39,940 nt of DNA from Acidobacteriota bacterium (lineage in GTDB: Bacteria; Acidobacteriota; Terriglobia; Terriglobales; Acidobacteriaceae), in NCBI GenBank assembly GCA_021792795.1, contig JAJYUB010000034.1:1-39940 (forward strand). The letters are read 5' to 3'. Shown piece by piece: positions 1 through 39,940 of this stretch; position 1 is the stretch's first letter; each line of letters opens with the position of its first letter. The translations under genes were made by a program, and so were the position numbers. The notes under the pieces were generated by a model. It searched no databases, was not told the DNA's origin, and was given only the letters and a program-made list of their open reading frames with translations.

Positions 1-89
1 CCGACCAAAGCATCCGCCCCAACCCACCGCGGCCTGGATCAACCCACCAACTCCGACAACAGCGACAGAAGAGATTCGACACTAAACTC

Positions 90-455
90 TCATGCCACAT
101 GTCTCAAACTCGTTGACACGCTCCGTCCCGTCGAAGAGGCTGTCTGCGGCGACACCGACAAATTGCTGAAAGCAAATTCGGTGTACGAAAGGCCGAATCC
201 AAACGGAAACAGTGGCTTCACCGCGCTGGTCTCGTAGTAGCGATAGCCGATAAAAACTCCCTCGCTGTACTTCACATCGCGCGTGCCCGGCAGTTCGTAG
301 TAGCTCTTATACGTGGGAGTGTCTTCAATCTTCGCCTCCCAACTGATCGGCAGTTTGCCGGATGGATTCACATCCCCAAATAGAATTTTCGCCAGCGCGG
401 CACCGGCCATCCTGGCCGCCGTAGCCACGGTAGGGTCGTACCGATCGTTTGTCAA
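90..455 (-). pseudogene. Glycoside hydrolase family 3 C-terminal remnant
   Basis: This is a fragment of a GH3 beta-glucosidase/xylosidase-type enzyme. The translation carries the hallmark C-terminal stretch GDVNPSGKLPISW, then YSEGVFIGYRYYE and FPFGFGLSYTEF, which normally lie near residues 550-650 of a 700-900 residue secreted enzyme. The catalytic N-terminal barrel with its nucleophile Asp is absent. The frame stays open upstream to about position 568 but that part does not look like GH3, and the C-terminal fibronectin-like domain is lost after the loop following the SYTEF motif. The only in-frame start is a TTG with no clear ribosome site. The fragment ends close to a tRNA gene, so it is probably a decayed or rearranged remnant. 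The family call is solid; that it is non-functional is inference from length. Confidence 0.75.
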
Positions 456-578
456 ACACCACCGCGGGCGGCCACCGTGAAGAATTCCCGTGTCGAAATC
501 GATATCGAAATCCGACCGCCCCGGCGTGCGCTCAGGTTGTAGCAGTGGATACAGTTCGCTATAGTGAGAAGGGCACAG

Positions 579-653
579 GGCGCTATCGTCTAGGGGTTAG
601 GACGTGAGATTCTCAATCTTAAAACACGGGTTCGATTCCCGTTAGCGCTACCA
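579..653 (+). tRNA. tRNA-Glu (anticodon CTC)
   Basis: A full cloverleaf can be drawn by eye. The acceptor stem GGCGCTA (579-585) pairs with TAGCGCT (643-649), with one G-T pair. The D stem is 588-590 with 601-603. The anticodon stem is 605-609 with 617-621, and the loop TTCTCAA gives anticodon CTC (612-614). The T arm is ACGGG-TTCGATT-CCCGT (626-642). The discriminator A is followed by an encoded CCA (651-653). The sequence resembles bacterial tRNA-Glu around the D arm (TCGTCTAGG). It reads GAG codons. Confidence 0.95.
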
Positions 654-1033
654 AGCTACCGTTCAGCTACTTCCGGTAGTATCCAAAAACCTATAAAAAT
701 CCAACAGATTTATGGATCCCCTTGTCCAGCAAGGGCCAACGAGTTCCTTGACATCCTCAGCGCACGTGGGGACAGTCAGCTGCCTCCCCCGGATTTTCCC
801 GCTCTCCGCAGTTCCTCTTGACGGACTCGTTATTCAGCAGTAACCCCTCCTATTGACTTTTATTGCATTACCTTAGTGCCCATAAGTAACCCTAACAATG
901 TTACCAATGGGCTCATGCTGGGTTACATTAGTTTCACAAACACAGAATCATCAGGCAACCTAAATCCCTCCTCATCGGAGCTTCTTTCCCGTTGAAGAGC
1001 GGACTGTTCGGCGAAGCCTTCAGGAGAGACTCT
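654..1033. other. Intergenic stretch with GTAACCC inverted repeat
   Basis: No gene is supported here. The heptamer GTAACCC occurs at 840-846 and 886-892, and its inverse GGGTTAC at 920-926, so the last two can form a 7-bp stem with a 27-nt loop. This could be an operator or chance. Promoter elements for the gene at 1034 should lie here, but I could not place a convincing -10/-35 pair. Confidence 0.35.
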
Positions 1034-2146
1034 ATGCGGCACTTCAAGGTATTCTTTTGCCTGCTTGCCAGAAGCAGATTCGCATCGGGGGCTGATCGGA
1101 CCAGCGTCGATCGCAGCGTTGCCCAGCTTTGGAGCCATCCCCGGCAGAAGAAACCTGGCAAGGTTGTGAGCGAGAACGGATGTGCCCCTTGCCGATGGAC
1201 AACCCGACCGGCTCAGCCTTGGGCTCGCAGAATCTGGAAGCGGCACCGATGGGCCTGCGTGGTTCTGGCCGTTCCCTTCGTCCTTGCCGGATGTGGCGGA
1301 GGGTTATCCTCCAATTCTCAGGCATCTTCTTCCCCTTCCATTGCAGAAACCAACGCAACCGGAGGAGGCTCTGTAGCACCAACACCAACACCAACACCAA
1401 CACCAACACCAACGCCGACGCCCACGTCCACTCCGGCAACCGCTGGGACCACAATCTCCAATATCCAGACAGCTTCCGGAAACTGGAAGAGCTGGGGACA
1501 AGGGGCGCCCAATTACGTGGATTGCAGCCCTTCTCCTTGTAACGGGTATCAGTGGTCGATGGAGTATGGCATCACCACACCCTCCCTGAGCAACGACGCG
1601 ACGCAGTTCAATCTCGGTGGCACGAAGCCGTATGGGGATGCCCTGTTTTCCGCCCAACTGATCGGACAGAATGCGCCGCAGTTCCTGGATGCAGACCACA
1701 CGCTGCTGCCGACGCTGCACAGTTTCACCTATAACACCGACTTATATGTGACAGACATCGCCATCACGCAAACATTGGAGTTCGACATCAGCATGTACAT
1801 GAACGGGGTCGGGATGATCTGGGGCACCCAATGCAGCCACCTTGGCGACGGGAACTGGGACATCTGGGACAACGAACATGCGCATTGGGTTTCCGCGGGT
1901 GTTCCTTGTAAGCTCGCGAACGGATGGAACCACATAACGATTCAGGTGCAGAGGGAAGCTGACAATACACTTCTCTACCAGTCTATCGCGCTGAATGGGA
2001 CAACCTACACGCTGAATGTTACGTATCCTCCCGGCACCGCTCCTTCAAATTGGTGGGGCGCTACTGTCAACTACCAGATGGATGGGAACTCGAAGCAGTC
2101 GGCGAATACTACATACATGGACAATTTCAGTTTCACGTACTTATAA
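1034..2146 (+). CDS. Secreted protein, PT-repeat linker plus novel C-terminal domain
   Basis: Function unknown. A lipoprotein-type signal (basic WARRIWKRHRW, hydrophobic run, LAGC lipobox) is followed by a Ser-rich stretch, a Pro-Thr dipeptide linker and a ~230-residue C-terminal domain. That domain is closely similar to the C-terminal domain of the next plus-strand gene (2793-4082); shared blocks include HTLLPT, GMIWG, WDIWDN, WVSAGVPCK, NYQMDGN. It is Trp/Gly/Asn-rich with paired cysteines, like an extracellular lectin or jelly-roll fold, but no family is recognised. Start choice: ATG 1034 has a strong AGGAG 7 nt upstream, yet this puts the lipobox Cys at about residue 87, far too deep for a normal signal. 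A GTG at 1166 would put it at residue 43 but lacks a good ribosome site. The extracellular location is likely; the N-terminus is uncertain. Confidence 0.7.
   Translation: MRHFKVFFCLLARSRFASGADRTSVDRSVAQLWSHPRQKKPGKVVSENGCAPCRWTTRPAQPWARRIWKRHRWACVVLAVPFVLAGCGGGLSSNSQASSSPSIAETNATGGGSVAPTPTPTPTPTPTPTPTSTPATAGTTISNIQTASGNWKSWGQGAPNYVDCSPSPCNGYQWSMEYGITTPSLSNDATQFNLGGTKPYGDALFSAQLIGQNAPQFLDADHTLLPTLHSFTYNTDLYVTDIAITQTLEFDISMYMNGVGMIWGTQCSHLGDGNWDIWDNEHAHWVSAGVPCKLANGWNHITIQVQREADNTLLYQSIALNGTTYTLNVTYPPGTAPSNWWGATVNYQMDGNSKQSANTTYMDNFSFTYL
1378..1413 (+). repeat. ACCAAC hexanucleotide repeat, 6 copies
   Basis: Six perfect tandem copies of ACCAAC encode the Thr-Pro linker of the surrounding gene. 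Slippage by whole units would keep the frame and only change linker length. Confidence 0.9.
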
Positions 2147-2149
2147 CGA

Positions 2150-2187
2150 GCGGGCAGAAAAACGTCGATCATGTTTTTCTGGCCCGC
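2150..2187 (+). terminator. Hairpin just after the stop codon
   Basis: The left arm GCGGGCAGAAAAAC (2150-2163) pairs with the right arm GTTTTTCTGGCCCGC (2173-2187) with one bulged base and a 9-nt loop. It starts 3 nt after the stop codon. The long stem suggests a terminator, but no T-run follows it on the plus strand. Confidence 0.55.
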
Positions 2188-2792
2188 AGCACGTTTCTTC
2201 TGTGCTGGACGTGGCTGCCGCCGCACAGGAGGAGCCTGCCGCCGAAGGGGAGCGGACACTTCTGGAATGGAATGCGGCGTGTAAATTCCTCCATAAAATC
2301 AGCGCACTATTTTCTGGGACGAGTAAGTTTTACATGGGCCGAAAAAAAGATGCCTGCGATCCACAATTATTTTTATAATTTTCCGGAAAAGGCGTTTCAG
2401 CCTAGCAGAACTGTGTATTATCCAGATAGAAATCACCTGTATATTTTTGAGAAATGACTTCCATTTACTGCCTAGTGGCCCTGAAGTCAAGTCTCAACTG
2501 GAGAGGCTGAACGGATGGTCAAAGCGCTGTGGAGAAACCCGCACGCCAGCCCTCCGCGATCTTGTTCGCAGTTGAGCCAGACTTTGGTTTGGGCCTAGTT
2601 GAGGTGGATGCATCCGCATCCTCCGCGACATGCAAAAAAGAGGTTGTCGAGTTCGCGTGAGACGCAAGGCGTCTTGTCCCTCAGGCCAACCCAATGACAC
2701 AAGCGAGCTGATTCGACTCCACGCGGCCATGTTGCGCGGTAGGGGCCTAAGCGTATCTGTGCTCGAAAAATGAATTGCTGAAAGGCGAACCG
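2188..2792. other. About 600-bp intergenic stretch
   Basis: Short open frames exist on both strands but none has a ribosome site together with a recognisable protein. I see no repeat or RNA family. A promoter for the gene at 2793 is expected in the distal part. Confidence 0.4.
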
Positions 2793-4082
2793 ATGAAGAT
2801 TTGTTCCTATGCCCTCATGATTTTCTTGATGTTCGCGGCGCCTGCATTCGCAACTGTGGTCGTCAGCGAGCCAACGAGCGGTGAGACAGTTGGTTCGCCA
2901 GTACAGTTCTTGGCGACGGCCACCACAGACACTTGTTCGCGGGGCGTAGCGTCGATGGGTGTCTACATAGACAACGACCTGAAGCGTGTCGAGACTGGGC
3001 ACAGCCTGAATACCACCGTTGCACTCAGTCCAGGTTCCTACAATACAGTTGTCGAAGAGTGGGACTATTGCGGCGGTGCGACCTACACTCCACGAGCCAT
3101 CAATGTCACTGGACAGACGGGTGTGGTCGTGACTTCACCGGCGAACAACAGCACCGTGGGTTCCCCTGCCAGTTACGTAGCTACAGCCGCCACGAGTAGT
3201 TGTCCGCAAGGTGTAGCTTCCATGGGAGTCTACGTGAACAATCAACTGGTCCACGTTGAGCCAGGAGCGAAGTTGAATACCCAGGTGACCATGGGCGCGG
3301 GGACCCAGCACACAGTTGTCCAGGAATGGGACTATTGTGGAGGATCATCCTACACGCCGGTGAATGTCTCTGTCGCGGGTGGTGGAAAAGTACTTTCCAA
3401 CCTTCAGGCCTCTGGAGGCTGGAGATCCTACGGTCAGTTTGCCCCGGACTACGCCGATTGCGCCTCGAATTGCTCCGGAGTCAACTGGTCCATGTGGCAG
3501 CACCAAAGTTCCCCGTCTCTCAGCGGAAATGCGAGCCGGTTCAATATCGGCGGAAGTGTACCGTACTCAGATGTTCTCTGGACCAATCCTGTGATTGGAC
3601 AAAACTCAACGCAAAACCTTCCCGACTCAAATCACACTCTTCTTCCGACCGTGCATAACTTCACGTACGATGCCAGCTTCTACGTGACCAACGCCTCAAT
3701 CACGCAAGTGCTGGAGTTTGACATTAACATGTACATGAACGGGGCCGGAATGATCTGGGGGAACCAATGCGACCATCTCGGCGATGGGGACTGGGACATC
3801 TGGGACAACGGAAATGCGAGATGGGTTTCCGCAGGCGTTCCCTGTAAGTTCGTAAATGGATGGAACCACGTGACGATTCAAGTACAGCGGGAATGGAACA
3901 ATGCACTTCTGTACCAGTCGATCACGCTGAACGGTGTGTCCTACAGCATCAACAGAACCTATCCACCGTTCCCAGTTTCGAGCAGTTGGTGGGGCATTAC
4001 GGTCAATTACCAGATGGATGGGAATTACAACCAATCTGCGAACAGCACGTACCTGGACAACTTCAGCCTCACGTATTGGTAG
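2793..4082 (+). CDS. Secreted protein, two Ig-like repeats plus novel C-terminal domain
   Basis: Function unknown. Start ATG 2793 is preferred over an upstream in-frame codon at 2775 because it begins a clean Sec signal peptide (MKICSYALMIFLMFAAPAFA) and has GAAAGG upstream. Two tandem ~85-residue Ig-like repeats follow (about residues 22-105 and 107-190); each contains VGSP, GVASMGVY and EEWDYCGG/QEWDYCGG and two Cys that could form a disulfide. Residues ~200-429 are the same unrecognised domain found in the protein encoded at 1034-2146, with conserved DWDIWDN, WVSAGVPCK, NYQMDGN. Same strand as its paralogue, but 640 bp apart, so probably its own promoter. The pair looks like an old tandem duplication with different N-terminal modules. 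A carbohydrate-binding or adhesion role is only a guess. Confidence 0.8.
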   Translation: MKICSYALMIFLMFAAPAFATVVVSEPTSGETVGSPVQFLATATTDTCSRGVASMGVYIDNDLKRVETGHSLNTTVALSPGSYNTVVEEWDYCGGATYTPRAINVTGQTGVVVTSPANNSTVGSPASYVATAATSSCPQGVASMGVYVNNQLVHVEPGAKLNTQVTMGAGTQHTVVQEWDYCGGSSYTPVNVSVAGGGKVLSNLQASGGWRSYGQFAPDYADCASNCSGVNWSMWQHQSSPSLSGNASRFNIGGSVPYSDVLWTNPVIGQNSTQNLPDSNHTLLPTVHNFTYDASFYVTNASITQVLEFDINMYMNGAGMIWGNQCDHLGDGDWDIWDNGNARWVSAGVPCKFVNGWNHVTIQVQREWNNALLYQSITLNGVSYSINRTYPPFPVSSSWWGITVNYQMDGNYNQSANSTYLDNFSLTYW

Positions 4083-4130
4083 AGGCATATAGTGGCACGT
4101 CGAGCTTCTCAGGATGCGCGGCGATCCATC

Positions 4131-4835
4131 TCAGCCAGCGATACTCTCATCGTTCTCCTTTTGAGTGAAGGCAAAAGACAGCTCTTTCAGCGCGTGCTTC
4201 TGGACTTCCCGCTCAACATTCTGGATCGACATTGGGGCAATGACCGTCATTCCACCCAGCAGGTCGCTAAGGGCCAGATACGAGGCGCGGTTGATATGGA
4301 GAAAGTCGAGAGGGTACTCAGGCTTTCGCGCGCGGGCATGGATCGGGTCCGCATCCAGCAGATAGCTGATATTCGGCTTGGGGACCAACTTTACGATCAG
4401 CCGAGCATATACACGAGCGGCTGGATTGGCCAGCGTCAGGTTCGCGAGCTCGTCGTAGATATATCGGTCGCAAATCACAAAATCCGCACCGGAACGCAAC
4501 GCTTTTTGAAGCACGACCCGGAGCGAGATGGCATCTGCGAAGTAAAGAAACAGCCTGAGCACAGTCATCAGCCGTGAGCGGACGTTTTTGTCCCGCCGGT
4601 CGATGGGCGCTGCCGGAGTTCCAACGCCTGTATCGCCCTGAAACAGGGTGTGTCCGGCCTGCTCCCGAATACGAGTGAACCTGGCAACGTCGTCCCAGAA
4701 AGTGATCAATCGAACGGTATGGTCCGCCTCTTGCAGACGAGCGCGAAGGGTCTCGATTTGAGTGCTTTTCCCGGCGCCATCGATACCGGAGAAACTTACA
4801 AACTTGCAGCGCCGATTTTCTGGGTTGGCATACAT
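4131..4835 (-). CDS. Thymidylate kinase-like P-loop kinase
   Basis: A P-loop NTPase of the thymidylate kinase superfamily, 234 residues. The Walker A motif GIDGAGKST lies at residues 17-25, and the nucleoside-site DRY motif (ICDRY) at 121-125. In the housekeeping enzyme these bind ATP and dTMP. The sequence departs from typical Tmk, with a long insertion between about residues 45 and 90 and no clear C-terminal LID of the usual type, so it may phosphorylate another substrate. Such tmk-like genes often occur in capsule or exopolysaccharide loci; here it is the last gene of a minus-strand run with a flippase and a STAS protein (44 bp after the preceding gene). Start ATG 4835 has GGGAG about 11 nt upstream. 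Superfamily sure; substrate unknown. It should not be read as the cell's essential Tmk. Confidence 0.8.
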   Translation of the reverse strand: MYANPENRRCKFVSFSGIDGAGKSTQIETLRARLQEADHTVRLITFWDDVARFTRIREQAGHTLFQGDTGVGTPAAPIDRRDKNVRSRLMTVLRLFLYFADAISLRVVLQKALRSGADFVICDRYIYDELANLTLANPAARVYARLIVKLVPKPNISYLLDADPIHARARKPEYPLDFLHINRASYLALSDLLGGMTVIAPMSIQNVEREVQKHALKELSFAFTQKENDESIAG

Positions 4836-4879
4836 AAATACGCTCCCACGCTTGTTTCGAAATGTTTTCTGGATCTCTG

Positions 4880-5389
4880 TCAGTGGGGCCGGCTGGGGCT
4901 CGCACTGGAGAGCGCCACGACAGTCCCAATGGCAATGCCGGCGCCCAAGAGCACGCCGACCTTGATCAGGATGGAACGCGCCCGCCTCTGTTTTGCCGGA
5001 GCGATCGCCGCTCCGGACGGTCTGGAGGCGGCAACACCCGTGGTCTTCTCATAGGGCGCTGCCGCTGCGCCTACCGGTCCCGAGGTACCGGTTTGCTGCT
5101 GTTCCTGGGCAAACGAGAGCGAAGCGCTGGACTGTTGATCGATCGTTTGCGCGCGCGCAGCGTCGGGAGCGGCAGGGAAGGATGCTGACGGGGCTGTGTC
5201 CACGGCCGACCTGCCGGTTGCGCGATTGGAGTTTTCGGACTGGGCCGGCAGGGAAGACACGCTTTCTGCTTGAGGGCCGGGAAGCGGTGGTTGCGGTCGC
5301 GCTGTGGCAGCTTCCGCGAACGGCATAGCCAGGAACAACACTAAGCAGATGGCGATCTGCCGGCGCAGCCAATCGCTTGAGATTTTCAT
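4880..5389 (-). CDS. Exported Pro/Ala/Ser-rich protein with C-terminal membrane helix
   Basis: Not recognised as a known family. The start ATG 5389 is set by a strong GGAGGGGG ribosome site just upstream. A Sec signal (about residues 1-27, ending FAEA) is followed by a low-complexity region rich in Pro, Ala, Ser and Gln, then a basic patch (KQRRARS) and a hydrophobic helix (about 137-159: a Gly/Val/Ile-rich run) with a short tail. It probably sits in the inner membrane with most of the chain in the periplasm, or is a sorted surface protein; the helix followed by few residues is loosely like sorting tails, but no recognition motif is seen. It lies between the STAS gene (61 bp upstream) and the tmk-like gene. 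Confidence 0.65.
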   Translation of the reverse strand: MKISSDWLRRQIAICLVLFLAMPFAEAATARPQPPLPGPQAESVSSLPAQSENSNRATGRSAVDTAPSASFPAAPDAARAQTIDQQSSASLSFAQEQQQTGTSGPVGAAAAPYEKTTGVAASRPSGAAIAPAKQRRARSILIKVGVLLGAGIAIGTVVALSSASPSRPH

Positions 5390-5450
5390 TGACCCCCCCT
5401 CCGAACCAGGCGACCCGTTGCGCCCGCCAGAATGAGACCATCCCAACCGG

Positions 5451-5936
5451 TCAAGCCGCATTCGCCGGATCGAGTTGGGAAGGCCCAAGCAAAAATGCCT
5501 GCGCGACCACGTCTGCCGAGGCATTGTCAAGGGCAGTGCAAAACCAGGCCAGTGATTCAGAACAAATAAAGGCCAGCGGAGATGGCAGCAAAAGAGGAAC
5601 ATGTGGAAGTCGATGGAAGCTGTTTACCGCGTCAGCCGTTGTGGCATAGATATCAAAAAGACGGTTTACTCCAGCAAGCTCCAGGGCCGCCCCAGCTCCG
5701 GGAGGCAAAGCTGCCAGTTTGACGTCACCTTTGCATTTCATGGCCTCCTCCAGGCAACAGAGCAGCAGGTAGATAACGGACCTGTCCAGTTGGCGCGCAT
5801 TAGAACAATCGAGCACCATACGAGGGCTGTCGACATTCATGCAACTCTGTATCTCGCGGAGGAATGCCAGCCTTTGCTTCCTGCTCAGTATTTCCGGCAG
5901 ATGTTTCACCGCCACAGTACGCGTTCGAATTGGCAT
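5451..5936 (-). CDS. STAS-domain protein (anti-sigma-factor-antagonist type)
   Basis: 161 residues. The region around residues 35-110 (RMVLDCSNARQLDRSVIYLL onward, then GDVKLAAL and LAGVNRLFDIYATTADAV) fits the STAS fold, with the Asp-x-Ser position (DRS) where SpoIIAA-like antagonists are phosphorylated. The last ~50 residues are an extension not seen in minimal STAS proteins. Start ATG 5936 is chosen because GGATGTGGAG lies just upstream; the frame continues 19 codons further. It is 112 bp downstream of the flippase gene and on the same strand. No cognate anti-sigma kinase or phosphatase is in the window, so a partner elsewhere or a non-sigma role in glycan assembly are both possible. Fold well supported; partner unknown. 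Confidence 0.75.
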   Translation of the reverse strand: MPIRTRTVAVKHLPEILSRKQRLAFLREIQSCMNVDSPRMVLDCSNARQLDRSVIYLLLCCLEEAMKCKGDVKLAALPPGAGAALELAGVNRLFDIYATTADAVNSFHRLPHVPLLLPSPLAFICSESLAWFCTALDNASADVVAQAFLLGPSQLDPANAA

Positions 5937-6048
5937 ATCTCCACATCCTTCTCTGAGTTTGATGCATCTTTCTGTCTTTCTGACAAAGAACACTCGCTGA
6001 ATTTATCCGGGCGATGCCGCCTGACCCTCGCAGGGCGTCGATCTTGGA

Positions 6049-8034
6049 TCACTCGCGGGTCTCCGCGATCCACGATTTTGCAAACAGGCGCCCAAGCCCG
6101 GCATTGGGCCTGCGTACAACGTGCCACAAGACGTTTCTCCCATACCGGAAAAGAGTCGAGAAGCTTGTGTTATACCAGCAGCACTCCGTCATCCTTGGCG
6201 ACAGTCCGCACAAAAACCGAAGCCGATGCACTCTGCTGGGAGACGCCAGCATGGCCGCTACCAACCGATGGTTCCCATCGAGGACCGTGAGAGGTCCGCT
6301 TTCGTTCATCCCGATGAGGACCACGGAACCCAGGTCAGTGTCCTCCTGGAGCCGATCCTGTATCTCGGAGATTTTTGCCAGGAACCGGCGGTCGAGCGCG
6401 TTTTGACCTGTGCGCATGCATTCGGCAATTCCGGTCATTGAGAAATTGCCCTGGGCGATTTTCCGCCACTGGGCCCGTGGAAAGGCCCTGATCTGGTCGA
6501 GGTCATTTTCTTTCACTTCCACCTCATACCATTCCGTTCCAACCGGAAGCTCGCGCCACAAAGCGAGGTGATGCATGAAGAACAGGGCGCGCCGTTTCGC
6601 ATTTTCGCCGGCATCGTCGAGGTCGGGGTCGATGACAATTTTCCGCAGCGTTTCCTGATACTCCCGAAAGGCGGGATTGTTGCAATCGCTCTTCAAAAAT
6701 TCCGCGATGACCTCATTTTCCGTGACGCGGCGAATCGCCCTGACCGGCCGAAACACCCCACTCTGTTGCACCTTGTATGCATTGGTCAGCAAATCGATCA
6801 GAAAGGGCAATGCCACCACAATGAGTAGGACGGTCATCAGCGCCAGTTGCACCAGGATGACCTGGCGCAAGGACGAATGGAAGAAGCAGATTCCCGCGAT
6901 GACAATGCCGCTGAAGGCCAATTGAATCCAACTGGTGTTGGCAATCTTGTAAGACATCTCATAAGTAATGATCACGGCGCTAAGCGAATATACGACCGTG
7001 GTGATGGCGTACAGCGCCAGCAGATAGGGAAGGCCGTATTTCCCGGCGATTGCAAACTCGGCCCCGAAAAGCGCCGTCCAGATCCAGGCGGGCGCGAGGC
7101 GCAGGCCGATGGCCAAGACAGAACCGATGCTCAACACCAGCAACAGGGAAGTTGCGATGACAGTGAGATCTTTCCTCTCCTCCTCGCGTGTGCCTGCCAC
7201 CAGTGGAAACATGCTATTGACGACCGCTTGGGAGATGGAAAAAATCACGCGTCCCACCATCGCCACGGCAGCATAGAGCCCTGCCGCTTCCGGAAGAAAA
7301 AAGTGCTTCACCAGGACAATGTCGCAGTTGTTGATCAGCACCTGGCCGGAATAGAAAACCATTGCCTGCGACATTTCGCGAAGGGCATAGGGTAGACGAA
7401 ACGGGTTCGGAATCCGGGCCGCCAATTTGGGCGTGATGGCGAAATAGGCCACCGCAACTGCCGCGGAATTGGCAGCAATCACTCCCGGGACGCCCAGGCC
7501 CAACAGAATCAGAAGCAGCGAACCACCGAGCCGAACCGCGCCCTCGAGGACGAGATTGGTGGCAAGACGACGGAAGCCGTAAGCGCCCTGAAGATAACCC
7601 CGCCGGCTCCCCAGTGGAACGTAGAAGGCAACTCCGATTGCGAGGAGGACAACGAGGATCGGACCGGGCAGATTCAGATAATCCGTGATCGCTCTCTGAA
7701 ACAACAGCATGAGCATGGCCAGGAGGATGCCGCACGCCCATGCGCCACCATGGAGGCTCCGATAGCCCGCGAACTTTCCCTCCAGAGACTTCTGCTGCGC
7801 CACGACCTTTGCGGAAATGATCTGAAAGGAGAGCGTCACCGCCGATATCAAAGTGAGCAGAGTGTAGACGGCGGTAGCGTTCCCGAAGCCCTGCGGGCCG
7901 AGGTATCGCGCGACTGCGATGTTGTAGGACAGGTTGATTGCGGTTGCGAGCCCTGAACCCGAAAGCAATACAAAGCTTCCCGAGAGAATGCGGGCTTGCA
8001 GCGTCTTCGGCTTCTGGGTCGGACTCTTCAACAC
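6049..8034 (-). CDS. Polysaccharide flippase fused to a ParB-like domain
   Basis: 661 residues. Residues ~15-430 are a multi-helix MATE/MVF-type polysaccharide transporter (Wzx-like): the N-terminus has GSFVLLSGSGLATAINL and the loop ARYLGPQGFG typical of PST/Wzx proteins, with about 12 hydrophobic segments. It should flip lipid-linked glycans across the inner membrane. Residues ~440-661 are soluble and contain TVLDGNHRLVAAML (DGNHR at 586-590), the box II signature of ParB/sulfiredoxin-like domains, then a Cys/Trp-rich tail (TECCWYN). The frame is continuous with no stop or low-quality join, so the fusion looks real. Start is GTG 8034, with GGAG 12 nt upstream. It heads the minus-strand run flippase-STAS-secreted protein-kinase. 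What the ParB-like part does is not known; ParB folds also bind CTP or act as kinases or nucleases. Confidence 0.85.
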   Translation of the reverse strand: MLKSPTQKPKTLQARILSGSFVLLSGSGLATAINLSYNIAVARYLGPQGFGNATAVYTLLTLISAVTLSFQIISAKVVAQQKSLEGKFAGYRSLHGGAWACGILLAMLMLLFQRAITDYLNLPGPILVVLLAIGVAFYVPLGSRRGYLQGAYGFRRLATNLVLEGAVRLGGSLLLILLGLGVPGVIAANSAAVAVAYFAITPKLAARIPNPFRLPYALREMSQAMVFYSGQVLINNCDIVLVKHFFLPEAAGLYAAVAMVGRVIFSISQAVVNSMFPLVAGTREEERKDLTVIATSLLLVLSIGSVLAIGLRLAPAWIWTALFGAEFAIAGKYGLPYLLALYAITTVVYSLSAVIITYEMSYKIANTSWIQLAFSGIVIAGICFFHSSLRQVILVQLALMTVLLIVVALPFLIDLLTNAYKVQQSGVFRPVRAIRRVTENEVIAEFLKSDCNNPAFREYQETLRKIVIDPDLDDAGENAKRRALFFMHHLALWRELPVGTEWYEVEVKENDLDQIRAFPRAQWRKIAQGNFSMTGIAECMRTGQNALDRRFLAKISEIQDRLQEDTDLGSVVLIGMNESGPLTVLDGNHRLVAAMLASPSRVHRLRFLCGLSPRMTECCWYNTSFSTLFRYGRNVLWHVVRRPNAGLGRLFAKSWIAETRE

Positions 8035-8261
8035 GATTTTTTGAGGCTCCAGCTACCAGGCGAGGGAAGTAGGTGATGATTGCCCTGCAAGGGTCGGCAC
8101 CGGTTCCAGAGAAGGGCTGATGGTGTGCGGATCAAATCCTCAACAACTTCGTTCGATGCGCAAATCCGCATTCCGGCTGCTCGGGACCACTGAACGGCCC
8201 GGTTATATGCTGCGAGCGTGACAACTATTACCGTCTTACCTGCTTCTTAATAAGTATTCCT

Positions 8262-9215
8262 ATGATGGGGCATACAAGCGCTGCTCTCCTTTTTTTTCTC
8301 CTTCTGTCACATGGCTGTTCTGGTCCGGGGTCGTCCGCGCCGGTGCAGTTGAAATACAAGGCCACGGGAAACTCCCCAGAGGTTCTGGCCCTGTACGAAG
8401 CGTGGTTCGGACACCCCAAGCACATCGCCATCGACTATTCGTCGCATGATCCGGCTGTGATCCGCAGGCAGATTCACGCAGCGAAAGCCATGGGAATATC
8501 CGCGTTCGTGGTGGATTGGTATGGAGATCGCGAGCCCTTCATCGACCGGAGCTATGCCCTGATGCAGGCCAGCGCCGCGAAACGTAAGTTCCATGTCGCG
8601 ATGATGTACGACGAGGCCGACGAAGAAGATGGGGCCACCGACGAAGCCATTGCGGATTTCACGATGTTCCATGAGACCTACCTTTCATCGAAGGCGCCGG
8701 GGCATCAGGCGTACCTGACGTACAAAGGCCGTCCGGTGATCTTCATCTTCCCCAAGGGAGGGCACACAGACTGGGACCGGGTGAGAGCAGTGGTCAACAA
8801 GTGGGACACTCCGCCTCTGCTGATCGATGAAAATCTTCCCGGTCAGTATGCGGATGCGTTGGACGGCTTCTACGCGTGGATCAACCCTGGAGCGAAGGGG
8901 TGGGCGGCGGATGGCGGCAACTGGGGAGAGCAATATCTCAGCGATTTTTATCAGACGATGGTATCGAAATATCCTGACAAAATGATCGTTGGCGGTGCAT
9001 GGTCCCAATTCGACGACAGCAAAGCGACCTGGAGTCTCAACCGGCACATATCCGCGCGCTGCGGCCAGACGTTCCAGGACACGTTCAATTTCTGGCGGAA
9101 ATACGTGCCTGTCGATGACCCTATCCCTTTTGTGATGATCGAAACCTGGAACGATTACGAGGAGGGTTCGGCGGTGGAACATGGCCTTCCCACCTGTGGG
9201 AAGGCATCACAATAG
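8262..9215 (+). CDS. Secreted GH99-like glycosidase
   Basis: 317 residues. The protein matches the GH99/GH71-like superfamily (endo-alpha-mannosidase and WbsX-like): YEAWFG near the start, AKAMGISAFVVDWYG, DEADEED, and the closing ETWNDYEEGSAVE (first Glu at residue 294), where the acidic residues form the family's active-site region. It begins with a hydrophobic leader ending LLSHGC, so it is exported and possibly a lipoprotein, though the lipobox is poor. Two ATGs (8262, 8265) are possible and no clear ribosome site is seen. It is transcribed divergently from the flippase gene and converges on the GtrB-like gene. In a glycan locus it may trim or cleave the polymer. Fold class fairly sure; substrate unknown. 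Confidence 0.8.
   Translation: MMGHTSAALLFFLLLSHGCSGPGSSAPVQLKYKATGNSPEVLALYEAWFGHPKHIAIDYSSHDPAVIRRQIHAAKAMGISAFVVDWYGDREPFIDRSYALMQASAAKRKFHVAMMYDEADEEDGATDEAIADFTMFHETYLSSKAPGHQAYLTYKGRPVIFIFPKGGHTDWDRVRAVVNKWDTPPLLIDENLPGQYADALDGFYAWINPGAKGWAADGGNWGEQYLSDFYQTMVSKYPDKMIVGGAWSQFDDSKATWSLNRHISARCGQTFQDTFNFWRKYVPVDDPIPFVMIETWNDYEEGSAVEHGLPTCGKASQ
9184..9205 (+). repeat. Perfect 10-bp inverted repeat at the 3' end of the glycosidase gene
   Basis: GCCTTCCCAC (9184-9193) and GTGGGAAGGC (9196-9205) are exact inverse copies separated by 2 nt, ending 7 nt before the stop codon. It could fold in the mRNA and act as an end-of-transcript structure, though no T-run follows. A second palindrome, CTATAGCTATAG, lies at 9222-9233. 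Confidence 0.6.
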
Positions 9216-9337
9216 CACCCTCTATAGCTATAGCGGATTTGCAGTTGTAGCGTCCTTTGAGGTGAAGAATCCAGACGATATCCGCATCGTCGAGGCTGTC
9301 ATCCTGGCCCGCTGGAGATACCCGCCGTGGAACTGTT

Positions 9338-10354
9338 CTATCCCACTCGTCTTTCCAATTTGATCGCCGGCGCTGTTTCGTCGTACTCGAGGCTGGGGCC
9401 TACGGTTTTGAACTCGTTTGAGGTTCGAGCGGCCATCATTTCTGGAGCACAATAGATGTCACTGATGATGGAAAGGGGGCGGCTTCGCACTTCGTCATAC
9501 ACGCGTCCCAGATATTCGCCAATCAACCCCAGGCAGAGGAGCAGCATACCTCCGACCAGGAACACCGCAGCCGCCACGCCGAGTCCTATCGAGTCGACTT
9601 GGCTCTTGACGAGGATGGAGCCGATCACCAGAATGGCAACGATGCATTCTGAAAAACAGAACAGTACGAAGGACAAGCGCAGTGGCTTATAGCTGAAACT
9701 AGTAATCGCATCCATCGCATACTTGATCCGGCTAAGGAATGAGAGTTTGCCTTCGCCAGCCGCGCGGTCCTGCCGATCGTAGTAAACGACGGAATTTTTG
9801 TATCCCACCCAGGCACGTAAACCGGGCAAGTACCTGTTTCCTTCTCGCATGCCATTGATTGAATCGACAACTTGACGGTCCATCAAGCCGAATATGCCGG
9901 CATTTATAGGGATGGGATAGTCGGAGAGCGAGGCAAGAACACGATAGAAAAGAGGAAAAAGCTTCGCCAGGACCTTGCGCCGTTCCTTACGGCTTTTTCT
10001 GACGCCGATCACCACCTGAGCGCCGCCGCGCCACGCATCGATCAATTGGGGCAGAACTTCCGGCGGGTCCTGAAAATCACCGTCCATCAGGATCACTGCT
10101 TCGCCGCGCGCAGTCCGGAGACCGGCTGAGATGGCCCCCATGTGTCCCCAGTTGCGTGACAGATTGACGACCACCACATGCGGATCGAAGCTTTGCAGTT
10201 CTTTGAGCAGTTGCAACGATGAGTCCTTGGACCCATCGTTCACGTAGACCACTTCCCAGTCGTCGCCTACGTCGCTCAAGGCGCCAGCAACAGCTTCATG
10301 GAATTGGGAGATTAGCTCCTCTTCGTTATAAATGGGTACTACGATTGAAATCAT
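9338..10354 (-). CDS. GT2 glycosyltransferase, GtrB/DPM-synthase type
   Basis: 338 residues. The N-terminal GT-A domain opens with ISIVVPIYNEEE, has VYVNDGSKD at 37-44 and the metal-binding DGDFQD at 91-96, and continues with VIGVRKSRKER as in polyprenyl-phosphate glucose/mannose synthases. Two membrane helices follow (about 225-250 and 262-287), then EYLGRVYDEVRSRP, a signature of GtrB-like enzymes, and a soluble tail. Such enzymes move a sugar from a nucleotide donor to undecaprenyl phosphate on the inner face of the inner membrane; the product feeds GT-C enzymes outside, and a GT-C-like protein is encoded upstream in the same direction (13190-14956). Start ATG 10354 has GGAGGC nearby. Class sure; sugar unknown. 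Confidence 0.9.
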   Translation of the reverse strand: MISIVVPIYNEEELISQFHEAVAGALSDVGDDWEVVYVNDGSKDSSLQLLKELQSFDPHVVVVNLSRNWGHMGAISAGLRTARGEAVILMDGDFQDPPEVLPQLIDAWRGGAQVVIGVRKSRKERRKVLAKLFPLFYRVLASLSDYPIPINAGIFGLMDRQVVDSINGMREGNRYLPGLRAWVGYKNSVVYYDRQDRAAGEGKLSFLSRIKYAMDAITSFSYKPLRLSFVLFCFSECIVAILVIGSILVKSQVDSIGLGVAAAVFLVGGMLLLCLGLIGEYLGRVYDEVRSRPLSIISDIYCAPEMMAARTSNEFKTVGPSLEYDETAPAIKLERRVG

Positions 10355-10678
10355 CTTGCCTCCGGGGACCTTATTTCAAAAGAAATACCATGCTCGCTTG
10401 CGGGCTGTTTTTCGTGCGCACAACACTGGATGTGTTTTGCAAGGGAAGAAGTGTTGTACGGCCTCTCGCGTACTTCGAGCAAGGTGAGGCACTCCAGTCA
10501 TTTCATTTCAAGCGCCAAGTCAAGCTGCATTCGACCTCAGAATGGCGATTCTTCCGCTCATTCGCGCTGCAATAAGTGAGATGCAAAAATCTGCCGTCTC
10601 GTTCAGATCAATCTTTTGCATGCGCAATGGGGACATGGCGCGCACTTTACCGATATAGAAATCGGCAAAATACCATCC
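10355..10678. other. 324-bp intergenic stretch
   Basis: No gene is supported. A short stem CCGAT/ATCGG (10649-10664) lies shortly after the stop of the minus-strand operon but lacks a T-run on that strand. The GtrB-like gene may have its own promoter here; none was placed. Confidence 0.35.
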
Positions 10679-11203
10679 TCAATTTTTGAGATGCGCGCCT
10701 TCTTGGGGATCTACTTGGAAAATCCGCACTCTCCAGCGCATTTCGGCGGGAGTCAAGACCACGATGTAGCGTGCATGCACGCGTTGTGTTGTCAGGACTT
10801 TGTCATGGTCGAGGACCTGCTCATCGTATTCGACGTTGTCGACCAACTGAATGGACAGTCCTTCCGGCGAGTAGAGGACGATTCGGAGATCGTGCGAGCG
10901 GTCCCGATAGCGAGTGTGAATCCCCAGTGCGGCCTGCTCATGCACCGTATTCGCCAGTTTGTCTCTGGCGGTTCCCACGAAATCCGGATCGAGCAGGTCG
11001 GCGCGATTTTGCGCAAGCGCAGCGCTTAGGTCCTGCCAGGATTGCAGGTAGTCGCGGATTGCAGCAGTCGCGGTCTGCTGCTGAAGCTGCCTGGGACCTT
11101 GCAAGTGCGAGGGTTCAACGCGTACAGCCGCCTGGTCCGCCAGGAGAGCGAATGGCATGGTAAAGATCGAGAAAACGACGAGGAGGGGCTTCATCATGAT
11201 CAT
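10679..11203 (-). CDS. Small exported protein, last gene of a coupled operon
   Basis: Not recognised as a named family. A Sec signal peptide (MKPLLVVFSIFTMPFALLA) is followed by ~150 residues with an N-terminal helix pair (AAIRDYLQSWQDLSAALAQN) and a strand-rich C-terminal half (YIVVLTPAEMRWRVRIFQVD), a pattern like NTF2/SnoaL-like folds; this is inference. Three in-frame ATGs lie at 11203, 11197 and 11194. The first is used because it forms a 4-bp ATGA overlap with the stop of the preceding gene, matching the other junctions of this operon; 11197 has better spacing to GGGG. It probably works in the periplasm with the two preceding exported proteins. Confidence 0.7.
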   Translation of the reverse strand: MIMMKPLLVVFSIFTMPFALLADQAAVRVEPSHLQGPRQLQQQTATAAIRDYLQSWQDLSAALAQNRADLLDPDFVGTARDKLANTVHEQAALGIHTRYRDRSHDLRIVLYSPEGLSIQLVDNVEYDEQVLDHDKVLTTQRVHARYIVVLTPAEMRWRVRIFQVDPQEGAHLKN

Positions 11204-12069
11204 CTTCCCCACTGAATCTCATTCCCTAAAACAACTCCGCTCGCCACGGAAATTCTTGCTCCGTTGTAGGCCGGCATTTCCACCTGCGCAATTCCGTGCT
11301 TGAGGGGCACGTCTACCGTCGATTGGGCGCCGCCGTAGTTTTCCGTGAAAGTGACGATGGTCCCGTCTGGTACGGCATTGCCGCTACAGTCGCGCACCGG
11401 ATCGGTTTGCACCTCAAGGTACGGGCCTGACTGCCGGGCCGCCATCCTGAGCCCGCACGGATCGCCCGGGACCTGCTCGACGACGCGTGTGCTGGAAACC
11501 CGATCCACCTGGGCCTTGAATGTATCGACGCCTTCTTTGGCGGTGGAGTCCATTTCCGTCCACGCGGCGCCATCGTGGGTGACCATGGTACGCTGCTGCA
11601 CAGCGCCCGAGGGAGGCGACAACTCGAACGACACGGATGCGGGCGTCGTGATGAGATTGCGATAGGCATCGAAGACATAAACGGTGCCGCTGATTCCATC
11701 ATGCAGGCCGACCGGAAGACGAGACGGTCTCGCGAGGAAACTCAGGTCCGCAGGCTGACTTGCAGGCACAACATTTAACGAACCGCTGCCGGTAGAGGGT
11801 CCTGCCACCAGAACGACCAGGTAGTGGCCGGCATTGTAGAGAGAGCCAGCAGGGAAGGAAGTCGTTCCGCCTAATTCCACATCGCGTCTGAGTGCCTGCC
11901 CGGGCCCGACGATGTAGAGGACCGCTTTGCCGCTCCCGGTGCATTGAATGGAGAACGCGTTGCCAGCTTCGACGGTCGTGGGCAGGTCCATGCTGCCGCC
12001 TTCTGCGCAAGCCATCTGCACCGTGGCGAGAGTCAGGCCGCCGAGCAGGCATGCCAATCGGGACCTCAC
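11200..12069 (-). CDS. Exported Ig-like (invasin-type) repeat protein
   Basis: 289 residues, function unknown. It has a Sec signal (MRSRLACLLGGLTLATVQMACA) and then three beta-rich segments. The middle one (SGTVYVFDAYRNLITTPASVSF) and the last (DCSGNAVPDGTIVTFTENYG) carry the D-x-x-G-N-x-x-P-D-G pattern of invasin/intimin Big_1-like Ig domains. Start is GTG 12069, with GGAGG 6 nt upstream, in a GTGA overlap with the stop of the preceding gene, so translation is probably coupled. The Ig-like fold call is inferred from these turns. It likely acts in the periplasm or on the surface as an accessory of the PTPS-related membrane protein encoded first in the operon. Confidence 0.75.
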   Translation of the reverse strand: MRSRLACLLGGLTLATVQMACAEGGSMDLPTTVEAGNAFSIQCTGSGKAVLYIVGPGQALRRDVELGGTTSFPAGSLYNAGHYLVVLVAGPSTGSGSLNVVPASQPADLSFLARPSRLPVGLHDGISGTVYVFDAYRNLITTPASVSFELSPPSGAVQQRTMVTHDGAAWTEMDSTAKEGVDTFKAQVDRVSSTRVVEQVPGDPCGLRMAARQSGPYLEVQTDPVRDCSGNAVPDGTIVTFTENYGGAQSTVDVPLKHGIAQVEMPAYNGARISVASGVVLGNEIQWGR

Positions 12070-13193
12070 TGGAAACCTCCGACACTATAGGTTGCAATGA
12101 CCGTGCGTTCGCTGCTGATTTTCCTGGCGAGGTCCTCAGGAACATGGACATCGAACGGGACCGGACTCTGCGGCAGGAGCGCGCTGTCGGTATATTGGTC
12201 CGCCACCCAGACCACCTGGCCAGTCTTGTCGTAGAAAGTCCCAAGAACATGCGCGATGTTCACGACCTGGCCGCTCTGATTCACCAGCTGTCCGGTCAAG
12301 GAGGCATCCGGCGCAGGATTCAATCGCTGATTTTCGATCTCGATCACGGGGTCTGCCGAAGCCGAGACCAATGCCGACAAAGGCCCCATCCGGACGCTTC
12401 CAACTTCGGACAAAGTTGCGTTCGGGAAATTGATGAGAAATGGGGTGACTTGCTTCGGCAACAGAATGTGAGAGATCTTGTCGAAGCTGCCTTCGCTGGC
12501 GATCGGCGATCCGTTCTTCGCCAGCAGTGTGGCCCTGACCGACACGTAGGCGGGCACGACATCTTCGTTGAGGAGTTCGCCCAGGATGACCACCCCTTCG
12601 GCACGTTGCACCGGGTGCATGTCCACGATGCGTACGTGGGGCGCTTCCACGTCCTGAACTCCCCAGTCGTCTCCCGGGCCGCGATCGATCACGTCCCAGC
12701 GCAGGTAATTGACTGCGATGACCTGCGGCGGAACCAGGGGCTTCTTGACCAGCGGCCAATCCACGTCCCAGCGATCGCCGTTCTTTACGACCCGCAGGTT
12801 GCGCGTGTTCACGAAGGCTCCAACCACGGAAGACCAATGCAATCTTATTTGGACTTCTGCATCGTTGTTGGAGGCATGAAGCGGCCGCACGTCGAAGCTC
12901 TCCAGGGTCGCGTAGGTGCGAAGGCTGAGGTAGTATCCGGTCAAGTCGTGCTCAAACTCCTGTTCCGTGAACTGTGCCTTGTTGCCGAGACTGGAATACG
13001 CTTTTTCCCAGGCCAGCAGGCGGATTTCATCGCCCAGGTTCTCCACTGCCGCTGTCGGCGTGGAAGATGGACGCAGCAGACTCTTTCCGCCAGCATAGGC
13101 GACTGCGGATGGACCAGGCCAGAAGGTTCCGATCACAATGAACACCACAGTCGCGACAGAAATGAAGGCAGCGAGGAGACGTCCCTTGTTCAC
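12066..13193 (-). CDS. Membrane-anchored periplasmic protein, NTF2-like plus Ig/FxLYD-like parts
   Basis: 375 residues, no named family. A single N-terminal helix (about residues 7-27) acts as an anchor or signal. Residues ~50-150 read like an NTF2-like domain (helices, then WDVDWPLVKKP, with the phrase GDRWDVDW common in such folds). Residues ~185-370 are beta-rich, with two blocks resembling FxLYD/Ig-like extracellular domains (VVILGELLNEDVVPAYVSV and TGQLVNQSGQVVNIAHVLG), each with the stay-or-change pattern 'N-x-S/G...V-x-V-x-A'. Start is GTG 13193 with GGGAAG upstream, overlapping the previous stop by 4 bp (GTGA). It follows the PTPS-related gene and probably acts with it on the periplasmic side. 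Confidence 0.75.
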   Translation of the reverse strand: MNKGRLLAAFISVATVVFIVIGTFWPGPSAVAYAGGKSLLRPSSTPTAAVENLGDEIRLLAWEKAYSSLGNKAQFTEQEFEHDLTGYYLSLRTYATLESFDVRPLHASNNDAEVQIRLHWSSVVGAFVNTRNLRVVKNGDRWDVDWPLVKKPLVPPQVIAVNYLRWDVIDRGPGDDWGVQDVEAPHVRIVDMHPVQRAEGVVILGELLNEDVVPAYVSVRATLLAKNGSPIASEGSFDKISHILLPKQVTPFLINFPNATLSEVGSVRMGPLSALVSASADPVIEIENQRLNPAPDASLTGQLVNQSGQVVNIAHVLGTFYDKTGQVVWVADQYTDSALLPQSPVPFDVHVPEDLARKISSERTVIATYSVGGFQ

Positions 13194-14956
13194 GAGGCCA
13201 CACTTCCCGATACGAGATTTTCATGCGTGTCGAGGAAATGGTCCACTGGTCGGTCACGCCGTCTTCCATCCGGGATGAAAATCACCAGGAGCGCTAGGAT
13301 GCTGCTGCCGAACGGGAGAATCCCCCACAGGATGCCTTGCCAGTGAGGAGGGATTTGTGGCGCGTTTACCGGCATGGCGGGGGGCACGCCGTCTTTGCTC
13401 CAGATGGTGATGGTTCTGTCTTCAAGGTCGTCCACCTGGCGCCAGCCGGCGAATTTGAGTAGCGGATCGTAATAGTGGTCGCGCACAATGACCCATTTCA
13501 GTCCGTACCGGTCTGCGTGACGCAGGACCGCCCGCAGCGCATCCAGGCCCGGTTCACCAAAATATTTTGAACTGGTGAGCGCGCCCGCGCCGTAGCGAGT
13601 CAACTCCGGCAGCATACGACCGGAATTCCATTCACCATCGACACTGCTGGCATCTGTCAAAACTGCCAATCGCGCAATCTTGTTGCCGAATCCCAGTGTG
13701 ACGTAGCGGTAGTTGTCGTGACCGTCGCGATTGAGCCACGAGGCGACCGAATCCACTTTGAAATTGGAAGCATCGGCGGGGCGAAACGTTGACCAAGCCA
13801 CCGCCAGCGCACAGGTAAAGGCCGCGGCCACGGTCAATGCGCAGACTGCCCGCATCCGGAAGCGGTCAATGAGTTCCGCGGCAAGCAGGCCCACAAAGGG
13901 CAGGGCAAGCAGCGTGGCCCAATAGCTGAAGCGCTCCATCGTCAACACTTCAAAAGCGCGGCCCAGCAACAGATGGGCGACCGGAGTTGTGCCGCCGAGT
14001 CCGATGAGAAATGCCACCCAGAAGCCGAGGAGCAAGGGACGGAGCCGAGCGACCATGGAACCGCGAATCGCGATGAACGGCAGGGCCAGTATCAACGCTC
14101 CATAAGGGACGATGAAGTAGTTCAGGCCCCATTGAGGACTCAGGATGTAATTTGCCCGGCTGGGATGCGGAATGGGAGTTTGCGTGACGGGGTAATGAAT
14201 TAAAGCAATCCAGAACGGAAGCAGCACGATGGCAATCGCAGCGCCTACAATCGCGATGATCGTGACGGTGCGTAGCACAAAGGCCGGCGCCGGGGTCCGC
14301 TCCACTTCCGGACGGTCTCCGTCGCGACCATCCAGGAGCACCAGCGCAAGCACCGGCAGGGCAAAGAAAAACGAGCCGAACAGCAGCGTGGCATGGTGCG
14401 CGGCAGCGGCGGCGGTGAAGAGTACGCTCGCCTTGAGAAAAGATCGCCACTTGCCATATCGGACCCACTCGAACAAATAGGGCAGCGCGTTCAAATAAAT
14501 TGGGGCCGCGGATGTGGTGGCCAATTGACCAGCGGAATACACCAGGAAGCTTTCCGAGCCGAGAAAAACACTGGCCAGCGCGGCAAACGATGCGGCGCGT
14601 GGATTCACCCAAAGTTTTGAAAATCGATACACGCCCAGCGCCAGCAGCAAAATCGCCGCCAACTGCACTGCCATATAGGCCATATCCAAACCGATTAGCC
14701 GGGAGATCACCGCGACCCACTGCTGCGGCAACGGAGGATATGTGGCCTGGGAAAATCCCGCATACCACTTGGCGTTCCAGGGATTGAACCAATGGTGAAC
14801 GTAGTGCGAGGCGAAGAAGATATGGAAGTTCGCGTCGTAGGACTTGAGCGGCAGCTTCATCATCAGAAGCGGCAGGTGAATGGCGAGGGCAGCCAGGACA
14901 ATGAGGCCCATCGCTATCGGCCGTTCCGACGGCGCGACCGACTCAGTTCGCTTCAC
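13190..14956 (-). CDS. Multispanning GT-C-like membrane protein (PTPS-related type)
   Basis: 588 residues with about 10-12 membrane segments and a C-terminal periplasmic region ending in one more helix. The first external loop has YDANFHIFFASHYVHHWF followed by WYAGFSQATYPPLPQ; this D-x-N-x-H and Y-P-P-L pattern is typical of the '6-pyruvoyl-tetrahydropterin synthase related' membrane family (PF10131-type) and of GT-C glycosyltransferases, where the acidic residue is catalytic. It may take a lipid-linked sugar, such as the GtrB-like product, and add it to a glycan or protein. Start is GTG 14956, preferred over ATG 14986 because GGAGGAAG lies 4-7 nt upstream. It opens a four-gene coupled operon and is divergent from the TPR-barrel gene. 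Enzyme activity is inference. Confidence 0.8.
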   Translation of the reverse strand: MKRTESVAPSERPIAMGLIVLAALAIHLPLLMMKLPLKSYDANFHIFFASHYVHHWFNPWNAKWYAGFSQATYPPLPQQWVAVISRLIGLDMAYMAVQLAAILLLALGVYRFSKLWVNPRAASFAALASVFLGSESFLVYSAGQLATTSAAPIYLNALPYLFEWVRYGKWRSFLKASVLFTAAAAAHHATLLFGSFFFALPVLALVLLDGRDGDRPEVERTPAPAFVLRTVTIIAIVGAAIAIVLLPFWIALIHYPVTQTPIPHPSRANYILSPQWGLNYFIVPYGALILALPFIAIRGSMVARLRPLLLGFWVAFLIGLGGTTPVAHLLLGRAFEVLTMERFSYWATLLALPFVGLLAAELIDRFRMRAVCALTVAAAFTCALAVAWSTFRPADASNFKVDSVASWLNRDGHDNYRYVTLGFGNKIARLAVLTDASSVDGEWNSGRMLPELTRYGAGALTSSKYFGEPGLDALRAVLRHADRYGLKWVIVRDHYYDPLLKFAGWRQVDDLEDRTITIWSKDGVPPAMPVNAPQIPPHWQGILWGILPFGSSILALLVIFIPDGRRRDRPVDHFLDTHENLVSGSVAS

Positions 14957-15121
14957 AAGTCTTCCTCCAAGCAGCATTGGATTCATAATCGCCGATGCCT
15001 GTTGCCCAGGCGCGTTTCATTGTGCGGTTGTGCGGTATCGACTGGCAGCGGCTTCAGACAACACGCAAGGCGTTTCCGGAATCACAGTTCATTTGAAGCT
15101 TGACGATAGATCGGTGTCCCA
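14957..15121. promoter_or_regulatory. Divergent intergenic region between operon and TPR-barrel gene
   Basis: About 165 bp separate two outward-facing transcription units (the coupled minus-strand operon and the plus-strand TPR-barrel/GT4 pair). Promoters for both should lie here. I could not identify boxes with confidence, so this is placement by context only. Confidence 0.4.
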
Positions 15122-18100
15122 TTGATTGTCACACTTGGTTTTGCGAAGGCTGCTTTGATGCCCGTGCTCGCAGTCGCGCTTGCCTCTCCCATTTTGGCGC
15201 AGACCTACCCGGTGGGAGCGGGCGCCTCGGCAAAGCGGCCGCCCCAGACTGAGCCAACGCAGACACCGAGCCAACCGCTGGGTTGGGGATCGAACATTCA
15301 AAACGCGCGGCTGGCGCGTGCCGCGGAATTGGCCCTGCAGCGCGGCGATCATGCGCTCGCTGTGGACTACGCGCAGCGCGCCGCACAAGCTGCCCCCAAC
15401 GATGCTCAAGTATGGTTCCTGCTTGGTTACGCGGCGCGGCTTGACGGGAAGTTCCCGCTATCGGCAGACGCCTATGGTCGAGGTCTTCGCCTGAGTCCGT
15501 CCGCACTGGAAGGGCTTTCCGGTCTTGCCCAGACCTACAGCCTGATGGGACGGACGGACGAGGCCGAGCATCTTCTGAAACAGGTGATTGCGTCCGATCC
15601 AAAGCGTAAAGACGATGCGCTACTGCTCGGAGATCTTTCAATGCGATCGGGCGACTACACTGGCGCAATCGACTGGCTGGGAAGAGCGGAACGGATCCAA
15701 CCCGGCCCGCGTTCGGAGTTGCTGCTGGCGATTTGCTATCAACACCACCAGCAAATGGATCTGGCAAGCCACTACTTAGACTTGGCGAGGCGGCGCGCTC
15801 CGGACAATCCCGAAGTTCAGCGATCGCTGGCGGGATATTACCGGGAGACGGGAAACTATTCCGAGGCGATTGCCTCGCTCAAATCCATCCGCAACCCGAA
15901 ACCGGACGTGACGGCTGAACTGGCGTATACCTATCAGCTCGACGGCAAGCTGGATGAGGCCGCCAGGCTGTACACGCAATCCGCCGATGCCCTGCCGAAA
16001 GACCTGGGTTTGCAGCTCTCCGCGGCTCAGGCCGAGGTCGCTGCCGGTTCTATCTCAGATGCAAACCTGTTTCTCCAGCGCGCCGCGGGGATCGATGCCG
16101 GCCAGTATCGGCTGCACGCAATCCGTGGAGAGATTGCGCAGATCCAGGAGCGCGATGGCGATGCCGTCAGCGAATACAACATAGCCTTGGCACATCTGCC
16201 CGCAAATCCCGTCGAGGGGCCCCTGTACGGCATCCAACTCCACATGGACCTGATGCAGCTCTATCGGGACCAGGAGGACGCAAATACCGCCCAGCATCAA
16301 CTTGAGAAAGCGCAGATGGAAATCGGCGCGCTCGACGAGCATGGCCCCGGCAGAGCGCAGTTTCTACGCCTGCGGGCCCTTATCAAGATGAATGCCGGCC
16401 AGCTCGACAGCGCGCGGAACGATATGAAGGAAGCGCTCGCGATCAGTCCGCACGATCCCAACAATTTGCAGCTCGACGGAGATCTGCTGATGAAACTTGG
16501 GCGCACCGAGGATGCAATCGCGGTGTACAAGCAGGTCCTCGCAATCGATCCTCGCAACCGGTTTGCCCTCACGTCTCTCGGGTATGCCACACGCGCAGCC
16601 GGGCGCGACCCGGAAGCGGAAAAATACTTCAAGCGTCTGGCGCAAGCCTATCCGTCGTTGTACGTTCCGTACCTTGCTCTGGGGGACATGTACACCGCCC
16701 ACCGCGAGTTCACCAGAGCGCAGGCATCCTACAGCAAGGGCTTTGCGCTGGCCCCGCGGAATGCCTTGATTGTGGCCGGAGGAATGAATGCCGCAATTGA
16801 AGCGCACGAACTGGACCTGGCTGGAACGTGGCTGGGCCGTGCCACGGACCGGATGCGGCAGGAACCGCAAATGCTTCGAGAAAGGGAGAGATATCTGAGT
16901 TTTAAGGGCGACTATCGGCAGTCTGCCGAGGTCGGCCAGAAGGCGATCAAGGTGATGCCTCGAGACCGGGATGTGGTTGTCTATCTTGGTTACGATCTGC
17001 TCCGTCTCGAGAAGTACAACGAGCTGCTGACGCTGACCTCGGAATACGACAAGGTTTTCCCTCAGGAGCCTGATGTTCCGCTGTTGGCCGGTTATGTACA
17101 CAAGCACAATGGGCAGCTTGAGCCGGCGTTGCTGGACTTTAATGAGGCGCTGGATCGCGACCCCAATGTGGTCACGGCCTATGTGAATCGAGGATACGTT
17201 TTGAACGACCTGCACAAACCCGCGGCGGCAGCGGAAGACTTTGAATCGGCCCTCACGCGGGAGCCAAAGGACGGAGAGGCGCATCTGGGACTGGCGTATG
17301 CCGACCTCGATCTGCAGCGGCCTCAAGAGGCCGTGCGCCAATCGCAACTGGCGGAACGGGAGATGGGCGACTCGAAGCTCATGCACATGATTCGGGCGAC
17401 AGCCTATGGGCGAGAAGGCATGCTGGCGAAAGCCGCCGGTGAATATCGCGCGGCTTTGAAGTTCACCCCCAACGATGGAACGCTCTACCTGGGGCTGGGA
17501 GACACATTGTTCGCACAGCGGCGTTATCGCGAAGCAGTGGATGAACTGCTGACCGCACAAAAACTTTCCCCAGACGATGCTGGTATATACGCATTGCTCG
17601 CACGCGCCTACGCACATCTGCGGGACCGGGAGCAAACCCTGCGATACGTCCATTTGGCGGAGCAGCACGCCCAGCAAACGCCGGCTGCCGTCGGCAATGC
17701 AAATTCAGCCGACAGCGAAATATTTGTTGCAACAGGAAAGGCCCTGAGCGCGCTTGGAAACCAGAAGGCAGCCATGGAGCGTTTTCAGAAGGCGCTGACG
17801 ACCCCGAACAGCAATCGCGTCAATGTGCGTCTTGCCATCGCCCAACTGATGGCGCAGCAGGACCATGCAGTGGATGCGGAACGGCAAATTGCGTTGGCCA
17901 TGATGGAAGGCGAGGCGGGGGAAACGGCGCCGCCCACAGGAGAGCAATTCATTGCGGCAGCAGATGTCTTTCGGGAAATGCATGAGTATCAACTGTCACA
18001 AACATACCTTGAACGCGCCAAGGCGGCCGGCGCGGCGGACGTAGCTGTGCGGACCGGCCTGGCCAATACCTACCTTGCGCTGGGCGACACAGTCAGAGCT

Positions 18101-19348
18101 CAGGCCGAGCTCGCTGCGGTCAAAAGTACAGCGGAGAGCGCATCGGATTACCAGTATCTGCTGGCCGAGGCCAACGTATACCAGCAGGAACATCAGGGCT
18201 CGGAGGCGCTTACTGCCTTCGCGCAGGCCGCCAGCGCCGCAGGGGAAGATCAAACAGCGGAGCAAAGTCTGCTGCAGGCGGGTGCGAACGAGGGATATCG
18301 AGTTACCCCTGCGCTGAGTTTATTGGCCAATTTCTACGTTCAACCAATTTTTGAAGATACGACGGTGTACGTTCTGGATTCCAAGCTGGATGCTACCTTT
18401 GCGGTGCCGCCGTCTCAATTGGCCCTTCTCCCGCCGCCCCGCTCCTCGCTTGAGACGCAAGGGACCGTCGCCTACCACCTGCATCTGCGCTATCTGCCCA
18501 CCGCGAGCGGGTTTTTTCAGTTGAATAACACGCGCGGACAGATATCCGTGCCCGCCACCAATTCGATCGTCAACCGCGATACGACAGATTACTCGCTCAA
18601 TTTCGGACTCAACCCCACGATCCATCTTGGCAGGAATGTCGTGACATTCAACAGCGGCATTCAAGGGACAATACGCCGCGATTCCTTGTCTCCGCTGGAA
18701 ATGAACCAGAACCTGTTTCGAGCGTTTACGTATGGGTCCACCAGTTCCTTCTTCAATGCGGTTGCAGCCAGCGGATACGCGATCTGGGAAACCGGCCCAT
18801 TTACTGAAAGCAACATCCATTCGCGGGCATTGACTGGCGCGGTTGACTTTCGGGTGGGTCAGCCATGGGGAAAGACCGCTTTGGTGACTGGATGGGGGGC
18901 GAACGACCAGAAGTTCTCGCCGGTGGGCATCGAGGATTACTACACGTCTTCGTATATCGGTCTCTCCCATCGGTTCTCGGACCGGTGGAACGTGGAAGCG
19001 ATCGCGGAAGACCTGCGGGCATGGCGAATCGTCAGCCCGCGCTCGGGAATTGCGCAGGACCTTCGCCCGACCGGGACCATCGACTTCGCCCCCACGCGTC
19101 ATTGGGAAATCCAGGCATCGACTGCTTACTCCAGTACCAGAAGCTTCCACGTCTACGACGCTACCCAGAACGGCATTTCTATCTCGTATGCAATGCCTTT
19201 CCAACACCGATCCAAGGACGAGACCGGAGACATTCATCTGGCGTATCCGATTCGCTTTGCGGCTGGGTTCCAGCAGGAAACTTTCTTCAACTTCACACTT
19301 GGGCACAATCAAACCTTCAGGCCTTATGTGAGCATCACTATCTTTTGA
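15122..19348 (+). CDS. TPR-scaffold outer-membrane beta-barrel protein (BcsC/PelB-like architecture)
   Basis: 1408 residues. An N-terminal signal (about 1-27, ending SPILAQ) is followed by roughly 25 TPR repeats (about 55-1055), with many canonical units such as AYTYQLDGKLDEAARLY and GLGDTLFAQRRYREAVDELL. From about 1065 to the end the sequence becomes strand-rich, with alternating polar/hydrophobic segments and aromatic girdles, ending in VSITIF; a terminal Phe is the outer-membrane assembly signal of beta-barrels. Periplasmic TPR scaffold plus C-terminal barrel in one chain is the layout of BcsC, PelB and PgaA, which export cellulose, Pel and PNAG. It likely exports this locus's glycan. The start is uncertain: TTG 15122, or ATG 15158, which leaves a short signal. 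GT4 follows by 12 nt. Confidence 0.85.
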   Translation: MIVTLGFAKAALMPVLAVALASPILAQTYPVGAGASAKRPPQTEPTQTPSQPLGWGSNIQNARLARAAELALQRGDHALAVDYAQRAAQAAPNDAQVWFLLGYAARLDGKFPLSADAYGRGLRLSPSALEGLSGLAQTYSLMGRTDEAEHLLKQVIASDPKRKDDALLLGDLSMRSGDYTGAIDWLGRAERIQPGPRSELLLAICYQHHQQMDLASHYLDLARRRAPDNPEVQRSLAGYYRETGNYSEAIASLKSIRNPKPDVTAELAYTYQLDGKLDEAARLYTQSADALPKDLGLQLSAAQAEVAAGSISDANLFLQRAAGIDAGQYRLHAIRGEIAQIQERDGDAVSEYNIALAHLPANPVEGPLYGIQLHMDLMQLYRDQEDANTAQHQLEKAQMEIGALDEHGPGRAQFLRLRALIKMNAGQLDSARNDMKEALAISPHDPNNLQLDGDLLMKLGRTEDAIAVYKQVLAIDPRNRFALTSLGYATRAAGRDPEAEKYFKRLAQAYPSLYVPYLALGDMYTAHREFTRAQASYSKGFALAPRNALIVAGGMNAAIEAHELDLAGTWLGRATDRMRQEPQMLRERERYLSFKGDYRQSAEVGQKAIKVMPRDRDVVVYLGYDLLRLEKYNELLTLTSEYDKVFPQEPDVPLLAGYVHKHNGQLEPALLDFNEALDRDPNVVTAYVNRGYVLNDLHKPAAAAEDFESALTREPKDGEAHLGLAYADLDLQRPQEAVRQSQLAEREMGDSKLMHMIRATAYGREGMLAKAAGEYRAALKFTPNDGTLYLGLGDTLFAQRRYREAVDELLTAQKLSPDDAGIYALLARAYAHLRDREQTLRYVHLAEQHAQQTPAAVGNANSADSEIFVATGKALSALGNQKAAMERFQKALTTPNSNRVNVRLAIAQLMAQQDHAVDAERQIALAMMEGEAGETAPPTGEQFIAAADVFREMHEYQLSQTYLERAKAAGAADVAVRTGLANTYLALGDTVRAQAELAAVKSTAESASDYQYLLAEANVYQQEHQGSEALTAFAQAASAAGEDQTAEQSLLQAGANEGYRVTPALSLLANFYVQPIFEDTTVYVLDSKLDATFAVPPSQLALLPPPRSSLETQGTVAYHLHLRYLPTASGFFQLNNTRGQISVPATNSIVNRDTTDYSLNFGLNPTIHLGRNVVTFNSGIQGTIRRDSLSPLEMNQNLFRAFTYGSTSSFFNAVAASGYAIWETGPFTESNIHSRALTGAVDFRVGQPWGKTALVTGWGANDQKFSPVGIEDYYTSSYIGLSHRFSDRWNVEAIAEDLRAWRIVSPRSGIAQDLRPTGTIDFAPTRHWEIQASTAYSSTRSFHVYDATQNGISISYAMPFQHRSKDETGDIHLAYPIRFAAGFQQETFFNFTLGHNQTFRPYVSITIF

Positions 19349-19360
19349 AAGCGGGGCCGT

Positions 19361-20779
19361 ATGAAAATTTGCCTGGTTGCGACGTTTCCTCCCAGTGGAC
19401 GGCAGTTGAACGAGTATGCGTTTCATGTTGCGCGGGAACTGCAGCGCAATCCCAACATTGAATTGACCATCCTTGCCGACGAGTTGACCGACTATGAATT
19501 TGCCACCGACGCAAATGGCAAGCCATTCAACGCCCAGCAACAATCGGAATTGCCTGGGTTCAACGTGGTCCGCTGCTGGAAATTTGCCAGCCTGTCCACT
19601 CCAGTGCGCCTGTTGAACACCATTCGCAGGTTGAAGCCCGATGTGGTGTGGTTCAACCTTGTCTTCTCCAGCTTTGCAACGCCTGAGAACCCATTTGCGG
19701 CATTTTTCGGCCTTTCTGTTCCTGCCCTCACGCGGGCCGCAGGCTTTTACACGCATGTCACCTTGCACCACATCGTCGAGCACGTCGATTTTGCCGCTGC
19801 TGGAGTGCGGCGGGAAAGGGTCCTCCGTCTGGGCACGGAGGTCGCCACCAGGGCCTTGCTGAGGGCGCATTCGGTGTCGGTCCTGCTTTCCAATTACCGG
19901 CACACGCTGATGACGAAATATTCCGCTCAGAATGTTCTGTTGGGTACCCACGGGACATTCGCGCCGATTCCCGGTCCTCCAGATTTTACGAAACGCGGCA
20001 ATCCGGAACTTCGCATTTTGGCGATCGGGCATTGGGGCACATACAAGCGGCTGGAGACTTTGATGGAGGCTTTTCCATCAGTCTTGAAAAAAGTCCCGAA
20101 TGCCAAGTTGATTGTGGCCGGCGCCAATCATCACACCAAAGCGGGATATTGGGAATCGATACGCGACGCACAACCTGCGGGCTTGCCGATTGAGTTTTGC
20201 GGATATGTCCCGGAAGAGGCCATTCCCGAGCTTTTTCAGACAACCTCGGTCCTAGTCCTGCCTTACGATTCCGCAACGGGATCGAGCGGACCGGCCCATC
20301 AAGCGTGCGAGTACGGCGTTCCTATCGTGTGCGCTGACATCGCCGATCTTCGGGCAATGGCGACGGACGAAGATATGGCCGTCAGATTCTACAAAACAGG
20401 CGACGCGGCCGATCTCGCTGAACAACTCACGGTCATTCTGCAATCTGCCGAGCTGCAACGCGGCATGGCGGAGCACAACTTTGCGGCGGGGGTCCAGATG
20501 ACGATGGACAGTGTTGTTCGCAACTATCTTCGCTGGTTCGAACTCCACAGATACAAAAGGGAGCTACGCGATGCGGGAATTTTTTCAGGGCGCCGCAGTC
20601 CGTGGCTGCGATCTCTATTCTCCAGACTTGGGGGAACGTTGCACTCGGGTCCTCTGGCCGAACGCGAAGGAGATGTGGCGCATCCCACTGCTTGGCGCAA
20701 ATCGGAAAATTCAGCGGGCCATCCGGATAGTGACGGGTATCCGGTGAGCCCGACCCTCGAGAGCGACTTTGATTTGTAA
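19361..20779 (+). CDS. GT4-family glycosyltransferase
   Basis: 472 residues. A GT-B fold enzyme with N-terminal MKICLVATFPPSGRQLNEYA, then the C-terminal donor domain with LRILAIGHWGTYKRLETLMEA and KLIVAGANH, and the sugar-nucleotide site SSGPAHQACEYGVPIVCADI, where the usual E-x7-E motif is partly kept. It transfers a sugar from a nucleotide donor to a growing glycan in the cytoplasm. The last ~50 residues are low-complexity and extend past the normal end. It starts 12 nt after the TPR-barrel gene with GGGG upstream, so the two are almost surely co-transcribed. It lacks the N-terminal features of PelF, so a Pel-type role is not supported. Class sure; donor and acceptor unknown. Confidence 0.88.
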   Translation: MKICLVATFPPSGRQLNEYAFHVARELQRNPNIELTILADELTDYEFATDANGKPFNAQQQSELPGFNVVRCWKFASLSTPVRLLNTIRRLKPDVVWFNLVFSSFATPENPFAAFFGLSVPALTRAAGFYTHVTLHHIVEHVDFAAAGVRRERVLRLGTEVATRALLRAHSVSVLLSNYRHTLMTKYSAQNVLLGTHGTFAPIPGPPDFTKRGNPELRILAIGHWGTYKRLETLMEAFPSVLKKVPNAKLIVAGANHHTKAGYWESIRDAQPAGLPIEFCGYVPEEAIPELFQTTSVLVLPYDSATGSSGPAHQACEYGVPIVCADIADLRAMATDEDMAVRFYKTGDAADLAEQLTVILQSAELQRGMAEHNFAAGVQMTMDSVVRNYLRWFELHRYKRELRDAGIFSGRRSPWLRSLFSRLGGTLHSGPLAEREGDVAHPTAWRKSENSAGHPDSDGYPVSPTLESDFDL

Positions 20780-20983
20780 GTTTAGATTCCATTCCGCCAA
20801 CTTAACTCCGGCAGAGAGAAGAAGTTATGCCGGCGCATGATGCTAATTCAATCCAGCAGGGGTAGTGGCGGCGAGATAGAGAACGGAGTACTTGGCGATA
20901 TGTGCGCACTTGGTTTTGCATCCACTTTTAGGTGTGTCTCGTCGGGCCATCGTTCCTCATACGAACTTTGCACGGAGAACTCT

Positions 20984-23695
20984 GTGTTAATGCTGCGCGT
21001 TCCTTGGTCTCTCGCTCGCCTTGCTCACTCGGCGGTGTTCCTGTCCTCGCTTTCGCTGGCCCTGCTGTTCGCCGGATGCGCTGCTGGCTCTCCCAGCAAT
21101 TTCGGCAATTCGATACCGACAGTCGCCATTGCTGCCAACCCCGCATCAATTGCTTCGGGGAGTTCGTCCACTTTGACGGTGACGGCGACGAACGCCACTC
21201 AAGTGGTGCTGACCGGATCGGACGGTAGCACGTATACCCTGCTGCCGACCGGAGGAACGCCATCCGTCAGTCCGGCCGCGACAACCACATATACCGCAGT
21301 CGCAACCGGGCCCGGGGGAAAGACCTCGGCGGCTGCGACCGTAACCGTGACACCAAATCCGGCGCCGACCGTCAGCATCACCGCCAATCCCACTTCCGTC
21401 ACTGCGGGAAGTTCGTCCATTTTGACTGTGACCGCGACGAACGCTACTCAAGTGACGCTGACCGGTACGGATGGCAGCACCTATACGCTGCAGCCGACCG
21501 GCGGAATCCAGGCAGTCAGCCCGGCGGCGACAACGACTTATACTGCGACCGCAACCGGAGCTGGCGGGAAGATCACGGCGACTACTACCCTTACAGTGAC
21601 ACCGAATCCGGCGCCAACCGTCACCATCTCTGCCAATCCCGCTTCGATCGTCTCGGGAAGCTCGTCCACTCTGACCGTGACGGCGACGAATGCCACCCAG
21701 GTGACGATCACCGGGACGGATGGCAGCACCTTCACCCTGCAGTCGAACGGTGGAACGCAATCCGTCAGCCCGACCGCGACAACGACGTATACTGCGACCG
21801 CGACCGGGGCGGGTGGAAAGACCCTGGCGAGTGCGACCGTAACGGTGACACCCAATCCGTCGCCGACGGTCAGTATCGTCGCGAACCCCACTACCATTAT
21901 CTCGGGGCATTCATCCATGTTGACGGTGGCCGCGACCAATTCCACTCAGGTCACGGTGACTGGGGCCGACGGCAGCACGTATACGCTGCAGCCGAACGGC
22001 GGAACGCAATCCGTCAGCCCGACCGCGACAACGGTGTACACTGCGGCAGCGACTGGGTCCGGCGGAAGCGCCTCGGCGAGTACGACAGTAGCGGTGACAC
22101 AGCCGGGCAGTATTCTATCCATCAACCACGTCATCTTCATGCTCCAGGAGAACCATACGTTCGACAATTACTTCGGCATGCTGAATCCGTACCGCATAGC
22201 AAACGGCTATAACATCGGTGACGACGGAAGCACATATACCGTGGATGGCATCGACGACAAGCTGACTACGATCAGCAACCAGGACGATGAGGGCCAGGTC
22301 TATACGCTCTTCAAGTTCAAAACCACCTGCATCGACGATGAGACTTCGGATTGGCTGGCAAGCTACGGAGACGTCAATACCTACGATTTCCTCGCGACAC
22401 GTCCAATCTTGATGGATGGCTTCGTCCACAATGCTGAAGGGTATGCCAAAAGCTGCGCGTTAGGTACCAGTTGTTCCGGCAATTTCACCGACCTGACCGG
22501 TCAGCGCGCGATGGGGTATTACGACCAGGGCTTCCTCAACTACTACTACTACATGGCATCTCAGTTCGCGCTGTCCGATCGTTGGTTTTCGCCCGTATCG
22601 ACCAAGAGCATTGGTAACCGCATCGCCACTTTTACTGGAGGCACGACCCAGGGCCTGGTGAATGATCCTGGCAATGATGACCACCTAGCCCAGCTCGATA
22701 TCCAGAACATTTTTCAGGAACTTGACGCAGCGAAGGTGTCGTGGAAGATTTACTACACGGTCACGGACGGCTTTTGCCTCAACGCGGACGACTGTACGGG
22801 TTCGGCAAACGCGGCCTATCCCGCAACTGACTTCTCTTCGCTAACTTACTCGTATCAGTACTTGTATCAAAATCCGACCGCCGCTCCCTGCACCGCTCCC
22901 ACCGTGGCATCCAGCGTGGTTGGCGATACTACGAACTCCTTCTGCATCGATCCGAACCATATTGCACCGCTGTCGCAGTATTTTACCGATCTCACCGACG
23001 GTACGCTTCCCAGCTTTGCCTTCATTGAAGCCGGTTACGGCAACAATGATGAGCATCCCGGGTCGGGTCAATCGGTCCTGAACGGTCAGGCGGAGGTGGC
23101 AAAGGTCGTGAATGCTTTCATGGGCAGTCCTGAATGGAAGGACTCCGTTTTCTTTCTCAGCTACGACGAGGGTGGAGGGCCCTACGATCACGTTCCGCCG
23201 GTGCCCACTCACACAAACGATTACACCGATGCCTCTCAGGTGGCCAACTACCCAATTGATATCTCATCGATCGCGGTAAATCCAGACCAGTACAACCCGT
23301 GCGTGCCACCGGTGCCCGGTACACCGACTCTCCACTGCGACCTGGCAACGGACGACCCTGGGGCCAATCCAGGGGATGCTGCGGCTGTCAACGGCTTTGC
23401 CGCGCAACTCGGGTTCCGGTTGCCGAACATCGTCATCTCGCCATTTACCCGGCGGCATTATGTTTCGCACATTCCAATGGACCACACGGCGGTGATCAAG
23501 TTTGTCGAGGACCGTTTTATCCCAGGTTCCCCGAACCTGACTGCTCGCGACAAAGTACAGCCCAACCTGCTGGACTTTTTCGATTTCAACAACGTTCCCT
23601 GGGCCACGCCGCCAACGCCGCCGACGCCCGTCAGTTTGACCGATACTTCATCGCCCGGCTACAACACCTGCACCCCAACCAGCATGGGGCCGTGA
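20984..23695 (+). CDS. Phosphoesterase (AcpA/PLC-type) lipoprotein with four Ig-like repeats
   Basis: About 903 residues. A lipoprotein signal (hydrophobic run ending LLFAGC) is followed by four ~83-residue Ig-like repeats (residues 45-376), then a C-terminal phosphoesterase domain of the phospholipase C/AcpA acid phosphatase family (about 377-880). The motif MLQENHTFDNYFG carries the family's Glu-Asn-x-Thr/Ser-Phe-Asp site with the Thr nucleophile, and FFLSYDEGGGPYDHVPP and IVISPFTRRHYVSHIPMDHTAVIKF hold the second metal and His sites. It probably hydrolyses phosphomonoesters or phospholipid head groups outside the cell. Start GTG 20984 is chosen because GGAG lies 6 nt upstream and it starts a good signal; ATG 20990 is the alternative. 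A terminator follows at 23780. Substrate unknown. Confidence 0.88.
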   Translation: MLMLRVPWSLARLAHSAVFLSSLSLALLFAGCAAGSPSNFGNSIPTVAIAANPASIASGSSSTLTVTATNATQVVLTGSDGSTYTLLPTGGTPSVSPAATTTYTAVATGPGGKTSAAATVTVTPNPAPTVSITANPTSVTAGSSSILTVTATNATQVTLTGTDGSTYTLQPTGGIQAVSPAATTTYTATATGAGGKITATTTLTVTPNPAPTVTISANPASIVSGSSSTLTVTATNATQVTITGTDGSTFTLQSNGGTQSVSPTATTTYTATATGAGGKTLASATVTVTPNPSPTVSIVANPTTIISGHSSMLTVAATNSTQVTVTGADGSTYTLQPNGGTQSVSPTATTVYTAAATGSGGSASASTTVAVTQPGSILSINHVIFMLQENHTFDNYFGMLNPYRIANGYNIGDDGSTYTVDGIDDKLTTISNQDDEGQVYTLFKFKTTCIDDETSDWLASYGDVNTYDFLATRPILMDGFVHNAEGYAKSCALGTSCSGNFTDLTGQRAMGYYDQGFLNYYYYMASQFALSDRWFSPVSTKSIGNRIATFTGGTTQGLVNDPGNDDHLAQLDIQNIFQELDAAKVSWKIYYTVTDGFCLNADDCTGSANAAYPATDFSSLTYSYQYLYQNPTAAPCTAPTVASSVVGDTTNSFCIDPNHIAPLSQYFTDLTDGTLPSFAFIEAGYGNNDEHPGSGQSVLNGQAEVAKVVNAFMGSPEWKDSVFFLSYDEGGGPYDHVPPVPTHTNDYTDASQVANYPIDISSIAVNPDQYNPCVPPVPGTPTLHCDLATDDPGANPGDAAAVNGFAAQLGFRLPNIVISPFTRRHYVSHIPMDHTAVIKFVEDRFIPGSPNLTARDKVQPNLLDFFDFNNVPWATPPTPPTPVSLTDTSSPGYNTCTPTSMGP
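21116..22111 (+). repeat. Four tandem 249-bp repeats
   Basis: Four in-frame units start at 21116, 21365, 21614 and 21863, each encoding an 83-residue Ig-like domain with the phrases SSSTLTVTATNATQV, DGSTYTLQP and TTTYTATATG. Units are very alike at the DNA level, so the array may expand or shrink by recombination. Confidence 0.9.
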
Positions 23696-23779
23696 AGCAA
23701 TTCAACAAGGCCCGGTTCAATGTGCTCGCGTCCTCGGTCGCGGAAGTTCTTTCGTGAACTGACCCATCCGTTGGTTATT

Positions 23780-23813
23780 ATTGATCCGGCACGATTGGAA
23801 CGGATCAATTTTT
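23780..23813 (+). terminator. Rho-independent terminator after the phosphoesterase gene
   Basis: ATTGATCCG (23780-23788) pairs exactly with CGGATCAAT (23801-23809), loop 12 nt, followed by a run of T. It sits 85 bp after the stop codon, between convergent genes. Confidence 0.85.
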
Positions 23814-23884
23814 CCACCCTGGCCGGTCTCTGCGGCGACACGCGGCGAGAATGGAGCACCCGAATGCAATACTTTTAGCCCGGA

Positions 23885-24760
23885 TCAATCGTTGACCGTA
23901 ATCGTGCTGGCCACATAGCGGGAACCATCGAAGTTCGCAGTCACGATCACATGCGCCCCTTCCTGGAGATGGTGGACCACGGGAAGGCGGGCGGGATCGA
24001 AGAAAATCCGATAGCTTTTGTCGTCTCGTGGATCGACCATCACTAAGGTGTGGGCGTGCAAGTCGAGGAAAGCGATATTTCCACTGAACACAAATGCAGA
24101 TCCTGGAGAGGCCAGGATCGAGATCTGGCGGGCAACGCCTCGGCCCTTGTTGTCGGATTCAAATTCGACCGAGATCAGAGCTCCCTTGACCAGATCGGAC
24201 GGGCCGGAATTCGCCGACGAGAATGCGGCCTGACCCACGCGAAGGACGGATGTGCCTGCCGGCACGCGGAGTTTGATGGGCCCATGAGACAGGGCGTCGC
24301 TCACGGTCAATTCACCGGTGCCCGGATCGTATTTCAGCACTTGCCCCTGGCACTCGCCTTGGGGCGATCGCGACAAGGTATGGATGCTGAGAGCAAAAAT
24401 GTTCGTTCCGTCCAGCACGGTCTCGACCGAGGCATGATTGTCAGGGCGCAGATCGCGCAGCGGCGTTCTTGTTCCATCGCGATAGAAACGGGTGCGTTCG
24501 TCGAAGAGGATTTTCATCCTGCGGCCGCCAAAAACTTTTAGCGTAAATTGGTCGCGTACGGGGTCTACATCGTGAATCGCACCGCCGATGACGGTGCTTT
24601 TCCCCAGCGGGATTGGCGGCAAAGAGGCCGGAACACCGGACGCGCTTCCCGAAATTGAGACGGACTGCGCGCCCGCATTTTGCGCTGACTTCGCATCCGC
24701 GGATGACAATTGTGCAATCGCCACGCTGCCAAGCATGACGATTGCGAGAAAACGACCCAT
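23885..24760 (-). CDS. Exported protein with DUF5666-like beta domains
   Basis: 291 residues. A Sec signal (about 1-23, ending SSADA) is followed by three strand-rich segments. The repeated phrase pattern 'GGAIHDVDPVRDQFTLKVFGGRRMKILFDERT...', then 'GQVLKYDPGTGELTVSD' and 'SGNIAFLDLHAHTLVMVDP', is typical of tandem DUF5666-like OB-type domains found in exported Acidobacteria proteins. No catalytic residues are evident; a structural or binding role in the periplasm is likely. Start ATG 24760 has AGGGTG upstream. It converges on the phosphoesterase gene and diverges from the TPR gene. The family call is by pattern; it may be a different beta-sandwich. Confidence 0.7.
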   Translation of the reverse strand: MGRFLAIVMLGSVAIAQLSSADAKSAQNAGAQSVSISGSASGVPASLPPIPLGKSTVIGGAIHDVDPVRDQFTLKVFGGRRMKILFDERTRFYRDGTRTPLRDLRPDNHASVETVLDGTNIFALSIHTLSRSPQGECQGQVLKYDPGTGELTVSDALSHGPIKLRVPAGTSVLRVGQAAFSSANSGPSDLVKGALISVEFESDNKGRGVARQISILASPGSAFVFSGNIAFLDLHAHTLVMVDPRDDKSYRIFFDPARLPVVHHLQEGAHVIVTANFDGSRYVASTITVND

Positions 24761-24905
24761 GCAGCACCCTGACCGCGAAACATTTTTTGGGACCTGTTTC
24801 GGCTAGTTAGATGGCGCCCACTGAAATTCAGTGGCCCGAACTATTTTCCGGCAGCAGAAATATCCTGGCTGTCCGGCAGGACATTCCACGCATCCTAGTA
24901 CGTGT

Positions 24906-26126
24906 ATGGAAAATGATCGTATTGTCCGGGTCAGACAGAAAAATGAAAGGCCGCAGGCGTTGGCTGCGCTGCTAAGGCTGCTGGTTTTGATTGCGGTCAT
25001 CGCAAGCCTGGGCTGGCAGAATGTCTGGGCGCGAGACGTCAGAGTGACTTTTCCAAAGCGTAGCGAACTGACACCCGTGCAGCGCCTCAATCGCCAAGGC
25101 GTCGATGCCGTACGAAAGCATCAGTATGAAAAAGCCGAAGCAATCTTCTACAAGGCATATCTCTACGATGCCGCCGACCCTTTCACCTTGAACAATCTGG
25201 GTTACATCTCCGAGCTAGAGGGAAAGCTGGATCGCGCGCGAAAATTTTATGCGCTGGCATCGCAACAGGACTGCGATGCGCGGATCGATCTGAGCAATGC
25301 CAAGCAACTGGAAGGGAAGCCGATGGCGTACGCCCTGAACAGTTTGCAGGACGTACCGATGCGCGTGAACCGCATGAATGTTGAGGCGATCGAGCTTTTA
25401 TCGCAGGAGCGGAATTTCGAGGCCGAGCTTCTGCTTCGGCAAGCCCTGGCCTTGCAGCCGCAGAATCCCTTCACGTTGAACAACCTGGGAGTGGCCGAGG
25501 AAGCCACGGGAAATGTCGAGGAAGCATTGCAACATTACGACGCAGCGGCCGGTTCGCACTCCTCGGAACCGATCGTTGTGACGTTGAAGCGTTCCTGGAG
25601 AGGGAAACCCGTCAGCCAGATGGCTGCGGACAGTGCCCGGCGACTGAGGGGCCGGATGCGGGACGTAGACAACGCCGAGGCGCGTGCCACAATGCTTACG
25701 TTGCGTGGAGTGTCCGCGACGAACCGAAACGATTGGCAGGCCGCCAGGCAAGACTTTCTCCAGGCATACTCGCTTGCTCCCGACAGCGCGTTTTCGCTCA
25801 ACAACCTGGGTTATGTCGCAGAGAAGGATGGCGACCTCGAAACGGCCCAGTTCTATTACTCCAAGGCCAGAAAGGCCGACGACGCCAGCGCCCGCATAGG
25901 ACTGGCGACCCAACGTTCGGACGAAGGCAAGCATCTCGTCGCCGTTGCCATGCAGAACGGCCTGAAGGTGGACGACGAAATCGATCGGTACAGCCAGGCG
26001 GCACGCAAGCAAACAGGTCCGATCCAATTGCTACGCCGCGACAATACGCCGGCGGGGCCCAGTGTATCGCCCAACAAGCCTTCGGCACCGGTTTCACCAA
26101 ACTCCGGGTCCCAGGCTCCCAAATGA
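24906..26126 (+). CDS. Exported TPR-repeat protein
   Basis: About 406 residues. A basic N-terminus leads into one hydrophobic helix (about residues 22-38) ending in WARD, so it is exported or membrane-anchored. Six or so TPR units follow; three begin with the near-identical phrase F(T/S)LNNLG(Y/V), a regularity suggesting internal duplication. The C-terminal ~40 residues are Pro/Ser-rich and unstructured. ATG 24906 is preferred over the upstream GTG 24831, which would add an unlikely 25-residue leader. It ends 22 bp before the nucleotidyltransferase gene. The role is inferred to be a periplasmic scaffold for the adjacent proteins. Confidence 0.8.
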   Translation: MENDRIVRVRQKNERPQALAALLRLLVLIAVIASLGWQNVWARDVRVTFPKRSELTPVQRLNRQGVDAVRKHQYEKAEAIFYKAYLYDAADPFTLNNLGYISELEGKLDRARKFYALASQQDCDARIDLSNAKQLEGKPMAYALNSLQDVPMRVNRMNVEAIELLSQERNFEAELLLRQALALQPQNPFTLNNLGVAEEATGNVEEALQHYDAAAGSHSSEPIVVTLKRSWRGKPVSQMAADSARRLRGRMRDVDNAEARATMLTLRGVSATNRNDWQAARQDFLQAYSLAPDSAFSLNNLGYVAEKDGDLETAQFYYSKARKADDASARIGLATQRSDEGKHLVAVAMQNGLKVDDEIDRYSQAARKQTGPIQLLRRDNTPAGPSVSPNKPSAPVSPNSGSQAPK

Positions 26127-26148
26127 ACACGAAGGAAACTGCCGCAAT

Positions 26149-27261
26149 ATGCCCAGACCAACTGCTCTGCCTCCTTCATCGAAATCTTTGACCGTCCTGT
26201 CCCGGCTGCTCATTCCGCCGCTGCCCGGCGGCATGTCCGCGCCAATCGCTGCTGGGTCGAGTTCAGGAATTTCAGAGATCGACCGGGACGGGTTTGAAGA
26301 CTTGCTGACACTGGCAAACTCGAACCACGTTGTTGTGCGGGGGCTAACTGCCGCTCTCCAATGCCTGCGCGGCGCGCAGGACGAGATGCGGGCCGGGTGG
26401 GTAGCAACCGCGCTTGCCGCTGAACGCGCGCGCATCCATAACGCGATGCCCTTCCTGCATGCGATTTGCGCCGCATTTGAAGAGGAAGGACTGGATGTGA
26501 CGGTGATCAAATCGCTCGATCACTGGCCCGATCTAGGCAGCGACTTGGATCTGTATACGAACGCGGGCCCGGAAACGGTGGCCCAACTGATGATGAAGCG
26601 CTTCCGGGCGAAAGTTGCGACGCGGAGCTGGGGAGATCGCCTGGCGCGCAAGTGGAACTTCGATGTCCCCGGATTGCCTGAAGCGGTCGAGGTCCACATG
26701 GGTCGTTTGGGCCAGACAGGAGAACAGATCGCACTCGCCTCGCGCATCGCGGGACGCGCCCGGCTGGTTCGCATCGAGGACCATACGTTTCGCGTGCCGG
26801 CCGTGTCCGACCGGCTGATGATCTCCACCTTACAACGAATGTATCGTCATTTTTACTTTCGGCTGTGCGATATCGTCGACACGGCGGAGCTGTCCAGCGC
26901 AGGGGCCATCGACTACGAGGACCTGCGGTCTTCGGCGAATGCGTCCGGTATCTGGGAAGGCGTGGCGACGTATCTGGCGATTGTGTCGGATTACGTGAAA
27001 CAGTACCGGGGCACAGGCCTCTATCTGTCCCGCCTGGTAACGGATGCAGCGCGGTTTGGCGGCAAGGAAGTCTACTTCGGCCGAGGTTTCCTGCGTGTCC
27101 CGATTCTGCCGCAATCGGCGCATCTTTATGGGACACAACTTGCAGGATTGCTGCGCAAACGGGAATTGCACAGCAGTGCCCGTCTTGGTTTATTGCCATG
27201 GCTTGCCACCGCGGCCGCCGTGGGGCAAAAGATCACCGGAAGCGACAAGGGCATCTGGTGA
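26149..27261 (+). CDS. Nucleotidyltransferase-fold protein (NTP_transf_5 type)
   Basis: 370 residues. The segment VTVIKSLDHWPDLGSDLDLY (about 117-136) matches the nucleotidyltransferase-fold family found beside glycan and peptide-modification genes (PF14907-type), with the D-x-D pair (132, 134) that binds metal. It also has the downstream VEVHMG strand expected for the third acidic site (Glu at about 181). It may transfer a nucleotide to a small molecule or protein. Start ATG 26149 is chosen because GAAGGA lies 10-12 nt upstream; the frame is open further upstream across the preceding gene. It is 22 bp after the TPR gene and 127 bp before the TonB-like gene, all on one strand. Substrate unknown. 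Confidence 0.75.
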   Translation: MPRPTALPPSSKSLTVLSRLLIPPLPGGMSAPIAAGSSSGISEIDRDGFEDLLTLANSNHVVVRGLTAALQCLRGAQDEMRAGWVATALAAERARIHNAMPFLHAICAAFEEEGLDVTVIKSLDHWPDLGSDLDLYTNAGPETVAQLMMKRFRAKVATRSWGDRLARKWNFDVPGLPEAVEVHMGRLGQTGEQIALASRIAGRARLVRIEDHTFRVPAVSDRLMISTLQRMYRHFYFRLCDIVDTAELSSAGAIDYEDLRSSANASGIWEGVATYLAIVSDYVKQYRGTGLYLSRLVTDAARFGGKEVYFGRGFLRVPILPQSAHLYGTQLAGLLRKRELHSSARLGLLPWLATAAAVGQKITGSDKGIW

Positions 27262-27388
27262 TTGGCAATCGCTGTCCGTGTGGAACCATCGGAAGCCGGG
27301 CAAGCGGCGGCTGCATTCGATACAGGACCTGTTGTTCCCCTTGAACGAGCTGCCGGAATTTCTGCCTCCGGTGAAGAGAGAGAGATGT

Positions 27389-28435
27389 ATGGGAAATCTG
27401 GCATTCACGAACCAACTGGAACCAGGTGACAAGCGGTCCGCCAGAAGGCGCAGCATGCGGAATGCAGCTCCCTTACCACTGGAGTTGATTGCAAAGCCAT
27501 GGGTCTTCGGAGAAGCTGTGCCGGACGAGCCGATCTGGAGAGGGCTCTGGAACAACCTGAGGGACGCTCTCTTTCCGCAGAAATTGCCGCCACTGGAGCT
27601 GACTTCACAGCCGATCGCGGTTGCCGATCCGCTGGCCGTCAAACGCGATCCCATGTCGAGCGCGATCTCATTCGTCATGCATGCAGCAATCTTTGCGCTG
27701 GTGCTTTGGTTCGCGATCCAGGCGCGACGGCAGATGGTTGTGCCGCAGCAGGTCGCGATCACTCCGGTCTACATTCCGCCCTACATCCCCCCGGTGACTT
27801 TGCCGGCTCCTACGACCATGGGAGGAGGGGGTGGCGGCGGCGCGCATCAGTTGGTCGAAGCAAGCAAGGGACATCTGCCGCAAGTTGCCAAAACCCGGGT
27901 CGCTCCTCCAGAACTGATGGTCGATCATCCGAAGCTGGCGGTTGAGCCGGTTCTGGTGATGCCACAGCAGGTGAAGATTCCAGACAACAATCTACCCAAT
28001 ATCGGCGCCCCCGCATCCGCGCAAGTCGCGCTGGTCTCGCTGGGCGGCGGCATCGGTTCCGGCTTTGGCCAGGGCCGGGGCGGCGGCATCGGTTCCGGCA
28101 ACGGCAATGGCGTGGGCGCGGGCAACGGCGGCGGTTATGGCGGCGGTATCATGAGCGTGGGCGGAGGCGTCACCGCGCCGCGGGTCATTCACTCCATTGT
28201 GCCGGAGTTTAGCGATGCAGCTCGTCGGACGAGGTATCAGGGGATGGTCTCGATCGGGCTGATCGTCGATACGCAAGGGAACCCGGAAGACATCCGCGTG
28301 ATCCATCATCTGGGCATGGGACTGGACGAAAAGGCGATCGAAGCTGTGAGGCAGTATAGGTTCAAACCGGCGATGTACCGGGGACAGCCTGTACCCGTGC
28401 AGATTGTCATCGACGTGGACTTCCACCTGGATTGA
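27389..28435 (+). CDS. TonB-family protein with long cytoplasmic N-terminus
   Basis: 348 residues. Residues 1-90 are a soluble N-terminal region, then one membrane helix (about 90-111), a Pro-rich stretch (IPPYIPPVTLPAP), a Gly-rich linker (repeated GGGIGSG) and a TonB C-terminal domain over the last ~85 residues (PRVIHSIVPEFSDAAR, then QYRFKPAMYRGQPVPVQ). TonB proteins pass inner-membrane energy to outer-membrane transporters. No exbB or exbD is adjacent, and the 90-residue cytoplasmic part is far longer than usual. ATG 27389 is chosen because GAGAGAGAG lies upstream and the 115 codons before it look non-coding. It follows the nucleotidyltransferase gene on the same strand. Energy coupling is inferred; some TonB-like proteins act without ExbBD. 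Confidence 0.85.
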   Translation: MGNLAFTNQLEPGDKRSARRRSMRNAAPLPLELIAKPWVFGEAVPDEPIWRGLWNNLRDALFPQKLPPLELTSQPIAVADPLAVKRDPMSSAISFVMHAAIFALVLWFAIQARRQMVVPQQVAITPVYIPPYIPPVTLPAPTTMGGGGGGGAHQLVEASKGHLPQVAKTRVAPPELMVDHPKLAVEPVLVMPQQVKIPDNNLPNIGAPASAQVALVSLGGGIGSGFGQGRGGGIGSGNGNGVGAGNGGGYGGGIMSVGGGVTAPRVIHSIVPEFSDAARRTRYQGMVSIGLIVDTQGNPEDIRVIHHLGMGLDEKAIEAVRQYRFKPAMYRGQPVPVQIVIDVDFHLD

Positions 28436-28462
28436 TCGCCCGGACCTTCTGGATTCTTCGCG

Positions 28463-28492
28463 GAGCTTGCCCTGAACGTAGCCGAAGGGCCC
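28463..28492. repeat. Short palindromic REP-like element
   Basis: The stretch GCTTGCCCTGAACGTAGCC followed by GAAGGGC is an imperfect palindrome of the kind (CCTGA...GAAGG) scattered in many Acidobacteria, Chloroflexi and other genomes. It lies between the TonB-like gene and the convergent VWFA gene and might serve as an end-of-transcript hairpin. Confidence 0.5.
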
Positions 28493-28625
28493 AGAATGGC
28501 TCCTCTATTTTTGGTCCCAGTCTCTGTAATTTTGCTCTAGAAAAACGAGGGCCTTTCGCCGTTCCGCTTGCATTGTCGGCGAAACGGCTGGTGTCTCGTT
28601 ATGGCGCCGCCTGCGTGTGTTGCGC

Positions 28626-30680
28626 CTACCTGGGGTAATACCCCCGGAGCGTCCGAACGATCAGCTTGCCATGACCCGTCGCTTTCGCCTCGACACGCAC
28701 CGTCCGGTAGCCGCCAAGGCCGGCTGGCTTGGTCGAATGATAGCCGATGGTGTACTGGTTGCGAATATCGCGAGCAACCTCGCCGGCGATCTGGTTCACA
28801 TCCTGCAAGGAGTGCGGGAAATACGCAATGCCGCCCGTCTCTCGCGACAGCGTCTCCAAAGCTGTTTCCGCTCGCTGTGACTCTTCCTTGCCGTCTCCGA
28901 AAAGCAGTCCAATGGAATACACTGCCGGCCCACCCAGCTTTTGCACACTGCGGACCGCCTGTTCCAGACTCAGCCGCGACGCATTGTCCGCCCCATCCGT
29001 AATGATCAGCAGCACCTGCTTCGGCTGTTTCGCTTTCCGTGCCAGCTCGTCTGCCGAAACGGCCACCGCATCGTAGAGTGCCGTGGTGCTTTTGGAATCG
29101 AGGTGCGAGAGTCCCCGTTCCAGCGCGCCAATGTTCGAGGTGAAGTCCTGATCGAGGTATGCCTTATCGGAAAAATTCACGATAAACGCCTCGTCCGCAG
29201 GATTCGACGCCCGCACCAAGTCCAAAGCGGCCGCATCTACGGCCGCGCGCTTATCGCGCATGGAGCCAGAATTATCGACGAGAATGCCCATCGATACCGG
29301 GAGGTCCTGGTACTGAAAGGAGCCGATGGTCTGTGGAACGCCATCTTCCCACACGCGAAAGTCGCTGCGTTTCAGGTCTGCGACCAATCGTCTTTTTTCG
29401 TCCACTACGGTGCAGTTCAGCACAACCTCATTCACATTTTCGCGTAGGGTATACGTACCGCTCTTTCCTTTCTGGATCTCCCCGGCCTGGCCTGTACCGG
29501 CAGGCGATGCAGGGCCTGCCGGTACGATTTCCGCATCGGGCGACAAGACCGGATCGCGGTCTACGTTGAGACTCGGCTGGATCTCCGGCTGAGTGGGATC
29601 GTAGGTGGTCGCCAGTGTTGCCGGCTGCGTGTGCGCAATAGGACCCACGCTCGCCGCTGGCTGTGGGCCTGCCGCAATCTGGTCCATCGGCAAATCCAAC
29701 GCAAAGACAGAGGCATTGCCCTGGTCCGCGCGCAGCCAGATGCCGCGGAAGGCCACGCGCAGTTCAGGATGCAGTGTTAGCAGCGCCGTCATCGCGTCGA
29801 TCGCCTGTTTGCGCGCAGTCGCGGGATCCTGCAACTGGGCCAGTTGCGCGGCGTCAGGAGTGTAGTGGACCTCGAGGTCCAGTCCGCCGAGCGCTCCCGT
29901 AGGATGAATTGCCGTCATCGCAAAAGCGGAGCCATGCACATCGAGCATGCTTGGCTTCACTCCGGGAAGGTCATCGGGGCGTATCTCGTCGGCTTCACCC
30001 TGCAGCTTCACGAGATTGGGACTGGACATAAACTCCGCAGGATTCAGCAGCGATGCGGCCGTCCGATAGTAGAACCATGCATTCCAATGCATCTTCTTTT
30101 GCGCGTATTCGCGCGCCCGGGTCCAGTACCAGAGGCCATTGTGGCCTGCTTCGATCATGGGATTGCTGAAAAATCCGGCAAGCATCCAGTGGCCCTCAGA
30201 AGCTTCCGAAACAATCAACGAAATCTGCTGCGGCTGTGGGACACCGGTGGCGTGAAGAATGGCAAGCGCGTATTTTCCCGGCGGCAGATTGGTAAAGTTG
30301 AGCACCACGATCGGCGTACCGCAATAGAAATCCGTTTGAGGGGCGCTCGCAGGCTCGCCGGAAGCGTCCAGCGCATAGAGGTCATCGACGGTAATGGCCG
30401 CGTGCTGTAGCAGAGGCCTCAAACTCTCCGCCGATGTGGCAATCCCGCCGAAGTCCGCCGCAACCGCGGGAATCGTGTTTGCCCGAAGGGCCTGCACGTC
30501 CCCACGCTGCACCTCGCCAACGATGGCGTGAGCGGTACTCGACAAGAGGTCGCGCTGCGCCGCCGTCATTTGCGATTCGGTCTTGCAGGAAGCGGCATTT
30601 GCGTTCGGCAGCAACAGCGCGCCGGCAACCGTCAAAAAAAACAGAAGAACGCGTTTTCTATTCGGGGGTCTCAGTTGCAT
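28626..30680 (-). CDS. VWFA-domain protein of acidobacterial type
   Basis: 684 residues. A Sec signal (about 1-30) is followed by a ~370-residue N-terminal region of unknown fold and a VWA domain from about 415. The entry DEKRRLVADLKRSDFRVWEDG is the signature of the acidobacterial VWFA family (TIGR03436-type). The metal-ion site is intact: DNSGSM (Asp at 469), the Thr in SKSTTALYDA, and the Asp in TDGADN. Such domains bind proteins through a chelated Mg ion in the periplasm or outside. Start ATG 30680. It is divergent from the STN lipoprotein gene and converges on the TonB-like gene. The N-terminal part may be the partner-binding module. Function in the cell is unknown. Confidence 0.88.
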   Translation of the reverse strand: MQLRPPNRKRVLLFFLTVAGALLLPNANAASCKTESQMTAAQRDLLSSTAHAIVGEVQRGDVQALRANTIPAVAADFGGIATSAESLRPLLQHAAITVDDLYALDASGEPASAPQTDFYCGTPIVVLNFTNLPPGKYALAILHATGVPQPQQISLIVSEASEGHWMLAGFFSNPMIEAGHNGLWYWTRAREYAQKKMHWNAWFYYRTAASLLNPAEFMSSPNLVKLQGEADEIRPDDLPGVKPSMLDVHGSAFAMTAIHPTGALGGLDLEVHYTPDAAQLAQLQDPATARKQAIDAMTALLTLHPELRVAFRGIWLRADQGNASVFALDLPMDQIAAGPQPAASVGPIAHTQPATLATTYDPTQPEIQPSLNVDRDPVLSPDAEIVPAGPASPAGTGQAGEIQKGKSGTYTLRENVNEVVLNCTVVDEKRRLVADLKRSDFRVWEDGVPQTIGSFQYQDLPVSMGILVDNSGSMRDKRAAVDAAALDLVRASNPADEAFIVNFSDKAYLDQDFTSNIGALERGLSHLDSKSTTALYDAVAVSADELARKAKQPKQVLLIITDGADNASRLSLEQAVRSVQKLGGPAVYSIGLLFGDGKEESQRAETALETLSRETGGIAYFPHSLQDVNQIAGEVARDIRNQYTIGYHSTKPAGLGGYRTVRVEAKATGHGKLIVRTLRGYYPR

Positions 30681-30851
30681 GGCTTATGACGGTCTTTCAT
30701 GGCAATCGTTTCGCAAACGGAACAGAGCCATCGCAAGTCTAGTATATAGACAGGCTGGCGTTCGCCCCCCAGCAGATCCGAGTGGCCATCGATGACGTTT
30801 ATGACGCCCTCCGGCATTGGCAAACAAACCCTGCCGAAGCGCGGCGCGGAA

Positions 30852-31562
30852 ATGCGACGCTGCTGTGCGATTTGGGTATTCTGCGGTGCCCTTGCCGGTT
30901 GCGCGCAGGCGATGCAAGCTTTTGCCATCCCGCCTCCCGGCGCCAAGATACATGCGGCAACTGGAGCCGCGCCCCCTGAACGGACACGTTCCGCGGTGGC
31001 GCGCCAACGACGGGGCAGCGTGCAGGGCAAGGAAGCGGCAAGACCGCTGGCTCCTTCCGAAGCAGTTGCAAGACCCGCCACAGTGAGCCTGCAAAATGGA
31101 AAGCTGACGATCGAGGCGAACAACTCCGACCTGACCCAGATTTTGCAGCATGTGGCCGGTATCAGCGGCATGACCATCGACGGACTCAGCAAGAGATCTC
31201 GCATCTTTGGCATCTACGGTCCCGGCAATCCGAGCGATGTCCTCACCGGGCTTCTCGCTGGCTCAGGCTACAACTTCGTCATGGCAGGGCACAGACCCGA
31301 CGGCGCCCCCAGCGAATTGCTAATTACCGCTCAAAACGACAATGCTCCTGCACCAATACCAGCCAACCCTCTTCCGGCTGCATCGGGCGACCGCGAGAAT
31401 TCCCAGCAGCCTGGAGCGGAGATGCACCCAGCGGACCCGAATGCATCCGCCCCGGATGTGCTGGCCACGCCGGGGGACACAGAAGACCCGCAGGACCTCG
31501 CCAAGCGGCAGCAACAGGTGCGCCAGCGGCTGGAGCAACAACAGCAAAACACTCCGGAGTAG
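30852..31562 (+). CDS. Small lipoprotein with an STN-like domain
   Basis: 236 residues. ATG 30852 gives a short lipoprotein signal (MRRCCAIWVFCGALAGC) with Cys 17; longer in-frame starts exist at 30792 and would bury the signal. Residues ~80-145 carry LTIEANNSDLTQILQHVAGISGMTI and NPSDVLTGLLAGSGYNFVM, matching the secretin/TonB short N-terminal (STN) domain that normally precedes a secretin or a TonB-dependent receptor. Here nothing follows: the rest is Pro/Gln-rich. It is divergent from the VWFA gene by ~170 bp, and a TonB-like protein is encoded 3 kb away, suggesting it may be a stand-alone partner. The role is inference. Confidence 0.7.
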   Translation: MRRCCAIWVFCGALAGCAQAMQAFAIPPPGAKIHAATGAAPPERTRSAVARQRRGSVQGKEAARPLAPSEAVARPATVSLQNGKLTIEANNSDLTQILQHVAGISGMTIDGLSKRSRIFGIYGPGNPSDVLTGLLAGSGYNFVMAGHRPDGAPSELLITAQNDNAPAPIPANPLPAASGDRENSQQPGAEMHPADPNASAPDVLATPGDTEDPQDLAKRQQQVRQRLEQQQQNTPE

Positions 31563-31615
31563 CTCGCGATCTTGCCTGAGCACCCGCATATCGTTCCGAC
31601 ATGCGATGTTCTTGT

Positions 31616-34600
31616 CTACGTGGTGGCATCCGCTTTTTTGAAGTGGTTCCGCAGGGGAAGAAAAATTGAGAAACAGGTCCCGCTCTTGCCAGGGCGCACG
31701 CTGCTGCGCATCCGGATCGAGCCGCCCAGCCGGTTGACAATCCCATAGGCGACCCAGAGGCCGAGGCCGATTCCGTGCTCCCCTTTGGTGGTGAAGAAGG
31801 GCTCGAAGATACGCATTTTGTTCTGTGCGGAAATTCCGGCGCCAGTGTCGGCAATGGTAATGCGAATGCCCTGAATCGCCGAGTCGCCGCTTGCCGGGCC
31901 GGGACTCGCAAGACGGTTCCCATTGGATGCATTGCGGACGCGGATGGCAATGGTCCCGCCCGGCAGGGAAGCGTCCGCCGCGTTCACCAGCAGGGTCGCG
32001 AACACTTGACGGATCTCGCCCGGGTAACTGTGGATGATTTCGCTCGAAAGGTACTTTTTTTGTACCGTGGTCCTTTTCTCTTTCATCCGCCGGTCGTAGA
32101 GTTTCAAGATGCCTTCGAGCGTCTCTTCGATGTCGACCGCTTTGGGCGCCGCGCTCTCTCGAAAAAAACCCAGAGACTGGCGCGTCAGGTCGGTTACCCG
32201 GCCAAGTTCCTCCGTGGCCGTCGTCACATAGGACCGGTCCTGTTCGCTCAGCTTGGCAGATCCTTGCAAGATGTTCATCAGGTTGAAGATCGCTTGCAAG
32301 GGGTTGTTGATCTCATGCGCCAGGACAGCGGCCAGACGTCCGGAAACAGCCAGTTTCTCCGACTTGATTAAAGCTGCTTCGGCGAGTTTGCGCTCAGTGA
32401 TGTCCTCAATGGCAAGCAGGACCATCGGCTGCGCGTCCTGCGGTTGGACAAGTGTCCGGGCATTCAACAGCAACGTTCTGCGGCCAAGATTCTCAAAGTC
32501 ATGTTCCACTTCGAAATCGGAGATGGCCTGGCGTTTGGACAGCACTTCCTTCAGCAACGCGCGCAGGATGGGGATGTTCCACTGCCCATTGCCCAGCTTG
32601 AACAAGGGCTGGCCGATGGTCTCGACTGCGGAAACCTTGAAGGTGCTCTGGAAAGACTTATTGATTGCGATGACTCGAAGCTCCGCATCGAGCACCAGCA
32701 GCGGTTCTCTTACCGTATCGATCATTCCGCGGAGGAATTCCGCTGAATGCCGAAGCCGCTCGTTGGCGCTTTTCATTGCGTCGATATCCAGCAGCACCAG
32801 CACAATGCCATCGATCTTGTTGTCCAGTGTCCGGTAGGGGAGGATGTGCAAGGAATGCCAGCGGTCCTGCAGGTCCTGGACATCGCGCTCCGCTGGCTGG
32901 AGGGTCTCCAACACCTTCGCGATCATCTCTTCCATGTCCGGCACTTTGATATTGAGCCGGATGTCCGCGATCGGGCGTCCCACATCGGAGGAAACCGCCT
33001 TCACCAACTGGTCCGCGCTGGGGGTCAAGCGGCGTATCCGCAGATCGCGATCCAGCATGACGACGGGGATCTTTGTGCTGTTCAGGAAGTTCGAGAGATC
33101 GTTGTTCAAATCGTGGAGTTCGGCGTTTTTGTGGCCAAGCTCGTTGTTGAGCGAGTTCAGTTCCTCATTGGCGGACTGAAGTTCTTCTTTGGAGGTTTCC
33201 AGCTCTTCGTTGGTGCTTTGCAGTTCCTCGTTCGCCGACAGTATTTCCTCGTTCGCCGATTGGAATTCTTCCCGGACGGCGTCTTCCGACTCGGTGGCGG
33301 CGCGCAGGGAGGCCTGCGTGGCGGCAAGTTCTTGCTTCAGGCGCGTGAATTCCCGGCCCTTCGCCGTGCTAGGTTTGGCTGTTACCTTTTCCCCTGGGCC
33401 GGAAATCTTTGTGACATCCTCGAACAACACCAGAAAATAACGCTCTTCCTCCGATGGGTCCTTGTCCCCCAGCGGCGAAACAGAAAGATTTAGGACCCGC
33501 TTATGGCCGTTTCCAACAAACGAGATATTGTTTTTGCTGACAGGCGCATTCTTCTTCCTGGCGGCGCCGATCAATGATCGCAGTTCCAGCGCCAGTCCGT
33601 TGCGCGCCAGCTTCAGCAGGTTCAGGCTCGGTTTGCCCGGTGCCGGCTCCAGATACGGGGTCGTGCGCCCGCGGAACTGGACCACTTCCATTGCATTGTC
33701 GATGACCGCTCCGACCGGGGCGTGGTGCTTTAAAACAAAGCGGTCGGCCTCCGCCTCTACGTCCAGTTTGCATTCCTGCGGAGCTTGCGACTCCCGCGCC
33801 TTGTCGGCAACATCCGCGCCGCTTCCAGCCGGATAGCGGGTCTGGGAAAAGTTATAATGCAGCCGCGAGGTGGCCGACTTCTTGGCATAAATTTTGTGCT
33901 TCTTGTCCACCGTGGAGAACAAATTGGGAAAGCCGGAGATGCTTTCAGAGCTTCCCAGGACCAGAAACCCGGAAGGCTTCAGCGCGTAGTGCAGGATGGG
34001 TACGATTTTCTTTTGCAGCTCCGGTCCCAGGTAGATGAGCAGGTTGCGGCAGGCGACGACGTTCATCTGCGAAAAAGGCGGATCGTAGGCCAGGTTCTGC
34101 CGCGCGAAGATGCACATGTCCCGCACCGCCTTGCTGATGCGGTAGCCGTTTGCTTCTTTGACGAAGAAGCGCCGCAGGCGCTCTGGCGATATCTCCTCCG
34201 CGATGCTATCCCGATACAGCCCGGCGCGCGCTTTCTGAATGCCTTTTTCGTTCAGGTCCGTTCCGAATATCTGCACCTGGAAGCTGGCGGCTTTGTCGCC
34301 CAGAAACTCCAGCAGCGTCATCGCCAGCGAGTAGGTCTCTTCGCCCGTGGAGCAGCCAGGCGCCCACATTCGGATGGTGCGTTTGTTGCTCTTGTCCTTC
34401 ACTATGGCGGAATAGGCGTGTTTCTTCAATGCCTCGAAAGCCTCGAGGTCGCGGAAGAAGCTGGTCACTGGGATGAGAACGTCGTCGTACAGCTTCTCCG
34501 TCTCTTCCGGATGCTTCCTCAAATACTTCGCGTATTCGCCCAGCGATCCCAGCCGGAGGATCATCACGCGCCGCATGGCGCGTCGGTAAATGGTATTGGG

Positions 34601-35356
34601 CTTGTACTGAGAAAAATCGGCGCCGCTCACTTTTCGCAACAAGTTGAGGATCCCGTTGAAATCGTCTTCTCCCGCCGGGGACGGTTCGATGTCGGCTTCA
34701 TCCTTGACCTGGCTCACATAAGGATGGCGATGTATCCGCTCCAGCTCTTTTGCAATTGCTTTTGGCGACAGAACAAAGTCCACGCATCCGGAAGCGATGG
34801 CGCTGCGCGGCATGCCATCGTACTTCGCGGTGGCAGGGTCTTGCGCGAAGGTAATGCCCCCGGCCGCCTTGATGTCGGTCACGCCTAAGGTGCCATCGGC
34901 CCCGGTGCCTGAAAGCACGACTCCAATTGCGACGCTCTTGCGCTCCGCCGCCAGAGAGCGCATAAAGAAGTTGACCGACAAATGTTGGCCCGGTTCTTTG
35001 CTTCGCGGCGTAAGGACGAAGGCGCATTCCTCGATCGCCATGAAAGCGTCGGGAGGGATTACATAGACGCGATTGGGCCTGATCCTGGTCCCCGACTTGA
35101 CCTCGTCGACTGGCATCCTGGTTGCTTTGGAAAGGATTTCCGCCAGCAGGCTGTGATGGCTTGGATCGAGGTGTTGCACCAGTACGAACGCCATTCCGGT
35201 GTCCACCGGCAAGGCGTGAAAAAATTCCGTATAGGCTTCCAGTCCGCCAGCGGACGCTCCGACGGCCACGATTGGGAAAAAAGCATTCTGAGCGTCCGCT
35301 ATTTTGCCGGGACTTTCCTCCGCGGGGGAAACGGGTTTGGACGTTCTGGGTCCCAT
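31616..35356 (-). CDS. CheB-CheR-PAS-histidine kinase fusion
   Basis: 1246 residues. In order: CheB-type methylesterase (about 28-210) with the triad Ser 35 (GASAGG), His 61 (HLDPSHH) and Asp 153 (GTGADGTLG); CheR methyltransferase (about 230-500) with the SAM loop GCSTGEE at 333-339; a coiled-coil with repeated SANEE/STNEE units; two PAS domains; then HisKA and HATPase. The phospho-accepting His is at 1014 (HEINNPLQ), the N box at about 1125 (NAADAS), G1 DTGAGIS and G2 GIGLGLW. Such proteins are widespread in soil bacteria, and no receptor or response regulator is adjacent, so the target is elsewhere. Start ATG 35356. All catalytic residues are present. Known as a family; function poorly known. 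Confidence 0.93.
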   Translation of the reverse strand: MGPRTSKPVSPAEESPGKIADAQNAFFPIVAVGASAGGLEAYTEFFHALPVDTGMAFVLVQHLDPSHHSLLAEILSKATRMPVDEVKSGTRIRPNRVYVIPPDAFMAIEECAFVLTPRSKEPGQHLSVNFFMRSLAAERKSVAIGVVLSGTGADGTLGVTDIKAAGGITFAQDPATAKYDGMPRSAIASGCVDFVLSPKAIAKELERIHRHPYVSQVKDEADIEPSPAGEDDFNGILNLLRKVSGADFSQYKPNTIYRRAMRRVMILRLGSLGEYAKYLRKHPEETEKLYDDVLIPVTSFFRDLEAFEALKKHAYSAIVKDKSNKRTIRMWAPGCSTGEETYSLAMTLLEFLGDKAASFQVQIFGTDLNEKGIQKARAGLYRDSIAEEISPERLRRFFVKEANGYRISKAVRDMCIFARQNLAYDPPFSQMNVVACRNLLIYLGPELQKKIVPILHYALKPSGFLVLGSSESISGFPNLFSTVDKKHKIYAKKSATSRLHYNFSQTRYPAGSGADVADKARESQAPQECKLDVEAEADRFVLKHHAPVGAVIDNAMEVVQFRGRTTPYLEPAPGKPSLNLLKLARNGLALELRSLIGAARKKNAPVSKNNISFVGNGHKRVLNLSVSPLGDKDPSEEERYFLVLFEDVTKISGPGEKVTAKPSTAKGREFTRLKQELAATQASLRAATESEDAVREEFQSANEEILSANEELQSTNEELETSKEELQSANEELNSLNNELGHKNAELHDLNNDLSNFLNSTKIPVVMLDRDLRIRRLTPSADQLVKAVSSDVGRPIADIRLNIKVPDMEEMIAKVLETLQPAERDVQDLQDRWHSLHILPYRTLDNKIDGIVLVLLDIDAMKSANERLRHSAEFLRGMIDTVREPLLVLDAELRVIAINKSFQSTFKVSAVETIGQPLFKLGNGQWNIPILRALLKEVLSKRQAISDFEVEHDFENLGRRTLLLNARTLVQPQDAQPMVLLAIEDITERKLAEAALIKSEKLAVSGRLAAVLAHEINNPLQAIFNLMNILQGSAKLSEQDRSYVTTATEELGRVTDLTRQSLGFFRESAAPKAVDIEETLEGILKLYDRRMKEKRTTVQKKYLSSEIIHSYPGEIRQVFATLLVNAADASLPGGTIAIRVRNASNGNRLASPGPASGDSAIQGIRITIADTGAGISAQNKMRIFEPFFTTKGEHGIGLGLWVAYGIVNRLGGSIRMRSSVRPGKSGTCFSIFLPLRNHFKKADATT

Positions 35357-35380
35357 CTTTGAATTGCCCTACTCTCCGGC

Positions 35381-35869
35381 GTGCTAAACGGGGCGCAATC
35401 CCTTGGAACTGGCATTCCTGTGCCCATTGAAGGAAATCTTACTCCAAGCGCAAAGCGGAACAAAGATGGCAGACAAAGTTATGGGGCGGTCGAGCGGCGG
35501 CAGCAGCCTGGAATAGGTCTACGAACGCTCCATCGCCAACTGGCGCCGCAGACTGAGCATGTGCGGGACTGGTTTCACGTCAGCATGAAGTTTCAGGGTC
35601 TCAAGCAGATCGCCATCTCAACCGCCGGAGAGAGCCCGGCATTCGCGCAACAACTCAAACGTGAAATCGATGCGTGCCTTCCGCAAGACTTGGGCCCGTG
35701 GCTCACGGAACAAGGAGAATTGCGTCGTGAAGTGCTGGCTGCGCTCCCGGCTGGGGAAGAGAGGAATCTTCTACTAAACTCAGTTGCGCAACGCTCGCTT
35801 TGCAGTCTTCCCCAATGCCCGGCACGCCGGTTTGCGCAGGAACGCATGAAGTCGGCAGATATCGGATGA
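35381..35869 (+). pseudogene. Transposase relic (ISKra4-like)
   Basis: The frame contains EHVRDWFHVSMKFQGLKQIA, which resembles the DWFH-x-x-M core of ISKra4-family transposases. The rest of the enzyme is missing or unrecognisable, and no terminal inverted repeats were found. It lies between the kinase and citrate synthase genes and looks like an old, decayed insertion. Family assignment rests on one motif. Confidence 0.5.
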
Positions 35870-36223
35870 AGGCGGCCATGCAGGAGGAGCGATTTCGTGG
35901 CGTCGCTCACTGAAAATCCGGAGTGAACGACATCGCGGCACGTGCGGCGGCTGACGGCCCGATTCGATCTGGAAAATATATCTTCAAACGGCGGAAGGCC
36001 GTTGCGCTACAAAAAACGTCTACAAGTGCGGGGCTGCACCTGTTGAGGCCTTCCTTACGATTGTCCGTGATTGCGATCACAGACAAATCAAGCCGGCAAC
36101 GCACCAAATGATTGGTTGTGCAAACTGGCCACCGATTCGCTGGGATGGGGTCTATTTCATCTGGGTAGCGTTGTAGGCGCATCGTCGTGCGGCAGCAGAC
36201 TTCGAGATTAGGGAGATTTCATC
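35870..36223. other. Intergenic stretch with two inverted repeats
   Basis: No gene is supported. GGAAGGCC (35993-36000) and GGCCTTCC (36048-36055) form an 8-bp stem with a 47-nt loop. A second, imperfect palindrome at about 36059-36089 (TTGTCCGTGAT / ATCACAGACAA) has a 4-nt loop and lies 135 bp before the citrate synthase start. One may be a terminator remnant, the other an operator; both are unproven. Confidence 0.35.
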
Positions 36224-37534
36224 ATGGCATCAGACAGCCTCACGATTACAGACAATCGCACGGACCGCACCTACACACTGCCGATTGAGGACGGGACCGT
36301 CCGGGCGATGGACTTGCGGCAAATCAAGACTGGCCCGGAGGATTTCGGGCTTATGACGTACGATCCCGCGTTCACGAACACAGCATCCTGCCGAAGCGGC
36401 ATCACCTTCATCGACGGCGAACGCGGCATTCTGGAGTATCGCGGTTATCCGATTGAAGTATTGGCGGAGCACTGCACATTTCTGGAGGTCGCGTATTTGC
36501 TGCTTTTCGGCGAGCTTCCGAATGAGACGGGACTGAAAAACTGGGTGCATGAAATCACCTACCATACCATGCTGCACGAGACCACCAAGAAGTTCATGGG
36601 AGGGTTCCGCTACGATGCCCACCCCATGACCATGCTGGTCAGTACCGTGGCAGCTCTGGCCACTGTCTATCCGGAAGCCAAAAATATCCACGATCCCGAG
36701 AACCGCTTGTTGCAGATCAAGCGGCTGATCGGAAAAATGCCGACCATCGCCGCCATGTCGTACCGGCACAACCTGGGTTTCCCCTATATCTACCCCGACA
36801 ACGATCTAAGCTATACCGAGAACTTCATGAACATGTTGTGGAAGATGGTTGGGCCCAAGTATGTGGCCAACCCGGTGCTTTCTCGCGCACTCGACGTCCT
36901 GTTCATCCTCCACGCCGACCACGAACAGAACTGCAGCACGAACACCATGCGTTCGGTGGGCAGTTCGCAGGCCGATCCCTATGTGGCGACCGCCGCCGCC
37001 GCCGCCGCTCTCTCCGGGCCGCTGCATGGCGGGGCCAACGAAGAAGTCCTCAAAATGCTCGATGAGATCGGCTCCAAACAAAACGTGGCCGCCTACATCC
37101 AGAAAGTGAAGAATGGACACGAGAAGCTGATGGGTTTCGGGCACCGTGTGTACAAAAATTACGACCCCCGCGCCAAGATCATCAAGTGGACCGCCGACCG
37201 GGTCTTCGAAGTGACCGGGCGCAATCCGAAGCTGGAGATTGCCCTTGAGTTGGAACGGATTGCGCTGGAAGACGAGTACTTCGTCAAGCGCAAGTTGTAT
37301 CCCAATGTCGATTTCTACTCCGGGATCATCTACCAGGCCCTGGGCTTCAAGCCCGCGATGTTTACCGCGCTTTTTGCTATCCCGCGCACCGTCGGCTGGC
37401 TGGCGCAATGGCAGGAAATGGTCGTGGACGCAGAGCAGAAGATTGCCCGCCCGCGCCAGATCTACACCGGGCAGCGTACGCGACGCTTTCTTCCCATGGA
37501 AGAACGCCAGGCTGCAGGCGCGATGAAAAAATGA
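36224..37534 (+). CDS. gltA: Citrate synthase, type II
   Basis: 436 residues, usual length for bacterial hexameric (type II) enzyme. It condenses acetyl-CoA and oxaloacetate to citrate in the TCA cycle. The catalytic set is intact: His 268 in GPLHGGANE, His 307 in GFGHRVYKNYDPRA and Asp 363 in YPNVDFYSG. The N-terminal domain typical of the type II enzyme is present (YDPAFTNTASCRSGITFIDG). Start ATG 36224 has AGGGAG upstream. It is a stand-alone gene; the neighbours are not TCA genes. Confidence 0.97.
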   Translation: MASDSLTITDNRTDRTYTLPIEDGTVRAMDLRQIKTGPEDFGLMTYDPAFTNTASCRSGITFIDGERGILEYRGYPIEVLAEHCTFLEVAYLLLFGELPNETGLKNWVHEITYHTMLHETTKKFMGGFRYDAHPMTMLVSTVAALATVYPEAKNIHDPENRLLQIKRLIGKMPTIAAMSYRHNLGFPYIYPDNDLSYTENFMNMLWKMVGPKYVANPVLSRALDVLFILHADHEQNCSTNTMRSVGSSQADPYVATAAAAAALSGPLHGGANEEVLKMLDEIGSKQNVAAYIQKVKNGHEKLMGFGHRVYKNYDPRAKIIKWTADRVFEVTGRNPKLEIALELERIALEDEYFVKRKLYPNVDFYSGIIYQALGFKPAMFTALFAIPRTVGWLAQWQEMVVDAEQKIARPRQIYTGQRTRRFLPMEERQAAGAMKK

Positions 37535-37852
37535 CTTTGCGTGGGCTGGATCCGGATTTGCCGATTCACTCGGTGCACTCTTCAATATCGACGGAAATCC
37601 GTTGAGATCGTGACGCCGTTCCGCGCTGGGCGGCGCGATCGGCCCTATTCCCGTTACCTTCGATGACGTTGATCGGCATTGAAGTGGGCCGAAAATACTT
37701 CTCAACAATCGAGCCGTCGAAGTTGATATTGAGGCGTTAAAATGGATTCTCCATCGGCCGGTTGGTGGGCTTGGAGTTCAGGACCGACGGCATCCGGTCC
37801 AGGAAATCGATCCCGGGAATTGCGTACGATTCAGCCGCATTGAGGGGGAACC
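37535..37852. other. Intergenic stretch
   Basis: No gene is supported in this ~318 bp. A perfect short palindrome, ACGGAAATCCGT, lies at 37591-37602, without a following T-run. Confidence 0.35.
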
Positions 37853-38734
37853 ATGACTCACTACTCCAGACGTGATTTTCTGAAGGCCGGCCTGGCCGCG
37901 GGCGCGCTCGCCAGCGTGGGAAACCTGCCGCTGCAAGCGGAGTGCAAGACAGCCACGGACCTGGTGACGCTGGGCAAATCGGGCGTAAAGGTGACGCGGC
38001 TCGCATTTGGCACAGGGACCATGAGCGGGCAGGTGCAGCGCGACCTGGGGCAGGCGCAGTTCACAAAGCTGGTGCGCTATGCCCACGAGCGCGGCATTCG
38101 CTTCTTCGAGACGGCCGAGTCGTACGGCGACATGCACCGGATGCTGGGAGTGGCGCTGAAGGGCGTTCCGCGGGAGAGCTATCAACTGATGTCGAAGGTG
38201 ACCACGAGCGAAGGCGTCAATCCGCAGAAGAAGATTGACGATCTGCGCAAACTTGCCAACACCGAGTACTTCGACATTATGCTGCTGCACTGGCAGCATA
38301 CCGCGACGTGGCCAACCGACACGACAAGATGGCAGGACGGAATTGATGAAGCGGAGTTGAGGAAGGCTGTGTTGGCTCGTGGGGCGTCGGTGCATGGGCT
38401 GCCGGCGTTGCGCCAGGTGCCCGGAGATAAATGGCTCGACGTAGCGATGATCCGGGTGAACCATAAAGGCACAAGGATGGACGCGGAGGACTACGCGACC
38501 GATGGCCTGGGAAACGTGAGTGAAGTGGTCGCCTATATCAAGCAGGCCCGCGGGCAAGGCTTGGGCATCATCAGCATGAAACTCATCGGAGAGGGCGTGT
38601 TCAACCGGGAAGACCGCCGGAAGGCGATGAAGTTCGCTTTTAGAAACGCTGGCGTCGACAGCGTTACGGTGGGCTATAAGAACACGTCTGAGATCGACGA
38701 GGCAATTGACAATCTGAATCTGGCGCTCGCCTGA
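37853..38734 (+). CDS. Tat-exported aldo/keto reductase
   Basis: 293 residues. A twin-arginine signal (SRRDFLK, then a hydrophobic run) is followed by an aldo/keto reductase barrel. The catalytic Tyr 91 (SYG), Lys 115 (MSKV) and His 146 (LLHW) are present, but the Asp of the usual tetrad (normally FDTA) is Glu 86 in FFETAESYG. It may have altered or weak NADPH-dependent reductase activity, and a folded export with cofactor fits the Tat signal. Start ATG 37853 has GAGGGGG upstream. Substrate unknown. A hairpin overlaps its stop (38729-38753). Confidence 0.85.
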   Translation: MTHYSRRDFLKAGLAAGALASVGNLPLQAECKTATDLVTLGKSGVKVTRLAFGTGTMSGQVQRDLGQAQFTKLVRYAHERGIRFFETAESYGDMHRMLGVALKGVPRESYQLMSKVTTSEGVNPQKKIDDLRKLANTEYFDIMLLHWQHTATWPTDTTRWQDGIDEAELRKAVLARGASVHGLPALRQVPGDKWLDVAMIRVNHKGTRMDAEDYATDGLGNVSEVVAYIKQARGQGLGIISMKLIGEGVFNREDRRKAMKFAFRNAGVDSVTVGYKNTSEIDEAIDNLNLALA

Positions 38735-38753
38735 CCGGCCACAGGTATCAGGC
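38729..38753 (+). terminator. Weak hairpin at the end of the reductase gene
   Basis: GCCTGA (38729-38734) pairs with TCAGGC (38748-38753), loop 13 nt; no T-run follows. A terminator role is weakly supported. Confidence 0.3.
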
Positions 38754-38888
38754 TGGCGCCTAGCGTGGGGCAGCGTTGCGGCCTTGGCCTGCCCGTCCAT
38801 CGACTCCTCGGCGGCCGATTTCCACAATTCCCGGTACACTCGCTACAAGTATGTGGACTCGAGCTGAAAACAAAGAAGAGGAGACACG

Positions 38889-39806
38889 ATGGTCGACTAT
38901 TTGTTGTACGCAGTCTTTGCAGTCATCGCCATATTCATCATTGCAACGGTCCTCGGATCGTTTTTCTCGGTTCGTACTCAAAGGGCCGCGGTGATTGAGA
39001 GGTTCGGAAAATTCAACCGAGTCGCAGAGCCAGGGTTGAATTTCAAGTTGCCGTTTGTCGAGGCGAAAAACGAAGTGAGCCTGGTGACATTTCAGTTGGA
39101 AGGGTCCATCGAAACCAAGACCAAGGACAATGTTTTTGTCCAATTGCCGGTCAAAGTCCAGTACCGCATCATCGATACTCCGCAGTCCATCAAGGACGCC
39201 TACTACAAGCTGGCAAATCCGAAAAGCCAGATCGAATCCTACCTGTACAACATTCTGTTGGGACACATTCCTGAAACTACGTTGGACGACGTCTTCCTGA
39301 ATCAGCCGGCGATTGCGCAGCGTGCAACGGTCGAATTGTCGGCGGAAATGAAGGACTTCGGATACGAAATCGTCGAAGTTTTAATCACGGACATCATTCC
39401 GAACGAAGGCGTCAAAACGGCGATGAACCGCATCAATGAACAGACGCGGCTGGCCGTCGCCAATCAAGCCCAGGGCGATGCGGAATACATCCTGAAGGTG
39501 CGCCAGGCGCAGGCGGATGCCGAAGTGAAGCGGCTGGAGGGAGTTGGCGTGGCGCAGGAGCGTTCCGCCATTGCTCAAGGATGGGAAGAAGCGATCACGA
39601 GGGTGAAACAGGGCACGAATCTGGACGATGTCGGCGCCAGTTTCCTATTGCTCTTCACCAACTGGACGGACATGTTGCGCGTCGTTGGCGGGTCGGACAA
39701 TTCCACCATGGTCTTCATGCCGGCAGGCCCAGAAGGTTTGCAAAACTTTCAGGCGACCATGACAAATGCATTGTTGTCGGCGCGTGCAAATATCAAATCT
39801 TCTTGA
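38889..39806 (+). CDS. Stomatin-like SPFH/band-7 membrane protein
   Basis: 305 residues. One N-terminal membrane helix (about 5-27) is followed by an SPFH domain (AAVIERFGKFNRVAEPGLN, then QLPVKVQYRI), a helical region (NQAQGDAEYILKVRQAQADAEVKRLEG) of the coiled-coil type and a C-terminal tail. These proteins form ring-like oligomers in membranes and organise microdomains or protect proteases; no NfeD partner is seen next to it. Start ATG 38889 has GAGGAG upstream. The IS element starts right after its stop codon. Confidence 0.9.
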   Translation: MVDYLLYAVFAVIAIFIIATVLGSFFSVRTQRAAVIERFGKFNRVAEPGLNFKLPFVEAKNEVSLVTFQLEGSIETKTKDNVFVQLPVKVQYRIIDTPQSIKDAYYKLANPKSQIESYLYNILLGHIPETTLDDVFLNQPAIAQRATVELSAEMKDFGYEIVEVLITDIIPNEGVKTAMNRINEQTRLAVANQAQGDAEYILKVRQAQADAEVKRLEGVGVAQERSAIAQGWEEAITRVKQGTNLDDVGASFLLLFTNWTDMLRVVGGSDNSTMVFMPAGPEGLQNFQATMTNALLSARANIKSS

Positions 39807-39839
39807 TGTGCGTTTCACTGTCCCAGTCTGGGAGGGTAG

Positions 39840-39866
39840 AAGCCCTCGCCTTTAGGCGACGGCTTT
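39840..39866 (+). repeat. IS left-end hairpin
   Basis: AAGCC (39840-39844), CGCCT with a short loop, AGGCG and GGCTT form an interrupted stem-loop. In this family the hairpin is bound by the transposase and is required for cleavage. Confidence 0.65.
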
Positions 39867-39896
39867 AGCAAGCGCGCCGCGGGATAATCTTAATGG

Positions 39897-39940
39897 ATGG
39901 CTGACTATCGACGCGGCGCGCACACGGTATTCGAGATCCA
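39897..39940 (+). CDS. tnpA: IS200/IS605 TnpA transposase, N-terminus only
   Basis: The 14 codons visible read MADYRRGAHTVFEI, which is the opening of IS200/IS605 tyrosine transposases (usual form YRKGSHTVF...). The rest lies beyond the window. The first ATG, at 39893, meets a stop after three codons, so 39897 is used. Whether the enzyme is intact cannot be seen. Confidence 0.75.
   Translation, partial: MADYRRGAHTVFEI

Follow-up and report, generated by a model that had tools for sequence, protein, structure and literature searches.

The window analysed here is a stretch of 39,940 nucleotides from the genome of an acidobacterium of the family Acidobacteriaceae (contig JAJYUB010000034.1). On its minus strand lies a gene for a membrane transporter that continues into a soluble domain, followed by genes for a STAS-domain protein, a small protein and a P-loop protein resembling dTMP kinase (table 1). 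A flippase fused to a further domain had been proposed at this place; the coordinates given for it are right, and the two parts are encoded by one open reading frame.

Table 1. Features of the fused gene and of the genes behind it, by position in the window.
Feature	Position	Strand	Basis or remark
Fused gene, MOP/Wzx-type flippase + C-terminal ParB/Srx-fold domain	8034..6049	minus	GTG start, 661 aa, stop-free open frame
Flippase part, residues 1-412, MOP-superfamily exporter	6799..8034	minus	~12 TM helices; N- and C-terminus predicted cytoplasmic
Soluble ParB/sulfiredoxin superfamily-fold domain, residues ~431-661	6052..6744	minus	AlphaFold2 model, VIA-align
Glu439, invariant acidic residue, first helix of domain	6718..6720	minus	38/38 diverse members and 8/8 in alignment with distant relatives
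FPRAQW, residues 518-523, possible Box I equivalent	6466..6483	minus	F, P, R, W invariant 38/38
DGNHR, residues 586-590, Box II / P-motif equivalent (GxxR)	6265..6279	minus	alignments
STAS-domain protein, next gene; true start maybe internal	5451..5993	minus	PF01740 23.5 bits, cut-off 22.6
Small protein	4880..5602	minus	likely start near 5389; by eye, a hydrophobic, signal-like segment at the N-terminus and another hydrophobic segment at the C-terminus
dTMP-kinase-like P-loop protein	4131..4835	minus	PF02223 45.0 bits, cut-off 27

Hydropathy analysis divides the protein into a hydrophobic N-terminal part of ~412 residues and a soluble part formed by the last ~230. Eleven segments of the flippase part rise above the hydropathy threshold; model helices 154–177 and 181–199 suggest that the one at 169–187 is in fact two, for a total of 12 transmembrane helices, and loop charges and hydropathy are consistent with a topology in which both termini lie inside. 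When the full-protein model (pLDDT only 72.1) was searched with Foldseek, residues ~12–412 proved MOP-like, with matches to MATE exporters (E = 2.2e-6), WzxE (1.5e-4) and MurJ (1.7e-3); 31 of the 32 matches at E ≤ 0.001 are titled MATE, MOP or WzxE and the remaining one 'protein A'. The MOP/WzxE fold bears out the Wzx-like transporter of the original prediction. Against PF01943 the window gene scores 24.2 bits and one flippase from the split clade described below 24.1, the cut-off being 28.2, and the whole 661-aa protein has no acceptable family in Pfam, NCBIfam or PHROGs. Two further PF01943-like frames, of 469 and 528 aa, occur in the same genome, both below the cut-off. With WzxE, MurJ and MATE exporters the window protein has in common the fold, the ~12 transmembrane helices and the nearby glycosyltransferase genes; it differs in bearing a ParB/Srx-fold domain, predicted to be cytoplasmic. 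The membrane part is probably a Wzx-type flippase that would flip sugar-lipid (glycolipid) units, a substrate to which the neighbouring glycosyltransferases point.

The soluble part, modelled by AlphaFold2 over residues 419–661, reached a mean pLDDT of 83.5 and a pTM of 0.80. Foldseek comparison of this model with the PDB returned nothing significant, with a sulfiredoxin (E = 0.68) and Noc at the top and unrelated proteins interspersed below. Realignment of 321 Foldseek candidates with VIA-align listed 26 entries, all of them from the ParB/Srx superfamily: 18 are titled as such, and the other eight are KorB, two SbnI, 1vk1, 2hwj, 4ovb and two SspE. The best Z is 6.8 over 87 residues (rmsd 2.7), with seven sulfiredoxins at 5.9–6.8, Noc and ParB-type proteins at 3.8–6.2, and SbnI and free serine kinase at 4.7–5.0, where a Z below 8 is weak alone. 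Because the VIA-align list is uniform despite moderate Z, the C-terminal domain is accepted, on its modelled structure, as a ParB/sulfiredoxin superfamily fold with moderate structural scores and no sequence-profile match. Structure prediction had been suggested as a check, and the objection that the fold might not be ParB-like failed.

Sequence families gave a different picture from that of the fold. The domain is covered by no family in Pfam, NCBIfam or PHROGs, PADLOC gave nothing useful, and viral models produced only weak ParB-like matches to it, none at E ≤ 0.001. The ParB_N family PF02195 matches five places in the window's own genome, none at this gene; it has no match in the window protein, and the families listed for 29 members do not include it. 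A profile-to-profile comparison against 23 ParB_N sequences gave E-values of 0.03–0.08 at a probability of about 1%, which is not counted as proof; it pairs VVLIG...LTVLDGNHR of the domain with PILVR...FQLIAGERR. No Pfam family for an HTH or a C-terminal dimerization domain is among those listed for the 29 C-terminal parts. Matches of the protein to CoV_E (E = 0.037) and to an ACT domain (E = 0.45), and of the domain profile to AlgJ (E = 1.8), were taken as chance. DndB, counted in the ParB superfamily by PMC3482391, is touched by one of the 29 members (E = 0.036), too weakly for use.

The soluble part contains LDGNHRL at residues 585–591. All 29 close members have DGNHR, and GNHR (587–590) is invariant in all 38 diverse members, a set hand-picked from the collected loci and 38–68% identical to the window protein; it is preceded by D in 14 of them and by E in the other 24. 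The phosphate-binding GxxR motif also retains its G and R in 8 of 8 sequences of a smaller alignment that includes three distant stand-alone relatives; since GxxR is kept, NTP binding by the domain is favoured. Other residues invariant in the 38 members include E439, R481, E495, W502, FPR at 518–520, W523, T583, G610, S612, C619 and W620, and the place of FPRAQW in the AlphaFold2 model makes it a possible equivalent of Box I. Sulfiredoxins carry the motif GCHR with a catalytic Cys, and SerK carries DGHHR. The [DE]GNHR of the family resembles the SerK motif with one of two His replaced, and GNHR resembles that of sulfiredoxin, the position of the catalytic Cys being Asn in all 38 members. The proposed ParB-like part with a DGNHR ParB box thus stands at the level of fold and motif and falls as a matter of family profiles. 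With ParB, Noc and PadC the domain shares the fold and the GxxR P-motif, and differs from them in lying outside PF02195, in having no detected HTH or dimerization domain, in its attachment to a flippase and in the acidic residue before the G. SerK/SbnI and sulfiredoxin likewise share the ParB/Srx fold, whereas the window domain is membrane-bound and has no Srx-type catalytic Cys.

A scan of genome contigs found relatives of the gene in 32 loci of other assemblies, all acidobacterial by their titles and with 53–75% identity in the best segment. Two of these, L031 and L033, sit at the end of a contig and consist of the C-terminal part only; L010, L027 and L028 are each without one end. Among 61 related genomes, matches, fused or split, are confined to 21 of the window's family, and the 24 genomes of other families have none. 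Across a phylum sample the first domain profile matched 7 of 396 genomes, again all in the window's family, in a search that missed a distant relative later found by a broader profile; phyla beyond Acidobacteriota were covered through plasmid and phage records. Within the family, the domain profile matches 149 of 398 genomes, in 51 of 79 genera, and the flippase-part profile (E ≤ 1e-40) matches 148, every one of which also has the domain. None of the 398 genomes, then, carries this flippase type without the domain, and only one (G740) has the domain alone, with a weaker match (E = 2.6e-20) and no flippase match. Joining of two genes by a sequencing or assembly error could be imagined, given that one sister clade encodes the two parts separately, but the fused frame recurs in many other assemblies, including that of the isolate Acidipila rosea DSM 103428, and most rows listed in the 398-genome search sit in frames of more than 550 aa. 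The fused relatives among the 32 loci and the 398-genome survey refute such an error, to which we attach a negligible probability.

The original prediction had called for a search for the domain as a separate gene beside flippases, and this arrangement was found, as an overlapping gene, in a sister clade. The domain occupies its own frame in 27 collected loci, lying directly after the flippase gene in 25; the other two (L039 and L040) are second copies. Twenty of the split loci were chosen because their frames in the 398-genome search were short, whether or not a flippase was present; a few further short frames from that search were left out. Stop and start codons overlap by 4 nt at 23 of the 25 split junctions, as ATGA in 22 and GTGA in one; of the remaining two, L084 overlaps by 26 nt, and L038 lies at a contig end without a clear start. 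A stretch containing GGAG or GAGG occurs within 16 nt upstream in 21 of the 25. A tree was built from 70 loci, of which 46 are fused and 24 split. All the split loci fall into one clade, and a single change explains the labels; the clade has a support of 1.0 when the two parts are combined, 0.998 with the flippase alone and 0.978 with the domain alone. The clade is nested inside the fused loci both under midpoint rooting and with the two second copies as outgroup, the latter for the domain tree only and with supports of 0.69–0.96 along the path. Nesting under both rootings makes fission likelier than fusion, with the root uncertain. The overlapping start and stop may substitute for covalent linkage, which argues for a fixed complex of flippase and domain.

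The genes behind the flippase gene recur as a group. The small protein has no Pfam match. The dTMP-kinase-like protein scores 43.3 bits against TIGR00041, under the cut-off of 83.25, and the genome has a full match to dTMP kinase (159.4 bits) at another place, so that the neighbour is probably not the housekeeping enzyme. The downstream side was compared in the 52 loci that extend 3.5 kb or more in that direction; they are non-independent and include some near-identical pairs. In 46 of them relatives of the small secreted or membrane protein and of the dTMP-kinase-like protein are encoded next, in the orientation of the flippase gene, whereas six (L029, L043, L044, L045, L047 and L091) have no same-strand kinase-like gene within 4.5 kb. 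A same-strand STAS gene is near in 44 of the 52 (24 times downstream, 20 times upstream) and by the same measure absent from eight; STAS and kinase-like genes occur together in 43. In 23 of the 25 split loci, a STAS gene and a nucleotidyltransferase-like gene come just before the flippase. The STAS protein, small secreted or membrane protein and dTMP-kinase-like protein (window 4131–5993, minus strand) can be described as a conserved module behind the flippase.

Relatives of the domain also occur alone. The second copies L039 (6587–7564, plus strand) and L040 (6561–7583, plus strand) have a hydrophobic N-terminal segment and no nearby flippase; they adjoin a gene that by eye resembles aroA, and both genomes also carry the fused gene. 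The broader profile found a distant stand-alone relative in another acidobacterial family (E = 1.6e-13; L136, 1293–2336, minus strand), near a frame that by eye resembles the N-terminus of DUF4062-type proteins. Two more lie on plasmids of Streptantibioticus and Kitasatospora (Streptomycetaceae; L145, 9001–9591, and L146, 9004–9585), the Kitasatospora one, whose context is annotated, among unrelated genes and without a flippase. The plasmid relatives are 34.5–35.4% identical to the acidobacterial stand-alone protein, and all three are 21–23% identical to the window domain; they share with it E439, E441, R481, W502, W523, G587 and R590, and their motif reads GHxR. Searches gave no match for the window domain among phages and plasmids, none for the split-clade domain among plasmids and none in viral contigs; the distant relative from genome G242 has one partial phage match, to Fusobacterium phage JD-Fnp1 (32% covered, E = 3e-3). 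These distant relatives place the domain in a wider, unnamed family that became joined to a flippase in one acidobacterial family, and the copies without a flippase, together with the two with hydrophobic N-termini, indicate that flippase regulation cannot be its sole role.

What has been computed is the fusion, the fold class, the invariant motif, the co-occurrence, the ATGA overlap of the split clade and the conserved neighbourhood. We propose, at slightly less than an even chance, that the protein is a Wzx-type flippase for a lipid-linked oligosaccharide, with a cytoplasmic ParB/Srx domain that binds a nucleotide or nucleotide-like ligand and thereby controls or couples the flippase. The tail domain would lie on the cytoplasmic side and bind a nucleotide or nucleotide-like phosphorylated ligand through GxxR; the ligand-bound tail would then control or couple the flippase, and export would track the supply of nucleotides or sugar nucleotides, or the state of the STAS and dTMP-kinase-like partners. 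That the domain binds nucleotides is probable, and the arrangement as a whole suggests that in this family of soil bacteria surface-polymer export is nucleotide-controlled or nucleotide-assisted. A narrower form, in which CTP, ATP or a sugar nucleotide bound to the domain opens or closes glycolipid transport and so couples export to the precursor pool, we hold only tentatively. According to PMC12704722, the ParB fold can bind CTP, ATP or GTP, and among binders the change of Arg to Ala in the GxxR motif abolished NTP binding; nucleotide specificity is not reliably predictable from sequence, and no particular nucleotide is therefore named for the domain. The same source counts against a nucleotide in reporting that 17 of 28 purified ParB-fold proteins showed no NTP binding in vitro, and the failure of PF02195, the low ParB_N profile probability and the stand-alone relatives without a flippase also speak against nucleotide control.

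Two other readings compete with it. The domain could be a phosphotransferase like SerK/SbnI or sulfiredoxin, using a nucleotide to phosphorylate a small molecule, the lipid-linked glycan or a membrane-located partner protein, beside the flippase that would export the product, and such an enzyme would work fused or split. An acidic residue precedes the motif G in 38 of 38 and 8 of 8 sequences, recalling the SerK motif, and the invariance of Glu439 and Arg481 even in the distant stand-alone relatives goes beyond the needs of plain binding. Sulfiredoxins, whose phosphotransferase activity is stressed in PMC3482391, are the top structural matches and are accompanied by SbnI and free serine kinase; SbnI and SerK, however, rank no higher than DNA-binding ParBs, and the Asn in place of the catalytic Cys departs from sulfiredoxin, leaving a phosphotransferase on the doubtful side. 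We also regard as unlikely a docking or scaffold module that binds no nucleotide and through which the flippase would recruit the STAS protein, the kinase-like protein or glycosyltransferases. The conserved neighbourhood would suit it, the invariant FPRxxW and CW motifs could serve as interaction surfaces, and the many ParB-fold proteins without NTP binding in vitro (PMC12704722) agree with it, but the motif G and R are common to the distant stand-alone relatives, and the Kitasatospora relative has none of these neighbours. Nuclease activity, which had been offered as another reading, is conceivable for some members of the superfamily according to PMC3482391; for this domain nothing was found in favour of a nuclease or of a DNA-partition function.

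To our knowledge, the control of Wzx-type flippases is poorly understood. A precedent for the preferred reading, control by a ligand-binding tail, is the mycobacterial MurJ (MviN). PMC6180346 describes a pseudokinase domain on the intracellular side of that protein and proposes that the flippase is down-regulated when this domain is phosphorylated; that the domain is not essential weakens the precedent. Both proteins join a MOP flippase to a cytoplasmic domain of nucleotide-binding fold that is thought to be regulatory, whereas the mycobacterial protein has a protein-kinase fold, 14 transmembrane helices and a peptidoglycan precursor as substrate, in contrast to a ParB/Srx fold and probably a surface glycan here. 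New are the combination and the unnamed domain family; the flippase superfamily and the fold are known. A literature search conducted largely outside subscription papers found no report of a flippase–ParB fusion. The main text of PMC12704722 does not contain 'flippase', 'Wzx', 'transmembrane' or 'Acidobacteri', and the domain-centred part of its survey started from PF02195, which misses the window domain. The family provides a natural, lineage-wide link between a Wzx-type flippase and a fold recently shown there to bind CTP, ATP or GTP, and a gated flippase, if that is what it is, would put the ParB fold to work far from DNA. The soluble half lends itself to separate production, and with a split version existing in nature the idea is directly testable.

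The window also holds genes beyond this group. A GH71/GH99-like protein (8262–9215, plus strand) is just below the Pfam cut-off; of the 37 fused loci that extend 1.2 kb or more upstream, 31 have a relative of it transcribed divergently from the flippase gene. At 15122–19348 (plus strand) a 1408-aa TPR protein is followed by a group 1 glycosyltransferase, and similar TPR and glycosyltransferase frames lie upstream of the flippase in split-clade loci. A hybrid CheB–CheR–PAS–histidine kinase of 1246 aa is encoded at 31616–35356 (minus strand).
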